Assembly: GCA_017615545.1 (NCBI GenBank)
Contig: JAFZZY010000067.1
Span: 1-64,000, forward strand
DNA length: 64,000 nucleotides
Direction: 5' to 3'
DNA from: Lachnospiraceae bacterium
Lineage (GTDB): Bacteria > Bacillota > Clostridia > Lachnospirales > Lachnospiraceae
The position numbers were made by a program, and so were the translations under genes. Under the pieces are notes generated by a model that was not told where the DNA came from, did not search any database, and was given only the letters and a program-made list of their open reading frames with translations. Position 1 is the first letter of the stretch. The number at the start of each line of letters is the position of its first letter. Of this stretch, positions 1-64,000 are shown piece by piece.

Positions 1-89
1 CTGCTCATGCTAAGGAGTACAAGAATGTGAGAAATAATCCTCTGAATGCAAGGCGACAGCCGAAGTATTCAGAATTATTTCGAGCCTAT

Positions 90-110
90 AAGGTTTGCGG
101 AGCAAACCTT
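90..110. other. Perfect 9-bp hairpin in the left-end non-coding stretch
   Basis: Arms AAGGTTTGC and GCAAACCTT flank the 3-nt loop GGA. Neither strand has a run of T after the stem, so it is a weak terminator candidate for the minus-strand nnr gene that ends at 190. I see no gene in 1-189. Confidence 0.4.
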
Positions 111-189
111 CCTTGTAAACCTTCGTCATGGACTTCCAGCTCACCTGAAAAATATATAGTGAAAAAACCACAGCGTTTCTACTATAACA

Positions 190-1923
190 TTACATTTCGG
201 AAAAGTCAACACGATATACATTTGCAATGCCGTCCACGATGTCGCGGGCCATGCAGGACCGTGTTCCGACGCGGCGTGCGGCTTCTTCGCCGGCGCGTCC
301 GTGGATCCAGACGCCGGCCGGGGCTGCGCTTTTCGCGTCCATGCCCTGCGCCAGCAAACTTCCGATCAGGCCGGCGAGTGCATCTCCGCTCCCGGCTACG
401 GCTAAAGCCGCGCATCCGGTGGTGTTGACGATCAACTCGCCATCGGGCAATGCGATCACGGTGGAAGCATCTTTTGCCACGCAAACGGCGTTATAGTAAC
501 GCGCGACTGCCTGCGCTGCCGTGGGCAGCTGTGTACGCACGCGCTCTGCATCCTGCCACTCCTCCTGCCTCGAAAGCAGGCGGATCATTTCCCCGACATG
601 GGGCGTCAGGATCACGGGACCGCCGGTCGCGGTGTAGTCGCGCACCAGTTTGTCGATCGAGTCGTGCTTCGCTATCAGGTTAAGGCCGTCCGCGTCGATC
701 ACGAGCGGCAGACCCGGTGTTTCATTCAATGCTTTCAGCAGTCCCTGCAGGACCTGTTTGCCCTCCGCGTTCGAACCGAGGCCCGGCCCAATCACGAGTG
801 CGCTCCGCTTCGGATCCAGACTGCGCAGGCGATCCAGGCTGCTCGCCGACTGCCAGGGCAGGAAGATCGCTTCCGGCACGCCCGTCTGCAGGATCAGGCG
901 GTTCTCCGCGTCGCTGAGCACCATGACCAGACCAGCACCGCCGCGATACGCCGCCATGGCGCCGATCATCGCTGCGCCTGCCATTCCGCGGCTTCCCGCG
1001 ACGAAGGCAGTCGTCCCGAAGGTTCCTTTATGTGAGTAGGCGGGGCGCTTCGGCAGCACCGCCGCTACATCGTCCGCGTCCCAGACGTAGGTCGGCTTCG
1101 GTATCTCCGGCCGCTCTACGCGTACGATATCCGAGCCCGTGAACGGGTCGGACAGGGCCACTGCGGGCGCGTCACTTGCAAATCCGATGTCGGCCACGAT
1201 GAGCTCGCCGCAGAGATCCCGTCCCGGCAGCAATAATTGGCCGCGTTTGCGGTAGCCGAAGGTCACCGTCGTGGTCGCGGGCAATGCAACGCCCAAAACC
1301 GCGCCGCTGTCGGCGCTGACGCCGCTCGGCATGTCCACCGCGATCACCGGGCAGTCCTGCCCGGCCGCCGCGCGGATCACCTGCGCGTACACGCCGGTCA
1401 CCGGCCGTGACAGGCCGATGCCAAACAGGGCGTCCACGAGGATGGAGCACTCCTTAAGCTCCGCGTTTAATTCTTCATCGGTATATTCCCATTCCGGAAG
1501 GATGTGCCGATACGACAGTTTCGGCGTCATCGCGCCCTCGCCGTCACGGCCCTCTTCCTGAAGCAGATCCCACTGCTCTCTCCAGGCGTAAGTCGCCCGG
1601 TTGCTCTCCTCGTCGGTGTCGCCCAGGACGAGAAGTTTGATGGTCAGCTTCGGATAATCCTGCGTGCGCTGCAAGAGTTTGCGAACCACAGCGATGCCGT
1701 CGCCGCCGTTATTGCCCACGCCCGCGATCACGCCGACGCAGCAGGGTTTTTCCTCTTCCTCTTCGATATTCTGCCAGGACAGGTCCGTCTCGATGTGCCG
1801 CCACACCACGTCGAACACGCGCGCGGCCGCCGTCTCCATCAGGTCACGGGCCGACTTAAAGCCCTGGTCTATCGTATATTCATCGATGCGCTTCATTCCC
1901 GCGCTGCTGTATACTCTCTCCAT
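190..1923 (-). CDS. nnr: Bifunctional NAD(P)H-hydrate repair enzyme (epimerase + ADP-dependent dehydratase)
   Basis: Repairs damaged, hydrated NAD(P)H in the cytoplasm: the N-terminal domain epimerises R-NAD(P)HX to S-NAD(P)HX and the C-terminal domain dehydrates it using ADP. The 577 residues fit the fused two-domain form. Residues 1-230 are the epimerase (NNGGDG at 71-76, then VDMPSGVSADSG near 200). Residues from about 285 are the ribokinase-like dehydratase, with IGPGLGS, VIDADGLN, LTPHVGE and the catalytic GSGDALAG loop near 515. The ATG at 1923 follows a GGGGA ribosome binding site. It is third after the flippase and rex, so an NAD-metabolite repair enzyme sits beside an NADH-sensing repressor; co-regulation is an inference. 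Confidence 0.93.
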   Translation of the reverse strand: MERVYSSAGMKRIDEYTIDQGFKSARDLMETAAARVFDVVWRHIETDLSWQNIEEEEEKPCCVGVIAGVGNNGGDGIAVVRKLLQRTQDYPKLTIKLLVLGDTDEESNRATYAWREQWDLLQEEGRDGEGAMTPKLSYRHILPEWEYTDEELNAELKECSILVDALFGIGLSRPVTGVYAQVIRAAAGQDCPVIAVDMPSGVSADSGAVLGVALPATTTVTFGYRKRGQLLLPGRDLCGELIVADIGFASDAPAVALSDPFTGSDIVRVERPEIPKPTYVWDADDVAAVLPKRPAYSHKGTFGTTAFVAGSRGMAGAAMIGAMAAYRGGAGLVMVLSDAENRLILQTGVPEAIFLPWQSASSLDRLRSLDPKRSALVIGPGLGSNAEGKQVLQGLLKALNETPGLPLVIDADGLNLIAKHDSIDKLVRDYTATGGPVILTPHVGEMIRLLSRQEEWQDAERVRTQLPTAAQAVARYYNAVCVAKDASTVIALPDGELIVNTTGCAALAVAGSGDALAGLIGSLLAQGMDAKSAAPAGVWIHGRAGEEAARRVGTRSCMARDIVDGIANVYRVDFSEM

Positions 1924-1947
1924 AGGATGATCCCCCTTTCGGATCGG

Positions 1948-2589
1948 TCACTGTTCCTTCCCGTCGCTCTGCGCCAGTCGGTAGGACAGACGCATCAGAC
2001 TCTCCGACAGGTGAACATTTTCCACGACGACGTCCTCGGGCACGTTCAGGTCCGTGTGGGCGAAATTCCAGATGGCCTTTATGCCGCAGGATACGAGGCG
2101 CTCCGCCACGGGGATCGCGCTCCCCTTCGGGATGCAGATCGCCGCCATGTGGATGTCGTGTGCGAGGATGAACTCCTCGAGCTGCTCCATCGGGTAGACC
2201 GGGATGTCACGGAAGGTCCGGCCAATGAGTTTCGGGTCGCGGTCGAACAGCGCGCAGATCACGAAGCCGCGGCGCTCGAAGTTCGTGTAGTTCGCGATGG
2301 CCTGGGCCAGGTTACCCGCGCCGACCACGATCATGTTGTGCTTGCGGTCGATGCCGAGGATCTTACCGATCTCGTGGTACAGGACTTCCACGTTGTAGCC
2401 GTAGCCCTGCTGGCCGAAGCCGCCGAACTGGTTCAGGTCCTGGCGGATCTGCGAGGACGTCACGTGCATGCGCTCGGAGAGCTCCTGCGAGGAAATGCGC
2501 AGGGTCTGCTCTTCCAGAAGTTCGCCCAGGTACCGATAGTAACGCGGCAGGCGTTGTATGACTGCTTTGGATATGTTCTTGCGATCCAT
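1948..2589 (-). CDS. rex: Redox-sensing transcriptional repressor Rex
   Basis: Rex proteins bind DNA when the NADH/NAD+ ratio is low and release it when NADH rises, controlling fermentative genes in Gram-positive bacteria. The 213 residues match the family length. Residues 1-75 are a winged helix (SSQIRQDLNQFGGFG, the recognition region), and residues 85-100 hold the Rossmann motif VVGAGNLAQAIANY. The C-terminal domain-swap helix ends in LMRLSYRLAQ. It starts immediately after the flippase stop (2591) behind GAGGAAGATAAA and is followed by nnr 24 nt later. The candidate operator at 4114-4131 suggests autoregulation. Confidence 0.96.
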   Translation of the reverse strand: MDRKNISKAVIQRLPRYYRYLGELLEEQTLRISSQELSERMHVTSSQIRQDLNQFGGFGQQGYGYNVEVLYHEIGKILGIDRKHNMIVVGAGNLAQAIANYTNFERRGFVICALFDRDPKLIGRTFRDIPVYPMEQLEEFILAHDIHMAAICIPKGSAIPVAERLVSCGIKAIWNFAHTDLNVPEDVVVENVHLSESLMRLSYRLAQSDGKEQ

Positions 2590-2590
2590 T

Positions 2591-4045
2591 TTATCTTCCT
2601 CTTTTGAAAACTTTGGTCTTGATGATGCTGACGAAGCGCGCGAGCAGAGGGTCGCGCACCAGGATCATGGCGATGGTATAGGTCGTCACGGCGACCGCAA
2701 AGCGGACCGCGAGCGACAGAGCCCGTCCGGGGATGAGGGAGCCGACCGTGTAGGTGATGGCGGCCATCGCGGCGCCGGATATCAGGTAGATGGCGCCGGA
2801 GAGGTACATTTTCCGAAGGGGCAATTGTTTTCGTACGACGATGGACTGCGTGAGCGTCACGGTAAATTCGGCCGCGACGGTCGCGTAGACGGTACCGAGC
2901 GCCTGATAGTGCGGAACCAGGAGAGCATTGCCCACGATGTTGACGATGATACCCAGAACCAGGGATAGGGTAAATGCGCCCTGTTGCCGCGAGGGCAGGA
3001 GGTACTGCACGCCGAGGACGTTGCTGCAGCTGACCAGGATGACGGTCGGTGCCAGGAAGCAGGCCAGCTCGATGGACGGGATGTATTTGTCGCCGAAGAA
3101 GACGGGGATGAATACGTCCGCCACGGAGATCAGGCCGAACATCAGCGGGCATCCCATGAAGAACGCGAACCGGAAGATGTCTTCCATGCGTTTGCGGATC
3201 TCGTCGTAGGCCTTTCGCGCGAAGGCGGCCGACATGGACGGGATCATGACGATGCCGAGCGATGTGATGCCGATCAGAATGATCTTTACGATCTTCTGGG
3301 CGTATTGGTAATATGCGTTCAGTTCTTTCTGGTGCGTCAGGACCTCGATCATGGTCTTGTCGAGCATACCGAAGATCTCAGAGGAGATCTGCGGCAGGAA
3401 GAGCAACAGGATCGGGAGCAAGTGCTTTTTGAACTGAAGGTTTTTGAAAGAGATCTTCGCCATCTTGCGATGAACGCCGGGCCAGAGCGAGAACGCTCCG
3501 ACGAGGTTCGGGACGCTCTGACACAAAATGTAGACAGGCAGGTCGTCCTCGTTTTTCACGAACAGGAAAATGCAGACCAGGGCGACCAGGCGGATCAGGG
3601 TGCACTGCACAACGACGCGCGTGAACTCTTCCATGCCTTGATAAAACCACGAGATATCAAAGATCACGGTCAGGATGTTAAAGGAAAACAGAAGGAACAG
3701 CGGGCCGTCCTTCGGGTCGAGACCGAAAACGAAGAAAAAGATGGCGTAACTGATCAGCGTCATGACCAGCCGGATCAGGAAGATCTCGGTGAAAACGCGG
3801 GTGCGGTCGGCCTTATTATCCAGGTAGGCGATCTCGCGCTGGCCATACACGGCACTGCCGCAGGAGGCCGCGAGCGTGAAATACATCACGGTCGACTCGA
3901 GGAAACTGTAGGTTCCGTTTTCGTCCGTTCCCAGGACGCGGGCCACGTAAGGCATAGAAACCAAAGGCACCAACAGTATAAACAACTGATATGCCGTAAA
4001 CATCATATAATTGCCCGCCAGTTTCTGCTTCACCTTAATGCCCAA
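2591..4045 (-). CDS. Oligosaccharide flippase family (Wzx/MOP) membrane protein
   Basis: A polytopic membrane protein of about 484 residues with roughly 12-14 hydrophobic segments. Its N-terminus (QLFILLVPLVSMPYVARVLG, then YSFLESTVMYFTLAASCGSAVYGQRE) is typical of polysaccharide or O-antigen flippases of the MOP superfamily, which move lipid-linked glycans across the membrane. No polymerase or sugar-transferase cluster lies next to it, so the substrate cannot be named. It is first in an operon with rex and nnr. The start is uncertain: 4045 is a TTG, with a GTG at 4033 as alternative; GGAAGAGAAGG lies just upstream. Confidence 0.85.
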   Translation of the reverse strand: MGIKVKQKLAGNYMMFTAYQLFILLVPLVSMPYVARVLGTDENGTYSFLESTVMYFTLAASCGSAVYGQREIAYLDNKADRTRVFTEIFLIRLVMTLISYAIFFFVFGLDPKDGPLFLLFSFNILTVIFDISWFYQGMEEFTRVVVQCTLIRLVALVCIFLFVKNEDDLPVYILCQSVPNLVGAFSLWPGVHRKMAKISFKNLQFKKHLLPILLLFLPQISSEIFGMLDKTMIEVLTHQKELNAYYQYAQKIVKIILIGITSLGIVMIPSMSAAFARKAYDEIRKRMEDIFRFAFFMGCPLMFGLISVADVFIPVFFGDKYIPSIELACFLAPTVILVSCSNVLGVQYLLPSRQQGAFTLSLVLGIIVNIVGNALLVPHYQALGTVYATVAAEFTVTLTQSIVVRKQLPLRKMYLSGAIYLISGAAMAAITYTVGSLIPGRALSLAVRFAVAVTTYTIAMILVRDPLLARFVSIIKTKVFKRGR

Positions 4046-4091
4046 CCTTCTCTTCCGGGATCGGCTCGTGCCGTCTTCTTAACTAAGGTCT

Positions 4092-4120
4092 ATTATACTA
4101 AAATCGGCCGAGATTGGCAA
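4092..4120 (-). promoter_or_regulatory. Promoter of the flippase-rex-nnr operon
   Basis: On the minus strand TTGCCA (4115-4120) is followed after 17 bp by TATAAT (4092-4097). The -35 box lies inside the candidate Rex operator. Confidence 0.75.
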
Positions 4121-4131
4121 GTATTTAACAA
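4114..4131. promoter_or_regulatory. Candidate Rex operator
   Basis: Read on the minus strand the site is TTGTTAA-ATAC-TTGCCAA. It differs from the clostridial Rex consensus TTGTTAA-N4-TTAACAA at two positions in one half-site. It covers the -35 box of the rex operon and lies 4 bp before the azlC -35 box, so Rex could repress its own operon and possibly azlCD. Confidence 0.6.
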
Positions 4132-4134
4132 GTA

Positions 4135-4163
4135 TTGTCACGCCCGCTTTTTTGTGCTAGAAT
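4135..4163 (+). promoter_or_regulatory. Promoter of azlCD
   Basis: TTGTCA (4135-4140), a 17-bp spacer and TAGAAT (4158-4163), divergent from the rex operon promoter. Confidence 0.65.
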
Positions 4164-4222
4164 CGAGTGACAGGCCGACTTTCGCCGGCCCGTTCACCAT
4201 CCCTTTAGCAAAGGACTTTACT

Positions 4223-5011
4223 ATGAAATCATCCAAATATGATCCGCGCGCGGAGTTGTTTCGCGGCATGCGGCTGGGCATCCCGATCGGTCTGGGATAT
4301 TTCGCCGTTTCGTTCTCCCTGGGCATCCACGCGCGTAACGCCGGGCTGTCGGCGTTTCAGGCCACGCTTACGAGCATGCTGCTGAACGCATCTGCCGGCG
4401 AATATGTCGCATTTTCCCTGATCGCGGAACAGGCGGCCTACATCGAGATCGCGCTCATGGTCCTCGTGGCCAATGCACGTTACCTCCTGATGTCGTGCTC
4501 GCTGAGCCAGAAGCTCTCGGAGCGCGTCACGCTGCCGCACCGTCTGGTCATGAGTTTCGGTGTTACCGACGAACTCTTCGGCGTGTCGATGTCGCGGCAG
4601 ACGCCGGTCGAACCACCGTTCTACTATGGCATGATGCTCGTCGCTCTGTCGCTCTGGGCGGCCGGTACGGGCCTCGGTGTTATATTCGGTAACCTGCTGC
4701 CCCAAAACCTCGTAAATGCGCTTTCTGTGGGCTTATACGGCATGTTTCTGGCCATCATCGTGCCCGCAGCGAAGAAAAGCCGCGTTATCATCGGCATTTG
4801 CACCGTCTCGATGGGCGCGAGCCTCGCCTGCTCCCTCCTGCCGCTGATCTCGAAGATCTCCGTCGGCACCCGCACCATCCTGCTGACCGTTGTGATCTCC
4901 GCCTTCGCGGCCTGGTTCTTCCCGATCCCGGATGAGAAACAGCCCGAGTCTTCTGAGGAACCGGCGCCAAGCTCGGATGCGGAAACTCCGCAAGGAGGTG
5001 ACGGCGAATGA
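4223..5011 (+). CDS. azlC: AzlC family branched-chain amino acid exporter, large subunit
   Basis: AzlC with AzlD forms a two-component exporter in the inner membrane; characterised members export branched-chain amino acids or analogues. The 262 residues contain the AzlC hallmarks RGMRLGIPIGLGYFAVSFSLG (residues 13-33), the segment TLTSMLLNASAGEYVAF, and NARYLLMSCSLSQ, followed by several membrane helices and a short hydrophilic tail. The ATG at 4223 is chosen because AAAGGA sits 8 nt upstream and the family begins with a short polar leader. Its stop overlaps the azlD start (ATGA), which indicates translational coupling. Confidence 0.9.
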   Translation: MKSSKYDPRAELFRGMRLGIPIGLGYFAVSFSLGIHARNAGLSAFQATLTSMLLNASAGEYVAFSLIAEQAAYIEIALMVLVANARYLLMSCSLSQKLSERVTLPHRLVMSFGVTDELFGVSMSRQTPVEPPFYYGMMLVALSLWAAGTGLGVIFGNLLPQNLVNALSVGLYGMFLAIIVPAAKKSRVIIGICTVSMGASLACSLLPLISKISVGTRTILLTVVISAFAAWFFPIPDEKQPESSEEPAPSSDAETPQGGDGE

Positions 5012-5316
5012 AGCACAACATTTACCTGTACATCACCGTTATCGCGCTCGTGACCTACGCGATCCGTTCCCTGCCGCTGACGTTGATCCGCAAACCGATC
5101 AAGAACCGGTTCATCCGCTCGTTCTTATTCTACGTACCGTATGTGACGCTCTCCGTCATGACATTTCCCGCGATCCTGTACGTGGTCGAAGGCAACATCC
5201 TCCCCGGCCTGGTCGCCATGGCCGTCGGTATCATCACCGCCTGGCTGACAGGAAACCTCTTCATCGTGGCTTCCCTCTCATGTATCGTGGTATACTTGTT
5301 GCAATTGTTTATATAA
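5008..5316 (+). CDS. azlD: AzlD family branched-chain amino acid exporter, small subunit
   Basis: A 102-residue protein with about four membrane helices. VTYAIRSLPLTLIRKPIKNRF near the N-terminus and the Pro-rich helix VPYVTLSVMTFPAIL are typical of AzlD. It overlaps azlC by 4 bp and has AAGGAGGTG within the azlC end as ribosome binding site. A strong terminator follows directly, so azlCD is a two-gene unit. Confidence 0.9.
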   Translation: MKHNIYLYITVIALVTYAIRSLPLTLIRKPIKNRFIRSFLFYVPYVTLSVMTFPAILYVVEGNILPGLVAMAVGIITAWLTGNLFIVASLSCIVVYLLQLFI

Positions 5317-5320
5317 AGCC

Positions 5321-5348
5321 AAAACCCCCGCGGACCCGCGGGGGTTTT
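5321..5348 (+). terminator. Terminator of azlCD
   Basis: A perfect 12-bp stem, AAAACCCCCGCG and CGCGGGGGTTTT, with a 4-nt loop and a T-rich end. The flanking A and T runs would also allow function on the minus strand. Confidence 0.9.
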
Positions 5349-5437
5349 ACTTTTCTCATGATATTCCGCCAATTCAGTTGAAAGCCACGTTTTGGCGGTC
5401 TATTGCTAAGTGTGTTTCTCAAATACAGCACCTGTCC

Positions 5438-6253
5438 TCATCCGATCTCATCTTCGTCGGTTGCCTCGAGGAATTTCTGGTAAACGATCCACAGGGCAAT
5501 GAGCACCTTCAGGTAGACATCAAAGGCCACAGTGACCGCGGAAGCATCTTTTTTCGGACGTGTTACCGCGCGGTTGATCAGAAACGCATAGTAGACCGCG
5601 GAACCAACCACGATCAGGGAAGCGCCAAGAAGTACAAAACCGATGCCTTGTACGATCAGCATAGTCACCACAGCGATGGCCGCCGAGATCAGCGTTACGG
5701 CAAATGTCCTTCCGGTGAACAGATAGAGGTCCGGTTTGATCAGCGCCACAACATACATTGCCGCTGTCGTAACCAACAATCCCAGGAAAACGGTCTGTAC
5801 CGCCTGGGCTCCGCCAATTGGGCTGATTAATTCGGCGAGATACAAGGTCTGAAATCCTAACGGAAGGGCCAGCAGATTATATGCGAGCATATGTAACGCG
5901 GTCGATTTGGTTTTCAAGCGCAGTCCGACAGCCAGGATCTGGAAGGGCAACGGCAAAATTACATACGAAATATACTCCGGCTCGGTGTATTCCATCAGGA
6001 TATCTTTCAGGAAAAAACAGGTCAGGAGATTCACCAGAAAGCCCCACATCAGGCAACCGACGAAAGTCATCATATAACCTCGGTCGGCCCGCTCGTCGAA
6101 GGCAACGGAGGAAGCTCCATCGTATTTTTCGAGATTATGCATGTCCTCGGAATAGTAGTAGGTTCCCCACTGATTGTATACTTCATACTCCTCCGCAGGA
6201 GTATTCTCCGGGATCAGGTTCAGATCCAGATCCGTTTTCATATTCTCTTTCAT
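5438..6253 (-). CDS. Multi-spanning membrane protein, divergent Bax inhibitor-1-like
   Basis: A 271-residue protein with a 95-residue polar N-terminal region (QWGTYYYSEDM) followed by six or seven hydrophobic segments. The order of helices and the C-terminal AVTVAFDVYLKVLIALWIVYQ resemble the end of the BI-1/YccA family, where the usual form is LNLYLDFINLF. It is clearly a paralogue of the neighbour at 6347-7138: both have GCL-WGFLVNLL in the first helix and YxxWGT near the N-terminus. The ATG at 6253 is used because GAGGAGGG lies 7 nt upstream; the longer frame to 6295 lacks a site. Family assignment is tentative and the function unknown. Confidence 0.6.
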   Translation of the reverse strand: MKENMKTDLDLNLIPENTPAEEYEVYNQWGTYYYSEDMHNLEKYDGASSVAFDERADRGYMMTFVGCLMWGFLVNLLTCFFLKDILMEYTEPEYISYVILPLPFQILAVGLRLKTKSTALHMLAYNLLALPLGFQTLYLAELISPIGGAQAVQTVFLGLLVTTAAMYVVALIKPDLYLFTGRTFAVTLISAAIAVVTMLIVQGIGFVLLGASLIVVGSAVYYAFLINRAVTRPKKDASAVTVAFDVYLKVLIALWIVYQKFLEATDEDEIG

Positions 6254-6283
6254 GACATTGCCCTCCTCTCTTAGTCTATTTTT

Positions 6284-6317
6284 CAAAAAACGCACCTCCG
6301 GTTTAGGGGGGTGCGTT
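6284..6317 (-). terminator. Terminator between the two BI-1-like genes
   Basis: On the minus strand an 8-bp stem AACGCACC and GGTGCGTT ends in a run of six T. It follows the 6347-7138 gene and lies only about 30 nt before the next start, so it may limit read-through into the downstream paralogue. Confidence 0.65.
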
Positions 6318-6346
6318 CTCTGTATACAACCGTCAAACCGGTTTCA

Positions 6347-7138
6347 TTACTTTCTTGAAGAATTCTTCGCCATGATCAGCAGCAGACGAAGGAAAATGTA
6401 CGCCAGATCATAGTATACATCAAATGCTGACGTGATCGCATTGGCCATCGACTTCGGCTGTGCCATGGCTCTGCTGATATCAAATCCGAGCCACAGGGCA
6501 AAGATCAAGATAAATACAATATCCATCGCTGCATAAGCGGCCGGAGCAAAAATCGCAATGAGAATGGCTGCCGGGATCGCTGCGATCGTCACGATAAGAA
6601 GTGTTTTTCCGAGAGAAAGGAAAACTTCCGGCTTTACATAAGCCATAGCGAACATTACCGCGCCGATGACCAGCGTGCCGATAAGCGCCATGGTCACTGC
6701 ATCCATCAAGCCAACCTCAGCCATCACTCCTACAACGAAGGCGATCTCAAGGCCCATCGGAACGACCAACATGTTATACGCGATAAACTTGGTGATCGCT
6801 TTCTTGGAAAATGCATTCATGAAACAGCTGACGATCTGGAGCGGAACCACCAGAACCAAGAAGGATCCATCCGAGGACACGGCCAAAGACTTACCCAGAG
6901 TAATGCACATCAGCAGGTTTACTAAAAAGCCCCAAGCCAGGCAACCGATGATGGTCAGCAGGTATTTGCGTTCCTCGACGTCCTCACCGTAAACCACTTC
7001 GGAATAGCCCCTGCCGGTCGCGCCAAACGCGGGACGCGCTGCGGAGCCTACGTTTACCGCGGTCTCGATAGTACCCCAGCTATCATAGGGCTCATATTCT
7101 TCATTATTTTGATTCTGATTATTTCTGTAATCTTCCAT
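6347..7138 (-). CDS. Bax inhibitor-1-like membrane protein
   Basis: A 263-residue membrane protein with a polar Asn/Gln-rich N-terminus (residues 1-60) and seven hydrophobic segments. The first helix region RKYLLTIIGCLAWGFLVNLLM, the FIAYNMLVVPMGLEIAFV segment, and the end GFDISRAMAQ followed by SAFDVYYDLAYIFLRLL match the general pattern of the BI-1/YccA family, whose bacterial members are pH-sensitive calcium-leak or protease-associated proteins. It is more canonical than its paralogue downstream. AGAGAGG precedes the ATG. Confidence 0.65.
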   Translation of the reverse strand: MEDYRNNQNQNNEEYEPYDSWGTIETAVNVGSAARPAFGATGRGYSEVVYGEDVEERKYLLTIIGCLAWGFLVNLLMCITLGKSLAVSSDGSFLVLVVPLQIVSCFMNAFSKKAITKFIAYNMLVVPMGLEIAFVVGVMAEVGLMDAVTMALIGTLVIGAVMFAMAYVKPEVFLSLGKTLLIVTIAAIPAAILIAIFAPAAYAAMDIVFILIFALWLGFDISRAMAQPKSMANAITSAFDVYYDLAYIFLRLLLIMAKNSSRK

Positions 7139-7255
7139 ATTCTACCTCTCTTACATCGGTCTGTAACCGAAAAAACTTATTTCCTACAAGACATACTATA
7201 ACACATTATTCCAAAGAAATAAATGATATTCCCTTAAAAACTTCTTAAGATTTCT

Positions 7256-7399
7256 TTACTTTCTCCACCTTTTTCGCATCTTCGCGAAGCACAGTCCCAG
7301 GCGCGGAGACAGGCCGCTCGCGACGACGGACAGACGGTGCAGGCCGGAGAGGTTGCGGTCGCGCATAACGGCGATCGTCTTGCTGTGCAGGCAGGCCAT
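7256..7399 (-). CDS. Possible small basic protein of 47 residues
   Basis: An ORF too short for usual gene calling starts 12 nt after the glycosyltransferase stop, directly behind AAGGAGG. The predicted product begins MACLHSKTIAVMRDRNLSG and ends in a very basic FAKMRKRWRK. Codon choice resembles neighbouring genes. The spacing between AAGGAGG and ATG is only 2-3 nt, and the peptide resembles the basic C-terminal tails of glycosyltransferases. It could therefore be a real small gene or a remnant detached from the upstream gene. Confidence 0.35.
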   Translation of the reverse strand: MACLHSKTIAVMRDRNLSGLHRLSVVASGLSPRLGLCFAKMRKRWRK

Positions 7400-7411
7400 C
7401 GCCTCCTTGCG

Positions 7412-8323
7412 CTAGGCCTTGTATTCTTTTTTCGAGCGTTGCGTCGCCCACAACAGGCGGCGTGCCTTCCGTGCTTTATAACTGGAAAATGCGGGGATCT
7501 CGCGCAGTGCATCTGCGTTCTTCAGGACGTCATGGACCCGCGCCATCGCCTCCCAGTCCCGGAGGGCCTTCCGGATGCGCAGTTCCCTTCGGATCTTCCG
7601 GATCGCCTCATAATGTTTGTGTATCTGAAGCGCCTGCTCTTTGATGTGGCGCTTTTCTTCACGGATCCGTTCGCGGATCTCCAGAGGATCGTAAACATGG
7701 CCGTAGAGGCACTGCGGCAGCATCTGCACTTTACGTACGTGTGCGCTGTAGCAGGTCAGGAACAGAACGTCGCCGCCATCCTCCAGATCCTCGCAGAAAC
7801 TGAGCTGTTCACGCTCGATCAGGTCGCGGCGCAGCATCTTATTCCACAGGCCGGTCTTCATTCCGCGGTTCGAAAAACAGTGTCCCAGCATCTTCTTCCA
7901 GCTGATGACGCCGCCGAAATCCTTACAGGTCGTGATCACCTTCCCGCCAGACGTGATCTCCGCATAACCGGAAGCGACCATGTCGAAATCACTGTCGAGT
8001 TCCATCACATGCGCCAGATCGCGCAGATAACCGGGCGCCAGGCGATCCGAGAGTCTCGGGAACACCAGAAGATCGGCGCCCACCCGCTCCATTACCAGAT
8101 TGCGGGCACGCGAAAGATTCGCATGCTCCGTGCGCACAACATGCACACGGTCATCCGATGCTTCCAGCTTCTTCAAGATTTCTCTGCTTTCGTCGGTCGA
8201 CTCGGCATCTGCAAACCAGATCTCCTCCGGAGCCCTCTTCTGCCGGAGCACACACTCATAAAACGGCTGGATCTCCTTCTCCTGATTGCGTACCGTCACG
8301 ACCAATGCGATGGTCTTATCCAT
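7412..8323 (-). CDS. Family 2 glycosyltransferase
   Basis: Likely transfers a sugar from a nucleotide-sugar donor to a surface glycan; donor and acceptor are unknown. The 303 residues show a GT-A fold start (IALVVTVRNQEKEIQPFYECVLRQ), the WFADAESTDES segment (residues 36-46) in place of the common DDGSTD, and AN-LSRARNLVMERVGADLLVF leading to the second acidic motif. The last 90 residues are Arg/Lys-rich and helical. It is the last clear gene of a three-gene minus unit with proA and an alpha/beta hydrolase, with a 16-nt gap to proA. Confidence 0.82.
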   Translation of the reverse strand: MDKTIALVVTVRNQEKEIQPFYECVLRQKRAPEEIWFADAESTDESREILKKLEASDDRVHVVRTEHANLSRARNLVMERVGADLLVFPRLSDRLAPGYLRDLAHVMELDSDFDMVASGYAEITSGGKVITTCKDFGGVISWKKMLGHCFSNRGMKTGLWNKMLRRDLIEREQLSFCEDLEDGGDVLFLTCYSAHVRKVQMLPQCLYGHVYDPLEIRERIREEKRHIKEQALQIHKHYEAIRKIRRELRIRKALRDWEAMARVHDVLKNADALREIPAFSSYKARKARRLLWATQRSKKEYKA

Positions 8324-8339
8324 TTTCCCTCATCCTGTT

Positions 8340-9638
8340 TTAGATCAGATCCTTGTGGTGGAACTGCTTTACGCCCGTCGAATAGTCGTCGACAATATGT
8401 CCGTCACCGATCAGTTTGTATTTGTAGGTGACCAGGCCTTCGAGGCCGACAGGTCCGCGCGCGTGCAGTTTTCCGGTGCTGATGCCGACTTCGGCGCCGA
8501 AACCGTAGCGGTAACCGTCCGAGAAACGCGTCGACGCGTTCCAGAACACGCCCGCCGAGTCCACGAGCTGCATGAACTCCTGCGCCGTCTGGGCATCCTC
8601 CGTCACGATCGCATCGGTATGATGCGAGCCGTAGCGGTTGATATGGTCAATGGCTTCCTCCACGGAAGAAACCTCTTTGATCGACAAAATGTAATCCAGA
8701 TACTCGGTGGAAAAATCCTCCTCGGTCGCATCCAGCATCTCGTCAGCGTATGCGCCGGAAGCGTCGCGCACTTCTTTCGTCGCACGCAGCTCGACGTTCT
8801 TCTTACGAAGCGCTTCAGAAAGCGCGGGCATAAACTCCTTCAGGATGTCGCGATGCACGAGCAATGTCTCGGTCGCATTGCACACCGATACATACTGTGT
8901 CTTTGAATCCACAACAATGCGGATCGCCTTCTGAAGGTCGGCCGCTTTATCCACGTAAACGTGGCAAATGCCGTCGGCGTGGCCCATGACCGGTATCTTT
9001 GTATTATTCATGATGTACTGAACGAATGCGTTGGAGCCTCTCGGAATGAGCAGGTCCACCGACTCGTAGCAATCCAGCAACTCGCGGATCTCCTCGCGCT
9101 GCTGCGCCAGTGTCATGCAGCCCTTCGGAAGTCCGGCTGCGACTGCGGCATTATAGATCGTCTCGAACAGAATGGCGTTCGAATTCATCGCCTCACTGCC
9201 GCCCTTCAGGATCGCGCAGTTGCCGCTCTTGATGCACAGCGTCGCGATCTGCACCAGGGCATCGGGGCGGGACTCGAAGATCACGCCGATAACGCCGATC
9301 GGGCAGGACTGGCGGTACAGGGTCAGGCCCTCGTCGAGTTCGCGCACCATCAGATTTTTGCCGAGCGGATCGGGCAGGTTCACCAATTGGCGAATGCCGT
9401 CCACTACGCCATCCAACTTCGCCTGGTCGAACTTCAGACGCTTGCGCACAGGCATGTCGAGGTTATCCTCCTCTGCCTTCTTAAGGTCCTTCTGGTTCGC
9501 CGCGAAGATCGCGTCCTTATTTGCCACCAGCGCATCCGCAACCGCGAGCAGCGCCGCATTTCTTATGTCTTCGGACAGGGCCGCCAACTTCGGGCTGTCC
9601 AGTTTCAACTGTCTCGTTTTTTCTTTCATTGTGCTCAT
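8340..9638 (-). CDS. proA: Glutamate-5-semialdehyde dehydrogenase (gamma-glutamyl phosphate reductase)
   Basis: Second step of proline biosynthesis: reduces gamma-glutamyl phosphate to glutamate-5-semialdehyde with NADPH. The 432 residues are the normal length for ProA. Seen motifs are the PIGVIGVIFESRPDA segment (113-127), CAILKGGSEAMNSN (141-154), and the catalytic cysteine C253 within QYVSVCNATETLLVH. GGAGGACTGAT precedes the ATG. No proB or proC is adjacent, which is unusual since proBA normally form an operon; here proA lies between a hydrolase (stop 9640) and a glycosyltransferase. Confidence 0.97.
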   Translation of the reverse strand: MSTMKEKTRQLKLDSPKLAALSEDIRNAALLAVADALVANKDAIFAANQKDLKKAEEDNLDMPVRKRLKFDQAKLDGVVDGIRQLVNLPDPLGKNLMVRELDEGLTLYRQSCPIGVIGVIFESRPDALVQIATLCIKSGNCAILKGGSEAMNSNAILFETIYNAAVAAGLPKGCMTLAQQREEIRELLDCYESVDLLIPRGSNAFVQYIMNNTKIPVMGHADGICHVYVDKAADLQKAIRIVVDSKTQYVSVCNATETLLVHRDILKEFMPALSEALRKKNVELRATKEVRDASGAYADEMLDATEEDFSTEYLDYILSIKEVSSVEEAIDHINRYGSHHTDAIVTEDAQTAQEFMQLVDSAGVFWNASTRFSDGYRYGFGAEVGISTGKLHARGPVGLEGLVTYKYKLIGDGHIVDDYSTGVKQFHHKDLI

Positions 9639-9639
9639 A

Positions 9640-10650
9640 TCAGTCCTCCTGCGCCTTCAGCTCGCTCACCAGGTTCTCCCGCTTCATCCAGCGGTACAAA
9701 TAGTAGTAGACCAGTTCCCGGTCGGGCTCGCTCAGCACCTCGTGGCGGTCTCCCAAAAAGAGCCGCAACGTTATATGTTTCATGCCCAGGCGCCGCAGTT
9801 TCCGGACCACTTTCTTCGGTCCGCGGCCTTTGCTGCCGACGGGGTCATCCTCACCCGAAATGAACAGCATGGGCAGTTCCTTTTGTATCATTTTCAGATT
9901 GTGTTTTTTCTGCAGGCGGCCAATGCCTTCAAACATGGCCTTATATCCATTGACCGTAAAGACAAAACCGCAGCGCGGGTCGGCGACGTAGGCATCCACA
10001 ATGCTTTTTTCTTTCGTCAGCCATCCATAGCCCGTTTCGTCCTCGGGAAATGCTTTCGAATATGGGCCGAAAATCATCTTCGTGACCAGTTTGCTGTGGT
10101 GATGATCGCCCTGCACGCGGCCCAGGATGCCTAACAGGATCTTCATGAACCGCACCGCCGGCCGGGGCGGCATGCCCGTGCCCATCACGATGACGCCGTC
10201 CGCCATGCCCGGATAGTCCATCACGAACTGGCGCGCCAGAAAGGAGCCGAAACTGTGGCCCATCAGCACGTACGGGACGGTCGGATAACGGTTCTTCACG
10301 TCCTGCATTAGCTGGTAGATGTCCTCGAGCAGGACCCGGTTGGGATCCTTCGGGGCGAAATAGCCGTACTGATCCGGATCTTCGGGGTCTTCCACGCTCA
10401 TACCGTGGCCGAGCATATCATGCCCGATCACCAGGATGCCGCGGTTCGCCATGTACTTCGCGAAAGCATCGTAGCGTTCGATGTGCTCCGTCATACCGTG
10501 CGCGATCTGAAGGATGGCACGCGGGACGCCGTCAGTCTCCTCCATCCCCGGCGGGAACAGACAGTACTTCGGGTTCGGCAGATACGTCACCAAATGAAGC
10601 TTATGTACTCCATCCGCCGATAAAAAAGTCGAATGCATCTTACGGATCAT
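9640..10650 (-). CDS. Alpha/beta hydrolase, monoacylglycerol lipase-like (serine aminopeptidase S33 fold)
   Basis: A 336-residue cytoplasmic hydrolase. Visible are the oxyanion-loop HGMTEHIERY (51-60), the nucleophile elbow GHSFGS with Ser133, the acid-region LFISGEDDPVG, and the final histidine in GDRHEVLSEPD. This resembles lysophospholipase or monoacylglycerol lipase relatives in Clostridia; the substrate cannot be read from sequence. AAAGGAGATGAGCCG precedes the ATG. It is first in the unit with proA and the glycosyltransferase, driven by a consensus promoter at 10684-10712. Confidence 0.85.
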   Translation of the reverse strand: MIRKMHSTFLSADGVHKLHLVTYLPNPKYCLFPPGMEETDGVPRAILQIAHGMTEHIERYDAFAKYMANRGILVIGHDMLGHGMSVEDPEDPDQYGYFAPKDPNRVLLEDIYQLMQDVKNRYPTVPYVLMGHSFGSFLARQFVMDYPGMADGVIVMGTGMPPRPAVRFMKILLGILGRVQGDHHHSKLVTKMIFGPYSKAFPEDETGYGWLTKEKSIVDAYVADPRCGFVFTVNGYKAMFEGIGRLQKKHNLKMIQKELPMLFISGEDDPVGSKGRGPKKVVRKLRRLGMKHITLRLFLGDRHEVLSEPDRELVYYYLYRWMKRENLVSELKAQED

Positions 10651-10683
10651 CGGCTCATCTCCTTTCTGCGTATAGTTCTATTT

Positions 10684-10712
10684 ATTATACAAGATACGCG
10701 GTGGGATGTCAA
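10684..10712 (-). promoter_or_regulatory. Consensus promoter of the hydrolase-proA-glycosyltransferase unit
   Basis: On the minus strand TTGACA (10707-10712), a 17-bp spacer and TATAAT (10684-10689). The promoter lies between the repeat array and the hydrolase, so that unit can be transcribed without the array. Confidence 0.85.
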
Positions 10713-10735
10713 TCCGAGTGCGCTCTCCCGGTCCC

Positions 10736-11029
10736 TTACGCGCAGTTTCTTGCTTTAGGCTGTTTTGCGCGTAGGATCGGGGCTCTGGTCCGCTCTCCCT
10801 TACGCGCATTTTCTTGCTTTTTACTGTTTTGCGCGTAGGATTGGGGCTTCGGTCCGCGCTCCCTTACGCGCATTTTCTTGCTTTTCACTGTTTTGCGCGT
10901 AGGAATGTCCTCCCAGGTGGCCTGATCTTACGCGCATTTTCTTGCTTTTTTCTATTTTGCGCGTAGAACGAGTCTTCCAACCCCCAGTTTCTTACGCGCA
11001 TTTTCTTGCTTTTGGCTGTTTTGCGCGTA
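10736..11029. repeat. Five-copy 64-bp tandem repeat with a dyad-symmetric 38-bp core
   Basis: Cores of 38 bp start at 10736, 10800, 10864, 10928 and 10992, exactly 64 bp apart. Each begins TTACGCGCA and ends TGCGCGTA(A), giving 8-9-bp perfect arms around a conserved centre of about 20 nt (TTTTCTTGCTTTT...CTGTT). The 26-nt linkers vary, but the first two resemble each other. The array fills most of the 404-bp gap between the DUF3592-like gene (stop 11055) and the hydrolase start; I see no coding sequence in it. Confidence 0.95.
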
Positions 11030-11054
11030 ACCCCGGTTCCGCTCTCCCGTGTCT

Positions 11055-11576
11055 TTATGACTTCCCCTTATCTTTTAGGGATGAGATCAGAACGAAAAGT
11101 CCGATCAGGAGCAGAACCGCTCCGAAAGCGGCCACGCAGATATACAGGATATTATTGAGTTTGCTCGCGGTTTCATTAGTGACCGCGGGGATCTTATAAG
11201 TCCCGTCCTTCGCCAGATATACCTTTACGCGGACCGCGTCGCCCTTTTTTACTTCGTCGTCGAATTCGTTCACGCCTTTGTATTCTGTGCCGTCGATCTC
11301 ATAGGTGACCTGAGCCTTATAGTAGTAGCGCTTCGTTCCATATTCATCCTTACGGGATTTCGTCTCGACATCCGTCACCTGCGCATCCACCATGCGCACG
11401 TCCGACGAAGTGGAATAGTCCTCATAACGATCACGGTTGGAAACATAGCCCACGATGCCCAGCACCAGCATGACCGCCGCAAACACCATCGTGATCACAG
11501 CGCCCTGTATCATCTTCTTCCTGGCTTCCTTTTTCCGTTCTTCCGCACGTTTCTTCCTTTCCGATCTCTTACTCAT
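11055..11576 (-). CDS. DUF3592-like two-helix membrane protein
   Basis: A 173-residue protein with a strongly basic cytoplasmic start (residues 1-22, KRSERKKRAEERKKEARKK), a membrane helix at about 23-45, a 95-residue external domain and a second helix at about 143-165. The external part (AQVTDVETK, YYYKAQVTYEIDGTEYKG, DAVRVKVYLAKDG) fits the small beta domain of DUF3592 proteins, whose function is unknown. GGGAGGAAGATA precedes the ATG. The 64-bp repeat array begins 25 nt past its stop. Confidence 0.65.
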   Translation of the reverse strand: MSKRSERKKRAEERKKEARKKMIQGAVITMVFAAVMLVLGIVGYVSNRDRYEDYSTSSDVRMVDAQVTDVETKSRKDEYGTKRYYYKAQVTYEIDGTEYKGVNEFDDEVKKGDAVRVKVYLAKDGTYKIPAVTNETASKLNNILYICVAAFGAVLLLIGLFVLISSLKDKGKS

Positions 11577-11911
11577 TATCTTCCTCCCTATGCCTACTAT
11601 GTCTCATCCACCCGGACCCTTCCGGACCGGTGCATATTTTTCACGTCTGTTTTGCCTGCATTCAAAACACAGATTAACTACGATATCATTATACCATACC
11701 AAACACAAAGTATGCACCATAAACTCGGTGATGAGATGGCATCATATTCACCTCGGGCGGACGATCCGGCTTTACGACATACAACGCCAGATAAAAGTCT
11801 CAGGTAGGAAAAGGACCACCCACATGGCGAAAACAGCCCTGCGGGTGGTCCTTTATATGTGCTTATTCAAACGGATCTCCTCTCGATCGAGAAAAACGAG
11901 ATCACAAATCC
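11577..11911. other. Intergenic region of 335 bp
   Basis: Upstream of the DUF3592-like gene there is an extended -10 element, TGG-TATAAT on the minus strand near 11690, without a clear -35 box. The only other structure I see is the terminator at 11810-11854. No convincing gene is present. Confidence 0.5.
11810..11854 (-). terminator. Terminator of the ABC exporter operon
   Basis: A perfect 12-bp stem, AAAGGACCACCC and GGGTGGTCCTTT, with a 21-nt loop, about 60 bp past the stop of the 11912 gene. On the minus strand it ends in CCTTTTCC. Confidence 0.7.
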
Positions 11912-14134
11912 TTAAATATCATACTTCGCCATGATCTCGGCGGGTGTCTTTCTCAGCAAGCGGAAGATAGGCAGCAACGCACAGATAACTGCGAGCAGAT
12001 ACAGGAAGACCAGCAACGGTACGCAGATCCACGCGGGGAGGAAGATCTCCATCTGCATGCCTGACCAATGCGTGATCCAGTGGATGATCCCGACCATGAT
12101 CAGATAGGTCGGGAGGATGTACATGGAAGCGGTCACCAGACCTTCCACCATAAAGCGGAAATACATGTTCTTCCGTGTTACGCCAATGCAGCGATATACA
12201 CCGATCTCGCGTACGCGGGACAAAACCGAGCTACGCATGATCATGAGCATGCAGAAACTGAGCAGGAGCACGAAGATCAGGACGGTCGCCATCTTCTTCA
12301 TTACCGCAGCCCGTGCTTCTCCGGCGATGTCATCCATCAGATCGTCCGGTGTCCAGATCCTCACACCATTTCCTGCAATGTTTTCGCGCAAAAAGGCTTC
12401 GGTGGCCTTCACATCGGTCGAATGGATCTGCACCTCGACTCTCTGATTTCGGTTTTTATCCGTGATCTCAAAACCATCCTTCATAAATCGACCGACATCC
12501 ATACTCTCGTCATAGCGATCGGCGCGACCCAGGTACAGGCCGGATACGCTTATATAGGCAGCCGGTTCATTCGCCTCCACAATACCGGCGATCCGATATC
12601 TGTTCAGAGCGAGGCCGATCAGATCCGACCTTCCCTTGATAAATCCCATTTTGGAACTTTTCACCATCTTATCGGCCATGAACGAAGTAATCAGGACTTC
12701 TCCCTCTTTCAGTTCATCGATACCGCGGCCGATGACCACTTTCTTACCTTCAGCAAGAGTCATCGGCAACATGACACCATTGGCCGTCATCGGAGAAACC
12801 ATTCCTATATATGAATGATCCCTATAGCGGAAGGTGTTAAACAAATCTACCGTTACGTCGAAGTCCACGGCGCCGGTCTCCATAATGCTGTCAATGCCGG
12901 CCTCCTTTGTCGCCAAAGCATCCAGAACAGGCTTCAGCGCATCGACCGATGCACGTACTTCAAATATGTTGTGATTGAACGAATCCTTTGCATCCAGATA
13001 GGTCTTGATATCCTTTCCGGCCATGGCGAAAAACAGAACGATGATCACGGCAAAAAATCCCATGACACGTTTCAGCATCTTATCGCCCTTCGTCTTGGGA
13101 CCGGCGATCTGCTGCGCACTTTCGCGCAGAGCATTCTTCCAGTGGAAGAGTCGTCCGAAACGCTTTCCCTCAAACGGCGGCAGGGTCTCCATGTGGACCG
13201 TCTGCTCCTTATGACGCTTCTCCTGCTCTTCTTCAAAGCTTCCCTCGCGGAAGGAGATCTCGCTGTTTGCATCCACCAGTTTTACCTTCGGAGAGTCGCA
13301 CATCAGCAGGATCGCGCCGTCGCGGTTGACGATCCGTACCGAAACCTCTTCCGGCAGATCGTCGCCATAGCAGCTCACGCGAACGTGCCCCAGCGTCGTC
13401 TCCTGCTTCTCGTAATCGCCCAGATAAACGACGTTTTTATCTCTGCCGACGTAGCCGTTGGCATCCTGGTTCTCCCGGATCTCCGTAACCTTGCCGTCCT
13501 TCAGGCCGATGACCTGATCGCAGTAATAGTCGACCAGCTCATTCTCGTGGGTAACGAGAAGAACGAGATGCTCTTTAGAAATGCTCTTCAGCAGATCCAT
13601 GATCACGATGGTGTTCGCCTCGTCGAGGTTTCCGGTCGGTTCATCCGCCAGGATGATGGCCGGGTTCTTTACGATGGCGCGGGCGATCGCGATCCTCTGC
13701 TTCTGGCCTCCGGACAATGTATCCGGCATACGATTGGCGAACTTCTCCATGCCAACATTGGCAAGTGCTGCATAAACGCGTTCACTGATCGTCTCCTCGT
13801 CCTCCATGCCGCACAGGCGAAGGCTCTCCGCTACGTTCTCGTAGTTAGTGACTTTCAGGTTCAGGTTGTAATTCTGGAAAATGTAGCCGATATAACGGTT
13901 ACGTAGATCGTCGGTGTTTTTGCGGATATCCTTTCCGTCGATCTCGATGCTTCCGCTCTTGATGCCGTCCAGTCCGCCGATGACGTTCAGCAGCGTCGTC
14001 TTACCGCAGCCGCTCTGACCGAACAGGGCTACCATTCCCTTTTGGGGCAGTTCGAGAGAAATATCATTGATGACATGGATCTCGTTCTGTTTACCCTTGA
14101 AAAAATATTTATTTACATTACTCAAACGGATCAT
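11912..14134 (-). CDS. MacB-type ABC transporter, ATPase fused to FtsX-like permease (second subunit)
   Basis: A 740-residue fusion. Residues 1-220 are the ATPase (Walker A GQSGCGKTTLL, Q-loop IGYIFQNYNLN, signature LSGGQKQR, Walker B IILADEPTG). About 100 residues of beta-rich linker follow. The permease part has one helix near 355-375, a large external MacB-like domain and three C-terminal helices (ending with MRSSVLSRVREIGVYRCIG). Such fusions export or resist antimicrobial peptides or lipoproteins through a mechanotransmission cycle; the substrate is unknown. It follows its partner at 14140 with 5 nt between genes, so they probably form a heterodimer. Confidence 0.88.
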   Translation of the reverse strand: MIRLSNVNKYFFKGKQNEIHVINDISLELPQKGMVALFGQSGCGKTTLLNVIGGLDGIKSGSIEIDGKDIRKNTDDLRNRYIGYIFQNYNLNLKVTNYENVAESLRLCGMEDEETISERVYAALANVGMEKFANRMPDTLSGGQKQRIAIARAIVKNPAIILADEPTGNLDEANTIVIMDLLKSISKEHLVLLVTHENELVDYYCDQVIGLKDGKVTEIRENQDANGYVGRDKNVVYLGDYEKQETTLGHVRVSCYGDDLPEEVSVRIVNRDGAILLMCDSPKVKLVDANSEISFREGSFEEEQEKRHKEQTVHMETLPPFEGKRFGRLFHWKNALRESAQQIAGPKTKGDKMLKRVMGFFAVIIVLFFAMAGKDIKTYLDAKDSFNHNIFEVRASVDALKPVLDALATKEAGIDSIMETGAVDFDVTVDLFNTFRYRDHSYIGMVSPMTANGVMLPMTLAEGKKVVIGRGIDELKEGEVLITSFMADKMVKSSKMGFIKGRSDLIGLALNRYRIAGIVEANEPAAYISVSGLYLGRADRYDESMDVGRFMKDGFEITDKNRNQRVEVQIHSTDVKATEAFLRENIAGNGVRIWTPDDLMDDIAGEARAAVMKKMATVLIFVLLLSFCMLMIMRSSVLSRVREIGVYRCIGVTRKNMYFRFMVEGLVTASMYILPTYLIMVGIIHWITHWSGMQMEIFLPAWICVPLLVFLYLLAVICALLPIFRLLRKTPAEIMAKYDI

Positions 14135-14139
14135 ATCGC

Positions 14140-16158
14140 TTATTCTCCCTTCAGTGCCTTACGCACATTTTCCGAAAACAGATGCTGCACCTGGTTTCTC
14201 GCTACTGTATTCACGATGATCAGCAACATCAGGAAGATCAGAATATACTGAGGCGCTCCGACGTAGCCCAGGTTCTTTCCGCCCCAGCTCGTGCGGTAAA
14301 TGAAGTGCGCCGCGATCGGAAGCAGGATCATTGTCGGGATCGCGCTGAGGAACAGGCGGATATAGACCGCCGCTTTGATCTCCTTTACGCGGATACCCAT
14401 GGAACGCATGATCGCGATGTCCGATTTAAACGCATCCATGGATTTTTTGGTGCAGATCCGCAAGAAGAAAGCGATAAATGCCATCAGGAGCATCCACATG
14501 ATCAAAAATACGACGCCGATGATCAAATATGCGATCACTTCCATTTCACTCGCCAGTTTGTATGTCTCATTTGACATAGAGGCCAAAAAGCCCATCTGTT
14601 TGATCTCATCCAATTTTGATTTTGCCTGTGAGTCGGATGTAAAGAACAAAGAAGCCTGGCGGTATACCGAGTCGGAAGATCCTCCGAGCATACCCTGAAG
14701 CGCGGACATAGCACCGGAAATGTCGCCATTCATAATAGCTCCCATGTCGATAGACTCTCTGGAATAATCACCATCTGCGGTGAGCAAAGTCTTTGAGAGA
14801 CTCTCTACTCCTTCTTTTGTCATGTAGAGAGCGCCCATGTTCTCTCGGTTATAATAGTATCGGACTCCGACGATCTTGATTCGAACCGGCTCGTCTTTCT
14901 TCATAGCGACCACAATGGACGGCGTTTCGACCTCATTCGTTCCGAAAACGTCCCGCATATAGTAAGGAACACTCAGCAAAGCCTCGTCCACCTCCTGCGG
15001 CTTTCGTCCGATGTCCGGTTTTACGGAATCCAGATCAAAGCGGGCATTAAGTCCGCAGATTTGATTGTAGCGTATAATGTCATCATAGTCTCCGCAGAAG
15101 TAGGTCCAATCATCCTGTTTCACACACACATCGAGGGCATTATCATACCGCAGGAAATCCTTTGCGCCCGTTTGTGACGCAACGGTCTCGAGTTCCTCAT
15201 TCGTCATCGCGGTTCCGTCATTCTTAACGATGACCACACGCCCGCTCACATGGGAAAACATGAAATGCTGGTCGAAGAACAGCGGCTTCACTTCCACCCA
15301 GAGGTTTGCGAACTCCATAAACAGGAAGGCTCCGGCCGCCAGGATCAGTGTGCACATGAACAGCGACAGCCGAGGCTTCGCCTTAAAGATGGTGGCGCCC
15401 AGGCGCACGCTGTTTCGAACCGTATTATGCGGCAGTTCATCCGCTCCCACGACCTTCTCGACCTCGGGCACCTCATGCGGCGCCATCTCACGGTCCGAAG
15501 CCACCGCGTGATCATACACGCGGATCTCACGCGTCGCGTGCTCTTCCACTTCCTCGAAGTTATGTGTGACTACGATCAGAAGTTTGTCTTTCGAGACTTC
15601 CTTCAGGAGGGCAATGATCTCCTTCGACGTTTCGGAGTCGAGGTTTCCTGTCGGTTCGTCCGCCAGGATGATCGGACTGTCCTTCGCCAATGCTCTGGCG
15701 ATAACGGTCCTCTGCTTCTGGCCGCCGGACAGGTGGCTTCCCTTATGACGAACGTGGTCCTCCAAGCCGACGCGGCGGATCAGTTCCATCGCGCGGCGGC
15801 GGCGCTCCTTCACGTTCGTGATGTGCATCAGGGACAGTTCCACATTTTCCAAAACGGTAAAGCTGTCGATGATGTTGTATTCCTGGAAGATAAAGCTGAT
15901 GTATTTCTCGCGGTATTTCTCCCAGTCCGCCTGGGTGTAGTGCGAGGTCGGCTCACCTTCGATGTAAAGTTCACCCTCTTCATAGGAATCCATGCCGCTG
16001 ATCACGTTCAGCAGGGTGGATTTACCTGAACCGGACTGGCCGGTGATCGCAACGAACTCACCGCGGTCGAAGGTCAGATTGACCCCACGTATGCCGACGG
16101 CGACCGTATTGTCCGAGACGTAGATCTTTCCTATGTCCTTAAGTTCCAATAATGCCAT
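14140..16158 (-). CDS. MacB-type ABC transporter, ATPase fused to FtsX-like permease (first subunit)
   Basis: 672 residues with the same layout as its neighbour: ATPase in residues 1-225 (GQSGSGKSTLL, FIFQEYNIID, LSGGQKQR, ILADEPTGNLD), a linker, one membrane helix near 270, an external domain with YRQASLFFTSD, and three C-terminal helices with KSDIAIMRSMGIRVKEIK. The ATG at 16158 is chosen because GAGAGGTG lies upstream and the ATPase begins right after; the frame extends to 16266 but that part overlaps the promoter. The operator-like inverted repeat at 16224-16252 suggests tight repression. Confidence 0.88.
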   Translation of the reverse strand: MALLELKDIGKIYVSDNTVAVGIRGVNLTFDRGEFVAITGQSGSGKSTLLNVISGMDSYEEGELYIEGEPTSHYTQADWEKYREKYISFIFQEYNIIDSFTVLENVELSLMHITNVKERRRRAMELIRRVGLEDHVRHKGSHLSGGQKQRTVIARALAKDSPIILADEPTGNLDSETSKEIIALLKEVSKDKLLIVVTHNFEEVEEHATREIRVYDHAVASDREMAPHEVPEVEKVVGADELPHNTVRNSVRLGATIFKAKPRLSLFMCTLILAAGAFLFMEFANLWVEVKPLFFDQHFMFSHVSGRVVIVKNDGTAMTNEELETVASQTGAKDFLRYDNALDVCVKQDDWTYFCGDYDDIIRYNQICGLNARFDLDSVKPDIGRKPQEVDEALLSVPYYMRDVFGTNEVETPSIVVAMKKDEPVRIKIVGVRYYYNRENMGALYMTKEGVESLSKTLLTADGDYSRESIDMGAIMNGDISGAMSALQGMLGGSSDSVYRQASLFFTSDSQAKSKLDEIKQMGFLASMSNETYKLASEMEVIAYLIIGVVFLIMWMLLMAFIAFFLRICTKKSMDAFKSDIAIMRSMGIRVKEIKAAVYIRLFLSAIPTMILLPIAAHFIYRTSWGGKNLGYVGAPQYILIFLMLLIIVNTVARNQVQHLFSENVRKALKGE

Positions 16159-16223
16159 GGTAACACCTCTCGTAATTCTGTCAGTTTCGAACGCCTCCCG
16201 CCCCCCGCGGGCAATGCATTCCG

Positions 16224-16252
16224 CAACTGTACTACCCATAATAGTACAGTTG
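16224..16252. promoter_or_regulatory. Operator: perfect 11-bp inverted repeat over the ABC operon -10 box
   Basis: CAACTGTACTA-N7-TAGTACAGTTG is perfectly symmetric. It covers the -10 box and the expected start of transcription, a repressor position. A second palindrome, GTTGTACAAC (16249-16258), abuts it inside the promoter spacer. GntR-type repressors often control exporters of this kind, but no regulator gene is in the window. Confidence 0.75.
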
Positions 16253-16266
16253 TACAACTTTGTCAA
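16238..16266 (-). promoter_or_regulatory. Consensus promoter of the two-gene ABC exporter operon
   Basis: On the minus strand TTGACA (16261-16266), a 17-bp spacer and TATTAT (16238-16243). Confidence 0.85.
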
Positions 16267-16395
16267 GCATACAATTCTTACGATTTTCTTTCGGATTTTC
16301 CTACACCACCTACTTCAACTCGTCGATGCATTTCGGCAGGATGCGACACGAAACAAAAAAAGTACCTCCGGCGTTTTAAAGCAGTATATTCCCCC

Positions 16396-16424
16396 TTGAC
16401 ACTGCCCGCGCTTCCGTTTACAAT
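16396..16424 (+). promoter_or_regulatory. Promoter of the ABC-F gene
   Basis: TTGACA (16396-16401), a 17-bp spacer and TACAAT (16419-16424), about 70 bp before the ABC-F start. With 16238-16266 it forms a divergent pair; the rest of the 336-bp gap (16159-16494) shows no gene. Confidence 0.8.
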
Positions 16425-16494
16425 ATTACAGGCGCGTGCGCAACACGCTTGTTTTTTGTGCGCGCATAGCCAAATAAATGACAGGAGAACTGCA

Positions 16495-18144
16495 ATGATC
16501 AGTGCTAACGGAATCACGCTGCGTCTCGGCAAGCGTGCCCTCTTTGAAGATGTTAACATTAAATTTACCGAAGGAAACTGCTACGGACTGATCGGTGCGA
16601 ACGGCGCCGGCAAATCCACCTTCCTGAAGATCCTCTCAGGGCAGCTCGAACCCACCAACGGCTCGGTATCGATCACCCCCGGCCAGCGTATGTCCGTGCT
16701 CGAGCAGGATCATTTCAAATACGACGACTGCGTAGTGCTCGATACCGTTATGATGGGCAATGCGCGTCTGTTCGAGATCATGAAGGAGAAGGACGCCATC
16801 TACGCGAAAGAAGATTTCACCGATGAAGACGGCATCCGTGCCAGCGAGCTCGAGACCGAGTTCGCAAACATGAACGGTTGGGAAGCGGAGTCTGACGCTG
16901 CCGCCCTTCTGAACGGCCTCGGCATCGAGACCGACCTGCACTACAAGCTCGTCGGCGAACTCACCGGCGCAGAGAAAGTCAAAGTCCTTCTGGCGCGCGC
17001 ATTGTTCGGAAATCCCGACATCCTGCTCCTCGACGAGCCGACCAACCACTTGGATCTGGCCGCGATCGCATGGCTCGAAGAGTTCCTCATCGATTTTGAG
17101 AATACCGTCATCGTGGTATCCCACGACCGTTACTTTTTGAATAAAGTCTGCACCCAGATCGCAGACATCGACTACGCAAAGATCCAGCTCTACTCCGGTA
17201 ACTACGACTTCTGGTACGAGTCGAGCCAGCTGCTCATTCGCCAGATGAAGGAAGCCAACCGGAAGAAAGAGGAGAAGATCAAGGAATTGCAGGAGTTCAT
17301 CCAGCGTTTCTCGGCCAATGCTTCGAAGTCCAAGCAGGCGACTTCCCGTAAGCGTGCCCTCGAGAAGATCCAGCTCGATGAGATCCGCCCGTCCAGCCGT
17401 AAGTACCCGTACATCGATTTCCGCCCTGAGCGCGAGATCGGTAACGAGGTCCTGACCGTTGAGCATCTGACGAAGACGATCGACGGCGTGAAGGTCCTGG
17501 ACGATGTCAGCTTCATCGTAAATCACAACGATAAGATCGCTTTCGTAGGCTCCGATGAGTTCGCGAAGACCACTCTCTTCCGCATCCTGATGGGCGAGAT
17601 CGAGCCCGACTCCGGAAGCTTCAAGTGGGGCGTGACCACGAGCCAGGCATATTTCCCGAAGGACAGCTCGGCGGAGTTCAACTCCGACCTCGTGATCGCC
17701 GACTGGCTGCAGCAGTACTCCCCGATCAAGGATGTCACCTATGTTCGTGGTTTCCTGGGCCGCATGCTGTTCGCAGGTGAGGACGGCGTTAAGAAAGTCC
17801 GCGTGCTCTCCGGTGGTGAGAAGGTGCGTTGCCTCCTCTCGAAGATGATGATCAGCGGCGCGAACTGTCTGGTATTCGACGAGCCGACCAACCACCTCGA
17901 CATGGAGTCGATCACGGCGCTCAACAACGGAATGATGAAGTTCCCGGGCGTGATCCTCTTCTCCTCGCGTGACCACCAGATCGTACAGACCACGGCGAAC
18001 CGCATCATCGAGATCATCAACGGTTCCATCATCGATAAGATCACGACGTACGATGAGTACCTCGCAAGCGATGAGATGGCCATGAAGCGCCAGGTATTCC
18101 AGATCAAAGCCGAGGATACCGACGACATCGAAGAATTGGATTGA
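16495..18144 (+). CDS. ABC-F family ATPase, YkpA/YbiT type
   Basis: 549 residues with two ATPase domains and no membrane segments, typical of ABC-F ribosome-associated translation factors. Domain 1 has GANGAGKSTFL (Walker A) and LLLDEPTNHLD. A signature-like ELTGAEKVKV replaces LSGG in domain 1, as is usual in the YbiT subgroup. Domain 2 has Walker A degenerated to GSDEFAKTTLF, then LSGGEKVRC and VFDEPTNHLD. The segment IQLYSGNYDFWYESSQLL also marks the YkpA/YbiT branch. The ATG at 16495 follows AGGAG. The final 12 codons and terminator are duplicated at 21791-21888, making this gene's 3' end the left boundary of an insert. Confidence 0.92.
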   Translation: MISANGITLRLGKRALFEDVNIKFTEGNCYGLIGANGAGKSTFLKILSGQLEPTNGSVSITPGQRMSVLEQDHFKYDDCVVLDTVMMGNARLFEIMKEKDAIYAKEDFTDEDGIRASELETEFANMNGWEAESDAAALLNGLGIETDLHYKLVGELTGAEKVKVLLARALFGNPDILLLDEPTNHLDLAAIAWLEEFLIDFENTVIVVSHDRYFLNKVCTQIADIDYAKIQLYSGNYDFWYESSQLLIRQMKEANRKKEEKIKELQEFIQRFSANASKSKQATSRKRALEKIQLDEIRPSSRKYPYIDFRPEREIGNEVLTVEHLTKTIDGVKVLDDVSFIVNHNDKIAFVGSDEFAKTTLFRILMGEIEPDSGSFKWGVTTSQAYFPKDSSAEFNSDLVIADWLQQYSPIKDVTYVRGFLGRMLFAGEDGVKKVRVLSGGEKVRCLLSKMMISGANCLVFDEPTNHLDMESITALNNGMMKFPGVILFSSRDHQIVQTTANRIIEIINGSIIDKITTYDEYLASDEMAMKRQVFQIKAEDTDDIEELD

Positions 18145-18206
18145 TCATCGAAATAGAATATCGCAAAGCAAAACCGGAGGCACCCGTTACGGGGCCTCCG
18201 GTTTTT
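18109..18206 (+). repeat. 98-bp direct repeat, left copy (3' end and terminator of the ABC-F gene)
   Basis: It spans the last 12 codons of the ABC-F gene, its stop codon and terminator. It matches 21791-21888 at 97 of 98 positions, the single difference being C at 18199 versus T at 21881. The copies are offset by 3,682 bp. Confidence 0.97.
18170..18206 (+). terminator. Bidirectional terminator, left copy
   Basis: AAAACCGGAGGC pairs with GCCTCCGGTTTT, with an inner CCCG-TTA-CGGG stem. A and T runs on both sides let it end both the ABC-F gene and the convergent insert operon. Confidence 0.93.
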
Positions 18207-18217
18207 GTAGATCATTA

Positions 18218-19213
18218 TCATTCGTATTTTAGTTTACAGTTTCTGTGTCGTAAAAAAAGCCAAGTTATGAAGGAGAATAACGCTCCGATAGCTAACCAAA
18301 TAATATACTTTAATATATACCAGACATCTCCAAATCCATAAACTCGGTACGACGGCCAAGTCGAGAACCATCGTTCATATATTTCTTCTGAAGTATGCAT
18401 GATGTCCCCACGAAGATAATACGCAAGAACAAATCCCAGGATCAGAAATACAATGGAATGGTTCAACAATTCTGCAAGGACAAAGAAAAGCATCCAACAC
18501 AGCAAAAGAAATACAAATCGATCTGCCCATTCTGCCAATTGTACCATATCAGGCGAGAAAACATGGCATTCACCACCATAGTAATACAAGTATTGCTTTC
18601 CGATTGAGTCAAACTGAAAGCGAATGAACCATGCCGATGCAAACTGACACAGGAAAAAAAGGATCTGGAGGCTAAAAAATGATATCGCCTCATTGATCAT
18701 GAGCCGCGTTCTCCCGTATTTCAGGACATCATTTATATAGGTCCCGTTGGATCTCGAAAGTGTAACTACTAACAATAGCAGGATCACAGAAGCAAACAGC
18801 ATAAATATTGTGCAATTCTCTGAGATATAGCCATTATATGCCCTTCGGTCATTGGAACCTGCACCATAAAACGTACCTTCAACAACACCTCCGTAAGGAA
18901 GCTCGTTCTCCAGAAGATACTCCATCACATCTATAGTTTTTATGGTCAATGCGAGTTCATCCTTATAATTCTCTTCATCTGCAAAAGTGATTGCTTCTTC
19001 CTGCAACCATATGAGATGGTTTTCCACTGATTTTTTCTGTTCTTTTAATTCCTCCTGAGACGAATAGGATTCGATATAACAATCCCAATAAAAAGCAGGG
19101 CCATTCGCGGTATTATAGTATCTTTCTGACAGGATAAGAACAAATCCCACTGTAACGATGCTTAACACCCAAAACAAAGGAGTTTTGAATAATCTGTAAA
19201 TGATCTGCTTCAT
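18218..19213 (-). CDS. ABC-2-like membrane permease of the insert
   Basis: 331 residues with an N-terminal membrane helix (residues 11-28, LFWVLSIVTVGFVLIL), an external region of about 100 residues rich in Glu and Tyr, and five further helices from about residue 133. This is the topology of ABC-2 export permeases with a large first external loop. It overlaps the ATPase gene by 4 bp, so the two proteins should form one exporter. Codon usage is AT-rich like the rest of the insert. The substrate is unknown; the cotranscribed cysteine peptidase suggests a peptide. Confidence 0.7.
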   Translation of the reverse strand: MKQIIYRLFKTPLFWVLSIVTVGFVLILSERYYNTANGPAFYWDCYIESYSSQEELKEQKKSVENHLIWLQEEAITFADEENYKDELALTIKTIDVMEYLLENELPYGGVVEGTFYGAGSNDRRAYNGYISENCTIFMLFASVILLLLVVTLSRSNGTYINDVLKYGRTRLMINEAISFFSLQILFFLCQFASAWFIRFQFDSIGKQYLYYYGGECHVFSPDMVQLAEWADRFVFLLLCWMLFFVLAELLNHSIVFLILGFVLAYYLRGDIMHTSEEIYERWFSTWPSYRVYGFGDVWYILKYIIWLAIGALFSFITWLFLRHRNCKLKYE

Positions 19214-20058
19214 TCCATATCCCCTTGCAACACTTCCGGGCTCTCTTCCTTCTCCAAAGAAAGTAAGCCTTCGTCAGTAACCAGAAATAAAAATCGGCCG
19301 GGCCGTATTCCTTTAACCTTTACACTGCACCCCTCGACTTCCGGAAGATATTTAGCACTCATAAGTTTCTCAGCTGCCTTTCGAGTTGCAGATACATCTG
19401 CAAAATGACCGATGACCGATATATATGCGGGTAACGGATCCTCTCGCAAAACAAGTGATCGATCTTGAATTTCATACATCTTCGTGCAATTGCGCTGAAG
19501 ATCTTCCATTATATGAGATACAAGAAAAGTAATCCTTCCATTTTTTCTCGTTTCATTCAACTCATTATAAAATACATTAGCGCTTTCCATATCCAAAGAG
19601 TTTAGCGGTTCATCCAAAAGCAACACAGATCTTGCGGAAGCAAAGGACATAATAAGCCCCAGTTTCTGGCGCATCCCCATTGAATATTTCCTGACAGGGC
19701 GGGATATCGCATCCTCCATGCCCCATCTGGCAAATGCTTCCTTCGCTTTGTTCTCGTTATAGTCATCTCCCAGGAAGCATCGAAGGTTCTCGTCGCCAGT
19801 CATATGGCTCCACAATTTCGGACTTTCCAACAGTCCAACACAGTGCTGGCTTTCGCCCTTTGGAAAGCCTTTGAATGCGATCGCTCCCTTTTGGGGAAAC
19901 AACAGACCGCCGATCAGCTTAAGAAGCGTCGTCTTTCCGCTCCCATTCGCCCCCAAAACAGCAACCACATCACCCTGGTTTGCATAAAGGCCCGCATTTT
20001 CAAATATACTCTTTTTATGATAAGCAAAACAAAGTCCTTCAACTTCAACGCTCGTCAT
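19210..20058 (-). CDS. ABC transporter ATP-binding protein of the insert
   Basis: 282 residues: Walker A GANGSGKTTLLKL (35-47), Q-loop region GLLESPKLW, signature YSMGMRQKLG replacing LSGGQ, Walker B VLLLDEPLNSLD, and switch histidine in LVSHIMED. The degenerate signature with MGMRQ is typical of ABC-2 or bacteriocin-type exporters. About 70 C-terminal residues after the ATPase core may bind a regulator or the permease. Its start overlaps the preceding gene by 14 bp. Confidence 0.88.
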   Translation of the reverse strand: MTSVEVEGLCFAYHKKSIFENAGLYANQGDVVAVLGANGSGKTTLLKLIGGLLFPQKGAIAFKGFPKGESQHCVGLLESPKLWSHMTGDENLRCFLGDDYNENKAKEAFARWGMEDAISRPVRKYSMGMRQKLGLIMSFASARSVLLLDEPLNSLDMESANVFYNELNETRKNGRITFLVSHIMEDLQRNCTKMYEIQDRSLVLREDPLPAYISVIGHFADVSATRKAAEKLMSAKYLPEVEGCSVKVKGIRPGRFLFLVTDEGLLSLEKEESPEVLQGDME

Positions 20059-20767
20059 ATTGTATTTTCTCCTCTTTGATATACCTCAGAAGTTTAAATT
20101 CTATACCTGAATTATCCTCCCGTACTTTGATCTGCATAGCCTCCGGATGCCATTTTCCAAAAGCATAAACCGATATGAGAATAGCTTTCTCATCATCTTT
20201 CAAGGTGTACATGTCATCACCGGTTCGGCTGTAAAACTCCACCAAATCTTCAAAAGAAGCCAATCCAAAAGTATCTTTCCAAGAATAGAATTCCGGCTCA
20301 TCCGACATTTTCAAATAATCCGTGCTGACCAACGGAGAAATAATATCCCCAACATCATCCGCCATAAAGTTACTGATCTGAGGTCGCTCACTCATCATTT
20401 CTCTGTATCTGAATAATTTGTCATCCCATTTATCCGCTTCTACACAGAAGTATCTATGATCTACACACAAAACATAACGGCCTGTTTCTTCCAGAACCTT
20501 TTGATTATTTTCATTCACAGCATACATAAATGACGGGTTCTGCTCAATGTAATCTTCGTAAAACGTATCTTCGTTTTTGACATAAAAACCATATACATAT
20601 CCACCGACACGTTCTACATCTTTGTGCGTAACATTTTTTATAATCATTTCAGCCTTACTATCAAAGCTTTTGATGCATACATCATGAAGTCGGTTAATCC
20701 TCCAGATAAAAATCCCTACACATGCCATAATCAACAGAGGAAACACAAATAGGATCTTCTTTTTCAT
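20045..20767 (-). CDS. Unknown membrane-anchored extracellular protein of the insert
   Basis: 240 residues with a basic start and one hydrophobic segment (residues 3-24, LFVFPLLIMACVGIFIW), then a soluble, acidic, Tyr-rich domain likely outside the cell. I recognise no family. Visible features are a cysteine pair in VLCVDHRYFCVE near residues 100-110 and a predicted mixed alpha/beta profile. It lies between the cysteine peptidase (13 nt upstream) and the ATPase, so a role in the same export or immunity function is inferred only from context. Confidence 0.6.
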   Translation of the reverse strand: MKKKILFVFPLLIMACVGIFIWRINRLHDVCIKSFDSKAEMIIKNVTHKDVERVGGYVYGFYVKNEDTFYEDYIEQNPSFMYAVNENNQKVLEETGRYVLCVDHRYFCVEADKWDDKLFRYREMMSERPQISNFMADDVGDIISPLVSTDYLKMSDEPEFYSWKDTFGLASFEDLVEFYSRTGDDMYTLKDDEKAILISVYAFGKWHPEAMQIKVREDNSGIEFKLLRYIKEEKIQYDER

Positions 20768-20780
20768 TTATCTCTCTTTT

Positions 20781-21617
20781 CTATTTGTCATATATGATGC
20801 CTAAAGCATAATTCCACATAGTATTATCGCTTAACCATCCATTCGAAATGGCTCGTTCAGGATAATAAGAGTATATCTGGTTATTGAGTGGAACTCCCAT
20901 GTTGGTAATATTTCTCCAAGTATCATTTACCAGAGCCATATCCTCAAATTTTGTAACTATTCTATTATTCTCTTTCCACTGCACACGAACAGTGCAGTAA
21001 CCACATGCTGTCATTTCGTGACCCGGAATCTTAAACAAAGATATCGTACCAGTCGCCGTACATGCTTGGATCATCGGATATATATCATATAACCCGCTGT
21101 TTTGAGCCACACATCCTGCAGGGATATTGTGTGCATTAAATTGATCATTCAATATTTTAACAGCAGACGTATGAAGAATTCCTTTTGAAATACTGAGCGG
21201 ATTCATTTTATATCTATCGACTCCGTTTTGAATAATCTCATATCCCTCATAAATATATGGGATTTGCGGGGAAGGACTTTTGAACCTATATGCTGAAAGA
21301 ACAGCCGAAGCCCAACAAATGCCAAACGATATATCTTTTCCGGTTCTGAAATTGTAATAATCCCGCAATGATTGCTGATCATAATTATTGGCCGGACAAA
21401 CAAACTTGATGCCGATTTGAGTGGCAAGATTCTTTTTGTTTTTATACTCGGAAAGGCCGCGAATGTATGTATCTAATTCTCCTTTATTTTCTAAAACGTA
21501 TGCAGATCCACCTCGAACAAGGGAAGAATCATTCAATTCCAATAACCGAACCATCGAAAACAAAAACACCGCAGAAACAGAAATAATACAAAAAGCTCTT
21601 TTCCATGTTTCACCCAT
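20781..21617 (-). CDS. Membrane-anchored papain-fold cysteine peptidase
   Basis: 278 residues. A hydrophobic N-terminal segment (residues 9-27) directs it to the membrane or outside. Papain-like active-site motifs are seen in order: GICWASAVLSAY with Cys101 (compare CWAF in papain), GHEMTACGY with His200, and ALVNDTW with Asn231 or Asp232. The family is C1- or C39-like; no cyclic-nucleotide or ATPase domain is attached, unlike PCAT transporters. The ATG at 21617 is chosen because GGAGGG lies 10 nt upstream; the frame's earlier ATG at 21635 has no site. It is first in the insert operon and could mature an exported peptide or act on rivals; both are inferences. Confidence 0.7.
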   Translation of the reverse strand: MGETWKRAFCIISVSAVFLFSMVRLLELNDSSLVRGGSAYVLENKGELDTYIRGLSEYKNKKNLATQIGIKFVCPANNYDQQSLRDYYNFRTGKDISFGICWASAVLSAYRFKSPSPQIPYIYEGYEIIQNGVDRYKMNPLSISKGILHTSAVKILNDQFNAHNIPAGCVAQNSGLYDIYPMIQACTATGTISLFKIPGHEMTACGYCTVRVQWKENNRIVTKFEDMALVNDTWRNITNMGVPLNNQIYSYYPERAISNGWLSDNTMWNYALGIIYDK

Positions 21618-21676
21618 TACGTATACTCCCTCCATTTAATCAATTAATTGTTCAGGCAGTATCCAAATAAGCAAAA

Positions 21677-21693
21677 TACTACCACTAATAGTA
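21677..21693. promoter_or_regulatory. Candidate operator in the insert promoter
   Basis: TACTA-N7-TAGTA. Read on the minus strand, 15 of 17 bases equal the centre of the operator at 16224-16252. It overlaps the -10 box of the insert operon. Confidence 0.5.
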
Positions 21694-21718
21694 TATGTAT
21701 ATATATATTTATTGTCAA
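21690..21718 (-). promoter_or_regulatory. Promoter of the insert operon
   Basis: On the minus strand TTGACA (21713-21718), a 17-bp AT-rich spacer and TATACT (21690-21695), about 75 bp before the peptidase start. Confidence 0.8.
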
Positions 21719-21790
21719 GTCAAAATTGCTCTGCAGCTTTTTTCGGTAGATCTTTCCGTTTTTTTAAGCTAAACAGGCTGATAAAACAAG

Positions 21791-21888
21791 GCCGAGGATA
21801 CCGACGACATCGAAGAATTGGATTGATCATCGAAATAGAATATCGCAAAGCAAAACCGGAGGCACCCGTTACGGGGCCTCTGGTTTTT
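21791..21888 (+). repeat. 98-bp direct repeat, right copy
   Basis: A second copy of the ABC-F 3' end: 12 codons, stop and terminator with no gene in front. Its terminator (21852-21888) has one C-to-T change that gives a G-U pair in plus-strand RNA. The Dabb gene ends 25 bp further on and probably uses this terminator. Confidence 0.95.
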
Positions 21889-21913
21889 CATTTTGTCTAT
21901 TTGAATTCCAAGA

Positions 21914-22210
21914 TCAACATTCAAAATCCATGCAGTTTCGGCTGGCGGTGTAGGGTCTGACCTTCGTGTTCGCCACTTCCACGTGCGCGGGATGTACGGC
22001 ATAGCCCTTCAGCGCAGCCTCATCGACAAATGTCGAGTCCAGCATTACCTCACAGTTGGAGGACTCCAGCGGGCTAATGATCACTTTGATGTCAATGATG
22101 CCCGGAACCTGTCCCTTCAGACCTTCCAGTCCGTTTTTGATTCCTTCCTGGACCGCTTCGTCAGCACAGTACTCTTCTTTCAGTTTCCACAGGATCACAT
22201 GTCTTACCAT
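21914..22210 (-). CDS. Dabb (stress-responsive alpha/beta-barrel) domain protein
   Basis: 98 residues, a single ferredoxin-like Dabb domain: starts MVRHVILWKLKEE and contains LKGQVPGIIDIKV, a strand with CEVMLDSTFVDEAALKGYAVHPAHVEV, and a short end. These small dimeric proteins occur in stress and in diverse enzymes; function here is unknown. AAGGAG precedes the ATG. It lies 18 nt after the RNA methyltransferase gene, at the end of the long aro operon. Confidence 0.9.
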   Translation of the reverse strand: MVRHVILWKLKEEYCADEAVQEGIKNGLEGLKGQVPGIIDIKVIISPLESSNCEVMLDSTFVDEAALKGYAVHPAHVEVANTKVRPYTASRNCMDFEC

Positions 22211-22228
22211 CGTTTTAACTCCTTCCGA

Positions 22229-23518
22229 TCAATTTTTATAAAACTCGCGGTCGTACTCATAGAGTACCAGGGCGGCAGCAACTGCGATGTTGAGCGAGGA
22301 CTGGCCTTCGACCATGGGGATCTTGACGTAGTCCGTACAGAGATCTAGGATCTCCTTGCGGACACCATTGCTCTCATTGCCCACGATGACGGCGATGTTA
22401 GCTTCGTCGAAGCGCATGTCGTAGAAGTTGCTCGCCGAAAAACGGGCGCTGGTGCCCCAGATGCGGAAGTTGTGCGCGCGCAGGGTTTCCATCATGGCCA
22501 TGTCGTCCGAGCAGAAATAGATCGGGACGCGGCCGACCGCGCCACGTGCGCCGCGGATCGCGTTTTTGTTGAAATGGTGGGTGGACGGCGAAAGCAGGAT
22601 GACCGCATCCACGCCGGAAGCGTCGGCAGTCCGCAGGACCATGCCGAGGTTGTCGGGATTCGCAATGCCGTCCAGGATCAGGAAGAAATTCCGCTTGCGC
22701 GAGAAGATGAGCTGTTCCTGACTGCGTGCCACCGCGCGGACCGTGCAGAGCACATCCGGCGTCGGGTTCGTCGATGTCATCGCCGCCAAGATGCCCGTGC
22801 TCACGCGGTAGTAGGCGATGCCGGCCTCGATGCAGGCGTCGGCGATCGCGCTGCGCTGCTCCTCACCCAGGGCGTCGGAGTAGACCACCTTCTCCACAGG
22901 CAGGTGATCCTTCAACGCGCGGTTTACCATCAAAAAGCCTTCCATCACAACGCGGTCGTTGTCGATCCTGGCCTTCAGGGTCGTCAGTTTTTTGAACTCC
23001 GCTACGATGTCGTCCTTCTTCGAGTTGATCACGCGCTCGCTCTTCTGGCGGGCGGTGGTGCCGGCGGGGTTCGCCCTGCGCATGCCGTGCATCCGGCACG
23101 GCCGCTCGGGTATGTCTTCGCGGCAAATGTATTCTCCTGCCACGCTTTGATATCTATCTTCAAAATAGAAATCGAACGTGATGTCGTTCGGTACGTTGCG
23201 GATCAGGTCGCGCACCGCGCGCTCGCTGTCCGCCGCGATCAGGCAGACCGCGTGCTCCACGTCCAGGATCATGACTCCCTGCAGGATATTGATCACGCTG
23301 AGGTAGCAGGTGAGGCTGACGCCTTCCGCTGCCGCCCCATCTGCCGGATCATCATCTGCTGTCATTTCCGCGTTGCGCTCTGCCACTTTCGGCATGCGCT
23401 CGGCGTATGCTTCAAGTTTCTCTTTATATTCTTCATTCGGCTCACTGCCCTGCATTTCCCGCGCGGTCGCCGTCAAAAAACGCGCGACCTCGTCGAAACG
23501 CTCTGTTTTCTGTGCCAT
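22229..23518 (-). CDS. SpoU/TrmH family RNA 2'-O-methyltransferase with N-terminal extension
   Basis: 429 residues; typical family members are 150-270. The C-terminal 150 residues hold the three SPOUT motifs: NPDNLGMVLRTADASGVDAVIL, IAVIVGNESNGVRKEIL and VKIPMVEGQSSLNIAVAAALVLYE, which form the knot binding S-adenosylmethionine. A substrate-binding domain (residues 165-265) resembles the L30e-like region of rRNA enzymes. The first 160 residues are an unusual addition with a predicted helical start and a beta-rich part. The ATG at 23518 is preferred over the TTG at 23530 because GGAGG is 5 nt upstream of it. The exact RNA target is unknown. Confidence 0.85.
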   Translation of the reverse strand: MAQKTERFDEVARFLTATAREMQGSEPNEEYKEKLEAYAERMPKVAERNAEMTADDDPADGAAAEGVSLTCYLSVINILQGVMILDVEHAVCLIAADSERAVRDLIRNVPNDITFDFYFEDRYQSVAGEYICREDIPERPCRMHGMRRANPAGTTARQKSERVINSKKDDIVAEFKKLTTLKARIDNDRVVMEGFLMVNRALKDHLPVEKVVYSDALGEEQRSAIADACIEAGIAYYRVSTGILAAMTSTNPTPDVLCTVRAVARSQEQLIFSRKRNFFLILDGIANPDNLGMVLRTADASGVDAVILLSPSTHHFNKNAIRGARGAVGRVPIYFCSDDMAMMETLRAHNFRIWGTSARFSASNFYDMRFDEANIAVIVGNESNGVRKEILDLCTDYVKIPMVEGQSSLNIAVAAALVLYEYDREFYKN

Positions 23519-23614
23519 AGGCACCTCCAAATTTATGGTCTCATTGTCCCAAAAACGGTCGCGGCGTCATAACGCTCCTCAGAGTTTCCGTCTGCGCAAA
23601 GCCATTCTGAGTCC

Positions 23615-24064
23615 CTATACGATCTCCGGTCCTACGAACCGTTTTTCGGCGAAATGCTCGAGCGCCACATGGTAGCCCTCGAAGCCGAGGCCGCAGATCG
23701 TTTCCTTCGCATACAGGGAAATGTATGAGAACTGGCGGAACTTCTCTCTCTGGTTAATGTCCGACAGGTGCACCTCGATCGTCGGGATGGCGACGGCCTT
23801 CAGCGCGTCCAGAATCGCAACGCTGGTGTGCGTGTACGCGGCGGGATTGATCACGATGCCATCGTACTTCTGGTACGCCGCCTGGATGCGGTCGACGATA
23901 AAGCCTTCGACATTCGACTGGTAGAGGTCGACGTCCAGCGACAGCTCCTGCGCCCACGCGCGGATCTGCGCCTCCAGGGCCTCAAACGTCTGCGCGCCGT
24001 AGATGCCCGGCTCGCGAATGCCCAACATATTCAAATTCGGTCCGTTGATCACTAAAATCTTCAT
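23615..24064 (-). CDS. aroQ: Type II 3-dehydroquinate dehydratase
   Basis: Third shikimate-pathway step, 3-dehydroquinate to 3-dehydroshikimate. 149 residues is the family norm. NGPNLNMLG (residues 7-15), the catalytic tyrosine in PGIYGAQ (Tyr22), QSNVEGFIVDRIQ, INPAAYTHTSVAI, and histidine in EVHLSDINQREKFR are all present. It begins 5 nt after the CM-AroE-AroK stop, so it is translated within the aro operon. Confidence 0.97.
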   Translation of the reverse strand: MKILVINGPNLNMLGIREPGIYGAQTFEALEAQIRAWAQELSLDVDLYQSNVEGFIVDRIQAAYQKYDGIVINPAAYTHTSVAILDALKAVAIPTIEVHLSDINQREKFRQFSYISLYAKETICGLGFEGYHVALEHFAEKRFVGPEIV

Positions 24065-24069
24065 ACGAT

Positions 24070-25578
24070 CTACCTCGCAAAATGTAAGTTCACTATGGTC
24101 TGAGCCGCTTCTTCGATCGTGGTCACATTGTCCACGGTCGCATCGGCAAATGCTTCGTAGAGGGCGCGGCGCTTCTCGTACAGGGTCTGCACCGACTGCT
24201 GCTCAGACAGAGGGCGGCCTGCGACCGCCAGGTTCTCGAGCGGGCGCTTCAGGTAGTAGATGCGACCGTTCTGCTTAAGCAGGGCTTCATTTTCCGGGCG
24301 GACGACCACGCCACCGCCACAGGACAGCAGGATGCCCGGCTGCTTCGTCAGGTCCGCGAGGACCTCCGTCTCGATCTTGCGGAAAGCGTCCTCGCCATCC
24401 GCCAGGATGATCTCCTTCGGGGTGCGGCCGGTGCGCTTCTCGATCTCGACGTCGCTGTCGACCACCTCACGTCCCGTCAGGCTGCCGATCGCTCTCGCGA
24501 CCGAAGATTTGCCGCTGCCCGGCATCCCGATGAGGACGATACTCGTCGTGCGCGCCGCGATATCGTCGTACACTTCGTCGATCTTCTCGCGTGCGATCGT
24601 CGCGTCGGTGAAGACCTCACATGCGCGCGCCGCCTGCGCCGTCAGCATCTCGAGTCCATTGACCGCGAGCATGCCCGCCTGCTCCGCCAGCAGCAGAAGC
24701 TTCGTTTTCGCCGGATTGAAGATCAGGTCGATGACGACTTTACAATTTGTGAAATACGTAGGATCCACCACGCTCACGCCGTTTTCCGGGAACATCCCGA
24801 CCGGCGTGGTGTTGATGATCACGTCGGCGTCGCGGTTTTTCTCCAGATTGTCGTAGTTATCCTCGCCGTGGCGGGAAATGGTGACCACGCGCGCGGCGCC
24901 GAGGTCGGTCGCCAGCACGCGCACCATCGCAGCGGCGCCGCCGTCCCCGAGGATGATGATCTTCTTACCCTGAAGGTCGATGTTATGCTTTTCGATGGAA
25001 TATTTGAGTCCGAAATAATCGGAATTATCGCCATAGAGTGTACCGTCCGCACGGCGTACTACGCAGTTCACGCTGCCGATGCGCTTCGTCGTCTCCGAAA
25101 CCTCGTCGAGATACGGCAGGACCGCCTTCTTATACGGGATCGTGACATTGATCGCGGTGAAACCGCCGTTCTTCAGGAAGTCCTCGAGTTGCTCCGGCTC
25201 GCGCTCAAAAAGGGCGTACTCGTAGCCGCCGAACTTCCGATGGAGGTACGGCGAGAAACTATGTCCCAACTTGCGGCCCAGCAAGCCGTAGCGCGCAGGC
25301 TTCTCCTCATCCGCGAGCTTCTGCTCCTGAAAACTTCTGCACGCGTCCATGACACCCTGGAAGCACTGTGCGCCGTACGGATAGGTCTCGGCGCGGAATA
25401 GTTCGCGGAGCGACTCGATCTTCTGCGCCTCGCGGCTGCGATCCAGGATCGGAAGGCCTTTCGCCTTTTTGTATCCGTAGATTCCGGACACAACGTCCAT
25501 GCGTTGCTCCAGAAGCTCCGCGATCTCTCGGTCAATGCGGTCGATTGCCAGCCGCAATGTCTTTATATCTTCTTGCAT
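24070..25578 (-). CDS. Trifunctional chorismate mutase - shikimate dehydrogenase - shikimate kinase
   Basis: A 502-residue fusion. Residues 1-88 are an AroQ-class chorismate mutase (LRLAIDRIDREIAELLEQRM, YKKAKGLPILDRSRE). Residues 95-370 are AroE: GHSFSPYLHR (105-114), NVTIPYK with the catalytic lysine at 150, DNSD at 184-187 and nucleotide loop GDGGAA (211-216). Residues 345-500 are AroK: P-loop GMPGSGKSS (351-359), EDAFRKIE, CGGGVV, AGRPL. It thus performs two shikimate-pathway steps plus the first step after chorismate. The start at 25578 is chosen from AAAGGA and the CM N-terminus; the longer frame runs into the repeat array. Confidence 0.93.
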   Translation of the reverse strand: MQEDIKTLRLAIDRIDREIAELLEQRMDVVSGIYGYKKAKGLPILDRSREAQKIESLRELFRAETYPYGAQCFQGVMDACRSFQEQKLADEEKPARYGLLGRKLGHSFSPYLHRKFGGYEYALFEREPEQLEDFLKNGGFTAINVTIPYKKAVLPYLDEVSETTKRIGSVNCVVRRADGTLYGDNSDYFGLKYSIEKHNIDLQGKKIIILGDGGAAAMVRVLATDLGAARVVTISRHGEDNYDNLEKNRDADVIINTTPVGMFPENGVSVVDPTYFTNCKVVIDLIFNPAKTKLLLLAEQAGMLAVNGLEMLTAQAARACEVFTDATIAREKIDEVYDDIAARTTSIVLIGMPGSGKSSVARAIGSLTGREVVDSDVEIEKRTGRTPKEIILADGEDAFRKIETEVLADLTKQPGILLSCGGGVVVRPENEALLKQNGRIYYLKRPLENLAVAGRPLSEQQSVQTLYEKRRALYEAFADATVDNVTTIEEAAQTIVNLHFAR

Positions 25579-25608
25579 TTCATTCTTCCTTTCGGAGTTT
25601 TTGAAGGC

Positions 25609-26400
25609 ATAACCACCTATTTCGTTGTTTCCGCCTTTCAGGAGGTCTTTTGAAATTTCATCTCTCCGAAAAGACCTCCTATTTCGTTGTTTCGACCTTT
25701 CAGGAGGTCTTTTCAAATTTCGTCTCTCTGAAAAGACCTCCTATTTCGTTGTTTCGACCTTTCAGGAGGTCTTTTGAAATTTCGTCTCTCTGAAAAGACC
25801 TCCTATTTCGTTGTTTCGACCTTTCAAGAGGTCTTTTGAAATTTCGTCTCTCTGAAAAGACCTCCTATTTTATCGTTTTGGCCTTTCAGGAGGTCTTTTG
25901 AAATTTCATCTCTCCGAAAAGACCACCTTTTTCACTGTTTCCGCGTTTTAGGAGGTCTTTTCAAATTTCGTCTCTCTGAAAAGACCTCCTATTTCGTTGT
26001 TTCGACCTTTCAGGAGGTCTTTTCAAATTTCGTCTCTCTGAAAAGACCTCCTATTTCGCTGTTTCGGCCTTTCAGGAGGTCTTTTCAAATTTCGTCTCTC
26101 CGAAAAGACCTCCTATTTCGTTGTTTCGACCTTTCAGGAGGTCTTTTCAAATTTCGTCTCTCTGAAAAGACCTCCTATTTCGTTGTTTCGACCTTTCAAG
26201 AGGTCTTTTGAAATTTCATCTCTCCGAAAAGACCTCCTATTTCGTTGTTTCGACCTTTCAGGAGGTCTTTTCAAATTTCGTCTCTCTGAAAAGACCTCCT
26301 ATTTCGTTGTTTCCGCCTTTCAGGAGGTCTTTTGAAATTTCGTCTCTCTGAAAAGGCCGCCTATTCTGTCGTTTTGCCTTTTAAGAGGCTTTTCAAATCA
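25609..26400. repeat. About thirteen 62-bp tandem dyad-symmetric repeats between aroC and the CM-aroE-aroK gene
   Basis: A unit marker (CCTAT or its variant) recurs at 25616, 25678, 25740, 25802, 25864, 25926, 25988, 26050, 26112, 26174, 26236, 26298 and 26360: a period of exactly 62 bp with no indel. A typical unit is AAAAGACCTCCT, 21 nt, AGGAGGTCTTTT (perfect 12-bp arms), then a 17-nt linker containing GAAATTTC. The array starts in the aroC stop codon and ends next to the following ribosome binding site, filling the 814-bp gap. I see no gene in it. Confidence 0.97.
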
Positions 26401-27463
26401 TCAGGTCCGCTACTACGATTGCTGCTACTGCTTCTGCCACGGGTACGGCTCTCGGCACGATGCAGGGGTCGTGGCGGCCAACGATGGAAAGTTTCTTATC
26501 TGCCTGTTCTGAAAACGACACACTCTCCTGCTCTTTTGCGATGGAGGGTGTGGGCTTGATGGCCAGGCGGAAGATCACGGGCATGCCGTTTGTGATGCCG
26601 CCCAGGATGCCGCCGGCGTGGTTGGTCTTCGTGACCACGCGTCCGTCCTGCATGGTGTATGCGTCATTGTTCTGGGAGCCGCGCAGCTGCGTCGCCGCGA
26701 AGCCCTCGCCAAACTCGAGTCCTTTCACCGCCGGGATGCCGAAGAGAGCCGCAGCCAGGCGGTTCTCCACCCCGTCAAACATCGGATCGCCGAGGCCCAC
26801 GGGAAGTCCCGTGATCACACACTCGATCACGCCGCCGACGCTGTCTAAGTCCATCCGCGCCGCGTCGATCGCCTGCATCATCTTCTCGCCCGCCGCATCC
26901 GACAAAACGGGAAATGCCTTATCCCCGACGTAAACTTCAGAAGCATCCTCGATCATCGGATCGATCGCAGTGTCGCTGACATCGGCGATCCGCGCGATGT
27001 GCGCCGAGATCTTCACACCGAGTGTCTCCAGATATTGCAGGCAAATGCCGCCCGCGATGCACAGGGGCGCCGTCAGCCGGCCCGAAAAATGGCCGCCGCC
27101 CGCCACGTCCTGGAAGCCGTGATACTTCATCTGCGCGGTATAGTCCGCATGCCCGGGGCGCGGAACATCCCGCAGGTTGTCGTAGTCGCCCGAGCGCGTA
27201 TTGGTATTATGTATGATCGCCGTCAAAGGAGCGCCGCAGGTGACATCGTCCACCAGACCCGCCAGAAACTCCGGCGCGTCGGCCTCCTTCCGCTGTGTCG
27301 AAAAACGGTCCCGTCCCGGCGCGCGCCGGCTCATAAACTGCTTAAGCCGCTCCTGATCCACGTGGATCCCGGCCGGCAGCCCATCCACGGTCACGCCGAT
27401 CGCCGCCGAATGCGACTGTCCGAACACGGATACCTTAATCTTGTTCCCGAATATCGATGCCAT
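26393..27463 (-). CDS. aroC: Chorismate synthase
   Basis: Last shared step to chorismate, converting EPSP with reduced FMN. 356 residues. Family motifs present: GQSHSAAIGVTVDGLPAG, RRAPGRDRFSTQRKEAD, NTNTRSGDYDNLRDVPRPGHADY, HFSGRLTAP and RGSQNNDAY. It overlaps aroA by 29 bp, and GGGAG lies within the aroA end. The stop codon lies inside the first repeat of the 62-bp array, so the array begins exactly where the gene ends. Confidence 0.97.
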   Translation of the reverse strand: MASIFGNKIKVSVFGQSHSAAIGVTVDGLPAGIHVDQERLKQFMSRRAPGRDRFSTQRKEADAPEFLAGLVDDVTCGAPLTAIIHNTNTRSGDYDNLRDVPRPGHADYTAQMKYHGFQDVAGGGHFSGRLTAPLCIAGGICLQYLETLGVKISAHIARIADVSDTAIDPMIEDASEVYVGDKAFPVLSDAAGEKMMQAIDAARMDLDSVGGVIECVITGLPVGLGDPMFDGVENRLAAALFGIPAVKGLEFGEGFAATQLRGSQNNDAYTMQDGRVVTKTNHAGGILGGITNGMPVIFRLAIKPTPSIAKEQESVSFSEQADKKLSIVGRHDPCIVPRAVPVAEAVAAIVVADLMI

Positions 27464-28703
27464 AGAGTGCTCCCCCTTCTTTCAATTCGTCAAAAAACGT
27501 GGGAAATGATTTCGCGATGGCGCCTGCGTCTTCGATGCGCACCGCCCCGCTGCTGATAAACGCGGCCAGGGCTCCCAGCATGACGATCCGATGGTCATTT
27601 TCCGAACACACCGTGCCGCCCGCGAGCGTCCCTTCGCCCAAAACCGTCAGGCTCTCGCCGTCCTGACTCGCCTGACCGCCCAGCGCCGTGATCGCCTGCG
27701 TCACGCTCACCAGCCGGTCGGATTCCTTTAATTTCAGTCGCGACGCATTCGTAAAATGCGTCACCCCATGCGCGCCCGCGGCCACGACCGACATCACCGG
27801 CACCAAGTCCGGGATATCCGAAACATCGAGGTCGATACCTCGCAGCCCCGCATCCTGTCGCACCGTCACGCTCTGCGCCTGCGCATCCACGGTCACGGTC
27901 GCGCCGAAACTGCGGAGCACATCGAGGATACGTTTATCCCCCTGCGCGCTGTCGATGTCCAGATTGTTGCAGGTCACGCCGCCCTTCGTCAGGGCGCCGA
28001 GCGCCAAAAATACAGCCGCGTTCGACCAGTCGCCTTCCACGCGGATCTGCCCGGAAAGCGCATACTTCTGCCCGCCCGGAACGGCAAAACCGTAGTCGGT
28101 CCGGCGGATCGTGATGCCCGCGGCCGCCAGGACCTTCAGCGTCATCTCGACATAGTCCCGGCTCTCCAGTTTCCCGGTAATATGGATCTCGCTGTCCTCC
28201 CGCGCGAGCGGAAGCGCGAATAAAAGTCCTGTGATATACTGCGAGGAAATGTCCCCCGCGATCGTGTAAATGCCGCCGGTCATGCGCCCGTCGATCAGAA
28301 ACTTCGGCGTCCCCTGCGGCGATAAAATGCAACCGTGCGCCGTCATCTCCTCATAAAGCGGGGACAGCGGACGATCCTTCAGCCGGCCCTCCAGAACGAA
28401 GCAACCCCTGCGGCCCAGAGCGCCCACGATGGGCAGCAAAAAGCGGAACGTCGAACCACTCTCCTGACACAAAAAGCGCGCCCGCCTGCCTTCAACCTCC
28501 GGAGCCAGCAGCTCCGAAACGCAGTCGCGCGTCGCTTCGATGTCACGTGAGGTCGTCGAGATCAGAAGCTCGGCGCCCTCGCCGCCGCACAGGCGGGTCA
28601 GTGCATTGGCCAAAAGAAAACGATGCGCCATGGATTTCGACGCGATCGCCGTAAAGCTCGAAGAGCCCGCCTGCGGCGTCTCCACCTTCACGCTGATATT
28701 CAC
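27435..28703 (-). CDS. aroA: 3-phosphoshikimate 1-carboxyvinyltransferase (EPSP synthase)
   Basis: Transfers enolpyruvyl from PEP to shikimate-3-phosphate. 422 residues. Seen: SKSMAHRFLLANAL (substrate lysine and arginine), CQESGSTFRFLLPI, the GDISSQYITGLL loop, EGDWSNAAVF, and SRLKLKESDRL with ENDHRIVM at the C-terminal half. The start is GTG, overlapping the aroB stop as GTGA with AAGGAGG 7 nt upstream. The LCQESGST variant of the usual GNAGT region suggests a class II-like enzyme, but resistance cannot be judged from this. Confidence 0.95.
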   Translation of the reverse strand: MNISVKVETPQAGSSSFTAIASKSMAHRFLLANALTRLCGGEGAELLISTTSRDIEATRDCVSELLAPEVEGRRARFLCQESGSTFRFLLPIVGALGRRGCFVLEGRLKDRPLSPLYEEMTAHGCILSPQGTPKFLIDGRMTGGIYTIAGDISSQYITGLLFALPLAREDSEIHITGKLESRDYVEMTLKVLAAAGITIRRTDYGFAVPGGQKYALSGQIRVEGDWSNAAVFLALGALTKGGVTCNNLDIDSAQGDKRILDVLRSFGATVTVDAQAQSVTVRQDAGLRGIDLDVSDIPDLVPVMSVVAAGAHGVTHFTNASRLKLKESDRLVSVTQAITALGGQASQDGESLTVLGEGTLAGGTVCSENDHRIVMLGALAAFISSGAVRIEDAGAIAKSFPTFFDELKEGGALYGIDIREQD

Positions 28704-29770
28704 TTCAAGGCCTCCTTAAGAACTTTCCGCAGTGTGATGCCATCCCCACCGTCCTCGACACGCACGTCGAGGTACTCGCAGGATCCGATTTCCTTCACGA
28801 TGATAAAACGCAGCCGGTCGCCGGAACGTTTTTTATCTGTCGTCATCGTATCATATAATTCTTCCTCTGTAAAGGAAGTCTTCACCGGCAGGCGGTACGC
28901 CTCCACCATGTCGCGGATGGCCTCGTAGGTCGCTTCGGACGCCTTACCGAGTCTAAACATCGCGTTCGCGATCATCACCATTCCGGTCGCGACCGCCTGG
29001 CCGTGCGTGATGGTGAAATTCGACGCCTTCTCGATGGCGTGGCCGATGGTATGGCCGAAATTCAGGGTCGCGCGGATGCCCATGTCGAGCTCGTCCTGGT
29101 TGACGATGTCGCGCTTGATGGATACGCAGCGCTCGATCACGCGATCGATCTGCGGCCGGATCGGCTTCTTCAGCCACTCGAACAGCTCCGCGTCCGCGAT
29201 GCATCCGTATTTGATGATCTCCGCGCAGCCGTCGTCATATACGCTATCGGGCAATGTACTCAGGGTCAATGTGTCGCAGATGACCAGGATGGGCTGATAG
29301 AATGCGCCCACCAGGTTTTTCCCCGCCGGAATGTCGATACCCGTTTTGCCGCCGACGGACGAATCCACCGCCGCCAACACGGTCGTCGGCATCTGGATGA
29401 ATTTGATGCCGCGCAGGTAGGTCGCCGCCGCAAAGCCGGTGAGGTCACCGACCACGCCGCCACCGAGCGCCACCAACAGGTCCGTGCGCGTTACGCGGTT
29501 TTCCGCCAGGAAGTCCAGCAGCGCGAAATACTGCTCGCGGCTTTTGGACGCCTCGCCATGCGGGATCACATACGTCAGCACCTGATATCCCGCCGACTCG
29601 AATGACTGCGTCACCTTCGACAGGTGAAATCTCGCCACGTTGTCGTCCGTCACAACGACCGCCGTCTTACAGCGGTACAGGTAACGAACGATCTCACCGC
29701 TACGCGAAAGCAGGCCTCCGCCGATGAGGATATCGTATTTCTTGGATGCATTGACCGTAACAGTTAACAT
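28700..29770 (-). CDS. aroB: 3-dehydroquinate synthase
   Basis: Second shikimate step: cyclises DAHP to 3-dehydroquinate using NAD+ and a divalent metal. 356 residues. Motifs seen: VVTDDNVARFHL, PHGEASKSREQY, GGGVVGDLTGFAAATYLRGI, QMPTTVLAAVDSSVGGKTGID, EIIKYGCI and NFGHTIGHAIE (metal histidines). AGGAGG sits just before the ATG, 9 nt after the tyrA stop. Confidence 0.97.
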   Translation of the reverse strand: MLTVTVNASKKYDILIGGGLLSRSGEIVRYLYRCKTAVVVTDDNVARFHLSKVTQSFESAGYQVLTYVIPHGEASKSREQYFALLDFLAENRVTRTDLLVALGGGVVGDLTGFAAATYLRGIKFIQMPTTVLAAVDSSVGGKTGIDIPAGKNLVGAFYQPILVICDTLTLSTLPDSVYDDGCAEIIKYGCIADAELFEWLKKPIRPQIDRVIERCVSIKRDIVNQDELDMGIRATLNFGHTIGHAIEKASNFTITHGQAVATGMVMIANAMFRLGKASEATYEAIRDMVEAYRLPVKTSFTEEELYDTMTTDKKRSGDRLRFIIVKEIGSCEYLDVRVEDGGDGITLRKVLKEALK

Positions 29771-29778
29771 AAACCCTC

Positions 29779-30636
29779 CTATCGATTGAACTTTCCGTCA
29801 ATCTCCTCTTTGCAATGTTTGCCTTCTGCGAGCAGGTCGTGCAACGTCGCCGCGTCGTTCTGCGCGATGGCGTCACGATATTTCGTGAGGTTGCCGATGA
29901 TCGTATCCAGCTCCTTCACGAGATTATCCCCGTTTTCGAGGAAGAGCTCGGTCCACATGTCTTCGTTGAGCCATGCGACACGGGTCAGGTCCTTGTAGCT
30001 GCCCGCGGAAAATCCTTTGTGCGAGCGGGCGGTCGGGCTCTTCACGTAAGCGTTGGAGACCACGTGCGCCAGCTGCGAGGTAAATGCGATCATCGCGTCG
30101 TGCTGCTGCGGTGTGGAGATCGTGATGCGGCCGAACATGGCGGGCTTCAGAAGCTCCTTCACGCGGGCCAGCAGTTCCAGCTCCGCGATATCGTCAAAAT
30201 GCTCGGGGACGATAACCATCGAAGAGTCCTTAAACAAGGTCTTCGTGCTGTATTTGTAGCCCGAGAAATGCCGGCCGGCCATGGGGTGGCCGCCCAAAAA
30301 CGTGAAGCCATGCTCCTTCGCGAGGGCGAAGCAATGCTCGCAGACGAAACGCTTGATACCGCAGCCATCGATGACGATAGCACCCTTAGCGATGTGCGGC
30401 GCCATCTCCGTGAGGTAGTCCACGGTCGCCTCCGGATACAGGGCGAGCAGGATCAGATCACAGCTCCCGATATTTTCTTTTGTAAGTCTTCCGTCGATCT
30501 CGCCGCCGAGCTGCGCGATCCCGAGGATCGACTCGTCGCGGTCGTGCGCCAGGACCTTCCAGCCGCCGTCCGCATGATATGCCTTTGCAAACGATCCCCC
30601 GATCAGTCCCAAACCGACTACGCCAACTGTTTTCAT
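29779..30636 (-). CDS. tyrA: Prephenate dehydrogenase
   Basis: Converts prephenate to 4-hydroxyphenylpyruvate for tyrosine. 285 residues with the N-terminal Rossmann motif VGVVGLGLIGGSFAKAY (residues 4-20), GGHPMAGRHFSGY (the substrate-binding histidine), and TPQQHDAMIAFTSQLAHVVSNAY. No C-terminal ACT domain, so feedback control by tyrosine at this enzyme is not obvious; control may be at the leader instead. GAGGAGG precedes the ATG. Confidence 0.94.
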   Translation of the reverse strand: MKTVGVVGLGLIGGSFAKAYHADGGWKVLAHDRDESILGIAQLGGEIDGRLTKENIGSCDLILLALYPEATVDYLTEMAPHIAKGAIVIDGCGIKRFVCEHCFALAKEHGFTFLGGHPMAGRHFSGYKYSTKTLFKDSSMVIVPEHFDDIAELELLARVKELLKPAMFGRITISTPQQHDAMIAFTSQLAHVVSNAYVKSPTARSHKGFSAGSYKDLTRVAWLNEDMWTELFLENGDNLVKELDTIIGNLTKYRDAIAQNDAATLHDLLAEGKHCKEEIDGKFNR

Positions 30637-30648
30637 GTGTATGCCTCC

Positions 30649-31650
30649 TCAGGCCAGTGCTGCCTGGATCTTTCTTACTTTCTTGCTGACCACGTCGAAC
30701 TGTTCCGGGGTCAATGACTGCGCGCCGTCGCTCCATGCGTGCTGCGGGTCGTTGTGCACCTCGATGATCAGGCCGTCTGCGCCGCCTGCCACCGCTGCCA
30801 GGGACATGGGCTCAACCAGTCTCGCGATACCTGTCGCATGGCTCGGGTCTACCACGATGGGCAGGTGCGTCATTTCATGAAGGAGCGGGACTGAGGCCAG
30901 GTCCAAAACATTACGGGTCGCCGGATCGAAGGAGCGGATGCCACGCTCGCAGAGGATGACGTTTTCATTGCCCCCTGCCATGATGTACTCCGCGCTCATC
31001 AAAAATTCCTTCAGGGTATTTGCCAGGCCGCGCTTCAGAAGGATGGGCTTGTTGGTCTTACCCAGAGCCTTCAGGAGCTCGAAGTTCTGCATGTTGCGGG
31101 CGCCGACCTGGATCAGATCTACCTCCTCAAACAGCGGCAAATGCTCGGCGTTCATGATCTCGGTTACGATGGGCAGACCGGTCTGGCGCTTCGCCTCGAG
31201 CAGGAGCTCGATGCCTTTTTCGTGCAAGCCCTGGAAGTCGTACGGGCTGGTGCGGGGCTTGAACGCGCCGCCGCGCAGCATCGCCGCTCCGGACTCCTTC
31301 ACGCGCTGTGCCACATAGGTGATCTGCTCCGGCGTCTCGACGGAACACGGTCCCGCGATGATGGCGAAATGGCCGCCGCCGAACTTCACGCCGCCCGCCT
31401 CGACGATCGTATCTTCCGGATGGAATTTACGGTTTGCCTTCTTATACGGCTCGCTGATGCGTTTTACACTTTCGATGATATCCAGAGACTCGACCAGCTC
31501 CGCGTCGATGCGGCTGGTGTCGCCGATCAGACCCAGGACGGTCTGGAATTCACCGTTGGAAACATGGACTTTAACGCCCTGCTCCTCAAACCATTCGATC
31601 AATTTTGCGCTCTGCTCTCCGGATACGCCCGGCTTTAATACTGCTATCAT
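30649..31650 (-). CDS. aroF: DAHP synthase, type I-beta
   Basis: First step: condenses PEP and erythrose-4-phosphate. 333 residues. The first 70 residues form a ferredoxin-like regulatory domain seen in clostridial and Thermotoga-type enzymes; the barrel follows with IIAGPCSVETPEQI, RGGAFKPRTSPYDFQG, QVGARNMQNFELL, LLKRG and DPSHATG. The N-terminal domain usually mediates feedback inhibition by tyrosine or phenylalanine. AGAGGA precedes the ATG; pheA lies 67 nt upstream. Confidence 0.96.
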   Translation of the reverse strand: MIAVLKPGVSGEQSAKLIEWFEEQGVKVHVSNGEFQTVLGLIGDTSRIDAELVESLDIIESVKRISEPYKKANRKFHPEDTIVEAGGVKFGGGHFAIIAGPCSVETPEQITYVAQRVKESGAAMLRGGAFKPRTSPYDFQGLHEKGIELLLEAKRQTGLPIVTEIMNAEHLPLFEEVDLIQVGARNMQNFELLKALGKTNKPILLKRGLANTLKEFLMSAEYIMAGGNENVILCERGIRSFDPATRNVLDLASVPLLHEMTHLPIVVDPSHATGIARLVEPMSLAAVAGGADGLIIEVHNDPQHAWSDGAQSLTPEQFDVVSKKVRKIQAALA

Positions 31651-31717
31651 GATAAATCCTCTTTTCTTTCAACTCTATATTAGTCTCGCGGCCCTCGCCG
31701 CGTTATCGTCTTTATAC

Positions 31718-32716
31718 TTACTGTTCTATGTACGATCCCAGATATTCAAACTCTTCGCACGACGTTGCCAGGTTCATCAGCATCTTCGTGAATTCCTCCG
31801 AGTAGACGGAGGTCTCGAAATCCAGGTAGAACATGAATTCGAAATCCCGCTCCGGGATGGGACGGCTCTGGATGCGCGTCAGGTTGCAACCCAGATCCGC
31901 AAACTGCTTCAGAATGTGGAACAGCGCGCCCGGCTTATGCGGCAGGACGGCCATCACGCTGGTGCGGTTCGCACCCGGGAAGATCTGCAGGTGGCGGGCA
32001 ATGCAGATGAAACGCGTATAATTGCCCCCGTGATCCTGCACGGATTTCTCCAGACACTCGAGGTGGTAGAGCTCCTCGCAGGCCCGTGTGCACAGGCAGG
32101 CCACGTTCGGATCCTCGGACTCTTCGACCATCCGCGCCGCCACGGCCGTGTTTTCGACCGCCGTGATCTTCACGCCCGGGAAGCCCTTCAGGTACTCCGC
32201 GCACTGCATCAGCGCCTGCTCGTGGGAGAAGATCTCACGGATCTCTTCCTTCTTCGTCCCCGGCTTCACCATCAGGTTGTGGTCCACCTTCACACGCACG
32301 CTGCGCACGATGTAGAAACGATATTTCATCATCAGATCGTAGACTGCATTGACCTGGCCGGCCGTCGAGTTCTCGATCGGCAGGACGCCGTATTCGCACA
32401 GGCCCTTATCGATGGCGGAAAACACGCCTTCAAATGTTTTGAAATACATCTCGTAGGGGGTCGCGAACAGTTTCTCTGCCGCGATCTGCGAGTTCGCGCC
32501 CGCAACGCCCTGGCAGGCTACCGAGGCCTTTCTGGGAAATGCGACCGGCTCGGCGTAGATCGCCTCGCGCACCTTATCCTCAAGCGTCCGCTGTTTGTCG
32601 CGCTTCGTGTGGCTGGCCGCCAACTGCCCTTGCAGGTGGCTCCGCTCCATGATGAGGCGGTCGATCTCGCTGTCTAATTTCTTCAAATCTTCCTTGATCG
32701 TCTTAACGTCTTCCAT
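31718..32716 (-). CDS. pheA: Prephenate dehydratase with ACT domain and vestigial chorismate-mutase N-terminus
   Basis: Makes phenylpyruvate from prephenate. 332 residues: the dehydratase core (ACQGVAGANSQIAAEKLF near 70, VLPIENSTAGQV near 115, NYTRFICIA near 235) and a C-terminal ACT domain (KPGALFHILKQFADLGCNLTRIQSRP), which usually binds phenylalanine. The first 55 residues look like helix 1 of an AroQ mutase (LKKLDSEIDRLIMERSHLQGQ) but are too short and lack the Arg/Lys catalytic set. The working mutase is likely the one fused to AroE. First gene of the operon after the leader. Confidence 0.93.
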   Translation of the reverse strand: MEDVKTIKEDLKKLDSEIDRLIMERSHLQGQLAASHTKRDKQRTLEDKVREAIYAEPVAFPRKASVACQGVAGANSQIAAEKLFATPYEMYFKTFEGVFSAIDKGLCEYGVLPIENSTAGQVNAVYDLMMKYRFYIVRSVRVKVDHNLMVKPGTKKEEIREIFSHEQALMQCAEYLKGFPGVKITAVENTAVAARMVEESEDPNVACLCTRACEELYHLECLEKSVQDHGGNYTRFICIARHLQIFPGANRTSVMAVLPHKPGALFHILKQFADLGCNLTRIQSRPIPERDFEFMFYLDFETSVYSEEFTKMLMNLATSCEEFEYLGSYIEQ

Positions 32717-32740
32717 GATCTCTCCTTATCGGTCCTGCAC

Positions 32741-32778
32741 AAAAAAGGACCGGTATTTGCTGCTCGCAAACACCGGTC
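32741..32778 (-). terminator. Attenuator terminator in the aro leader
   Basis: On the minus strand a 13-bp stem (GACCGGTGTTTGC with GCAAATACCGGTC, one G-U pair), a 5-nt loop, then C and six T. It sits between the leader peptide stop and the pheA ribosome binding site, as in amino-acid attenuators. Confidence 0.88.
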
Positions 32779-32812
32779 TCTATCCTACATGATCGTATTC
32801 TGAGGTTGATGT

Positions 32813-32902
32813 TCAGACACAGCAAAAGGAACAGGTCTTCTTGGTAAAGCCCTGAAAGTAAAAGTAATATGCATAAAACTTTGTATTCGTTAATTGTAAC
32901 AT
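32813..32902 (-). CDS. Phe/Tyr-rich leader peptide of the aro operon, 29 residues
   Basis: Reads MLQLTNTK, then FYAYYFYF, QGF, TKKTCS and FCCV: five Phe and four Tyr, eight of them within residues 9-19. AAAGGA lies 9 nt before the ATG. The stop precedes the terminator hairpin by about 35 nt. Shortage of charged tRNA-Phe or tRNA-Tyr would stall the ribosome in the dense cluster and could prevent terminator formation. Inferred, not measured; the peptide itself probably has no function. Confidence 0.82.
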   Translation of the reverse strand: MLQLTNTKFYAYYFYFQGFTKKTCSFCCV

Positions 32903-32977
32903 ATTACGCTATCCTTTCGCAAGTGTCGTCTTTCTGTCCACCCGGTCACCCGGATGACGGCGGATGTTTGTCGCTTT

Positions 32978-32999
32978 ACACTTTTACAGTTTAAAGTGT
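32978..32999. promoter_or_regulatory. Inverted repeat downstream of the aro promoter
   Basis: ACACTTT-N8-AAAGTGT, a perfect 7-bp inverted repeat about 20 bp past the -10 box. A third ACACTTT lies at 33024-33030 in the promoter. Possible repressor binding sites; regulator unknown. Confidence 0.45.
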
Positions 33000-33011
33000 T
33001 GTACCGCCGAT

Positions 33012-33031
33012 GAAAGTACTATAACACTTTC
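33012..33031. promoter_or_regulatory. Inverted repeat over the aro -10 box
   Basis: GAAAGT-N8-ACTTTC spans the -10 box. Together with 32978-32999 it makes a likely operator region. Confidence 0.45.
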
Positions 33032-33046
33032 ATTTACCTCTGTCAA
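33018..33046 (-). promoter_or_regulatory. Promoter of the aro operon
   Basis: On the minus strand TTGACA (33041-33046), a 17-bp spacer and TATAGT (33018-33023), about 115 bp before the leader peptide. It starts 18 bp beyond the kdgK stop codon. Confidence 0.85.
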
Positions 33047-33063
33047 TACTTTTTTTCAATTTT

Positions 33064-34083
33064 TTATCTCTGAACTCTGCCCGAGCCGTCGCCGCCCGCG
33101 AGTTTCTTTACTTCATCCACGCTGACCATGTTGTAGTCGCCCTCGATGCTGTGTTTCAAGCAGCTCGCTGCTACGGCAAATTCGATGGTGCTGCGGGAGT
33201 CATAGCCATTCAGGCAGGCATAGATCAGGCCGCCGCCGAAGGAGTCGCCGCCGCCGACACGATCCACGATGTGCATCGAATAGCTCTTGCTGAAATAGTA
33301 GTCCTCGCCGTCGTACAGCATAGCAGCCCACAGGTTATCATTGGCCGAAATGGAAGTACGCAGGGTGATCGCAACCTTCGTGAAACCGAAGCGCTCCTGC
33401 AGCTTCTTCGCTACTTCCTTGTAGCCCTCGTGGTTTACCTTACCGGTCGTAACGTCGGTGTTGGTCGCACGGATGCCGAAGACATCGCCCGCGTCCTCTT
33501 CGTTCGCGATGCAGACATCGACATACTGACACAGGCGGCCCATAACCTCGCCGGCCTTCTCTTTCGTCCACAGCTTCGCGCGGTAGTTCAGGTCGCAGCT
33601 GATGGTGATGCCGCGGTTCTTCGCTGCGCGGCAGGCTGCCTCGCAGATCTCGGCTACGTTGTCACCGAGCGCGGGGGTAATGCCGGTGAAGTGGAACCAG
33701 TCCACGCCTTCGAAGATCTCATCCCAGTTGAAATCGGAAAGCTCGGCCTTCGCGATCGCGGAACCTGCGCGGTCGTAGATGACCTTCGACGGACGCTGGC
33801 TCGCGCCCTTCTCCAGGAAGTAAATGCCGACACGGTCGCCGCCACGTACGATCTTCGATGTATCCACGCCGTATTTGCGCAATGAGTTCACAGCCGCCTG
33901 GCCGATCTCATGCTTCGGCAGTTTTGTAACAAAAGCAGCGTCTACGCCATAGTTTGCGAGGGATACGGCAACATTGGCCTCACCACCGCCGAAGGTAGCG
34001 CCCAGAGTATCCGCCTGTACGAAACGATAATAACCTTCCGGTGCCAGACGCAACATCAATTCACCAAATGTAACAACTTTCAT
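33064..34083 (-). CDS. kdgK: 2-keto-3-deoxygluconate kinase (PfkB family)
   Basis: Phosphorylates KDG to KDPG in hexuronate breakdown. 339 residues, PfkB fold: VTFGELMLRLAPEGY start, GGGEANVAVSLANYG (36-50), and the catalytic signature VDRVGGGDSFGGGLIYA near 275, where the DSFGGG aspartate is the base. AGGAGG precedes the ATG. It lies 2 nt after the eda-VOC gene and opposite uxaC, so the substrate assignment to KDG rests on context as well as motifs. Confidence 0.92.
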   Translation of the reverse strand: MKVVTFGELMLRLAPEGYYRFVQADTLGATFGGGEANVAVSLANYGVDAAFVTKLPKHEIGQAAVNSLRKYGVDTSKIVRGGDRVGIYFLEKGASQRPSKVIYDRAGSAIAKAELSDFNWDEIFEGVDWFHFTGITPALGDNVAEICEAACRAAKNRGITISCDLNYRAKLWTKEKAGEVMGRLCQYVDVCIANEEDAGDVFGIRATNTDVTTGKVNHEGYKEVAKKLQERFGFTKVAITLRTSISANDNLWAAMLYDGEDYYFSKSYSMHIVDRVGGGDSFGGGLIYACLNGYDSRSTIEFAVAASCLKHSIEGDYNMVSVDEVKKLAGGDGSGRVQR

Positions 34084-34085
34084 GA

Positions 34086-35051
34086 TTAAGCCTCCTGCAA
34101 TAAATGTATCGCAAATCCACCAAAGGATTCTTTCAAATAGATCACTTTCATACGACCGGTCTTCTCGTCCTTCTTCGCGCTGTCGTAATCGAACTCGATG
34201 CCCTGCTTCTCCAGGTGGTAGACTGCGCGGTCCACGCTCTTCGTTGAGATGGCGATGTGGCCCTTCTCACCGCGGCCGGCGCTCTTCATAACTTCTACGC
34301 CCTTACCCGCCATGATGGAGGAATTGCCCACCTTTACGGCGAAACCGAAGGCTGCGCCGAAGAGGTTGGCGATCGCGAGGGCGGACGCCTCGTCGCCTGC
34401 GTTGATGCCGACGTGAACGACCTTGAAGCCCAGCATGGTCATCACGGCCTCGCGGGTCTTCTCGCGGATCGTGTCAAAGTCACGGGCTGCCAGCAGGTCC
34501 TTGCTGACCATCCAGCTGCCGCCGCACGCGATGATCTTGGAAAATGCGAGGTAGTCGTTCAGGTTCGCCGCGTTGATGCCGCCGGTCGGCATGAAGCGTA
34601 CCTTTGTATACGGAGCGCTCATCGCCTTGATCATAGCGAGGCCGCCTGCTGCTTCCGCAGGGAAGAACTTCACCACGTCCAGGCCGAAGGAAAGCGCTGT
34701 CTCAATGTCGCTCGGGCTCGAACAGCCGGGAACGATCGGGATATTTTTTTCCACACAATAAGAGACCACGGTCGGGTTCAGACCGGGGCTAACGATAAAT
34801 TTTGCGCCTGCTACTACGGCTGCGTCCACCTGGGCGGGCGTCAGGACCGTGCCGGCTCCTACACACATATCGGGAAATGTTTGGGACAGGATGCGGATCG
34901 CGTCCGCAGCTGCAGCCGTACGGAATGTCACTTCAGCGCAGTTTAGTCCACCCTCGCGAAGTGCGCGGCCCAGCGGTTCGGCATCTTCCGCGTGATCCAG
35001 AGCGATCACCGGCACGATACCGATCTTTGAGATCTCATCAATGATATTCAT
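34086..35051 (-). CDS. eda: KDPG/KHG aldolase fused to a VOC (glyoxalase-like) domain
   Basis: Cleaves KDPG into pyruvate and glyceraldehyde-3-phosphate. 321 residues, against about 210 for plain Eda. Residues 1-205 are the aldolase (GLNCAEVTFRT with the active-site Glu, VGAGTVLTPAQV, IVPGCSSPSDIE, VVKFFPAEAAGG with the Schiff-base lysine, RFMPTGGIN). Residues 215-321 are a vicinal-oxygen-chelate domain (GFKVVHVGIN, YHLEKQGIEFD, GGFAIHLLQ). Such fusions occur in Lachnospiraceae; the VOC part's role is unknown. Confidence 0.92.
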   Translation of the reverse strand: MNIIDEISKIGIVPVIALDHAEDAEPLGRALREGGLNCAEVTFRTAAAADAIRILSQTFPDMCVGAGTVLTPAQVDAAVVAGAKFIVSPGLNPTVVSYCVEKNIPIVPGCSSPSDIETALSFGLDVVKFFPAEAAGGLAMIKAMSAPYTKVRFMPTGGINAANLNDYLAFSKIIACGGSWMVSKDLLAARDFDTIREKTREAVMTMLGFKVVHVGINAGDEASALAIANLFGAAFGFAVKVGNSSIMAGKGVEVMKSAGRGEKGHIAISTKSVDRAVYHLEKQGIEFDYDSAKKDEKTGRMKVIYLKESFGGFAIHLLQEA

Positions 35052-35105
35052 TTTTTGTACCTTCTGCTTATATGATCTTGAAGCGTTCCCGTTTCAATCA
35101 CACTC

Positions 35106-35134
35106 ATTATAACAATGTCGAACAAAAAATGCAA
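35106..35134 (-). promoter_or_regulatory. Promoter of eda-kdgK
   Basis: On the minus strand TTGCAT (35129-35134), a 17-bp spacer and TATAAT (35106-35111). Confidence 0.75.
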
Positions 35135-35154
35135 CCCATAAATCAAATCTGTTG

Positions 35155-35183
35155 TTGCACCATTTCACAAAAAGTTGTATACT
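35155..35183 (+). promoter_or_regulatory. Promoter of uxaC
   Basis: TTGCAC (35155-35160), a 17-bp spacer and TATACT (35178-35183). The two divergent -35 boxes form a symmetric TGCAAC...GTTGCA pair 18 bp apart, a possible shared regulator site. The transcript leader of about 130 nt contains hairpins (GTGCCG...CGGCAC near 35200; GGTCCGCGGACC at 35227-35238). Confidence 0.7.
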
Positions 35184-35290
35184 GAATGCATGTAGGTGCC
35201 GCTGTGCGTCGGCACTCTCGTAAACGGGTCCGCGGACCGGGCCCACCGCTTAAAAATCTAATACAGGAGGGACGGCATCCTAAAGCAGAA

Positions 35291-35316
35291 GGAGGGGTTG
35301 CGAGCAGCCTGTCGCA
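35291..35316 (+). promoter_or_regulatory. uxaC ribosome binding site separated from the start by a hairpin
   Basis: GGAGGGG (35291-35297) lies 22 nt before the ATG at 35320, too far for direct use. A hairpin, TGCGA-8 nt-TCGCA (35299-35316), lies between; if folded it shortens the gap to about 4 nt. I found no in-frame start nearer to the site. Confidence 0.45.
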
Positions 35317-35319
35317 GCG

Positions 35320-36735
35320 ATGCCGAAAAACAGCATGAAAGAATTTATGGATTCCAACTTTCTACTTTCCAATGAGACCGCAAAAGTCTTATTCTACGAT
35401 TATGCCGCAAAAGTTCCCATCATCGACTATCATTGTCACATCAACCCGGAGGATATCGAGGAGGATCGCCAGTTTAACAATATCACCCAGCTTTGGCTGA
35501 GCGGTGATCACTACAAATGGCGCTTCATGCGTTCCTGCGGTGTCAGCGAGCGTCTGATCACGGGCGATGCATCCGATCACGACAAATTCATTGCATGGGC
35601 CACCGTTCTGGGTTGCGCGATCGGCAATCCTCTTTACCACTGGAGCCACCTGGAGTTGAGACGCTACTTCAACTTCAATAAGCCCCTCTCCGAGGAAACC
35701 GCCGAGGAAGCATGGGAGCACTGCAACCGCATGTTGCAGGATCCGTCCATGTCTGTCCGCAATATCATCAAAAAGTCGCACGTCGAGGTGATCTGCACCA
35801 CTGACGATCCGGCGGATGACCTGAAGCATCACGCGAAGATCGCGATGGATCCGAGTTTTGATGTTACCGTTCTTCCGGCATGGCGTCCGGACCGTGCGGT
35901 CGACCTGGAGAAACCGGATTACCTGGAGTATCTCGATCAGTTGTCCAGAGCATCGGGCGTACATATCAAATCCTACTCTTCCCTGATTTCGGCCCTGAAG
36001 ATCCGCATGGAGTTCTTCGCACGCCGTGGCTGTAAGATCTGCGATCACGGCATGTCCTATGTTCCTTATGAGCCGGCTTCTGCGAGCGTAGTCGAAGGTA
36101 TCTTCGTTAAGCGTTCCAGAATGGTGCCTCTTTCCAAACTTGAGGAAGCACAGTTTAAGACCGCCCTCCTTTTGGAACTGGCTCGCAACTACAACCGTCT
36201 GGGCTGGACCATGCAGCTGCACTTCGGTGTAAAGCGCGACAACAACACCCGTATGTTCAATGCCATCGGAGCGAACACCGGTTTTGACTGCGCGGATAAT
36301 TGCACCAATGCTGCACAGCTTGCCGACTTCCTGAACGCTCTCGACGAGACCAACGAACTTCCGAAGACCATCCTGTACAGCCTGAACCCTGCGGATAACC
36401 TCATCATCGGTTCCATCATCGGCTGCTTCCAGGAAGGACCTACCTTCGGAAAGATCCAGCAGGGCAGCGCCTGGTGGTTTAACGATCATAAGAACGGAAT
36501 GCGCGAGCAGATGCTTTCCCTTGCATCTCAGGGCAACCTGGCAGGCTTCCTCGGCATGTTGACCGACTCCCGTAGCTTCCTTTCCTACACACGCCACGAA
36601 TACTTCCGCCGCATCCTTTGCGATGTCATCGGAACCATCGTGGAGAACGGAGAATTCCCCGCCGACATGGAACTCCTCGGAGGCATCGTGGAAGACATCT
36701 CCTACTACAACGCAAAAGAATACTTCGGCTTTTGA
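35320..36735 (+). CDS. uxaC: Glucuronate isomerase (uronate isomerase)
   Basis: Converts D-glucuronate to D-fructuronate or D-galacturonate to D-tagaturonate, the entry to hexuronate catabolism. 471 residues, an amidohydrolase-fold enzyme: PIIDYHCHINPEDI holds the metal-site histidines, then WRFMRSCGV, TTDDPADDL, LPAWRPDRA, MQLHFGVKRDNN, and RSFLSYTRHEYFRRILCD. The frame could also start at the ATG at 35335 (MKEFMDSNF), which matches many homologues. Divergent from kdgK-eda, forming a hexuronate unit; uxuA/uxuB or uxaA/uxaB are not in the window. Confidence 0.96.
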   Translation: MPKNSMKEFMDSNFLLSNETAKVLFYDYAAKVPIIDYHCHINPEDIEEDRQFNNITQLWLSGDHYKWRFMRSCGVSERLITGDASDHDKFIAWATVLGCAIGNPLYHWSHLELRRYFNFNKPLSEETAEEAWEHCNRMLQDPSMSVRNIIKKSHVEVICTTDDPADDLKHHAKIAMDPSFDVTVLPAWRPDRAVDLEKPDYLEYLDQLSRASGVHIKSYSSLISALKIRMEFFARRGCKICDHGMSYVPYEPASASVVEGIFVKRSRMVPLSKLEEAQFKTALLLELARNYNRLGWTMQLHFGVKRDNNTRMFNAIGANTGFDCADNCTNAAQLADFLNALDETNELPKTILYSLNPADNLIIGSIIGCFQEGPTFGKIQQGSAWWFNDHKNGMREQMLSLASQGNLAGFLGMLTDSRSFLSYTRHEYFRRILCDVIGTIVENGEFPADMELLGGIVEDISYYNAKEYFGF

Positions 36736-36755
36736 TGACCGAATGCATGCATAAC

Positions 36756-36783
36756 AACGGGGCTGCCCAAAGGCAGCCCCGTT
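36756..36783 (+). terminator. Terminator of uxaC
   Basis: Perfect 12-bp stem AACGGGGCTGCC and GGCAGCCCCGTT with a 4-nt loop, then TCTTTTA. It also lies at the end of the convergent HD-GYP gene. Confidence 0.9.
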
Positions 36784-36787
36784 TCTT

Positions 36788-38518
36788 TTATTGATTCTCT
36801 TCAAATTCACGTTTGTAATATGCTTCGAGTTTCGGCCGGGCGGCGACGTAAAACGGTTCGAGTTTCTTATCGAACTGGGTCCCCATGCCCTCCATGATGA
36901 TGCGGTCGGCATCCTCGAAACTCATGCCCTCTTTATAGTAGCGTTTGCTTACGAGCGCGTCGTAAACGTCGGCAATAGCCATGATACGGGCTTCGAGCGG
37001 GATCTCCTCGCCCTTCAGGCCTTCGGGATAGCCGGTGCCGTCCATGTGCTCATGGTGATAGTGGGCGACATTTTCCGCGATGGTCGCAAACTCCGGATCG
37101 CCGAGATCTGCCAGCAGTTCATGCAGGATCTTCGCGCCCGCGGCGGAATGCTCACGCATCTTTGCCAGTTCCTCCGGCGTAAAGTTGCCGGGCTTTCGCA
37201 AGATCGCATCGTCGATCGTGATCTTTCCGATATCGTGCATTGGAGCCGCCTTGATCATGTCGCGGGCGAACTCGTAGGTCAGGTTCAGGGTCGGATCTTT
37301 GCGCATCTCACCGATCAGCAGACGAACGCCCTGACTGGTACGCTTGATGTGGCCGCCTGTCGAACTGTCGCGACCTTCGACCATTTCCGCCATGCCCAGG
37401 ACGAATTTGTCATGCATCTCGACCAGGTGGCGGGTCTTCTTTTCGACCTCTTCTTCCAGTGTGTTATTGTAATCCTCGATCAGTCGCAGGTACTGCTGCT
37501 CGCGCGTTTCGTCCGTGATCGAGAAACTGTAGCCGCGGCAGACCCGCCCATCCATGATCTCGTCTGCACGGAAGCGGAAAATGCGCCCCTCGTGGTCGTA
37601 CATGTGCTCCACGATATCGGCCGATTCCTCGACCTCGTCCATCCAGTCGTCCAGCACCTTCGCCATCTCTGCCCTCTTATCGGCATCCCGGCTGACGTAG
37701 TTATTCGTCATGCGAAGCGGCTCATCGATGATGGAACCGTCGAGTTCCGGGAAGAACTGGATCGCAGTCTTATTACATCCCAGGAAACGACGCTTGCGAT
37801 CAAAGGAAAGAACGGCAACATCGCCGCGCTTCAGCGACACATCGATGACCGTGTCATTCACGTCATACAACACGAGGCGGTCAGCAATGATCAGGAAAAC
37901 GATCTGCCCGAAAACGTAGCCGAGCGGCATCAATTCGACACCGAGAGAGGCCTTCCTGTCCAGATAATATGAGACCATGCAGATCGCTACCATCGAGAAC
38001 AACATGAGCGTCGTTTTACGCGAGACTTCCGCTCTTCGATGATAACCCTGGAAGATGCCGACCATACTGAGCACCATCAGGAATACGATCCAGATGACGA
38101 ACAGCGTGTGTCCGTAAGCATATTCTTTTTGGAGGAACGAACGCCCGTTTTCCTGCACGAAGGTGACCGTCTTGTAATACATCGGAAAATGTCCGATCGT
38201 CAGCACCAACAGATAGAACAGGATCGAGCCCACCAAAAGGATCGACCGATAGAGTTTCGTCAGACGGAACTTGCACAACTGGATGATACTCAGCACCATC
38301 GCCAGCGTGCAAAAGCAACCGCCCGAATATGACAGCTTCAGGCCGATCAGCGCGCCCTCTTTCGTTTCTGCCCATGCCTGTTGCAGGTAGCCGAAACAAG
38401 CTACCGGAATGATGCAAAACAGGATGGTGAAATAAACACTGTACCTTCGGTTCCACTTAAAAATGTAACAAAATGTAAGCAGGACCGAAAGGATAAATAA
38501 AGTCAGATAGAATTGCAT
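36788..38518 (-). CDS. Membrane HD-GYP phosphodiesterase-like protein with 7TM and PAS-like domains
   Basis: Probably hydrolyses cyclic dinucleotides (c-di-GMP class) in response to a membrane or ligand signal. About 576 residues: seven hydrophobic helices in residues 1-220 (histidine-kinase-N-terminal 7TM type), a PAS-like region (230-365), a short coiled coil (EEEVEKKTRHLVEMHD), then HD-GYP: GGHIKRTSQGVRLL, MHDIGKITI (the HD pair), HYHHEHMDGTGYPEGLKGEEIPLEARIMAIADVYDAL. HDIGK, HHEH and GYP are intact, so it is likely active. The ATG at 38518 is chosen from AAAAGG upstream; TTG at 38545 is the alternative. Confidence 0.85.
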   Translation of the reverse strand: MQFYLTLFILSVLLTFCYIFKWNRRYSVYFTILFCIIPVACFGYLQQAWAETKEGALIGLKLSYSGGCFCTLAMVLSIIQLCKFRLTKLYRSILLVGSILFYLLVLTIGHFPMYYKTVTFVQENGRSFLQKEYAYGHTLFVIWIVFLMVLSMVGIFQGYHRRAEVSRKTTLMLFSMVAICMVSYYLDRKASLGVELMPLGYVFGQIVFLIIADRLVLYDVNDTVIDVSLKRGDVAVLSFDRKRRFLGCNKTAIQFFPELDGSIIDEPLRMTNNYVSRDADKRAEMAKVLDDWMDEVEESADIVEHMYDHEGRIFRFRADEIMDGRVCRGYSFSITDETREQQYLRLIEDYNNTLEEEVEKKTRHLVEMHDKFVLGMAEMVEGRDSSTGGHIKRTSQGVRLLIGEMRKDPTLNLTYEFARDMIKAAPMHDIGKITIDDAILRKPGNFTPEELAKMREHSAAGAKILHELLADLGDPEFATIAENVAHYHHEHMDGTGYPEGLKGEEIPLEARIMAIADVYDALVSKRYYKEGMSFEDADRIIMEGMGTQFDKKLEPFYVAARPKLEAYYKREFEENQ

Positions 38519-38570
38519 AAGCGTAAACCTTTTGCTCAAAAGCAAGGGGGACCAGGTTAATAGCTATCGT

Positions 38571-40520
38571 TTATCGGCCGTAAGCCTTGCGGATCGTGTT
38601 CCAGAGCGACTCGTTCTCCAGGCCGAGCTTCCAGCAGGCGACACCCGCCAGCTGCTTACTCTTCATGAAGGAAAGTCGCGGTTCCATGGACTTCTCGTCC
38701 TCGATCCATAGTTTATAGTAGAAGCCTTCGCTTTCATACTCTACGTAGTTTTGTTTCTCTGCTTCCTGCCATTTGACTTTCGAAGCCAGAGAATTCTCTT
38801 CCAGCAGCGTCTGCACTGCCGGCGCGCCGAGAGCCGAACTGCTCAGCGCATATGCGCCGATCGGCGAGGTGGGATCCTCGATGATCTTTGCGTTCTCCGC
38901 CGCCTGATCTTTCGGCGTCATCTTCCACAGACGCGTATAGAACGGCACGGCGTTGATCACTTTCTCTGCCGGAACCTGCTTCAGGGTGTTTTCGATGCCG
39001 GCGATCACAAACGAGAGCGACGCGGTCGAGCCGGGATCGCTGCCACCGTAGTGCTCGTCATAGCCCATGATGATCACGTAATCCACACACTCCGCCTGGC
39101 GGTCGCGATGGTAAAACTCGTTGTACGACATGGGCACGTAGTTATCCACGGAGAGCGTCAGGCCCTTCTTCCTGCACTCGATGGAAAGTTCACGTACAAA
39201 TTGTATAAAATGAATGCCGCAGGCCTTGCTCAATCCGCCCAGACCTGTGCTGTTCGACTCAAAATCGATGTTGATGCCATCCATGCCGGTGCGCTCCGCC
39301 TCCGACATCAGCGACGCGATCAATGTCGCCCGCGCCGCACGATCCGACAGCAGTTTCAGGTTGTCGACCGTCTTGTTGAAATTATCGACCAGGCCCCACA
39401 CCTTGATGCCGCGCTCGTGCGCTGCCTCTACGTAGGTCGGGTCGCCGAAGCTGGTGATCATTCCGCCTTCCGTGGCCAATGAAAACCAGGTCGGGGATAC
39501 GACATTGACCCCGGGAGTCTTCTCGATCGCATTGATGAACCGCTCCGTCTGGTTCTTCGCACTACCCTCAAAAATCTGGTGCCATACCATGCAGACCGGC
39601 TCGGAAAGCCCGTTGCCGCTGTATGCAGAAACCTTCTTCGCAGTCAGGGCAACCGCCTCTCCCGCAGTATCCAGTGCGGTCGATTTTACATATCCGGTAT
39701 AGCCCTTCTCGGTAAACACGTGACTGAACGTGCCCTGCTCACCAAGTACATAAACGCTCTCCCCTGTCGTCAGATCTTCCAGGATCGCGCCTTTGTTATT
39801 TGCATCGTCACGCAGCGCCGAGCCCTTCTTCACGGTCGCCTGCTTATAGTTCTTCTGTGCATCGGTCCGGACCCAAATGCGTTCCGGCCCTTCCAGCACG
39901 TCGATGTCGATCGGAGACCACTCCTTCACGATCTCGACATCCGCGTAGACCGCTCCGTCCACAGATACGAAATACTTTCCGTCTGCATCCTGCACCGACA
40001 GCGTCCCCTCCCCCGTCTTCTTCGCTTCCACGATCGGGTAGGACTTCACCTCTGTCTCTGTTGCATACAGGATCATATTCACGGAAGTGTCATGATAATA
40101 GTGCGAGTCCGTCTCCGCAAACAACGTGATCGGAATGTATACGCTGTTTGTGCTGCGCATGCCTCTCTGTTCGACCAGTTCGGTATCCAGGATCACGGGA
40201 ATGCCCTGCGCCGTCCGGAAATACTCCTCCGGATCGATATGCTTCTTATTCGGACCGAACATCACAGCCACCAGATAGAGCATGGCTCCGACCAAAAGCA
40301 CGCCGAAGACCGCAAGTCCGATGACTGCCTTTTTCGAGATCGTGGTCGGCTCGGGAATGGACGATGCGGCCTCCTGCCGTAGCTCGTTCTCCGCCTGCGC
40401 AACGATCCCTTCCGTATCGATCTCGGCTGCATTATTATCGGCGCTTTCGGCGCCCTCTTCTATATTTCGGATCACGACGTTCTTCTCGTCCTGATCCTGC
40501 GGATCCGTATTCCTTGGCAT
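38571..40520 (-). CDS. Membrane-anchored SH3 + glycoside hydrolase family 18 protein (YaaH-like)
   Basis: 649 residues: acidic cytoplasmic tail (1-62), one membrane helix (63-85), an N-terminal beta-rich region with a copper-amine-oxidase-like look, an SH3-like segment (KKGSALRDDANNKGAILEDLTTGESVYVLGEQGTFSHVFTEKGYTGYVK near 220-275), and a GH18 barrel from about 310. Catalytic stretch GMDGINIDFES matches DxxxDxE with the acid Glu present; MGYDEHYGG and the end region fit spore or wall hydrolases that cut N-acetylglucosamine bonds. No LysM domain. GGAGG precedes the ATG. Confidence 0.85.
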   Translation of the reverse strand: MPRNTDPQDQDEKNVVIRNIEEGAESADNNAAEIDTEGIVAQAENELRQEAASSIPEPTTISKKAVIGLAVFGVLLVGAMLYLVAVMFGPNKKHIDPEEYFRTAQGIPVILDTELVEQRGMRSTNSVYIPITLFAETDSHYYHDTSVNMILYATETEVKSYPIVEAKKTGEGTLSVQDADGKYFVSVDGAVYADVEIVKEWSPIDIDVLEGPERIWVRTDAQKNYKQATVKKGSALRDDANNKGAILEDLTTGESVYVLGEQGTFSHVFTEKGYTGYVKSTALDTAGEAVALTAKKVSAYSGNGLSEPVCMVWHQIFEGSAKNQTERFINAIEKTPGVNVVSPTWFSLATEGGMITSFGDPTYVEAAHERGIKVWGLVDNFNKTVDNLKLLSDRAARATLIASLMSEAERTGMDGINIDFESNSTGLGGLSKACGIHFIQFVRELSIECRKKGLTLSVDNYVPMSYNEFYHRDRQAECVDYVIIMGYDEHYGGSDPGSTASLSFVIAGIENTLKQVPAEKVINAVPFYTRLWKMTPKDQAAENAKIIEDPTSPIGAYALSSSALGAPAVQTLLEENSLASKVKWQEAEKQNYVEYESEGFYYKLWIEDEKSMEPRLSFMKSKQLAGVACWKLGLENESLWNTIRKAYGR

Positions 40521-40561
40521 GCTGCCACCTCCGGATAAAATGATAATGGAACTCCGTAATC

Positions 40562-40567
40562 ATTATA
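40562..40567 (-). promoter_or_regulatory. Probable -10 box of the GH18 gene
   Basis: TATAAT on the minus strand about 45 bp before the start; the -35 region is weak (TTACTT, 16-bp spacing). Confidence 0.4.
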
Positions 40568-40709
40568 TCGAAATGCGACTGAAAAGTAAATATCGAGCCG
40601 CCCGGTTTACACATCCGTTCTTCTGTATGCCCGCCCCGAATCAGAACGATCGCCCATGGTATGCATTTGCTCGGCACGCTCGCTCTGCCCTCCCATAACT
40701 GTCCGAACC

Positions 40710-40943
40710 TCACGGTTTCGGGTTTCTTACAAAATCAAAATGAACTTCTTCGATCTCTCCGCTGGTCTCATCGATCACGTAGTCCCGCATAATGTTATAT
40801 GTCCCCTTCGACTCACTGATGCGGTGTGCGCGCACGATCGCCTCCGGGCCGGAAGCGCGTCCGTTCAACTCCAGACCGATCCCCCTGGCCTGCATTTCCT
40901 TCAGTTCCCTCAAGATCTCTCGATATGCCATACGTTGTACCAT
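40710..40943 (-). CDS. Small unknown protein
   Basis: About 77 residues: a helical start (MAYREILRELKEMQARG), a middle LELNGRASGPEAIVRAHRIS and an acidic end with VIDETSGEIEEVHFDFV. I do not recognise a family. Start uncertain: GTG at 40955, ATG at 40943 or ATG at 40931; the GGGGAG site is too close to the second and too far from the third. A small hairpin GCGGAC-6-GTCCGC (40959-40976) lies just upstream. It follows the kinase-like gene, 142 bp downstream. Confidence 0.5.
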   Translation of the reverse strand: MVQRMAYREILRELKEMQARGIGLELNGRASGPEAIVRAHRISESKGTYNIMRDYVIDETSGEIEEVHFDFVRNPKP

Positions 40944-41085
40944 CTCTCCCCTCACTTTGCGGACTGCTTCGTCCGCCCACTTCTCCTTCTTTTACACTTT
41001 AATAAAACCCCCTGTGCCTTCGCGGCAGACGGATGGGTACTTTTAGCATGAACGTGATATATCATTTACCCGCCTGCCCGCGAAC

Positions 41086-42456
41086 TCACCGGGTCATGCC
41101 GGTCACAAGTCTCTCCCCGTACAAATTTTCTTCACGAGACTCCCTTAAGATCATGGCGCAGACATCCGATGCAAAACTCTCTGTCTCGGGCAATGCATTA
41201 TACGGATCCGGTATGTAAGGCACGCGAAGACATCGTTTCGCCTCCGCTTCGGTCAGTTGTGCCCGAATGCTCCGAAACCGTGCCGCGTCGCCAAAATTAA
41301 ACAGAAAGGCCGTGCTGTCGGGAAGCATCGCCGCAGCCGTCCGAAATGGTCCTCGCTGCCAATGCCCCGTATCCGCCAGCAAGATCTGCCGGTCGGTACG
41401 TTCGCACATTCTGCGCACGCTGTTCGGAGAGGCCACGCCGTAATCCGTCACCTGCAGGGTACATTCGCCCCTGTTCCCCACAGGGCAACAGCTTCTCCTT
41501 CGGCGAAATACTTCGTTCAGTGCGAGCACCACATGCGATACACCGCATCCGGCGCTGACGCCACAGATGCCGAGGCGAATGATGCCCGAGGCTCTCTGTC
41601 GTGTTTCCCCTGTCGACCGTCCGCTGTCCCCATTCTCCTGCTTCAGGATGATGAGCACCTGCTCGAGCATGTACTTCAGCATCTTTGCATCGGAACAGCG
41701 CAGAAGCGGCGTCGGGTACAGCAGGCGGCAAATGATCTCCGCGAGCATCTCCCCTGCATGTCGCTCACGCACGGTCCGGCAAATCTCCTCAAAGCAAGTT
41801 CCCAGCGCCATCGGCGAGCCCATGTCCGCCGTCATCCCCGTCAGCATATAGTACAAAAGCATCCCGACGGAGTACAGATCGGCGCCCGCATCCAGCCGCC
41901 CCGGCCGATAGATCTCGGGAGCGGCAAAATCCGCCGTTCCGAACCGCTCCGGTGCCGTGGAAGTCACGGACATGGGAAATGAACTCCCGAAATCCACCAG
42001 AAACAGGCGGCCGTGCTCATTGACCAGGATGTTTTGCGGTTGCAGGTCCAAATGCAGCACCGGCTCGGGAAGCCCGTGCAGATAGGCCAGGATCTCGCAC
42101 AGTTGCATGGCGTACGAGATCGCCGTCTCCGGCGGAAGCCCGCCCGCGGTCGCGGTCGACAACGGGATCCCTGGCACGAAGGCCATGACCAGACCGAAAC
42201 CACAGCCGTAGGGCGGCCGTAGACGGATCGGCACCAGACCGTAAAACGCCGGGATCCCCGGGTGGTACAGGCCCTCCAGGATCTCCGCCTCATGGATCGC
42301 AGCGGCGCGATCCTCTTCCGCAAAAAACTTCACGGCACGGAGTTCACGGTCCGTGCGACTGCGCACTAAAAGCACGCTCCCCCTCGCTCCCAGACCCATG
42401 ATCCGCAACGTCTCATACTCATCGAAAAAGTTCCAATCACCTGCCGACATGTCCAA
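41086..42456 (-). CDS. Serine/threonine kinase-like protein fused to a P-loop-like domain
   Basis: 456 residues. Residues 10-270 are a protein kinase fold: glycine loop GLGARGSVLLV, lysine in AVKFF, catalytic HLDLQPQNIL (usual HRDIKPxN with Arg replaced by Leu) and DFGS. Residues 285-456 start with IIRLGICGVSAGCGVSHVVLALNE, which resembles a degenerate Walker A of a MinD/ParA-type ATPase, and then ILLADTGHW and FLFNFGDA. No membrane segment or PASTA repeats, so it is not PrkC. TTG at 42456 or ATG at 42450 starts, with GGAG upstream. Role unknown. Confidence 0.65.
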   Translation of the reverse strand: MDMSAGDWNFFDEYETLRIMGLGARGSVLLVRSRTDRELRAVKFFAEEDRAAAIHEAEILEGLYHPGIPAFYGLVPIRLRPPYGCGFGLVMAFVPGIPLSTATAGGLPPETAISYAMQLCEILAYLHGLPEPVLHLDLQPQNILVNEHGRLFLVDFGSSFPMSVTSTAPERFGTADFAAPEIYRPGRLDAGADLYSVGMLLYYMLTGMTADMGSPMALGTCFEEICRTVRERHAGEMLAEIICRLLYPTPLLRCSDAKMLKYMLEQVLIILKQENGDSGRSTGETRQRASGIIRLGICGVSAGCGVSHVVLALNEVFRRRRSCCPVGNRGECTLQVTDYGVASPNSVRRMCERTDRQILLADTGHWQRGPFRTAAAMLPDSTAFLFNFGDAARFRSIRAQLTEAEAKRCLRVPYIPDPYNALPETESFASDVCAMILRESREENLYGERLVTGMTR

Positions 42457-42497
42457 TTAAGTCACTTCTCCTTTCTTCTCATATTCGGGTTGAGCAA

Positions 42498-42526
42498 ACT
42501 ATACCACAGCGTGTTTTTTAGGTCAA
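42498..42526 (-). promoter_or_regulatory. Promoter of the kinase-like gene
   Basis: On the minus strand TTGACC (42521-42526), a 17-bp spacer and TATAGT (42498-42503) with TGG before the -10 box. Confidence 0.7.
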
Positions 42527-42656
42527 GAAAATTTCTAAATGTTTCCAAATTTAGATATTGTGCCAGATAAATACACAATTTCTGCGACTCACTTCACCCT
42601 TTGTCGGGCGGCATTTTCCACATCCTGACAAATAAGAAAAACGTAAGATTTAGCCC

Positions 42657-42685
42657 TTTACTTTTTGTCCTCCATCCACTATAAT
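42657..42685 (+). promoter_or_regulatory. Promoter of mecA
   Basis: TTTACT (42657-42662), a 17-bp spacer and TATAAT (42680-42685), about 85 bp before the start codon. Confidence 0.6.
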
Positions 42686-42724
42686 AGACAAAACGAGGAA
42701 GTCCCCTTCCCCGCCACATTTTTG

Positions 42725-42773
42725 AAAGGAGGATGCTTGCGTTACCGCAGATAACGCGAGCCATGGACATATG
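42725..42773 (+). promoter_or_regulatory. mecA leader: ribosome binding site, hairpin and 13-codon upstream ORF
   Basis: AAAGGAGG (42726-42732) is 38 nt before the mecA ATG. Between them is a 9-bp hairpin with GCGTTA and TAACGC at its core (42736-42760). An ORF starting at 42733 (MLALPQITRAMDI) ends in a TGA that overlaps the mecA ATG. No ribosome binding site lies directly before mecA, so its translation likely depends on the hairpin or on coupling to the upstream ORF. Confidence 0.5.
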
Positions 42774-43868
42774 AAGTTTAACCGTGAGAACGATAACAGC
42801 CTGTCTGTCAGCATTTCCAAAAACGAACTTCACGCATTGGGTATCCGGCTCGAAGATCTGAAGTACGGAAACGCTGCAACTGCCTCTTTTATCCGCGAGA
42901 TCCTGTTCCGCGCGCGCATCGAGCTCGATTTTGAACCGCTCGATCACGGCATCCGCACCGAGATCATCCCGAAGGCAGACGGAGGTGTAGAACTCATCTA
43001 TACATTTGCCGAGGAATTCGAAGAAACGGATCCCCGCTACGCGACCTTCTCACCGTTTATCCAGGAACAGGCTTTTAAAGATTATGATAGCGAAGACGAC
43101 GATCTCGTCTCCTTCCAGGAGGAAGAGGAAGAAGAGTTCGATGAGATCCCCGAACCGGAAGACAGCACCGACCTGAATGAGGTCCGGAAGGCTGAACTGT
43201 TCGACGAAGCTGAACCGGAACCCACACAAATGGAGGAATTTCTCCGTCAGTTGAAGGAGAACGGCGAGGCGACCGCTTCCTTCTCGATCTTCGTTGACGG
43301 CGCCGATATTTCTAAGGATGCAAATGCATCCCAGTCGTTTGACCGCTTTATGAACTACCTGGTGAAAGGTTCCGCCGGCCACGAGTTTTTCGTTCCGTTT
43401 AAGAACCTGATCGCGAAACTCCGCGAGAGTTCAGGCACCATCCCGGCAACTGCGCAGGAGGATAAAAAGGCTGCCCCTGCCGAGCCGAATAAAGGCCGCG
43501 CGTCCCATGGAACGCGTACGAAAACCGGTAAGACTGCACAGTCTCCCGAGCCTCCGCTTACGCAGGACATGCTCTTCGTCTTCCGTTTTGACTCGTTCAA
43601 TGACGCCTGCCGCGCAGCTGTCTGCGCAGGTCCGTATTTCGGCGAGAACGCCCTGTATAAATCTCCGTCTCCGGAGAATGCCTACTATCTCCTGATGCAC
43701 ACGGTCGGCGCGACTGCACATGCAGTGAATTCCACCTGCAGCATCTTCCAGGAGTTCGGCAAGATCGTCAGCCGGGATAACCTCTTCTTTGAATCTCACG
43801 CGAAAGAGCATTTTGAATGCCTGATCGCAAGCGACGCCATTCTCCACCTCTGTGAGATCGGCGGTTGA
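42771..43868 (+). CDS. mecA: MecA-like adaptor protein
   Basis: MecA proteins deliver substrates to ClpC for degradation by ClpP. 365 residues, longer than the Bacillus protein (218). N-terminal substrate-binding domain (residues 1-85: SISKNELHALGIRLEDL, SFIREILFRARIELDFEP, GVELIYTF); a long acidic linker (85-250) with many Glu and Asp; C-terminal ClpC-binding domain (LFVFRFDSFNDACRAA, ENALYKSPSPENAYYLLMHTVG, EFGKIVSRDNLFFESHAKEHF). The long linker is unusual. The gene is single, with its own promoter and terminator, and is regulated at the leader as described above. Confidence 0.85.
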   Translation: MKFNRENDNSLSVSISKNELHALGIRLEDLKYGNAATASFIREILFRARIELDFEPLDHGIRTEIIPKADGGVELIYTFAEEFEETDPRYATFSPFIQEQAFKDYDSEDDDLVSFQEEEEEEFDEIPEPEDSTDLNEVRKAELFDEAEPEPTQMEEFLRQLKENGEATASFSIFVDGADISKDANASQSFDRFMNYLVKGSAGHEFFVPFKNLIAKLRESSGTIPATAQEDKKAAPAEPNKGRASHGTRTKTGKTAQSPEPPLTQDMLFVFRFDSFNDACRAAVCAGPYFGENALYKSPSPENAYYLLMHTVGATAHAVNSTCSIFQEFGKIVSRDNLFFESHAKEHFECLIASDAILHLCEIGG

Positions 43869-43899
43869 TCGGATTTAATACCCCCCTTATAATACAAAG

Positions 43900-43934
43900 G
43901 CCGCCGGCGGGATGCTTCCCGTCGGCGGCTTTTT
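43900..43934 (+). terminator. Terminator of mecA
   Basis: A 13-bp stem (GCCGCCGGCGGGA with TCCCGTCGGCGGC, one G-U pair), 4-nt loop, then six T. It lies between convergent genes and could serve both. Confidence 0.9.
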
Positions 43935-43964
43935 ATACTTCAGACTTCTCAGTCCGGTCGATAT

Positions 43965-44651
43965 TTACTGTTGTCCTTCCGGAGCCTTCTTCGCTCCGCT
44001 GTCTTTCGCCTTTTTGGCTTCCTTCTTCGCTTCCTGCTGACGCTTCTCTTCGATCTCCTCCTGCACCTTCAGGCGGTCCAGAAGCATCTCGATAACGGTC
44101 TTCTTCAGGTAAGCGTCAAAACCGAGCACGCAGATATACGAAAGCACCTGCAGATACTCTTTTTCGTCCTTCGGAAGTTCCAGAGAGTCAAACGCCTCGG
44201 TCGAAAGATCGAAGGCATACTCGAAGGTCTCCGAAGAGTTTTTGTGCTGCTGACGACACATACGGTAGATCGAGTTGTAGATCTCCTCCATGGACAGATC
44301 CTCAGACTTACCGCCGAAGTACCGGTCGGTCATCGGCTTCAACAGGATCCGGGTATCATTGATCGAAAGCAGACTCTTCAAATAGTAGACCAACGTCAGG
44401 ATATACATATGATCGTTGGTGTATTTCTTCTTCTCCGGTGACGGAAAAAGATCATTTTTTGCATAGTTATTGATCATGGTCTTCGTCAGGATCTTGTCTT
44501 CTTCATTCCGCTTGGAATTCTTCATATGACTGTCCATGAAGGTCGTAACCTGATCCATATACAGATCGATCTTCGGGAACATACCGGGCTTGATAAAGTC
44601 CAGCATATCGATCCGCTCTTCGACCTCTTTCAGGAATTTCTCTTTTTCCAT
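43965..44651 (-). CDS. DUF1836 family protein
   Basis: About 228 residues, soluble. LTKTMINNYAKNDLFPSPEKKKYTNDHMYILTLVYYLKSLLSI (residues 57-99) is the DUF1836 core, which has a MerR-like winged-helix look and is common in Firmicutes. The last 25 residues are Lys/Ala/Glu-rich and disordered. The ATG at 44651 is chosen from AGAGGTG upstream. DNA binding is plausible but the function is unknown. It follows glmM by 36 nt and is likely cotranscribed. Confidence 0.8.
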   Translation of the reverse strand: MEKEKFLKEVEERIDMLDFIKPGMFPKIDLYMDQVTTFMDSHMKNSKRNEEDKILTKTMINNYAKNDLFPSPEKKKYTNDHMYILTLVYYLKSLLSINDTRILLKPMTDRYFGGKSEDLSMEEIYNSIYRMCRQQHKNSSETFEYAFDLSTEAFDSLELPKDEKEYLQVLSYICVLGFDAYLKKTVIEMLLDRLKVQEEIEEKRQQEAKKEAKKAKDSGAKKAPEGQQ

Positions 44652-44687
44652 AAAGCACCTCTTAAGTACCACAGCCTTTCGGCCGAT

Positions 44688-46067
44688 TTATGCCTGCTCG
44701 TAACCGCAGGCTTTGATCACGTCAATGATCTCATCCACACAAGTCGTGCAGATCTCATCCGTCGCTGCTTCCACCATTACGCGGATCAGCGGCTCGGTCC
44801 CGGACTCGCGGACCAGGATACGTCCGTTGTCGCCCAGGCGCTCTGCCGTGCGCTGCACAGCCTCCACAACATGCGGATCCTGCTGCGCCGCCGTTTTATC
44901 ACCCACACGCAGGTTCTTCAGGCACTGCGGGTAGATCGTCACGGGCTTCGCCAACTCGGAGAGTTTCATCTTCTTCTCCAGCATGACTTCCATCAGTTTC
45001 AGGCTCGTCAGGATGCCGTCGCCGGTGGTCGCATACTTGGAAAATATAATATGTCCGGACTGTTCTCCGCCAATGCGGTGTCCGTTCTTCTGCATGGACT
45101 CGTATACGTATTTGTCGCCGACAGCCGTTTTCTCGTAGCAGATCCCGGCCTCTTCAAATGCCTTATACAAGCCGAAATTACTCATCAGCGTCGTTACGAC
45201 ACAGTTGTTATCCAGCTCGCCGCGTTCTTTCATGTAGCGGCCGCAGATGTACATGATCAGGTCGCCGTCGATCACGTTGCCGTTTTCGTCGACCGCCAGG
45301 CAGCGGTCAGCGTCACCATCGTACGCAAAACCAACGTCCAGGCCCTCAGCACGGACCAGTTCCTGCAGGCCCTCGATGTGCGTCGACCCCGCGTTCTCGT
45401 TGATATTCAGTCCGTTCGGCTGTGCATTGATCACGTAGGTCTTCGCGCCGAGCGCGTCAAATACTGCTTTTGCGATGGTCCAGGATGCGCCGTTAGCACA
45501 GTCCAGACCGACCCGCATATTCTTGAAAGAACGGGTAGCCAGGGAGATCAGGTAACCGACATAGCGGTTTCTTCCTGCCACATAGTCCTCGGTAAATCCG
45601 ATGCCGTCCTTCGTCGCGAGCGGCAGTTCCGGATAGGAAACGCCGTCCACGATAAGACATCCGTCAATGTAATCCTCGATGAGGGAAAGCACGCTCTCCT
45701 CCATCTTCTCACCGCGTCCGTTGATCAGCTTGATGCCGTTATCGTAGAACGGGTTGTGACTGGCGGAGATCATCACGCCTGCATCAAAATCCTCGGTCCT
45801 CACCACGTAGGAGACCGAAGGAGTGGTCGTTACATGCAAGAGGTACGCATCCGCGCCGGAAGCCGTGAGGCCCGCCGCCAGGCTGTACTCAAACATATAA
45901 CTGGAGCGCCGTGTATCCTTACCGATAATGATCTTAACACGCTCTCCTGCCTTCTTCTCACGCTGATAATACCAGCCGAGGAAACGTCCGACTTTAAACG
46001 CGTGCTGAACGTTCAGTGTGACATTCGCCTCGCCGCGAAAACCATCGGTACCGAAATATCTGCCCAT
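44688..46067 (-). CDS. glmM: Phosphoglucosamine or phosphohexose mutase
   Basis: 459 residues of the alpha-D-phosphohexomutase superfamily. Present are YFGTDGFRGEAN at the start (characteristic of GlmM), the phosphoserine loop GVMISASHNPFYDNGIKL, metal loop YDGDADRCLAVD, GGEQSGHIIF and RESGTEPLIRVMVEA. GlmM converts glucosamine-6-phosphate to glucosamine-1-phosphate for peptidoglycan precursors. The ATG at 46067 matches the family start; the frame extends to 46142 without a better site. It lies between prfB and the DUF1836 gene. Confidence 0.93.
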   Translation of the reverse strand: MGRYFGTDGFRGEANVTLNVQHAFKVGRFLGWYYQREKKAGERVKIIIGKDTRRSSYMFEYSLAAGLTASGADAYLLHVTTTPSVSYVVRTEDFDAGVMISASHNPFYDNGIKLINGRGEKMEESVLSLIEDYIDGCLIVDGVSYPELPLATKDGIGFTEDYVAGRNRYVGYLISLATRSFKNMRVGLDCANGASWTIAKAVFDALGAKTYVINAQPNGLNINENAGSTHIEGLQELVRAEGLDVGFAYDGDADRCLAVDENGNVIDGDLIMYICGRYMKERGELDNNCVVTTLMSNFGLYKAFEEAGICYEKTAVGDKYVYESMQKNGHRIGGEQSGHIIFSKYATTGDGILTSLKLMEVMLEKKMKLSELAKPVTIYPQCLKNLRVGDKTAAQQDPHVVEAVQRTAERLGDNGRILVRESGTEPLIRVMVEAATDEICTTCVDEIIDVIKACGYEQA

Positions 46068-46107
46068 AGTGCTGTTTGCTTCTTTCTGATTATTCTTTAA
46101 GCCTCTG

Positions 46108-47251
46108 TCACTCGATATCGGAAGTATCGCCGTCTTTTTCACCGGTCTTGATCCACTTCAGATATGCGCTGATAAAGAGATCCAGGCGTCCGTCCAGGAC
46201 GGTCTGCGCGTTTCCGATGGAAGCGCCCGTACGGTGGTCTTTTACCATCGTGTACGGCTGCAGGACGTAAGAACGGATCTGGCTGCCCCACGCGTTGTCT
46301 TTCACCTCGCCGCGGATGCCTGCCGCTTTATCCGCATTTTCCTGTTGCTTCAGGATAAAGAGTTTCGCCTTCAGCATCTGCATGGCCTTATCTTTATTCT
46401 GGAACTGGGAACGCTCGTTCTGGCACTGCACCACGATACCCGTCGGGATATGCGTGATACGGATGGCCGATGAGGTCTTATTGATGTGCTGGCCGCCGGC
46501 GCCGCTCGAACGATAGGTATCGATGCGCAGGTCGTCCATGTTGATCTCAACGTCCACATCCTCTTCGATATCCGGCATTACGTCGCAGGAAACGAAGGAG
46601 GTCTGGCGCTTTCCGGCCGCGTTAAACGGGGAAATGCGCACCAGGCGGTGTACGCCATGCTCGGATTTCAACAATCCGTACGCGTTCTCACCATTGACCT
46701 GGAACGTGACCGACTTGATGCCGGCCTCATCGCCCTCGAGCATATCCAGAACTTCCACGGTGAAATTGTGACGATCCGCGAACTTATTGTACATACGGTA
46801 CAACATGCCCGCCCAGTCACAGCTCTCGGTGCCGCCCGCGCCGGCATTGAGCCGGAGGATAGCGTTGCAAGAGTCATACTCGTCGTTCAAAAGTGTCTGC
46901 ATACGAAGCTCTTCCAGTTCCTCGCAGAATGTATCCAACATCTCCGAGATCTCCGGAACCAACGATGCGTCGTTTTCTTCATCTGCCATCTCGATCATGG
47001 TCTGGATGTCCTCATATGTCGTTTCCAGATCCCGGTACTGCTTCACCGTCGCCTCGAGCTGGCGCATTTTCTTTGTGATCTCCTGGGAGCGTTTTGCATC
47101 ATCCCAGAAGTGCGGGTCCTCCATGTAAAGGGACAATTCTGCTATCTGGCGGTCTTTTGCAGCCAGGTCAAAGTGAATCCCTCAATTCGTACAATGGTTT
47201 CTCCTGTGCCTGAAGTGTATACTTAAACTGATCCAATTCAACCACAACCAT
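46108..47251 (-). CDS. prfB: Peptide chain release factor 2, with programmed +1 frameshift
   Basis: Terminates translation at UGA and UAA. The first frame runs from ATG at 47251 for 27 codons to CTT-TGA-C, where TGA (47170-47168) is in frame. The ribosome shifts +1 and continues as GAC-CTG to 46108, giving about 380 residues. A Shine-Dalgarno-like GAGGG lies just before the slip site. Motifs seen: stop-codon tripeptide SPF in VRISPFNAAGKRQTSF and GGQ in RSSGAGGQHINKTSSAIR. A start at 47136 or downstream would lack the N-terminus. It follows secA by 31 nt. Confidence 0.96.
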
Positions 47252-47282
47252 CACCTACCTTCTATAGTAAATTTTTTATTTA

Positions 47283-49883
47283 TCAACCTTTAAATCCGCC
47301 CTGTAATCCGTGGCAGTTCTTATATTTCTTGCCGGAACCGCAAGGGCAGGGATCGTTCGGGTAGATCTTCTTATCTGTACGACGCTTCGGTGCGTTTGCA
47401 ACGGTGTCGTCTTTATTGGTACCGGTCACCTTCGCAACCTGCTCACGCTCTACGTTCTGCTGAACACGCGCGTAGTAGATACGACGGACGGTATCCTGCT
47501 GAATGGATTTGGTCATCGCCTCGAACATGTCATACGCTGCCATCTTATATTCGACAACCGGGTTTCTCTGGCCATAAGCCTGAAGGCCGATACCCTGCTT
47601 CAACTGCTCCATATCGTCGATATGGCCCATCCAGTTCACGTCGATCGCCTTCAACAGGCAAACACGCTCGAACTCACGGAACTGCTCGACCGGATCGGTG
47701 CCGACCGCAACCTCGGAGAAAAGCTTCGCTTCCTTCGCCTCGTAGTGCTTAACTGCGATCTCCTTCAGCATGTGGACGAGCTGCTTCTTATCGACATCCT
47801 TCGCATCTTCCTTCAAAGAGATAATGCCGACCGGAATGACACTGTTGATGGTACGGGACAATTCTTCCAGATCCCACTCTTTATAGTTGACATCATCGGA
47901 GATGTGCTCGTCAACAGCACGCTCAATGATATCATTGACCATGTTGAGAACGACCTCACGCATGCTCTCGCCGTTCAGGACGCGCATTCGTTCAGCGTAG
48001 ATGATCTCACGCTGCTCGTTCATTACCTCATCGTACTCGAGGAGGTTTTTACGGATACCATAGTTGTTGCTCTCAATACGCTTCTGCGCACGCTCGATAG
48101 CACGTGTCAGCATACCGTGAACGATCTCGTCGTCCTCGCCGATCATCTTGTTGAACATGCCCATGACACGCTCAGCGCCGAAGAGGCGGAGGAGATCATC
48201 TTCCAGAGACAGGAAGAAACGGGACTCACCCGGGTCTCCCTGTCGACCGGAACGACCACGCAACTGGTTGTCGATACGACGGGACTCGTGACGCTCGGTA
48301 CCGATGACGTAAAGTCCGCCGGCAGCACGAGACTCCTCGTCGAGCTTGATATCGGTACCACGGCCGGCCATGTTGGTCGCGATGGTTACCGCGCCGTGCT
48401 GACCAGCGTCAGCGATGATCTGCGCTTCCTGCTCATGGTACTTCGCGTTGAGGACGTTATGCTTGATGCCCTGCTTCTTAAGCAGTGCACTGAGTTCTTC
48501 GGATGCTTCGATGGTGATGGTGCCGACCAGGACGGGCTGTCCCTTCTCATGGGCACGCATAACCTCTGCGACTACGGCGCGGAGTTTACCGGCCTTCGTC
48601 TTATACACACTGTCCTGGTGGTCGATACGAGCGACCGGACGGTTGGTGGGAACCTCGACAACGTCCATCGAGTAGATGCCGCGGAATTCCTTTTCCTCGG
48701 TGACAGCGGTACCGGTCATGCCGGCCTTTTTGTCAAACTTGTTGAAGAAGTTCTGGAACGTGATCGTCGCGAGGGTCGCGGACTCACGTTTAACCTTTAC
48801 ATGCTCTTTTGCTTCGATGGCCTGGTGCAGACCGTCGTTGTAACGACGCCCCGGCATGATACGGCCGGTGAAGCTGTCGACGATCAGGATCTGGTCGTCG
48901 CTGACAACGTAATCCTGATCCTTAAACATCAAGTAGTTCGCGCGTAGCGCCTGATTGATATGGTGCTGGATCTCGAGGTTCTCGGGATCCGCCAGGTTGT
49001 CGATCTTGAAGAATTCCTCGACCTTACGTGTACCGCGCTCGGTCAGGTTGATCGCTTTTTCCTTCTCATCTATAACGAAGTCACCGGTCTCTTCGGGGCG
49101 AATGCCGGCCAACATATCCATCTTGTTGACCTCGGTCACGGTACCCTTCTCCAGACGGGTCGCGATGTAGTTCGCTACTTCGTACAGTTTGTTGCTCTTT
49201 CCGCTCTGACCGGAAATGATGAGCGGCGTACGCGCTTCATCGATCAAAATGGAGTCGACCTCATCGATGATCGCAAAATGCAGTCCGCGGAGAACGAGTT
49301 CCTCCTTATAGTTGCACATGTTGTCACGAAGGTAGTCGAAACCGAGCTCGTTGTTCGTTACATAAGTGATATCGCAAGCGTAAGCCTTACGGCGTTCCTC
49401 GCTCGTCATGCTGTTCAAAACGCAGCCGACGGTGAGTCCCAAAGACTCGTGCACACGTCCCATCCAGTGGGCATCACGGTTTGCCAGGTAGTCATTGACC
49501 GTGACAACGTGTACGCCCTTACCTTCCAGCGCGTTCAGGTACGCGGGCAGGATACAGGTCTGTGTCTTACCTTCACCGGTCTTCATCTCGGCAATACGGC
49601 CCTGGTGGATAATGATACCACCGAGGATCTGTACTTCGTAGTGCTCCTGATTGAGGACACGGCGTGTCGCTTCTCTTGCAACGGCAAATGCTTCGCAGAG
49701 GATGTCGTCGAGGGTCTCGCCCTTTGCGAGGCGGTCCTTAAACTCCTGCGTCTTTGCACGCAGCTCCTCGTCGCTTTTTGCCATCATCTCTTCCCGGTAA
49801 CCCAGGATCTTATTCAGAAGAGGACGCAGCGCTTTGATCTCGCGCTGGCTGTGGGTACCGAAGATCTTTTTAATCAATCCCAT
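47283..49883 (-). CDS. secA: Preprotein translocase ATPase SecA
   Basis: Drives Sec-dependent protein export at the membrane. 866 residues. Motifs: [20 protein letters not shown] (Walker A, residues 102-121), [73 protein letters not shown], and a C-terminal SEC-C zinc site [21 protein letters not shown] lies 8 nt before the ATG. It heads the secA-prfB-glmM-DUF1836 run. Confidence 0.98.
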
Positions 49884-50067
49884 GTTTCATACTCCCAGTC
49901 CAAAGTCGGCCGACTCTGAACGTTTCTATTTTTCTCCTGTCTGCAGTGTTTTGAAACACCGGAAGCAGGGTTCGTATCTGTAGTAAATACAGTGGTTTCG
50001 CATGCCCGGGAAATGCCCCGAAACCGCACGGCGTGCAGTACGGCATACTAACTCAACATACCCTGTT

Positions 50068-50096
50068 AGTGTACCATAAATCAAGTTTTCTTTCAA
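50068..50096 (-). promoter_or_regulatory. Promoter of secA
   Basis: On the minus strand TTGAAA (50091-50096), a 17-bp spacer and TACACT (50068-50073) with TGG before the -10 box; the leader is about 180 nt. Confidence 0.65.
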
Positions 50097-50263
50097 GGAT
50101 TTTTTTCGGGATCACGGGGTATATTCCCCCCTGCGCCAAACAGTTGTGTATAATTGTCAGTCTGTTTTTTCGTAAACTTCTTACGCTTTTTGTGGAAGAT
50201 GCACAAAAGAGAGTCCCCTCATCCGGAACCTCGCCCCAGGGGCGAAATCTTCTCTATTTACAG

Positions 50264-50357
50264 TTATTCACGTGTTTTCCACATTTTTTTGTCCTTAAAA
50301 TCGCCTGTGTGAATGGATTTCGGTGTTTTTGCCACGATTTTATCCACACAATCCACA
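50264..50357. other. Group of DnaA-box-like sequences
   Basis: TTATTCACG (50264-50272), TTTTCCACA (50275-50283), TTATCCACA (50340-50348, an exact match to the consensus) and a partial AATCCACA (50350-50357), all in the same orientation in AT-rich DNA. Confidence 0.35.
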
Positions 50358-50573
50358 TTTTTTGCGTAAAAAATGTTTGAAAACCGCCTTTTGAACACGA
50401 TACGGCTGTTTTGTGTATTTTTCACTAAAAACCGCCTTTCGGCTGTTTTTTCGAATGTTTCGCTTGACAGGGATTCTGTATGCTATCTTTTGTTAATTCG
50501 CCACGTATTTTGAATTTTTTAGAATATATTACAAATTCATATTTAATTGTCGATAAAACTTTGCAAAAAAGGC

Positions 50574-50601
50574 TTGATTATTTTCCGTTCTATGGTATAA
50601 T
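50574..50601 (+). promoter_or_regulatory. Promoter of hpf
   Basis: TTGATT (50574-50579), a 16-bp spacer and TATAAT (50596-50601) with TGG before the -10 box. Confidence 0.7.
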
Positions 50602-50692
50602 AAAGGCAGGACGAAGGGGCGTGCCTTTTCTCCGAGAAACTTACGATCCATCCTCCCCTTCGGAGGCAGCGGATCGGGAACAGGAGCACAAC

Positions 50693-51226
50693 ATGAAATA
50701 TATTATTACAGGTCGAGGCATCACCGTTACTGAAGGGCTCAGAGCAGCCGTAATTGAAAAGATCAGCAAACTCGAGCGTTACTTCCACGCAGACACGGAA
50801 GCGCTCATTACACTCAGCGTAGAGAAGGATCGTCAGAAGATCGAGATCACCATCCCGGTGAAGGGTTCCATTATCCGCGCAGAGCAGGTCAGCAATGACA
50901 TGTATGTTTCCATCGATCTCGTTGAGGAGACGCTGGAGCGCCAGTTAAAGAAATATAAGAGAAAGATCGTAGACCGTCAGCAGTCCGGCGAGGGACTGAT
51001 CCCCGAATTCTTCGAGGATGAGGCAGCCGATGATGCAGACGCAGTGAAGATCGTCCGTACCAAGCGTTTCGGCATTAAGCCGATGGACCCCGAAGAGGCT
51101 TGCATCCAGATGGAGCTTCTGGGCCACAGCTTCTACGTATTCTGTAACGCAGCTACCGAGGAGGTAAATGTAGTTTACAAGCGTAAGAACGGAACCTACG
51201 GACTCATCGAACCTACCTTCGAATAA
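50693..51226 (+). CDS. hpf: Ribosome hibernation promoting factor, long form
   Basis: Dimerises 70S ribosomes into inactive 100S particles in stationary phase. 177 residues: the N-terminal S30AE domain (MKYIITGRGITVTEGLRAAVIEKISKLERYF, then YVSIDLVEETLERQLKKYKRKI, residues 1-100), an acidic linker, and the C-terminal dimerisation domain (VRTKRFGIKPMDPEEACIQMELLGHSFYVFCNAATEEVNVVYKRKNGTYGLIEP). The ATG at 50693 fits CAGGAG upstream and the family start; the frame opens earlier at 50480 but without similarity. Confidence 0.96.
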   Translation: MKYIITGRGITVTEGLRAAVIEKISKLERYFHADTEALITLSVEKDRQKIEITIPVKGSIIRAEQVSNDMYVSIDLVEETLERQLKKYKRKIVDRQQSGEGLIPEFFEDEAADDADAVKIVRTKRFGIKPMDPEEACIQMELLGHSFYVFCNAATEEVNVVYKRKNGTYGLIEPTFE

Positions 51227-51278
51227 AATCCAAACCGCGCGATCGGCGCGCATATAGGACTCCTTTCTGAAAAAGCAG

Positions 51279-51308
51279 GAAGCTGCCGCATGAGTTTGCG
51301 GCAGCTTC
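51279..51308 (+). terminator. Terminator of hpf
   Basis: A perfect 12-bp stem GAAGCTGCCGCA and TGCGGCAGCTTC with a 6-nt loop. The T run is weak on the plus strand; on the minus strand the sequence after the stem is CTGCTTTTTC, so it may serve the convergent TetM-like gene too. Confidence 0.75.
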
Positions 51309-51335
51309 TTGTTGTATCTATCGGTTTTCGCAGCA

Positions 51336-54029
51336 TCAAGTCTTCAGATGCTCTCGGATTTCTTCGTTCGCGCGGTCGATCTCATCGCGCAGTTCTTTTG
51401 CGCTCATACGCAGGGCGCCGCTGCCGTAGATGATGATCTGCTCCACCCCGTCGGAGGAGGCCACGGTCACTTCGGCATTCTTAATGATCTGCTTCGTCAC
51501 CTGTTCGATGAACTGGTCGGCCGTCTCGGCCTCTTTCGTGTAGACGACGTCAATGCTGCCCCTCCGTCGGATCTCGCCGGGGTTGCCTTTGACTTTGTAG
51601 GCGTCGTACACCAGGATGAGGTTCATCTTGCGGTAGCCCTGGTAGTTGCACAGGATGTCGATCAGGCGCTCTCGGGCGCCGGCGATGTCGCTGCGCACCA
51701 TCTCGCGCAGATCCAGCCAGTCATAGCCGCGCAGGTCGGGATCATTTTCCATGGAAAACAGGATGTTGTATCCGTCCACGAGCAGGAAGCGTTCGCGCTT
51801 CTTCGCTGGTTTGTAAACGTATTCTTTTTCACTTTTTGTCGAATCGTAGACCGTGCGCTTTTGGGCGTGTGCGGTCTCTTTTTTATCGCCGTAGGTCCGG
51901 CGGAAAATGCTTTCCAGTTCTTTGTCGAGGGCGGCGCTGCGGGCATATCGCTCCGCGGGCGTTACGTCGTCTTCGTCGCCGGCGCTGTTACGGGCGGCGG
52001 AAACATTGCCCGCGAAGGCAGGATCAAATTCGACCGATGCTGAGGTGCCTGTGCTCTTCCCTTTCGCAAGCAGGCTGTGCGGGACGACTCCCGGCGGATA
52101 TTCTCTCACATGCACGTAGTTCGGCACGTCCATCCAGTCCACGACGAAGCCCGCGCCATGGGCGCAGAACACGGACGATGCCGGTTCATCGAGGTCCGCC
52201 TCGGGCTGGTAACCCATCCGTTCGAGCACCTCCTCGGTATTATGGCACGGCAGGTAGCCGGCTGGCTCGCAGGTCAGTTCACCGAAGCCACGCGTATATA
52301 GCATGACCTCTTTGCGGTACTCCCGCATGGTGGAAACGGTGCAGGTGCCGCTTAATGTCGCATACTCCAGCGTATGCTCGCCGGGTTCGAATTTCGCGCC
52401 CATCCGCTCGAGATCGGTCATGGCGCGGCCCAGCTGGTCGGCCGGGACCTTCAGCGAGAAGCCATAGATCGGCTCCAGGAGTACACAGTCCGCGGACATC
52501 AGGCCCTGGCGCACGGCGCGGTAGGTCGCCTGGCGGAAATCGCCGCCCTCCGTGTGCTTCGGATGCGCCTGCCCCGCGATCAGCGTCAGCCGCGCGTCGG
52601 TAAACTCCGAGCCGGTCAGCACGCCGCGATGGCGCTTTTCGGCCAGATGCGTCAGGATCAGGCGCTGCCAGTTCATCTCCAGTTCGTCCACCGACACGCG
52701 GCTCTCGAACACAAGCCCGCTCCCCGCCGGCAGCGGCTCCATCAGCAGATGTACCTCCGCATAATGCCGCAGTGGCTCGTAGTGGCCGCGCCCGATCACC
52801 GGCTGGCCGATGGTCTCTTTATATACGATCGCGCCCGCGTCAAACGACACGTCGACGTTGAAACGGTCCGCGATCATGGTCTTCAAGATCTCCATCTGGA
52901 CGTCGCCCATGACCTGCACCTCGATGCGGCCGCCGCGCTCGTCCCAGTTCAGGCTCAGCATCGGATCCTCTTCCTCCAGCAGTCGGATGCGTCCCCAGAA
53001 CACGTGCGGGTCGACGCCATCCGGCAGGATGAGGCCGTAGGTCAGCACCGGACGCAAAACGGGCGCGTGCCCGCCGTCCGTGCTCTCGTAGCCCAGCAGG
53101 TCGCCGCACTGCGTCTTACTCAGGCCGATCGCCGCGCAGATGTCGCCCGCCGCGACCTCCTGCACTTCCTGGAAGCCCACGCCCGAATACAACCGCAGGC
53201 GGTTCACCTTCTCCTCGGAAAATGCGAGTTTTTCGCGCACGCGAAGCACGCCGCCCGTGACCTTCAAAAACGTCAGGCGGTTTCCTTTATCGTCATGCGA
53301 GATCTTATACACTCTCGCGCCGAATTCGGCGGGATATTCCTTCAGGCGCATATAGGTCGCAAAGCCGTCCATTAACTCCTTTACGCCCGTGATACGCAGC
53401 GCAGAACCGAAATAACAGGGGAAGACCTTCCGCGCGGCGATGGCCGCCGCGATCTCCTCTTCCGAGGGCGCGTGTCCCGCCAAAAAGTCCTCCAGCATCG
53501 CCTCGTCGCAGAGGGCAATGCTTTCGGCAAATGCAGCGTCGTCCGGCGCGTCGGTGAAGTCCACGATGTGATCCGACAGCGAACGGTTCAATTCCTCCAG
53601 CGACGATGCGCGGTCCGCGCCCGGCTGGTCCATCTTATTCACAAACAGGAAGACCGGAACATGGTGACGCGACAGCAGCCGCCACAGCGTCAGCACGTGA
53701 CCGGACACCCCGTCCGCCGCGCTGATGACCAGGATCGCGTAATCCAGGACCGCCAGCGTCCGCTCCGTCTCCGCCGAAAAATCGACATGTCCCGGCGTGT
53801 CCACCAGGACGAAATTCAGATCTTTATACGCAAAGCGCGCCTGCTTGGAGAAGATCGTGATGCCGCGCGCACGCTCCATCGCATCATTGTCCAAGTAGGC
53901 GTTCTTATGATCCACGCGGCCCGGCGTCCGGATCACGCCGGCGGTGTAGAGCATGCTCTCCGCCAGTGTGGTCTTACCCGCGTCCACGTGCGCCAATATT
54001 CCGATCGTGATCGTCTCGGATCTGCTCAA
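51336..54029 (-). CDS. TetM-like ribosome-binding GTPase fused to a C-terminal NYN nuclease-like domain
   Basis: About 897 residues. Residues 1-640 follow the EF-G/TetM plan: GILAHVDAGKTTLAESMLY (G1), RGITIFSKQ, DTPGHVDFSAE (G3), VNKMDQPGAD (G4), then domains II-V ending with the TetM-type C-terminal region. Residues 735-897 are a YacP/NYN domain: FLLVDGYNILFSM (catalytic Asp), ARERLIDILCNYQGY, ILVYDAYKVKGN, TKEAETADQFIEQ and VTVASSDGVEQIII. The linker is charged. It is a chromosomal relative of ribosomal protection proteins and should not be read as proof of tetracycline resistance. The TTG at 54029 is chosen as start from GGGGGA upstream. Confidence 0.85.
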   Translation of the reverse strand: MSRSETITIGILAHVDAGKTTLAESMLYTAGVIRTPGRVDHKNAYLDNDAMERARGITIFSKQARFAYKDLNFVLVDTPGHVDFSAETERTLAVLDYAILVISAADGVSGHVLTLWRLLSRHHVPVFLFVNKMDQPGADRASSLEELNRSLSDHIVDFTDAPDDAAFAESIALCDEAMLEDFLAGHAPSEEEIAAAIAARKVFPCYFGSALRITGVKELMDGFATYMRLKEYPAEFGARVYKISHDDKGNRLTFLKVTGGVLRVREKLAFSEEKVNRLRLYSGVGFQEVQEVAAGDICAAIGLSKTQCGDLLGYESTDGGHAPVLRPVLTYGLILPDGVDPHVFWGRIRLLEEEDPMLSLNWDERGGRIEVQVMGDVQMEILKTMIADRFNVDVSFDAGAIVYKETIGQPVIGRGHYEPLRHYAEVHLLMEPLPAGSGLVFESRVSVDELEMNWQRLILTHLAEKRHRGVLTGSEFTDARLTLIAGQAHPKHTEGGDFRQATYRAVRQGLMSADCVLLEPIYGFSLKVPADQLGRAMTDLERMGAKFEPGEHTLEYATLSGTCTVSTMREYRKEVMLYTRGFGELTCEPAGYLPCHNTEEVLERMGYQPEADLDEPASSVFCAHGAGFVVDWMDVPNYVHVREYPPGVVPHSLLAKGKSTGTSASVEFDPAFAGNVSAARNSAGDEDDVTPAERYARSAALDKELESIFRRTYGDKKETAHAQKRTVYDSTKSEKEYVYKPAKKRERFLLVDGYNILFSMENDPDLRGYDWLDLREMVRSDIAGARERLIDILCNYQGYRKMNLILVYDAYKVKGNPGEIRRRGSIDVVYTKEAETADQFIEQVTKQIIKNAEVTVASSDGVEQIIIYGSGALRMSAKELRDEIDRANEEIREHLKT

Positions 54030-54088
54030 TGTAAGTCCCCCATATATAACGTCACCCGCGCTTCGGGCGACGATCATTAAACATAGCA

Positions 54089-54120
54089 AACGAGTAGGAA
54101 GAACGCTCCTCCTACTCGTT
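54089..54120 (-). terminator. Hairpin between the first NlpC/P60 gene and the TetM-like gene
   Basis: An 11-bp perfect stem AACGAGTAGGA and TCCTACTCGTT with a 10-nt loop, 46 bp after the NlpC/P60 gene at 54166. The minus-strand T run is short (TTTGC), so efficiency may be low. Confidence 0.6.
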
Positions 54121-54165
54121 AATTATACTTTATATTCTGTTAAATCTCAAGTTCCGTCTTCCGCA

Positions 54166-55569
54166 TTACGGCAGGAAGGATACTGCACAGCAAGGTGTGC
54201 GGTAGAACGCATCCCAGACGCAAATACCGAAGTTTTCGTTAGCCGCGTGAACGATCTTACCGTTGCCGATGTAGAGGGCCACGTGGTTGATCCGGCCGTT
54301 CGTCTCGTAGAACAACAGGTCGCCGGGGCGCAGGGTCTTCAGATCCACTGCAACCGGGGTTCCGGTCGCCGCCTGCTTACGGGATGTACGCTCGATCTTG
54401 TAACCGAACTTCTGGTACACACGCATTACAAAACCGGAGCAATCCGTTCCGTTGATGAGGTCCGAGCCGCCGAAGCGGTACGGGTTGCCGACGAACTGCA
54501 GAGCGTATGCACAAAGCTGCTGACGGAACGCATCTGCCTGTCTGCGCTTCTCGGCTGCCTTTCTGGCCGCTTCCGCCTTACGTTCTGCTTCCTTACGCGC
54601 TTCCTCTGCGAGTCTCGCCTCTTCCGCCAGTCTCGCTTCCTCTGCCTCGCGCGCCAACTGCTCCTGATATGCCAGTTCGGCCGCAATGCGCTCCTCGTCG
54701 AGGCTGATCGCCTGCACGTATAAATATTCCAACTTCACAAAATCACGGTGGATATATCCGAAACAGTCTTTATCCAGCTCGATCTTGTAGAACTCGCCCT
54801 CTTCGTCGACGATGGTCGCCTTCGTTCCGGAGCCGAGTGTCGTGATGATGTTGTCATTGTTCGAAAGATCCGGCGTGCTGCGCAGTCGCAGGTTTGTCGC
54901 ATTGACCGTGCCGATGCGGGTCGAGATATCGTCCCTCATGGCGAGCGCGTTGTCGCCGATCGCGAAAAACTCGGCTTTAACGTAACCGTCGACCGATCCG
55001 GAATGGATGCGGAACCACGCGCCGTCTGTGCCGGACACCTCTTCCAGGACGTCCGCTACCGCCTTCGCGTAGATCTTGCCGACCTTCTCCGCCGAAGCAT
55101 TCGGGGCAGTACGCACGTTTACATATGTCTCTCTGGGCAGGCTGACCGCCATACCCTTATAGCCGGTCTCCAGCGCCGATGTCGGCTCTAAAAGCACGTC
55201 GGGCAATGTCTCTGCCACGTCCGGATCCGCAGCCTGTGTCGCATTCGTAGCGGTCGACGCAGTTGCGGTCTGGCGGTTAATGCGCTCAAACAGTTCCGTA
55301 GAATCGTAAGTAAAACCGGCCAATGCTGACCGATCAAAAACCACAGAAACTCCGGCCGTTTTATTCAAACCGCCTTCACTTCTGCTCGCTATTTCAATGT
55401 TTTGTTTGTTTTCTTCGGTTTCTGCCGGGTCGGAAGCAGAACGAACATCTTTCGAGTCCGTCGTCTGCTCTGCCAGTAATCTGGATCCTCCGGACGGAGT
55501 GACTGCAGCTACTGCAAGCATTCCCGCCAGGCCGACGCCGATCAGGCTGAATCTATTACGTCTTCTCAT
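54166..55569 (-). CDS. Secreted SH3/NlpC-P60 peptidoglycan hydrolase
   Basis: 467 residues: a signal peptide (RRRNRFSLIGVGLAGMLAVAAVTPSGG, residues 2-28), a polar region with YDSTELFERI (85-94), two bacterial SH3 domains (about 138-205 and 213-280, each with the xxVRTAPN or LRLRSTPD start), a long charged coiled coil (EEARLAEEARLAEEARKEAERKAE, 290-345), and an NlpC/P60 domain (350-467) with NGTDCSGFVMRVYQ (Cys), INHVALYIGNGKIVHAAN (His) and a final SFLP. It likely cleaves D-gamma-glutamyl-meso-DAP bonds in the wall. WalR-like boxes lie at its promoter. Confidence 0.92.
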   Translation of the reverse strand: MRRRNRFSLIGVGLAGMLAVAAVTPSGGSRLLAEQTTDSKDVRSASDPAETEENKQNIEIASRSEGGLNKTAGVSVVFDRSALAGFTYDSTELFERINRQTATASTATNATQAADPDVAETLPDVLLEPTSALETGYKGMAVSLPRETYVNVRTAPNASAEKVGKIYAKAVADVLEEVSGTDGAWFRIHSGSVDGYVKAEFFAIGDNALAMRDDISTRIGTVNATNLRLRSTPDLSNNDNIITTLGSGTKATIVDEEGEFYKIELDKDCFGYIHRDFVKLEYLYVQAISLDEERIAAELAYQEQLAREAEEARLAEEARLAEEARKEAERKAEAARKAAEKRRQADAFRQQLCAYALQFVGNPYRFGGSDLINGTDCSGFVMRVYQKFGYKIERTSRKQAATGTPVAVDLKTLRPGDLLFYETNGRINHVALYIGNGKIVHAANENFGICVWDAFYRTPCCAVSFLP

Positions 55570-55641
55570 TCGTAAAACACCTAAAATCTATATATACTCG
55601 GGGGAAATCCCCCATATATGTCGTAAACAATTTACGCAAAT

Positions 55642-55667
55642 ATTACAAATGTTACAAAAGTATTACA
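55642..55667 (-). promoter_or_regulatory. WalR-like box triplet of the first NlpC/P60 gene
   Basis: On the minus strand TGTAAT-N5-TGTAAC-N3-TGTAAT (55667 to 55642), starting 5 bp after the -10 box. TGTWAH-N5-TGTWAH is the WalR (YycF) consensus. Confidence 0.65.
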
Positions 55668-55672
55668 AGGGG

Positions 55673-55701
55673 ATTATAGCAAATCCCGGCACAAATGTCA
55701 A
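55673..55701 (-). promoter_or_regulatory. Consensus promoter of the first NlpC/P60 gene
   Basis: On the minus strand TTGACA (55696-55701), a 17-bp spacer and TATAAT (55673-55678). Confidence 0.88.
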
Positions 55702-55721
55702 CACCCTCCGAGAAAAGGTCG

Positions 55722-55760
55722 AAAAAAGCGGACAGGAAGTCAAGGCCCCCTATCCGCTTT
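55722..55760 (-). terminator. Terminator of the second NlpC/P60 gene
   Basis: An 8-bp stem AAAGCGGA and TCCGCTTT around a 20-nt loop. On the minus strand it ends in a run of six T. Confidence 0.7.
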
Positions 55761-55785
55761 GCAGTTTTTTATGTTTCGTCTTTCC

Positions 55786-57651
55786 TTACGGAAGGAACGT
55801 TACGGCCTTACAAGGAGTACGATAGAACGCATCCCAAATGCAAATGCCGAAGTTATCATTGGCCGCGTGAACGATCTGACCGTTACCGATGTAGAGCGCT
55901 ACATGCGTGATGGTACCATTGGTATCGTAGAACAGCAGGTCGCCGGGACGTAACGTATTCAGATCCACCGGAATCGGAATACCGTTCGCGGCCTGACTCT
56001 TCGATGTACGTGTCGTCGAAATACCGAACTGCTGGAATACACGCATTACGAAACCGGAGCAATCCGTTCCATGCAGGAGATCGGTTCCGCCGAGTCTGTA
56101 CGGGTTACCGACAAACTGCTTCGCATATTCACAGATCGCCAGACGAAGCTGGTCCGCTTCACTGATCACCGGCGGTGTTTCCGGCGGCGCCGTCTCTGTA
56201 GGCGGTACCTCTACCGGACGCTGGATCGAGTTCACTGCAAACAGTGTCTCTAACGGTCCGTAGTTTACGGGGAAGATGATCTCACCCTCTGCCAACGGAA
56301 TACCGATCAACGAACTCTTCCAGTTGTCAGTGTTGATCTCTGTATGTCCATCCTTATAATACACAATAACTTCAACTTCGTTTCTATTTACTACCTCGCC
56401 GACATATTTCTGTCCACCGATGTAGCGTGCAGAGATCTGGATCGGAGTGGTCCTATCCAATTCTGCCTGCGCTACTGCCGCTGCTTCTGCCGCCTTACGC
56501 GACTCCTCGGCAATACGGGATTCTTCTTCCGCCTTACGCTTTTCCTCAGCTAAGCGGGCTTCCTCAGCCTTACGCTTCTCTTCAGCGATACGAGCCTCTT
56601 CTGCGAGTCTTGCCTCTTCGGCCAGGCGAGCCGCCTCGGCTTCACGCTCGAGCTGCTCCTGGTACGCTTTCTCCGCTGCGAGACGCTCTTCATCGAGGCT
56701 GATCGCATGGGCGTACTCATAGGTCACATCTACATAATCCCGATGGATATATCCGAAGTAACCTTCATCCAACTCGATCTTATAGAACTCACCGACTTCA
56801 TCAACGATGGTTGCCTGTGTTCCATGGGTGAGCATCGTGATGATATTGTCCTTCGTAGACAGGTCCGGTGTGCTGCGCAACCGCAGGTTGTATGTATTGA
56901 CCGTACCGATACGGGTCGCGATGCTGTCCTTCATGACGAGCGCCGCTTCACCGATCACGAAATACTCTGCTTTTACATAACCGGTAACGGTTCCGGAAGT
57001 GATCAGGAACCACTGGCCGCCATCTCCGGCAACCTCTTCGAGAACGTCCGCTACGGCGTTCACGTAGATCTTACCGATCTTCTTACCCGCGGTCGAAGGA
57101 GCATTACGTACATTTACATAGGTATCCGGAGGCAGGCTGATCGCCATTCCCTTATAGCCGACGTGCGGCGGCTCCGTAACCGGAGGAGCCGTCTCAGGCG
57201 GAAGTTCGGGCGTCGTCTCAATGACGGGCTCGGTCTCTACCGGCAACGTCGGATCATCTCTGATCTCCTGCGGCTCCTCTGTCGTCGGCTCGACGATATC
57301 CGGAACATCGTTTCCGTTCTGTGTCGGTGTCGGGGAAGTCGGACGAATGTGGATCCGCTCGAACAACTCCGTCGAATCATACGTGAAATCCGACTCCAGA
57401 TATTTATTTAAGGCCACAGCAGCCCCGGCCATAACGATCTCAAGATCGCTGGCATTTTTTATCTCTTTATCTTCTTTTTCCTCAGCATCATCAGTGGAAG
57501 GCGTATCCGAATCCATGGTAACTTGGATCGTCTCCGGATCATCTGCAGGATCTGCATAAACCCGGCTGCCTCCAAAAGGGACCGCGGCGGATATCGCGAG
57601 GATACCTGCCAGGGCGAGGCTGATCAAGCTGTGCTTATTTCGTCTTCTCAT
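55786..57651 (-). CDS. Secreted SH3/NlpC-P60 peptidoglycan hydrolase with inserted domain
   Basis: 621 residues and a paralogue of the 54166 gene with the same order: signal peptide (RRRNKHSLISLALAGILAISAAVPFGG), YDSTELFERI, a Pro/Thr/Glu-rich spacer (110-165), two SH3 domains (about 167-235 and 240-310), a longer Ala/Glu/Arg coiled coil (320-395) and NlpC/P60 at the end (GTDCSGFVMRVFQ, THVALYIGNGQIVHAAN). Between coiled coil and catalytic domain (395-490) is an extra beta-rich domain (IQISARYIGGQKYVGEVV, VIVYYKDGHTEI) absent from the paralogue. Likely a cell-separation or turnover hydrolase. Confidence 0.9.
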   Translation of the reverse strand: MRRRNKHSLISLALAGILAISAAVPFGGSRVYADPADDPETIQVTMDSDTPSTDDAEEKEDKEIKNASDLEIVMAGAAVALNKYLESDFTYDSTELFERIHIRPTSPTPTQNGNDVPDIVEPTTEEPQEIRDDPTLPVETEPVIETTPELPPETAPPVTEPPHVGYKGMAISLPPDTYVNVRNAPSTAGKKIGKIYVNAVADVLEEVAGDGGQWFLITSGTVTGYVKAEYFVIGEAALVMKDSIATRIGTVNTYNLRLRSTPDLSTKDNIITMLTHGTQATIVDEVGEFYKIELDEGYFGYIHRDYVDVTYEYAHAISLDEERLAAEKAYQEQLEREAEAARLAEEARLAEEARIAEEKRKAEEARLAEEKRKAEEESRIAEESRKAAEAAAVAQAELDRTTPIQISARYIGGQKYVGEVVNRNEVEVIVYYKDGHTEINTDNWKSSLIGIPLAEGEIIFPVNYGPLETLFAVNSIQRPVEVPPTETAPPETPPVISEADQLRLAICEYAKQFVGNPYRLGGTDLLHGTDCSGFVMRVFQQFGISTTRTSKSQAANGIPIPVDLNTLRPGDLLFYDTNGTITHVALYIGNGQIVHAANDNFGICIWDAFYRTPCKAVTFLP

Positions 57652-57797
57652 CCGTAAATCACCTGACTTCGATCATGAGTCCCGCTTTGGAACTCTCGAA
57701 ACAAAAAATGAAACTATTTATACAGTCGACAAAAACTCCCAAAAGGGAGTGTCTTCAATGAAACTCGCAGCTGGTTGCCGCGAATCATTAAGCAAGT

Positions 57798-57823
57798 ATT
57801 ACAAATGTTACAAAACTGTTACA
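57798..57823 (-). promoter_or_regulatory. WalR-like box triplet of the second NlpC/P60 gene
   Basis: On the minus strand TGTAAC-N5-TGTAAC-N3-TGTAAT, starting 5 bp after the -10 box: the same spacing and position as in the paralogue. Confidence 0.65.
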
Positions 57824-57828
57824 ACGTG

Positions 57829-57857
57829 ATTATAACAAAGGGGTGTGTAAATGTCAA
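57829..57857 (-). promoter_or_regulatory. Consensus promoter of the second NlpC/P60 gene
   Basis: On the minus strand TTGACA (57852-57857), a 17-bp spacer and TATAAT (57829-57834). Confidence 0.88.
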
Positions 57858-57935
57858 TACTTTCCATTCAAAAAAACACAAAAAGGGCTCCTCAAACCCG
57901 CATTTTTACTAGGTTTTTCGCGGAAAATGTACGAT

Positions 57936-58859
57936 TTACAGGCTTTCGATGTAATTACCGGCCATAGAAACCGCCACAGCTCCGTCCGAAACCGCGGTTA
58001 CGATCTGCCGCAATTTTTTCGTGCGCAGGTCACCGGCAACGTAGATTCCGGGAACCGAAGTCGCGCAATCCTCGCCGGCGATGATGTAACCGGCATCGTC
58101 CATCGGGACGAGTCCTTTGAAACAATCCGACACCGGAGTGATGCCGACCGCGATGAACAGACCATCCACCGGGTATGCAAGGCTCGCGCCGGAGTTCGAT
58201 GTGATGATGATATTTTCCACTTTCTTATCGCCCTGGACTTCCGTCACGTTGGCATTCCAGACGATCTCCACGTTCTCCATGGCAAACAGGCGATCCTGCA
58301 GGGATTTTGCCGCGCGCAGACGGTCTCTGCGGTGGATCAGCGTCACCTTGCTGCACAGACGCGCCAGATAGATCGCATCCTCCACGGCCACGTCGCCGCC
58401 GCCGACCACTGCGACTTCCTTCCCCTTAAAGAAAGCTCCGTCACAGGTCGCACAGTAAGAAACGCCCTTACCGCCGAAGGTGTCCTCCCCGGGGATGCCG
58501 AGGTTGCGGTGTACCGTTCCGGTCGCAGCCACGATGGTGCGCGCCTCGTAGGTATCCGCCGCGCCCTTTACGCGGTAGAACGGCTTTCCATTCTCATCTT
58601 TGCAGGCCTCGATCGCTGTCACTTCGTCCATTACGAAATTCGCGCCGGCCGCGTCCGCATGCTCGCGGAACTTCGTGCCCAGGTCGAAACCGTTCATGCC
58701 CGGCAGGCCCAGGTAATTATCTACCTCGTAAGTCAGAAGCACCTGGCCCCCGCTCACGAACTCTTTTTCGATCACGATGCTCTCCAGTCCGGCACGCTTC
58801 GCGTAGACCGCGGCCGACAGGCCCGCGGGGCCGGATCCGATGATGATCATATCCAACAT
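57936..58859 (-). CDS. trxB: Thioredoxin-disulfide reductase
   Basis: Reduces thioredoxin with NADPH via FAD. 307 residues: MIIIGSGPAGLSAAVYAKRAG (FAD loop), the redox pair CATCDG, VVGGGDVAVEDAIYLA (NADPH loop), GITPVSDCF and GIYVAGDLRTKKLRQIVTAVSDGAVA. The ATG at 58859 is chosen from GAGGAG upstream. It ends an operon with the ABC ATPase, the amidase and a membrane coiled-coil protein. Confidence 0.96.
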   Translation of the reverse strand: MLDMIIIGSGPAGLSAAVYAKRAGLESIVIEKEFVSGGQVLLTYEVDNYLGLPGMNGFDLGTKFREHADAAGANFVMDEVTAIEACKDENGKPFYRVKGAADTYEARTIVAATGTVHRNLGIPGEDTFGGKGVSYCATCDGAFFKGKEVAVVGGGDVAVEDAIYLARLCSKVTLIHRRDRLRAAKSLQDRLFAMENVEIVWNANVTEVQGDKKVENIIITSNSGASLAYPVDGLFIAVGITPVSDCFKGLVPMDDAGYIIAGEDCATSVPGIYVAGDLRTKKLRQIVTAVSDGAVAVSMAGNYIESL

Positions 58860-58886
58860 ATGTAAACTCCTCAAACCGCCAACGCG

Positions 58887-59591
58887 TTACCACTCGATCT
58901 GCTCGATCGGCGTCGGGTACGGGTTCAGAACGGTTTTCTCCACTCGGTTATTCTTCATGTAGATGACGCGGTCCGCCATCGGCGTGATCGCCGTGTTATG
59001 TGTGATCAGGACCACTGTCATATTTTCCGTGCGACACATGTATTGCAGCAACTGCAGGATCATTTTGCCGGTCACGTAGTCCAGCGCGCCCGTCGGCTCG
59101 TCGCAAAGCAAGAGTTTCGGCTTTTTGGCCAATGCTCTGGCGATCGACACACGCTGCTGCTCGCCGCCCGAAAGCTGCGCGGGAAAATTATCCGCACGGT
59201 CCGCCAGACCGACCGCCTCGAGGGCCTCCATCGGATCCATGGGATCCTTGCAGATCTGCGTCGCCAGTTCGACATTTTCCTTTGCGGTCAGGTTCGCGAC
59301 CAGGTTATAAAACTGAAATACAAAGCCGATGTCATGGCGACGGTAAGCGATCAATTCCTTCGAGGACAGTTTGCTGATGTTGCGTCCGTCCACGATGATG
59401 TCGCCCCGGTCGCAGCGGTCGATCCCGCCCAGGATGTTCAACGTCGTCGTCTTACCGGCGCCCGACGCGCCCACGATCACGGCCAGCTCGCCCTCTCGGA
59501 TCTCGAAGCTGACACCGTTCGCCGCGTGGATCTCGACCTCGCCCATCTTGTAGATCTTATGGACATCGGTAAATGTGATAAACTCTGCCAA
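58887..59591 (-). CDS. ABC transporter ATP-binding protein of LolD/MacB type, no permease adjacent
   Basis: 234 residues, a single ATPase: [15 protein letters not shown] (Walker A), [12 protein letters not shown] (Q-loop), [15 protein letters not shown] (signature), [11 protein letters not shown] (Walker B) and LITHNTAI (switch His). This pattern belongs to the LolD/MacB/FtsE class that pairs with FtsX-like permeases, none of which is beside it. The start is TTG at 59591 with AGGAGG 5 nt upstream. It lies between the amidase and trxB genes in one operon; partner and substrate are unknown. Confidence 0.88.
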
Positions 59592-59600
59592 AACGACCTC

Positions 59601-61478
59601 CTATCGGCCGAAATACAGATCCAGGCCGTTCATAATGCCGACGACCATCTTCACCTGATACTCCGGAGATGCCATGTTCGCATCTTCAGCCAGGTTCGTC
59701 ATATAGCCCATCTCGATGGTGGTCGTGGGGATCGTCGAGAAATTGATACCCGTCATGGTGTCTGTATAGTAGATGTTGTTGTTCTTCGCTCCGGTCGATA
59801 CGCAGAACGCGTCGATCACGCATCTGCTGAGGAGTTCGGAAGCTGCGATGACATCTGCCGAAAGGTACGGGTTCTTCTTCGAAGGGGACAATGTCTCCGC
59901 GCCCGCCTTATTCGAATCGTTCGATCCATTCGCATGCACGCGGACCATAACGGCCGCGCCGGATGCGTTTGCGCGCTGTGCACGCTGCATGTTGCTGATG
60001 TCGACTTCCTGTGCCTCACGGATCATGAGCACATTGTAGCCACGCGCCAAAAGTGCGTCCTTCAGCTGGATGCTGACGATCAGGTTGAGCATGGACTCTG
60101 CCAGTCCGGTCGCGCGTCCGCTGGTTCCGGCACTGACCTTTGCCTTCATGGTCGTGCTGCCGGGACCGTTCGGCTCGGTCTCGGTATTGGACTTCGACTG
60201 ATGTCCGGCGTCGATCGCGATCAGCGGTCCGCCATTGCCCGTATATAAAGTTCCGTTTTCAGTCACTTTTTTAGTGATCCTGCCAACCGACCAGGTCGGA
60301 GTCGCAGGCTGGTTCGGCTGGTTCGGCTGCTCCGTTCCCGCCTCGCCGACAGTCGTTACATATTCCAGGGAAACATAGCCTGTGCGGCCGCCATAGTTAA
60401 CGCGTGCCCACTGGTCGTTTTTGCCGGTGCACTGTACTTCCGTACCCTTATTCAAGACGGTGATGACATTGGCCACGGCATTCGGACCTTCGCGCATACG
60501 CAGGTTCGTGGTCACGCGGATCACCTCGTTGCAATCGGTAAAGCCGGCCTCGTTCGGATTCTCAATGATCTGCGGCTCCGGGTTCACCACTACGGGCGGC
60601 GGCGCTTGTGTCTCCAGCGGAGCGGGCTCCTCTTTCGAAAGGAACTGGGAAGCTACAAAGCCTTCCTGATCTCCGATCACGATGCGGGACCAGTTCTCGC
60701 CGATAGCGGTGCAGTGCACCTTCACGGCACGATCCAGTACCTTGATGACCTTGCCGTCCTTCGACGGGATCTCGCGGAAATTCAATTTATCAGTCGTGTA
60801 CAACTCCTCATCGCAGACCTGAAGCTTCTCACCGAAGAGGTCAATGATCGGAGCTTCCGTAGATACGAAGTTTGCGGATACGTAGCCCTCCTGGCCATTG
60901 TAAATGACGCGGGACCACTCGTCGCTGCGTCCGGTACGCTGAAGCGGGGTTCCTGCCGGGATCTGCGCCAGGAGTTTACCCGACGTCGACGGCTTATCGC
61001 GGAAGTTCAAAATCGTCATCCTGGGGGTTGCGTACACCAGTTCGTTGCAGTTCTCGAAGGCAATGATCTTCTCGGGAGCGGTCGTTTCTTCCGGCTTCGT
61101 CTCCGCGGGTGTCGTCTCCTCCGGCTTGCTTTCCGCAGGCGCGCTCGTCTCATCCTCGCCGCTCTTCGTCACATCTTCCGTAGAAGCTTCGGTTCCCTTA
61201 GCATCCTTCGTATCCAGATACGGGGAAGCCTCACCGGTCGGATCGCTGCCGATCGTTATGTCAATGACCGCATCGTCCGTGCCTGCCGGCTTCGAAGGGT
61301 CACCGTTTTGCTGAGCCTGACTCGAAGGCTCGGTTCCTGCTGTAGTTTCAGTGTCGGATTTGGATCCGCATGCGGTAAGCGACAAAATGAAAAAAAGCAG
61401 AAGAATCGGAAGAATCCTTCTCACCCCGTTCTTGGCTGCTTTTCTCACGCGACTTACCATGGAATTGTTCTCTCTCAT
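59601..61478 (-). CDS. N-acetylmuramoyl-L-alanine amidase lipoprotein with three SH3 domains
   Basis: 625 residues: a lipoprotein signal (RRILPILLLFFILSLTAC, lipobox LTAC), a Thr/Glu/Ser-rich stretch to about 140, three SH3 domains (about 142-205, 215-280 and 315-380; TNLRMREGPNAVANVITVLNKGTEVQCTGKNDQW is typical), then Amidase_3 (415-625) with zinc and catalytic residues in IAIDAGHQSKSN (His), GRATGLAESMLN (Glu), VRVHANGSND (His) and TTIEMGYMTN (Glu). Cleaves the lactyl-alanine bond of peptidoglycan. AGGAGA precedes the ATG. Confidence 0.92.
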   Translation of the reverse strand: MRENNSMVSRVRKAAKNGVRRILPILLLFFILSLTACGSKSDTETTAGTEPSSQAQQNGDPSKPAGTDDAVIDITIGSDPTGEASPYLDTKDAKGTEASTEDVTKSGEDETSAPAESKPEETTPAETKPEETTAPEKIIAFENCNELVYATPRMTILNFRDKPSTSGKLLAQIPAGTPLQRTGRSDEWSRVIYNGQEGYVSANFVSTEAPIIDLFGEKLQVCDEELYTTDKLNFREIPSKDGKVIKVLDRAVKVHCTAIGENWSRIVIGDQEGFVASQFLSKEEPAPLETQAPPPVVVNPEPQIIENPNEAGFTDCNEVIRVTTNLRMREGPNAVANVITVLNKGTEVQCTGKNDQWARVNYGGRTGYVSLEYVTTVGEAGTEQPNQPNQPATPTWSVGRITKKVTENGTLYTGNGGPLIAIDAGHQSKSNTETEPNGPGSTTMKAKVSAGTSGRATGLAESMLNLIVSIQLKDALLARGYNVLMIREAQEVDISNMQRAQRANASGAAVMVRVHANGSNDSNKAGAETLSPSKKNPYLSADVIAASELLSRCVIDAFCVSTGAKNNNIYYTDTMTGINFSTIPTTTIEMGYMTNLAEDANMASPEYQVKMVVGIMNGLDLYFGR

Positions 61479-61504
61479 GTTAGTCTCCTATGATTCTGTT
61501 CTTA

Positions 61505-62077
61505 TTATTCCGCTTTCGCCTCTTCTGCCTCTTCCTTCTTCTCAGGATCTTCGGCAGCTCCTGCATCGCTCGATGCAGTTACCTCTGATAGGTCGTATCT
61601 TTTTACCAACTCTTCTTCCAACTCGGAGAAATCCTTTTTGGACTGTGCGAGCTTATCGCGAAGGACGTCCAGCTTATTCAAAGACTCAGAGATCAATGTT
61701 CTGTACGGCTTTGACTCTTTGTATTTACTCCAGGTTGCATTATAACGGAGTGCCCCGGGCAACCTCATCATGGCCCAGCCGAAGCACACCATTGCTACAA
61801 CGTCCAAAACGATCTGAAGGATCAGACCTGCAGTTGCATCGAGGCTCGTCGTCGGAACCTGCGACACGAGGACGCTGAACATCAACAAGAAGATCGCGCA
61901 AAGGCAGAGGATCATAAACATCTGTCTGCGATTTCCCTGTGTGTTAACTACTTTCTGCGCGAAGCGTTCTTCTCTTCCCAGCTCATCGAGCAGGCGCAAA
62001 CGCTCCTCACGCATCTTGACGAGTTTTTCCTTTAACTCATCTGAAATACCCTTCTCCAATTCATCTTCCCGGCTCAT
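61505..62077 (-). CDS. Unknown two-helix membrane protein with coiled-coil ends
   Basis: 190 residues: charged helical start (LKEKLVKMREERLRLLDELGREERFAQ), two membrane helices (about 54-75 and 85-105), then a long coiled coil (LISESLNKLDVLRDKLAQSKKDFSELEEELVKRYD) and an acidic Ala/Glu tail. No known family recognised. First gene of the operon with the amidase; the ATG at 62077 is chosen because GGCGGA lies 7 nt upstream. Possibly a scaffold in envelope assembly, from context only. Confidence 0.6.
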   Translation of the reverse strand: MSREDELEKGISDELKEKLVKMREERLRLLDELGREERFAQKVVNTQGNRRQMFMILCLCAIFLLMFSVLVSQVPTTSLDATAGLILQIVLDVVAMVCFGWAMMRLPGALRYNATWSKYKESKPYRTLISESLNKLDVLRDKLAQSKKDFSELEEELVKRYDLSEVTASSDAGAAEDPEKKEEAEEAKAE

Positions 62078-62163
62078 ATACACATCCGCCTTTCGAAAAA
62101 TTCGTTACCCGCCGACTTACGCCGCGGCGTAACCTGCTAAATTCTTCCAATTTTCTACTCTTT

Positions 62164-62192
62164 ATTATACTTGAATCCTTACATAATTGCAA
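62164..62192 (-). promoter_or_regulatory. Promoter of the membrane protein-amidase-ABC-trxB operon
   Basis: On the minus strand TTGCAA (62187-62192), a 17-bp spacer and TATAAT (62164-62169). Confidence 0.75.
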
Positions 62193-62271
62193 GTGCTTTC
62201 TAAAATTATATCGGTTTTTCCCCTTTTCGGGCTCTCCTTCGCGGAGCCTTCCGTGAAAATGTGAACTATTA

Positions 62272-62300
62272 TTGCTTTATTCCGCCGTTTGTGATATAAT
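62272..62300 (+). promoter_or_regulatory. Promoter of the leucine-rich-repeat gene
   Basis: TTGCTT (62272-62277), a 17-bp spacer and TATAAT (62295-62300), about 70 bp before the start. Confidence 0.65.
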
Positions 62301-62370
62301 CATTCCAGTATATTTTTGAGAACAAAAACCCGATCCGTGCATGGGTTTTTGAGCACATGGAGGTACCTCT

Positions 62371-63318
62371 ATGGGTAATAACGACTATTACGAGACATTG
62401 GCCGCCGGAACTGCAACGTTCCCGAGCAATGCCACTTCTTTGAATCTGTGGAACAATAATATCACCAATCTGAGCATCTTGCAGGGTTGCGACGAGCTTC
62501 GCGTTTTGAACCTCTCGGATAATCCCATCGAGAGTCTCGAGCCGTTGAAGAAACTGACGAAACTCGAGGAACTGGATCTCTCGGTCTGCGAACTCCAGAC
62601 CATCGAGCACCTGTCGGAACTTCGTTCTTTGAAGAAACTGAATGTTTCCTCGAACGATATCGAGGATTTCTCCGATCTCGGCGCATTGACCCAGCTCGAG
62701 CAGCTCGACATCTCCTACAACCAGTGTACGGAGATCGCTTCGCTTGCGTTCCTGAGTAATCTGACCCGCCTGGTCATCAGTTCCAATCACGTTGCGAACC
62801 TGAAGGCGATCATCGACCTGAACGCTTTGGAGTATCTGGAGGCTTCCTTCAACGAGCTTCGCGATTTTCCGGACATTTCTTCCATGTCGAATTTGCGTCA
62901 CCTGGATCTTTCGTTCAACCACATCCGCGACGTCAACGTGCAGTTCATTCCGACCACGCTTCGTTTCCTGGATCTCTCCAACAACTCGATCCGTTTTAAT
63001 GGCGACCTGCGTTGGATGAACAGTCTGGAGACGCTGAACCTGGCGAATAACAACCTGACCACCACGGACGCGGTGGTCCACCTGAAGCGCATCAAACGAC
63101 TCGATCTCTCCGGTAACCGCATCACGAACGTCGATGCCCTGACCGAACTCGAGACCCTCGAGGAACTCGATCTCTCGGACAATGAGATCAAAAACATCAG
63201 TTTGTTGTACAAACTGCCGCACTTAAAGCGCCTGAACCTCTCCGGCAACCCCGAAGATGTTGGCAAGCAGGCCTTCTATCTGCGCGTGCAGATGCCGAAA
63301 TGCGAGATCATCGTATGA
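62371..63318 (+). CDS. Leucine-rich-repeat protein without export signal
   Basis: 315 residues, nearly all made of 22-residue LRRs of the internalin type (LxxLxxLdLSxNxIxxxxxL), about eleven units, such as LRVLNLSDNPIESLEPLKKL and LEELDLSDNEIKNISLLYKL. No signal peptide, membrane helix or wall anchor, so it is predicted to be cytoplasmic. The last 20 residues depart from the pattern. GGAGGTACCTCT precedes the ATG. Its binding partner is unknown. Confidence 0.85.
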   Translation: MGNNDYYETLAAGTATFPSNATSLNLWNNNITNLSILQGCDELRVLNLSDNPIESLEPLKKLTKLEELDLSVCELQTIEHLSELRSLKKLNVSSNDIEDFSDLGALTQLEQLDISYNQCTEIASLAFLSNLTRLVISSNHVANLKAIIDLNALEYLEASFNELRDFPDISSMSNLRHLDLSFNHIRDVNVQFIPTTLRFLDLSNNSIRFNGDLRWMNSLETLNLANNNLTTTDAVVHLKRIKRLDLSGNRITNVDALTELETLEELDLSDNEIKNISLLYKLPHLKRLNLSGNPEDVGKQAFYLRVQMPKCEIIV

Positions 63319-63344
63319 CGTATTTGTCGCTCATATCATAATAC

Positions 63345-63380
63345 AAGCCCGGCGGAGAGCTGCTCTCCCGCCGGGCTTTT
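63345..63380 (+). terminator. Terminator between the LRR gene and the DUF5131 gene
   Basis: AAGCCCGGCGG and CCGCCGGGCTT form an 11-bp stem extended by AGAG and CTCT with one bulge, then TTGCTTTTCTT. Also usable on the minus strand. Confidence 0.88.
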
Positions 63381-63393
63381 GCTTTTCTTATTA

Positions 63394-64000
63394 TCACTCC
63401 ATGTCCAGGCCTGCTTTGTGTGCCTGCGAATGTTGCAGGGGACGCGGGATCTTGTAGATCTTTCCGTCCTTCAGAAGCTTCGCACCGGTCTGGTGGTAGT
63501 AGAAGGCGATTCCGTTTTCTTTACACTGTGTGTGCAGGTCCTTCACCCAGGCGTAGTCGCAGATGCGGGCTTCGGCGCCGGATTCTCCTCCGACGGAAAC
63601 ATACTTCAGGATAGGACTTCCATTGGCCGCCCGATAGTCGGCGATGTATTTCCGAAGGTCCACGTGGGACAGCATGGGCTCCACCATCACCGAATGGTGA
63701 TGCAGCGGAAGTGCCAGGTAGATGGGCAGGCGTCGGTCGGCCATCTCCTGATTTTCACAGGTGACGGCGATGGTGACGTGCTCCCAGCCGGGGCCCCAGT
63801 CCGCGGGCAGGTGTTCAGCGATGCGCTCAGGCCGCTTTGTGATCATGAAGAAGGTACAGTCCCTTCGCTCACGCATCATGTCCCAGGCATCCTCCCGCCA
63901 CGCATCCGCGTCGCGGTGAAAGAAGTCCGAAGAAAAGCAGGTGAAGATGTGCGATCCGTGCGGGATCTTGTATCTCCCCTTATTCTTTCCGGAGCGCAGG
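63394..64000 (-). CDS. DUF5131 (phage Gp37/Gp68-like) protein, 5' end missing
   Basis: At least 202 residues remain; the gene runs past the window's right edge. The frame reads through RSGKNKGRYKIPHGSHIF, SSDFFHRDADAWREDAWDMM, then FFMITKRPERIAEHLPADWGPGWEHVTIAVTCENQEMADRRLP and YVSVGGESGAEARICDYAWVKDLHTQC. This is the DUF5131 or Gp37/Gp68 family, a radical-SAM-like fold found in phages and many bacteria, with unknown reaction. The missing part should contain the N-terminal cysteine motif. No other phage genes are near. Confidence 0.8.
   Translation of the reverse strand, partial: LRSGKNKGRYKIPHGSHIFTCFSSDFFHRDADAWREDAWDMMRERRDCTFFMITKRPERIAEHLPADWGPGWEHVTIAVTCENQEMADRRLPIYLALPLHHHSVMVEPMLSHVDLRKYIADYRAANGSPILKYVSVGGESGAEARICDYAWVKDLHTQCKENGIAFYYHQTGAKLLKDGKIYKIPRPLQHSQAHKAGLDME

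Follow-up and report, generated by a model that had tools for sequence, protein, structure and literature searches.

Tandem stem-loop arrays in an aro operon and across one Lachnospiraceae genus: possible REP-like repeats with family-fixed spacing

We looked at a 64,000-nucleotide stretch of DNA (the window) from the genome of a Lachnospiraceae bacterium, in which a tandem array of palindromic 62-bp units lies inside the aro operon. In the explanation that we prefer, and to which we give an even chance of being right, this array belongs to a genus-restricted group of extragenic stem-loop arrays, similar to REP, BIME and REPIN repeats, which are read as sense-strand hairpins by a trans-acting factor. 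The array looks REP-like, and not like a switch of the aro genes, because dozens of similar arrays are found through the genomes of this genus of rumen bacteria. What appeared as a single oddity becomes a genome-wide, genus-specific class with a fixed arm, a fixed loop length, a fixed period and free linkers. Several families exist in one genome and their abundance differs between sister species, so that cognate factors can be searched for by presence and absence. If a function can be shown, such arrays would represent a new bacterial way of marking intergenic DNA or RNA; if they have none, they would be a remarkable example of REP-like repeats whose hairpin ends are maintained by selection.

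The array in the aro operon

The genes of the operon are all encoded on the minus strand. They are, in order, a pheA-like gene, DAHP synthase, a tyrA-like gene, aroB, aroA, aroC, the array, a chorismate mutase-AroE-AroK fusion gene and aroQ. Gene names were read from the translations, and those of aroC, the fusion gene and aroQ are backed by NCBIfam. Upstream of the array is aroC (26393..27463, minus strand), which encodes a chorismate synthase of 356 amino acids (TIGR00033, PRK05382), and downstream is the fusion gene (24070..25578, minus strand; 502 amino acids, NCBIfam profiles), a single reading frame at 24070-25578 that joins chorismate mutase, shikimate dehydrogenase and shikimate kinase.

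Within the window, Tandem Repeats Finder reports the 62-bp unit in 12.7 copies at 25612-26398, with 91% matches, 0% indels and a score of 1259. The sense strand of the array is the minus strand, on which the unit reads AAAAGACCTCCT, a 21-nt loop, AGGAGGTCTTTT and a 17-nt linker. The initial annotation described thirteen units, each with perfect 12-bp arms around 21 nt, spaced exactly 62 bp apart without an indel. A grid of 13 units does fit the array (first start 25606, last 26350) and the 21-nt loop was recovered, but the arms are perfect over 12 bp in only 8 of the 13 units, as in the full stem-loop at 25669..25713 (minus strand; arms 25669-25680 and 25702-25713 around a 21-nt loop), and carry one mismatch in three others. 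The register is likewise exact except at the aroC-side terminal unit, which is about 2 nt short. Both terminal units are degenerate, with 5 and 7 arm mismatches. The aroC-side unit (26350..26398, minus strand) supplies the aroC stop codon (26395-26393, minus strand), which comes from the repeat sequence TTTGAAAAG, and the unit on the side of the fusion gene (25606..25650, minus strand) has AGGTGGTTATGCC in place of AGGAGGTCTTTTC. The array therefore does begin in the aroC stop codon, as had been proposed; its other end was placed beside the next ribosome binding site and actually stops about 15-20 bp short of the Shine-Dalgarno-like GAAAGGAAG of the downstream gene, read from the sequence at 25585..25593 (minus strand).

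One explanation is that the array has a role in the aro operon itself, where its row of hairpins would either protect the mRNA or terminate it between the early and the late aro genes. The array does lie exactly between aroC and the fusion gene and its predicted structure is strong. The partial termination put forward earlier finds no counterpart in the sequence, since no intrinsic terminator (a G+C-rich stem, a loop of 3-8 nt and a T run after the stem) is predicted inside the array and the loops of the whole class are 20-24 nt long; one prediction falls outside it, at 26607-26619 on the opposite strand. No promoter is predicted inside the array, and no Rfam family scores above its gathering threshold in the window or in three further stretches (L101, L114 and L124).

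The comparison with other members of the genus also argues against an aro-specific role. In the sister species G002 (Lachnospiraceae MAG RGIG7558, from water buffalo omasum) the orthologous aro site carries 5 units, compared with 13 in the window, and G001 (RGIG7058, from sheep rumen) has an array there whose copies are not countable, as two contigs end within it. G003 (UBA1201), with the same local gene order, has no array at this site, and its aroC stop and the start codon of the fusion gene are about 30 nt apart. Its AroC is 95% identical over the matched segment and has a longer C-terminus. In our reading the aro array was inserted in one lineage and took the place of the aroC end. Neither presence nor copy number is stable at the locus, copy number varies freely in sister arrays elsewhere, and the same class of array is found at many unrelated loci, with about 27 similar arrays in 1.33 Mb, all of which makes aro-specific regulation very unlikely. 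The gap between aroC and the fusion gene in G003 holds ATAGGATGCATTTC, which reads as a single half-site of F62, the 62-bp family described below, and is possibly a relic. AroC was not detected in the genomes of G004 or G005, the latter 98% complete; loss of the aromatic pathway and an assembly gap are both possible reasons for the missing chorismate synthase.

A class of arrays with several arm families

Within its own genome (G000) the aro array is unique, although it forms part of a genome-wide class. About 27 arrays of like architecture were identified by Tandem Repeats Finder in about 1.33 Mb of this genome, a partial catalogue that covers those 1.33 Mb. All of them are intergenic, with no predicted gene inside, and the genes that flank them are of mixed function and form no evident regulon. 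The element of the class is a palindrome of about 36 bp, built from two arms of 7-9 bp with a loop of 20-24 bp between them, and its period is 52, 62, 64, 73, 74, 75 or 85 bp, which corresponds to about 5, 6, 7 or 8 turns of the helix. Arms that stand alone between genes are rare.

At least eight arm families were distinguished, each with its own constant arm, loop length and period: a 64-bp family (TACGCGC-N23, in full TACGCGC-N23-GCGCGTA), the 62-bp family F62 (GCATCCT-N21), a 52-bp family (F52; TACGGCT-N22), a 73-bp family (GGCTAAG-N23), a 75-bp family with a period of 85 bp at one locus (ATGCCTAA-N20), two 74-bp families (GCGAACAA-N20 and TGCTAAC-N24) and the 62-bp aro family (ACCTCCT-N21). 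The aro array has the same geometry as F62 (7-N21-7, period 62) and shares five of the seven arm letters with it; as only two arm positions differ, the aro family is most simply an arm variant of F62. Additional arrays with a 74-bp period were seen at L101 16124-16536 (arms CCAAAT/ATTTGG) and, in G003, at L162 8617-8947 (CCACCA/TGGTGG), and these probably represent further families.

The window holds a second array, with 5 units of the 64-bp family (10732..11029, minus strand), between two minus-strand genes, and orthologous arrays exist in G001, G002 and G004. Other arrays common to orthologous loci are found beside an SbcD-like gene, metE and pgi. At metE the number of 64-bp units is 8 in G000, 5 in G001, 5 in G002 and 14 in G005, and that of 73-bp units is 9, 2, 1 and 1, respectively. 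Several draft contigs of G000 start or end inside arrays (starts of L095, L096 and L126, end of L099; contig ends C37, C49 and C5), so the arrays fragment assemblies, and their number in metagenome-assembled genomes may be underestimated.

Matches to the family probes come back in other members of the genus, with next to none in the other genera tested. For the 64-bp family, whole-genome pattern counts in the six genus members are 48, 34, 47, 43, 5 and 64; among 55 other genomes only G032 gave matches, two lone ones, and no match was found in other genera among 397 genomes of the family. The 73-bp family is counted 40, 1, 13, 0, 0 and 3 times in G000 to G005 and has single matches outside the genus in G030 and G045. 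The 75-bp family occurs 19 times in G000; of 391 further genomes of the order, three have one match each. In another genus a match of 45 bp (L078) was considered as an array and rejected, since it stands alone and no array is there.

Strand, spacing and the reading of the arms

By comparing the units within 19 arrays we found a mean mismatch of 7% in the arms, 24% in the loops and 26% in the linkers. The argument from conservation rests on these other arrays, since in the aro array the arms (10% mismatch between units) are no better kept than the linkers (6%); such a low linker divergence is as expected from a recent expansion. Between arrays of the same family at different loci the arms are mostly 86-100% identical (73% in F62), while the loops are usually about half identical and the linkers usually near 30%, which is close to random, and the period is unchanged. 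The exception is one F52 pair that retains 83% loop and 70% linker identity.

This pattern bears on the idea that the arrays are neutral slippage repeats, in which the likeness of the arms is kept only by hairpin-driven correction. Hairpins are prone to replication slippage and copy number varies freely, as such a process would have it. Drift, on the other hand, would make the arm consensus diverge from one unlinked locus or species to the next, and the consensus is constant while the linkers are random-like, so we regard neutrality as a most improbable account.

What the arms are kept for may be approached from the strand on which they change. Arrays were oriented by their flanking genes, and the arm transitions that leave a G.T or an A.C pair on the sense strand were counted. 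The result is 20 G.T against 6 A.C, where control columns predict 51% G.T (one-sided p 0.007), from 26 events of which some come from orthologous arrays and with a few arrays oriented by one flanking gene; after collapsing orthologous arrays by hand about 18 G.T and 5 A.C are left. This asymmetry favours a predicted hairpin on the gene-sense strand over recognition of the duplex. It does so equally for the transcript and for the lagging-strand template, which have identical sequence where genes are co-oriented with replication. The initial annotation had expected a string of hairpins in the operon mRNA, and the sense-strand hairpin gains support here; thirteen separate local hairpins do not, because each arm can pair with either neighbouring arm and the folded aro RNA is not simply 13 local structures. 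The minimum free energy z-scores of the aro array (-22.5 for the sense strand, -16.1 for the opposite one) are uninformative, as any inverted-repeat array would yield such values.

Other possible signs of RNA structure were set aside. Covariation inside the loops is not above that of shuffles, and apparent inner stems in the loops of the 73-bp family were discarded. A purine-rich sense orientation was rejected as evidence for RNA, since the sense strand is purine-rich in any case in 83% of co-directional intergenic regions, and a CAAG motif common to loops (6.7 arrays against 2.7 expected) is too weak to use.

Another hypothesis is that the arrays are binding platforms on duplex DNA, where the arms are protein half-sites about 3 turns apart and the dyads lie 5-8 turns apart, allowing an assembly on one DNA face with a role in architecture, insulation or regulation. 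The proposal that 62 bp, close to six turns, would bring every dyad to the same face gains weight at the level of the class. Family periods cluster at 52, 62-64, 73-75 and 85 bp, and a Rayleigh test at 10.5 bp gives R 0.88, p ~0.001 and a mean phase of 0.1 bp, which is only suggestive, given the few families and a majority at 73-75 bp. The periods near 5, 6, 7 and 8 turns, the step from 75 to 85 bp in the ATGCCTAA family, which is one turn, and the combination of free loops and linkers with arms that are invariant and fixed in their spacing all fit such a platform. Exact spacing at whole turns is not needed for RNA hairpins and suits duplex DNA better, which counts against the hairpin model. 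Yet the sense-strand wobble asymmetry is not expected for duplex recognition, nor is the mixed function of the flanking genes, with no evident regulon, what a platform of this kind would suggest. We therefore consider the duplex platform doubtful, although exact spacing and helical phase keep it a serious rival.

A third possibility is that the elements are mobile, similar to REPINs or MITEs, and are mobilised by a transposase with specificity for the arms, the arrays being mainly a by-product with no function for the host. Constant ends with a variable interior and the many families agree with this, as do the gain of an array at the aro locus and a G002 site with about 720 bp that are absent in G000. 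A Y1-type (RAYT-like) transposase gene is present in G000, G003 and G005. In G000 and G003, however, it adjoins a different repeat (GGGGACGGTTC/TGTCAC) with no array arms beside it, and it was not found in the array-bearing G001, G002 and G004, so that it was rejected as the mover of the arrays; the rarity of isolated intergenic arms also speaks against mobility, which we find unlikely. The RAYT-like gene is single-copy and follows a GreA-like gene (G000:C64, G003:C42), and the palindromic repeats that flank it are unrelated to the array arms.

The extra DNA in G002 lies at 12800-13518 of G002:C1 (L170), and the orthologous G000 site is near 2470 of L141. It contains an array with a 61-bp period and aro-like arms, a long ATCATAGTGCCCGGGGGCTGT palindrome and a GGAACCGTC/TGTCA repeat, and the G000 counterpart ends in an intrinsic-terminator-like CAGGAGG/CCTCCTG hairpin.

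Returning to the sense-strand hairpin, the elements would be amplified in tandem at a family-specific period near whole helical turns, and a putative trans-acting factor would recognise the arm in each of them when the sense strand is single-stranded and folded into a hairpin, be it as transcript or as lagging-strand template. Slippage or unequal recombination may then alter the copy number. No trans-acting factor was found for the arms, which weighs against this model. In the aro operon the array would lengthen the message by about 790 nt of structured, untranslated RNA, and the effect on it would be at most modulating, for example through a 3'-end block or lost translational coupling.

Relation to known repeat systems

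Our literature search, incomplete in its coverage, found no description of such arrays. We tentatively suggest, with low confidence, a system with multiple specificities, distinct from RAYT/REPIN, CRISPR and known terminators, in which each arm family would have a putative factor of its own, sensitive both to the arm sequence and to the helical spacing of the tandem stem-loops, at dozens of sites between genes. The BIMEs of enterobacteria consist of inverted units in alternation, separated in turn by a short and a long spacer, and lie in tandem between the genes of operons; their units are REPs, which form hairpins on their own and are known to bind IHF, gyrase or Pol I. The arrays described here also alternate inverted arms with short and long spacers and are tandem and intergenic. 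They are unlike BIMEs in that a BIME unit folds alone as a hairpin.

The unit of 52-85 bp, the palindromic repeat ends and the intervening sequence of fixed length are reminiscent of CRISPR arrays (general description in PMC3733652). Unlike in CRISPR, where the repeats are near-identical and the spacers unique, the interiors of the repeats differ between units as much as the linkers do, linkers are often duplicated and there are many families, scattered over the genome. No cas genes were recognised by eye among the immediate neighbours of the arrays, and both CRISPR and type III antitoxin arrays were rejected, as the neighbours are by inspection housekeeping or unrelated genes and the loops vary.

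REPs tagged with GTAG or CGTC carry one of these tags at their end and have loops mostly of 2-5 bp (PMC3733652). Like our arrays, they are short stem-loops in many families that are often specific to a genus or species, sometimes in tandem with flanking DNA (PMC3733652). The arrays show by inspection no constant tag, in contrast to these repeats, and their loops are 20-24 bp long. The window's genome seems to have, in addition, a separate CGTC-like repeat, the GGGGACGGTTC beside the RAYT-like gene.

The REP and REPIN repeats of Pseudomonas and E. coli are extragenic palindromes with several families per genome and evenly spaced tandem arrays (PMC3116915). The elements in this genus resemble them in having two inverted conserved ends and a variable interior, in being extragenic and in their many copies (PMC3116915). 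They differ from RAYT-associated REPs and REPINs in that the RAYT-like gene of the genus adjoins a different repeat and not the array arms, and from REPs and REPINs as a whole in their arms of 7-9 bp, their loops of 20-24 bp and a spacing, fixed within each family, near whole helical turns.
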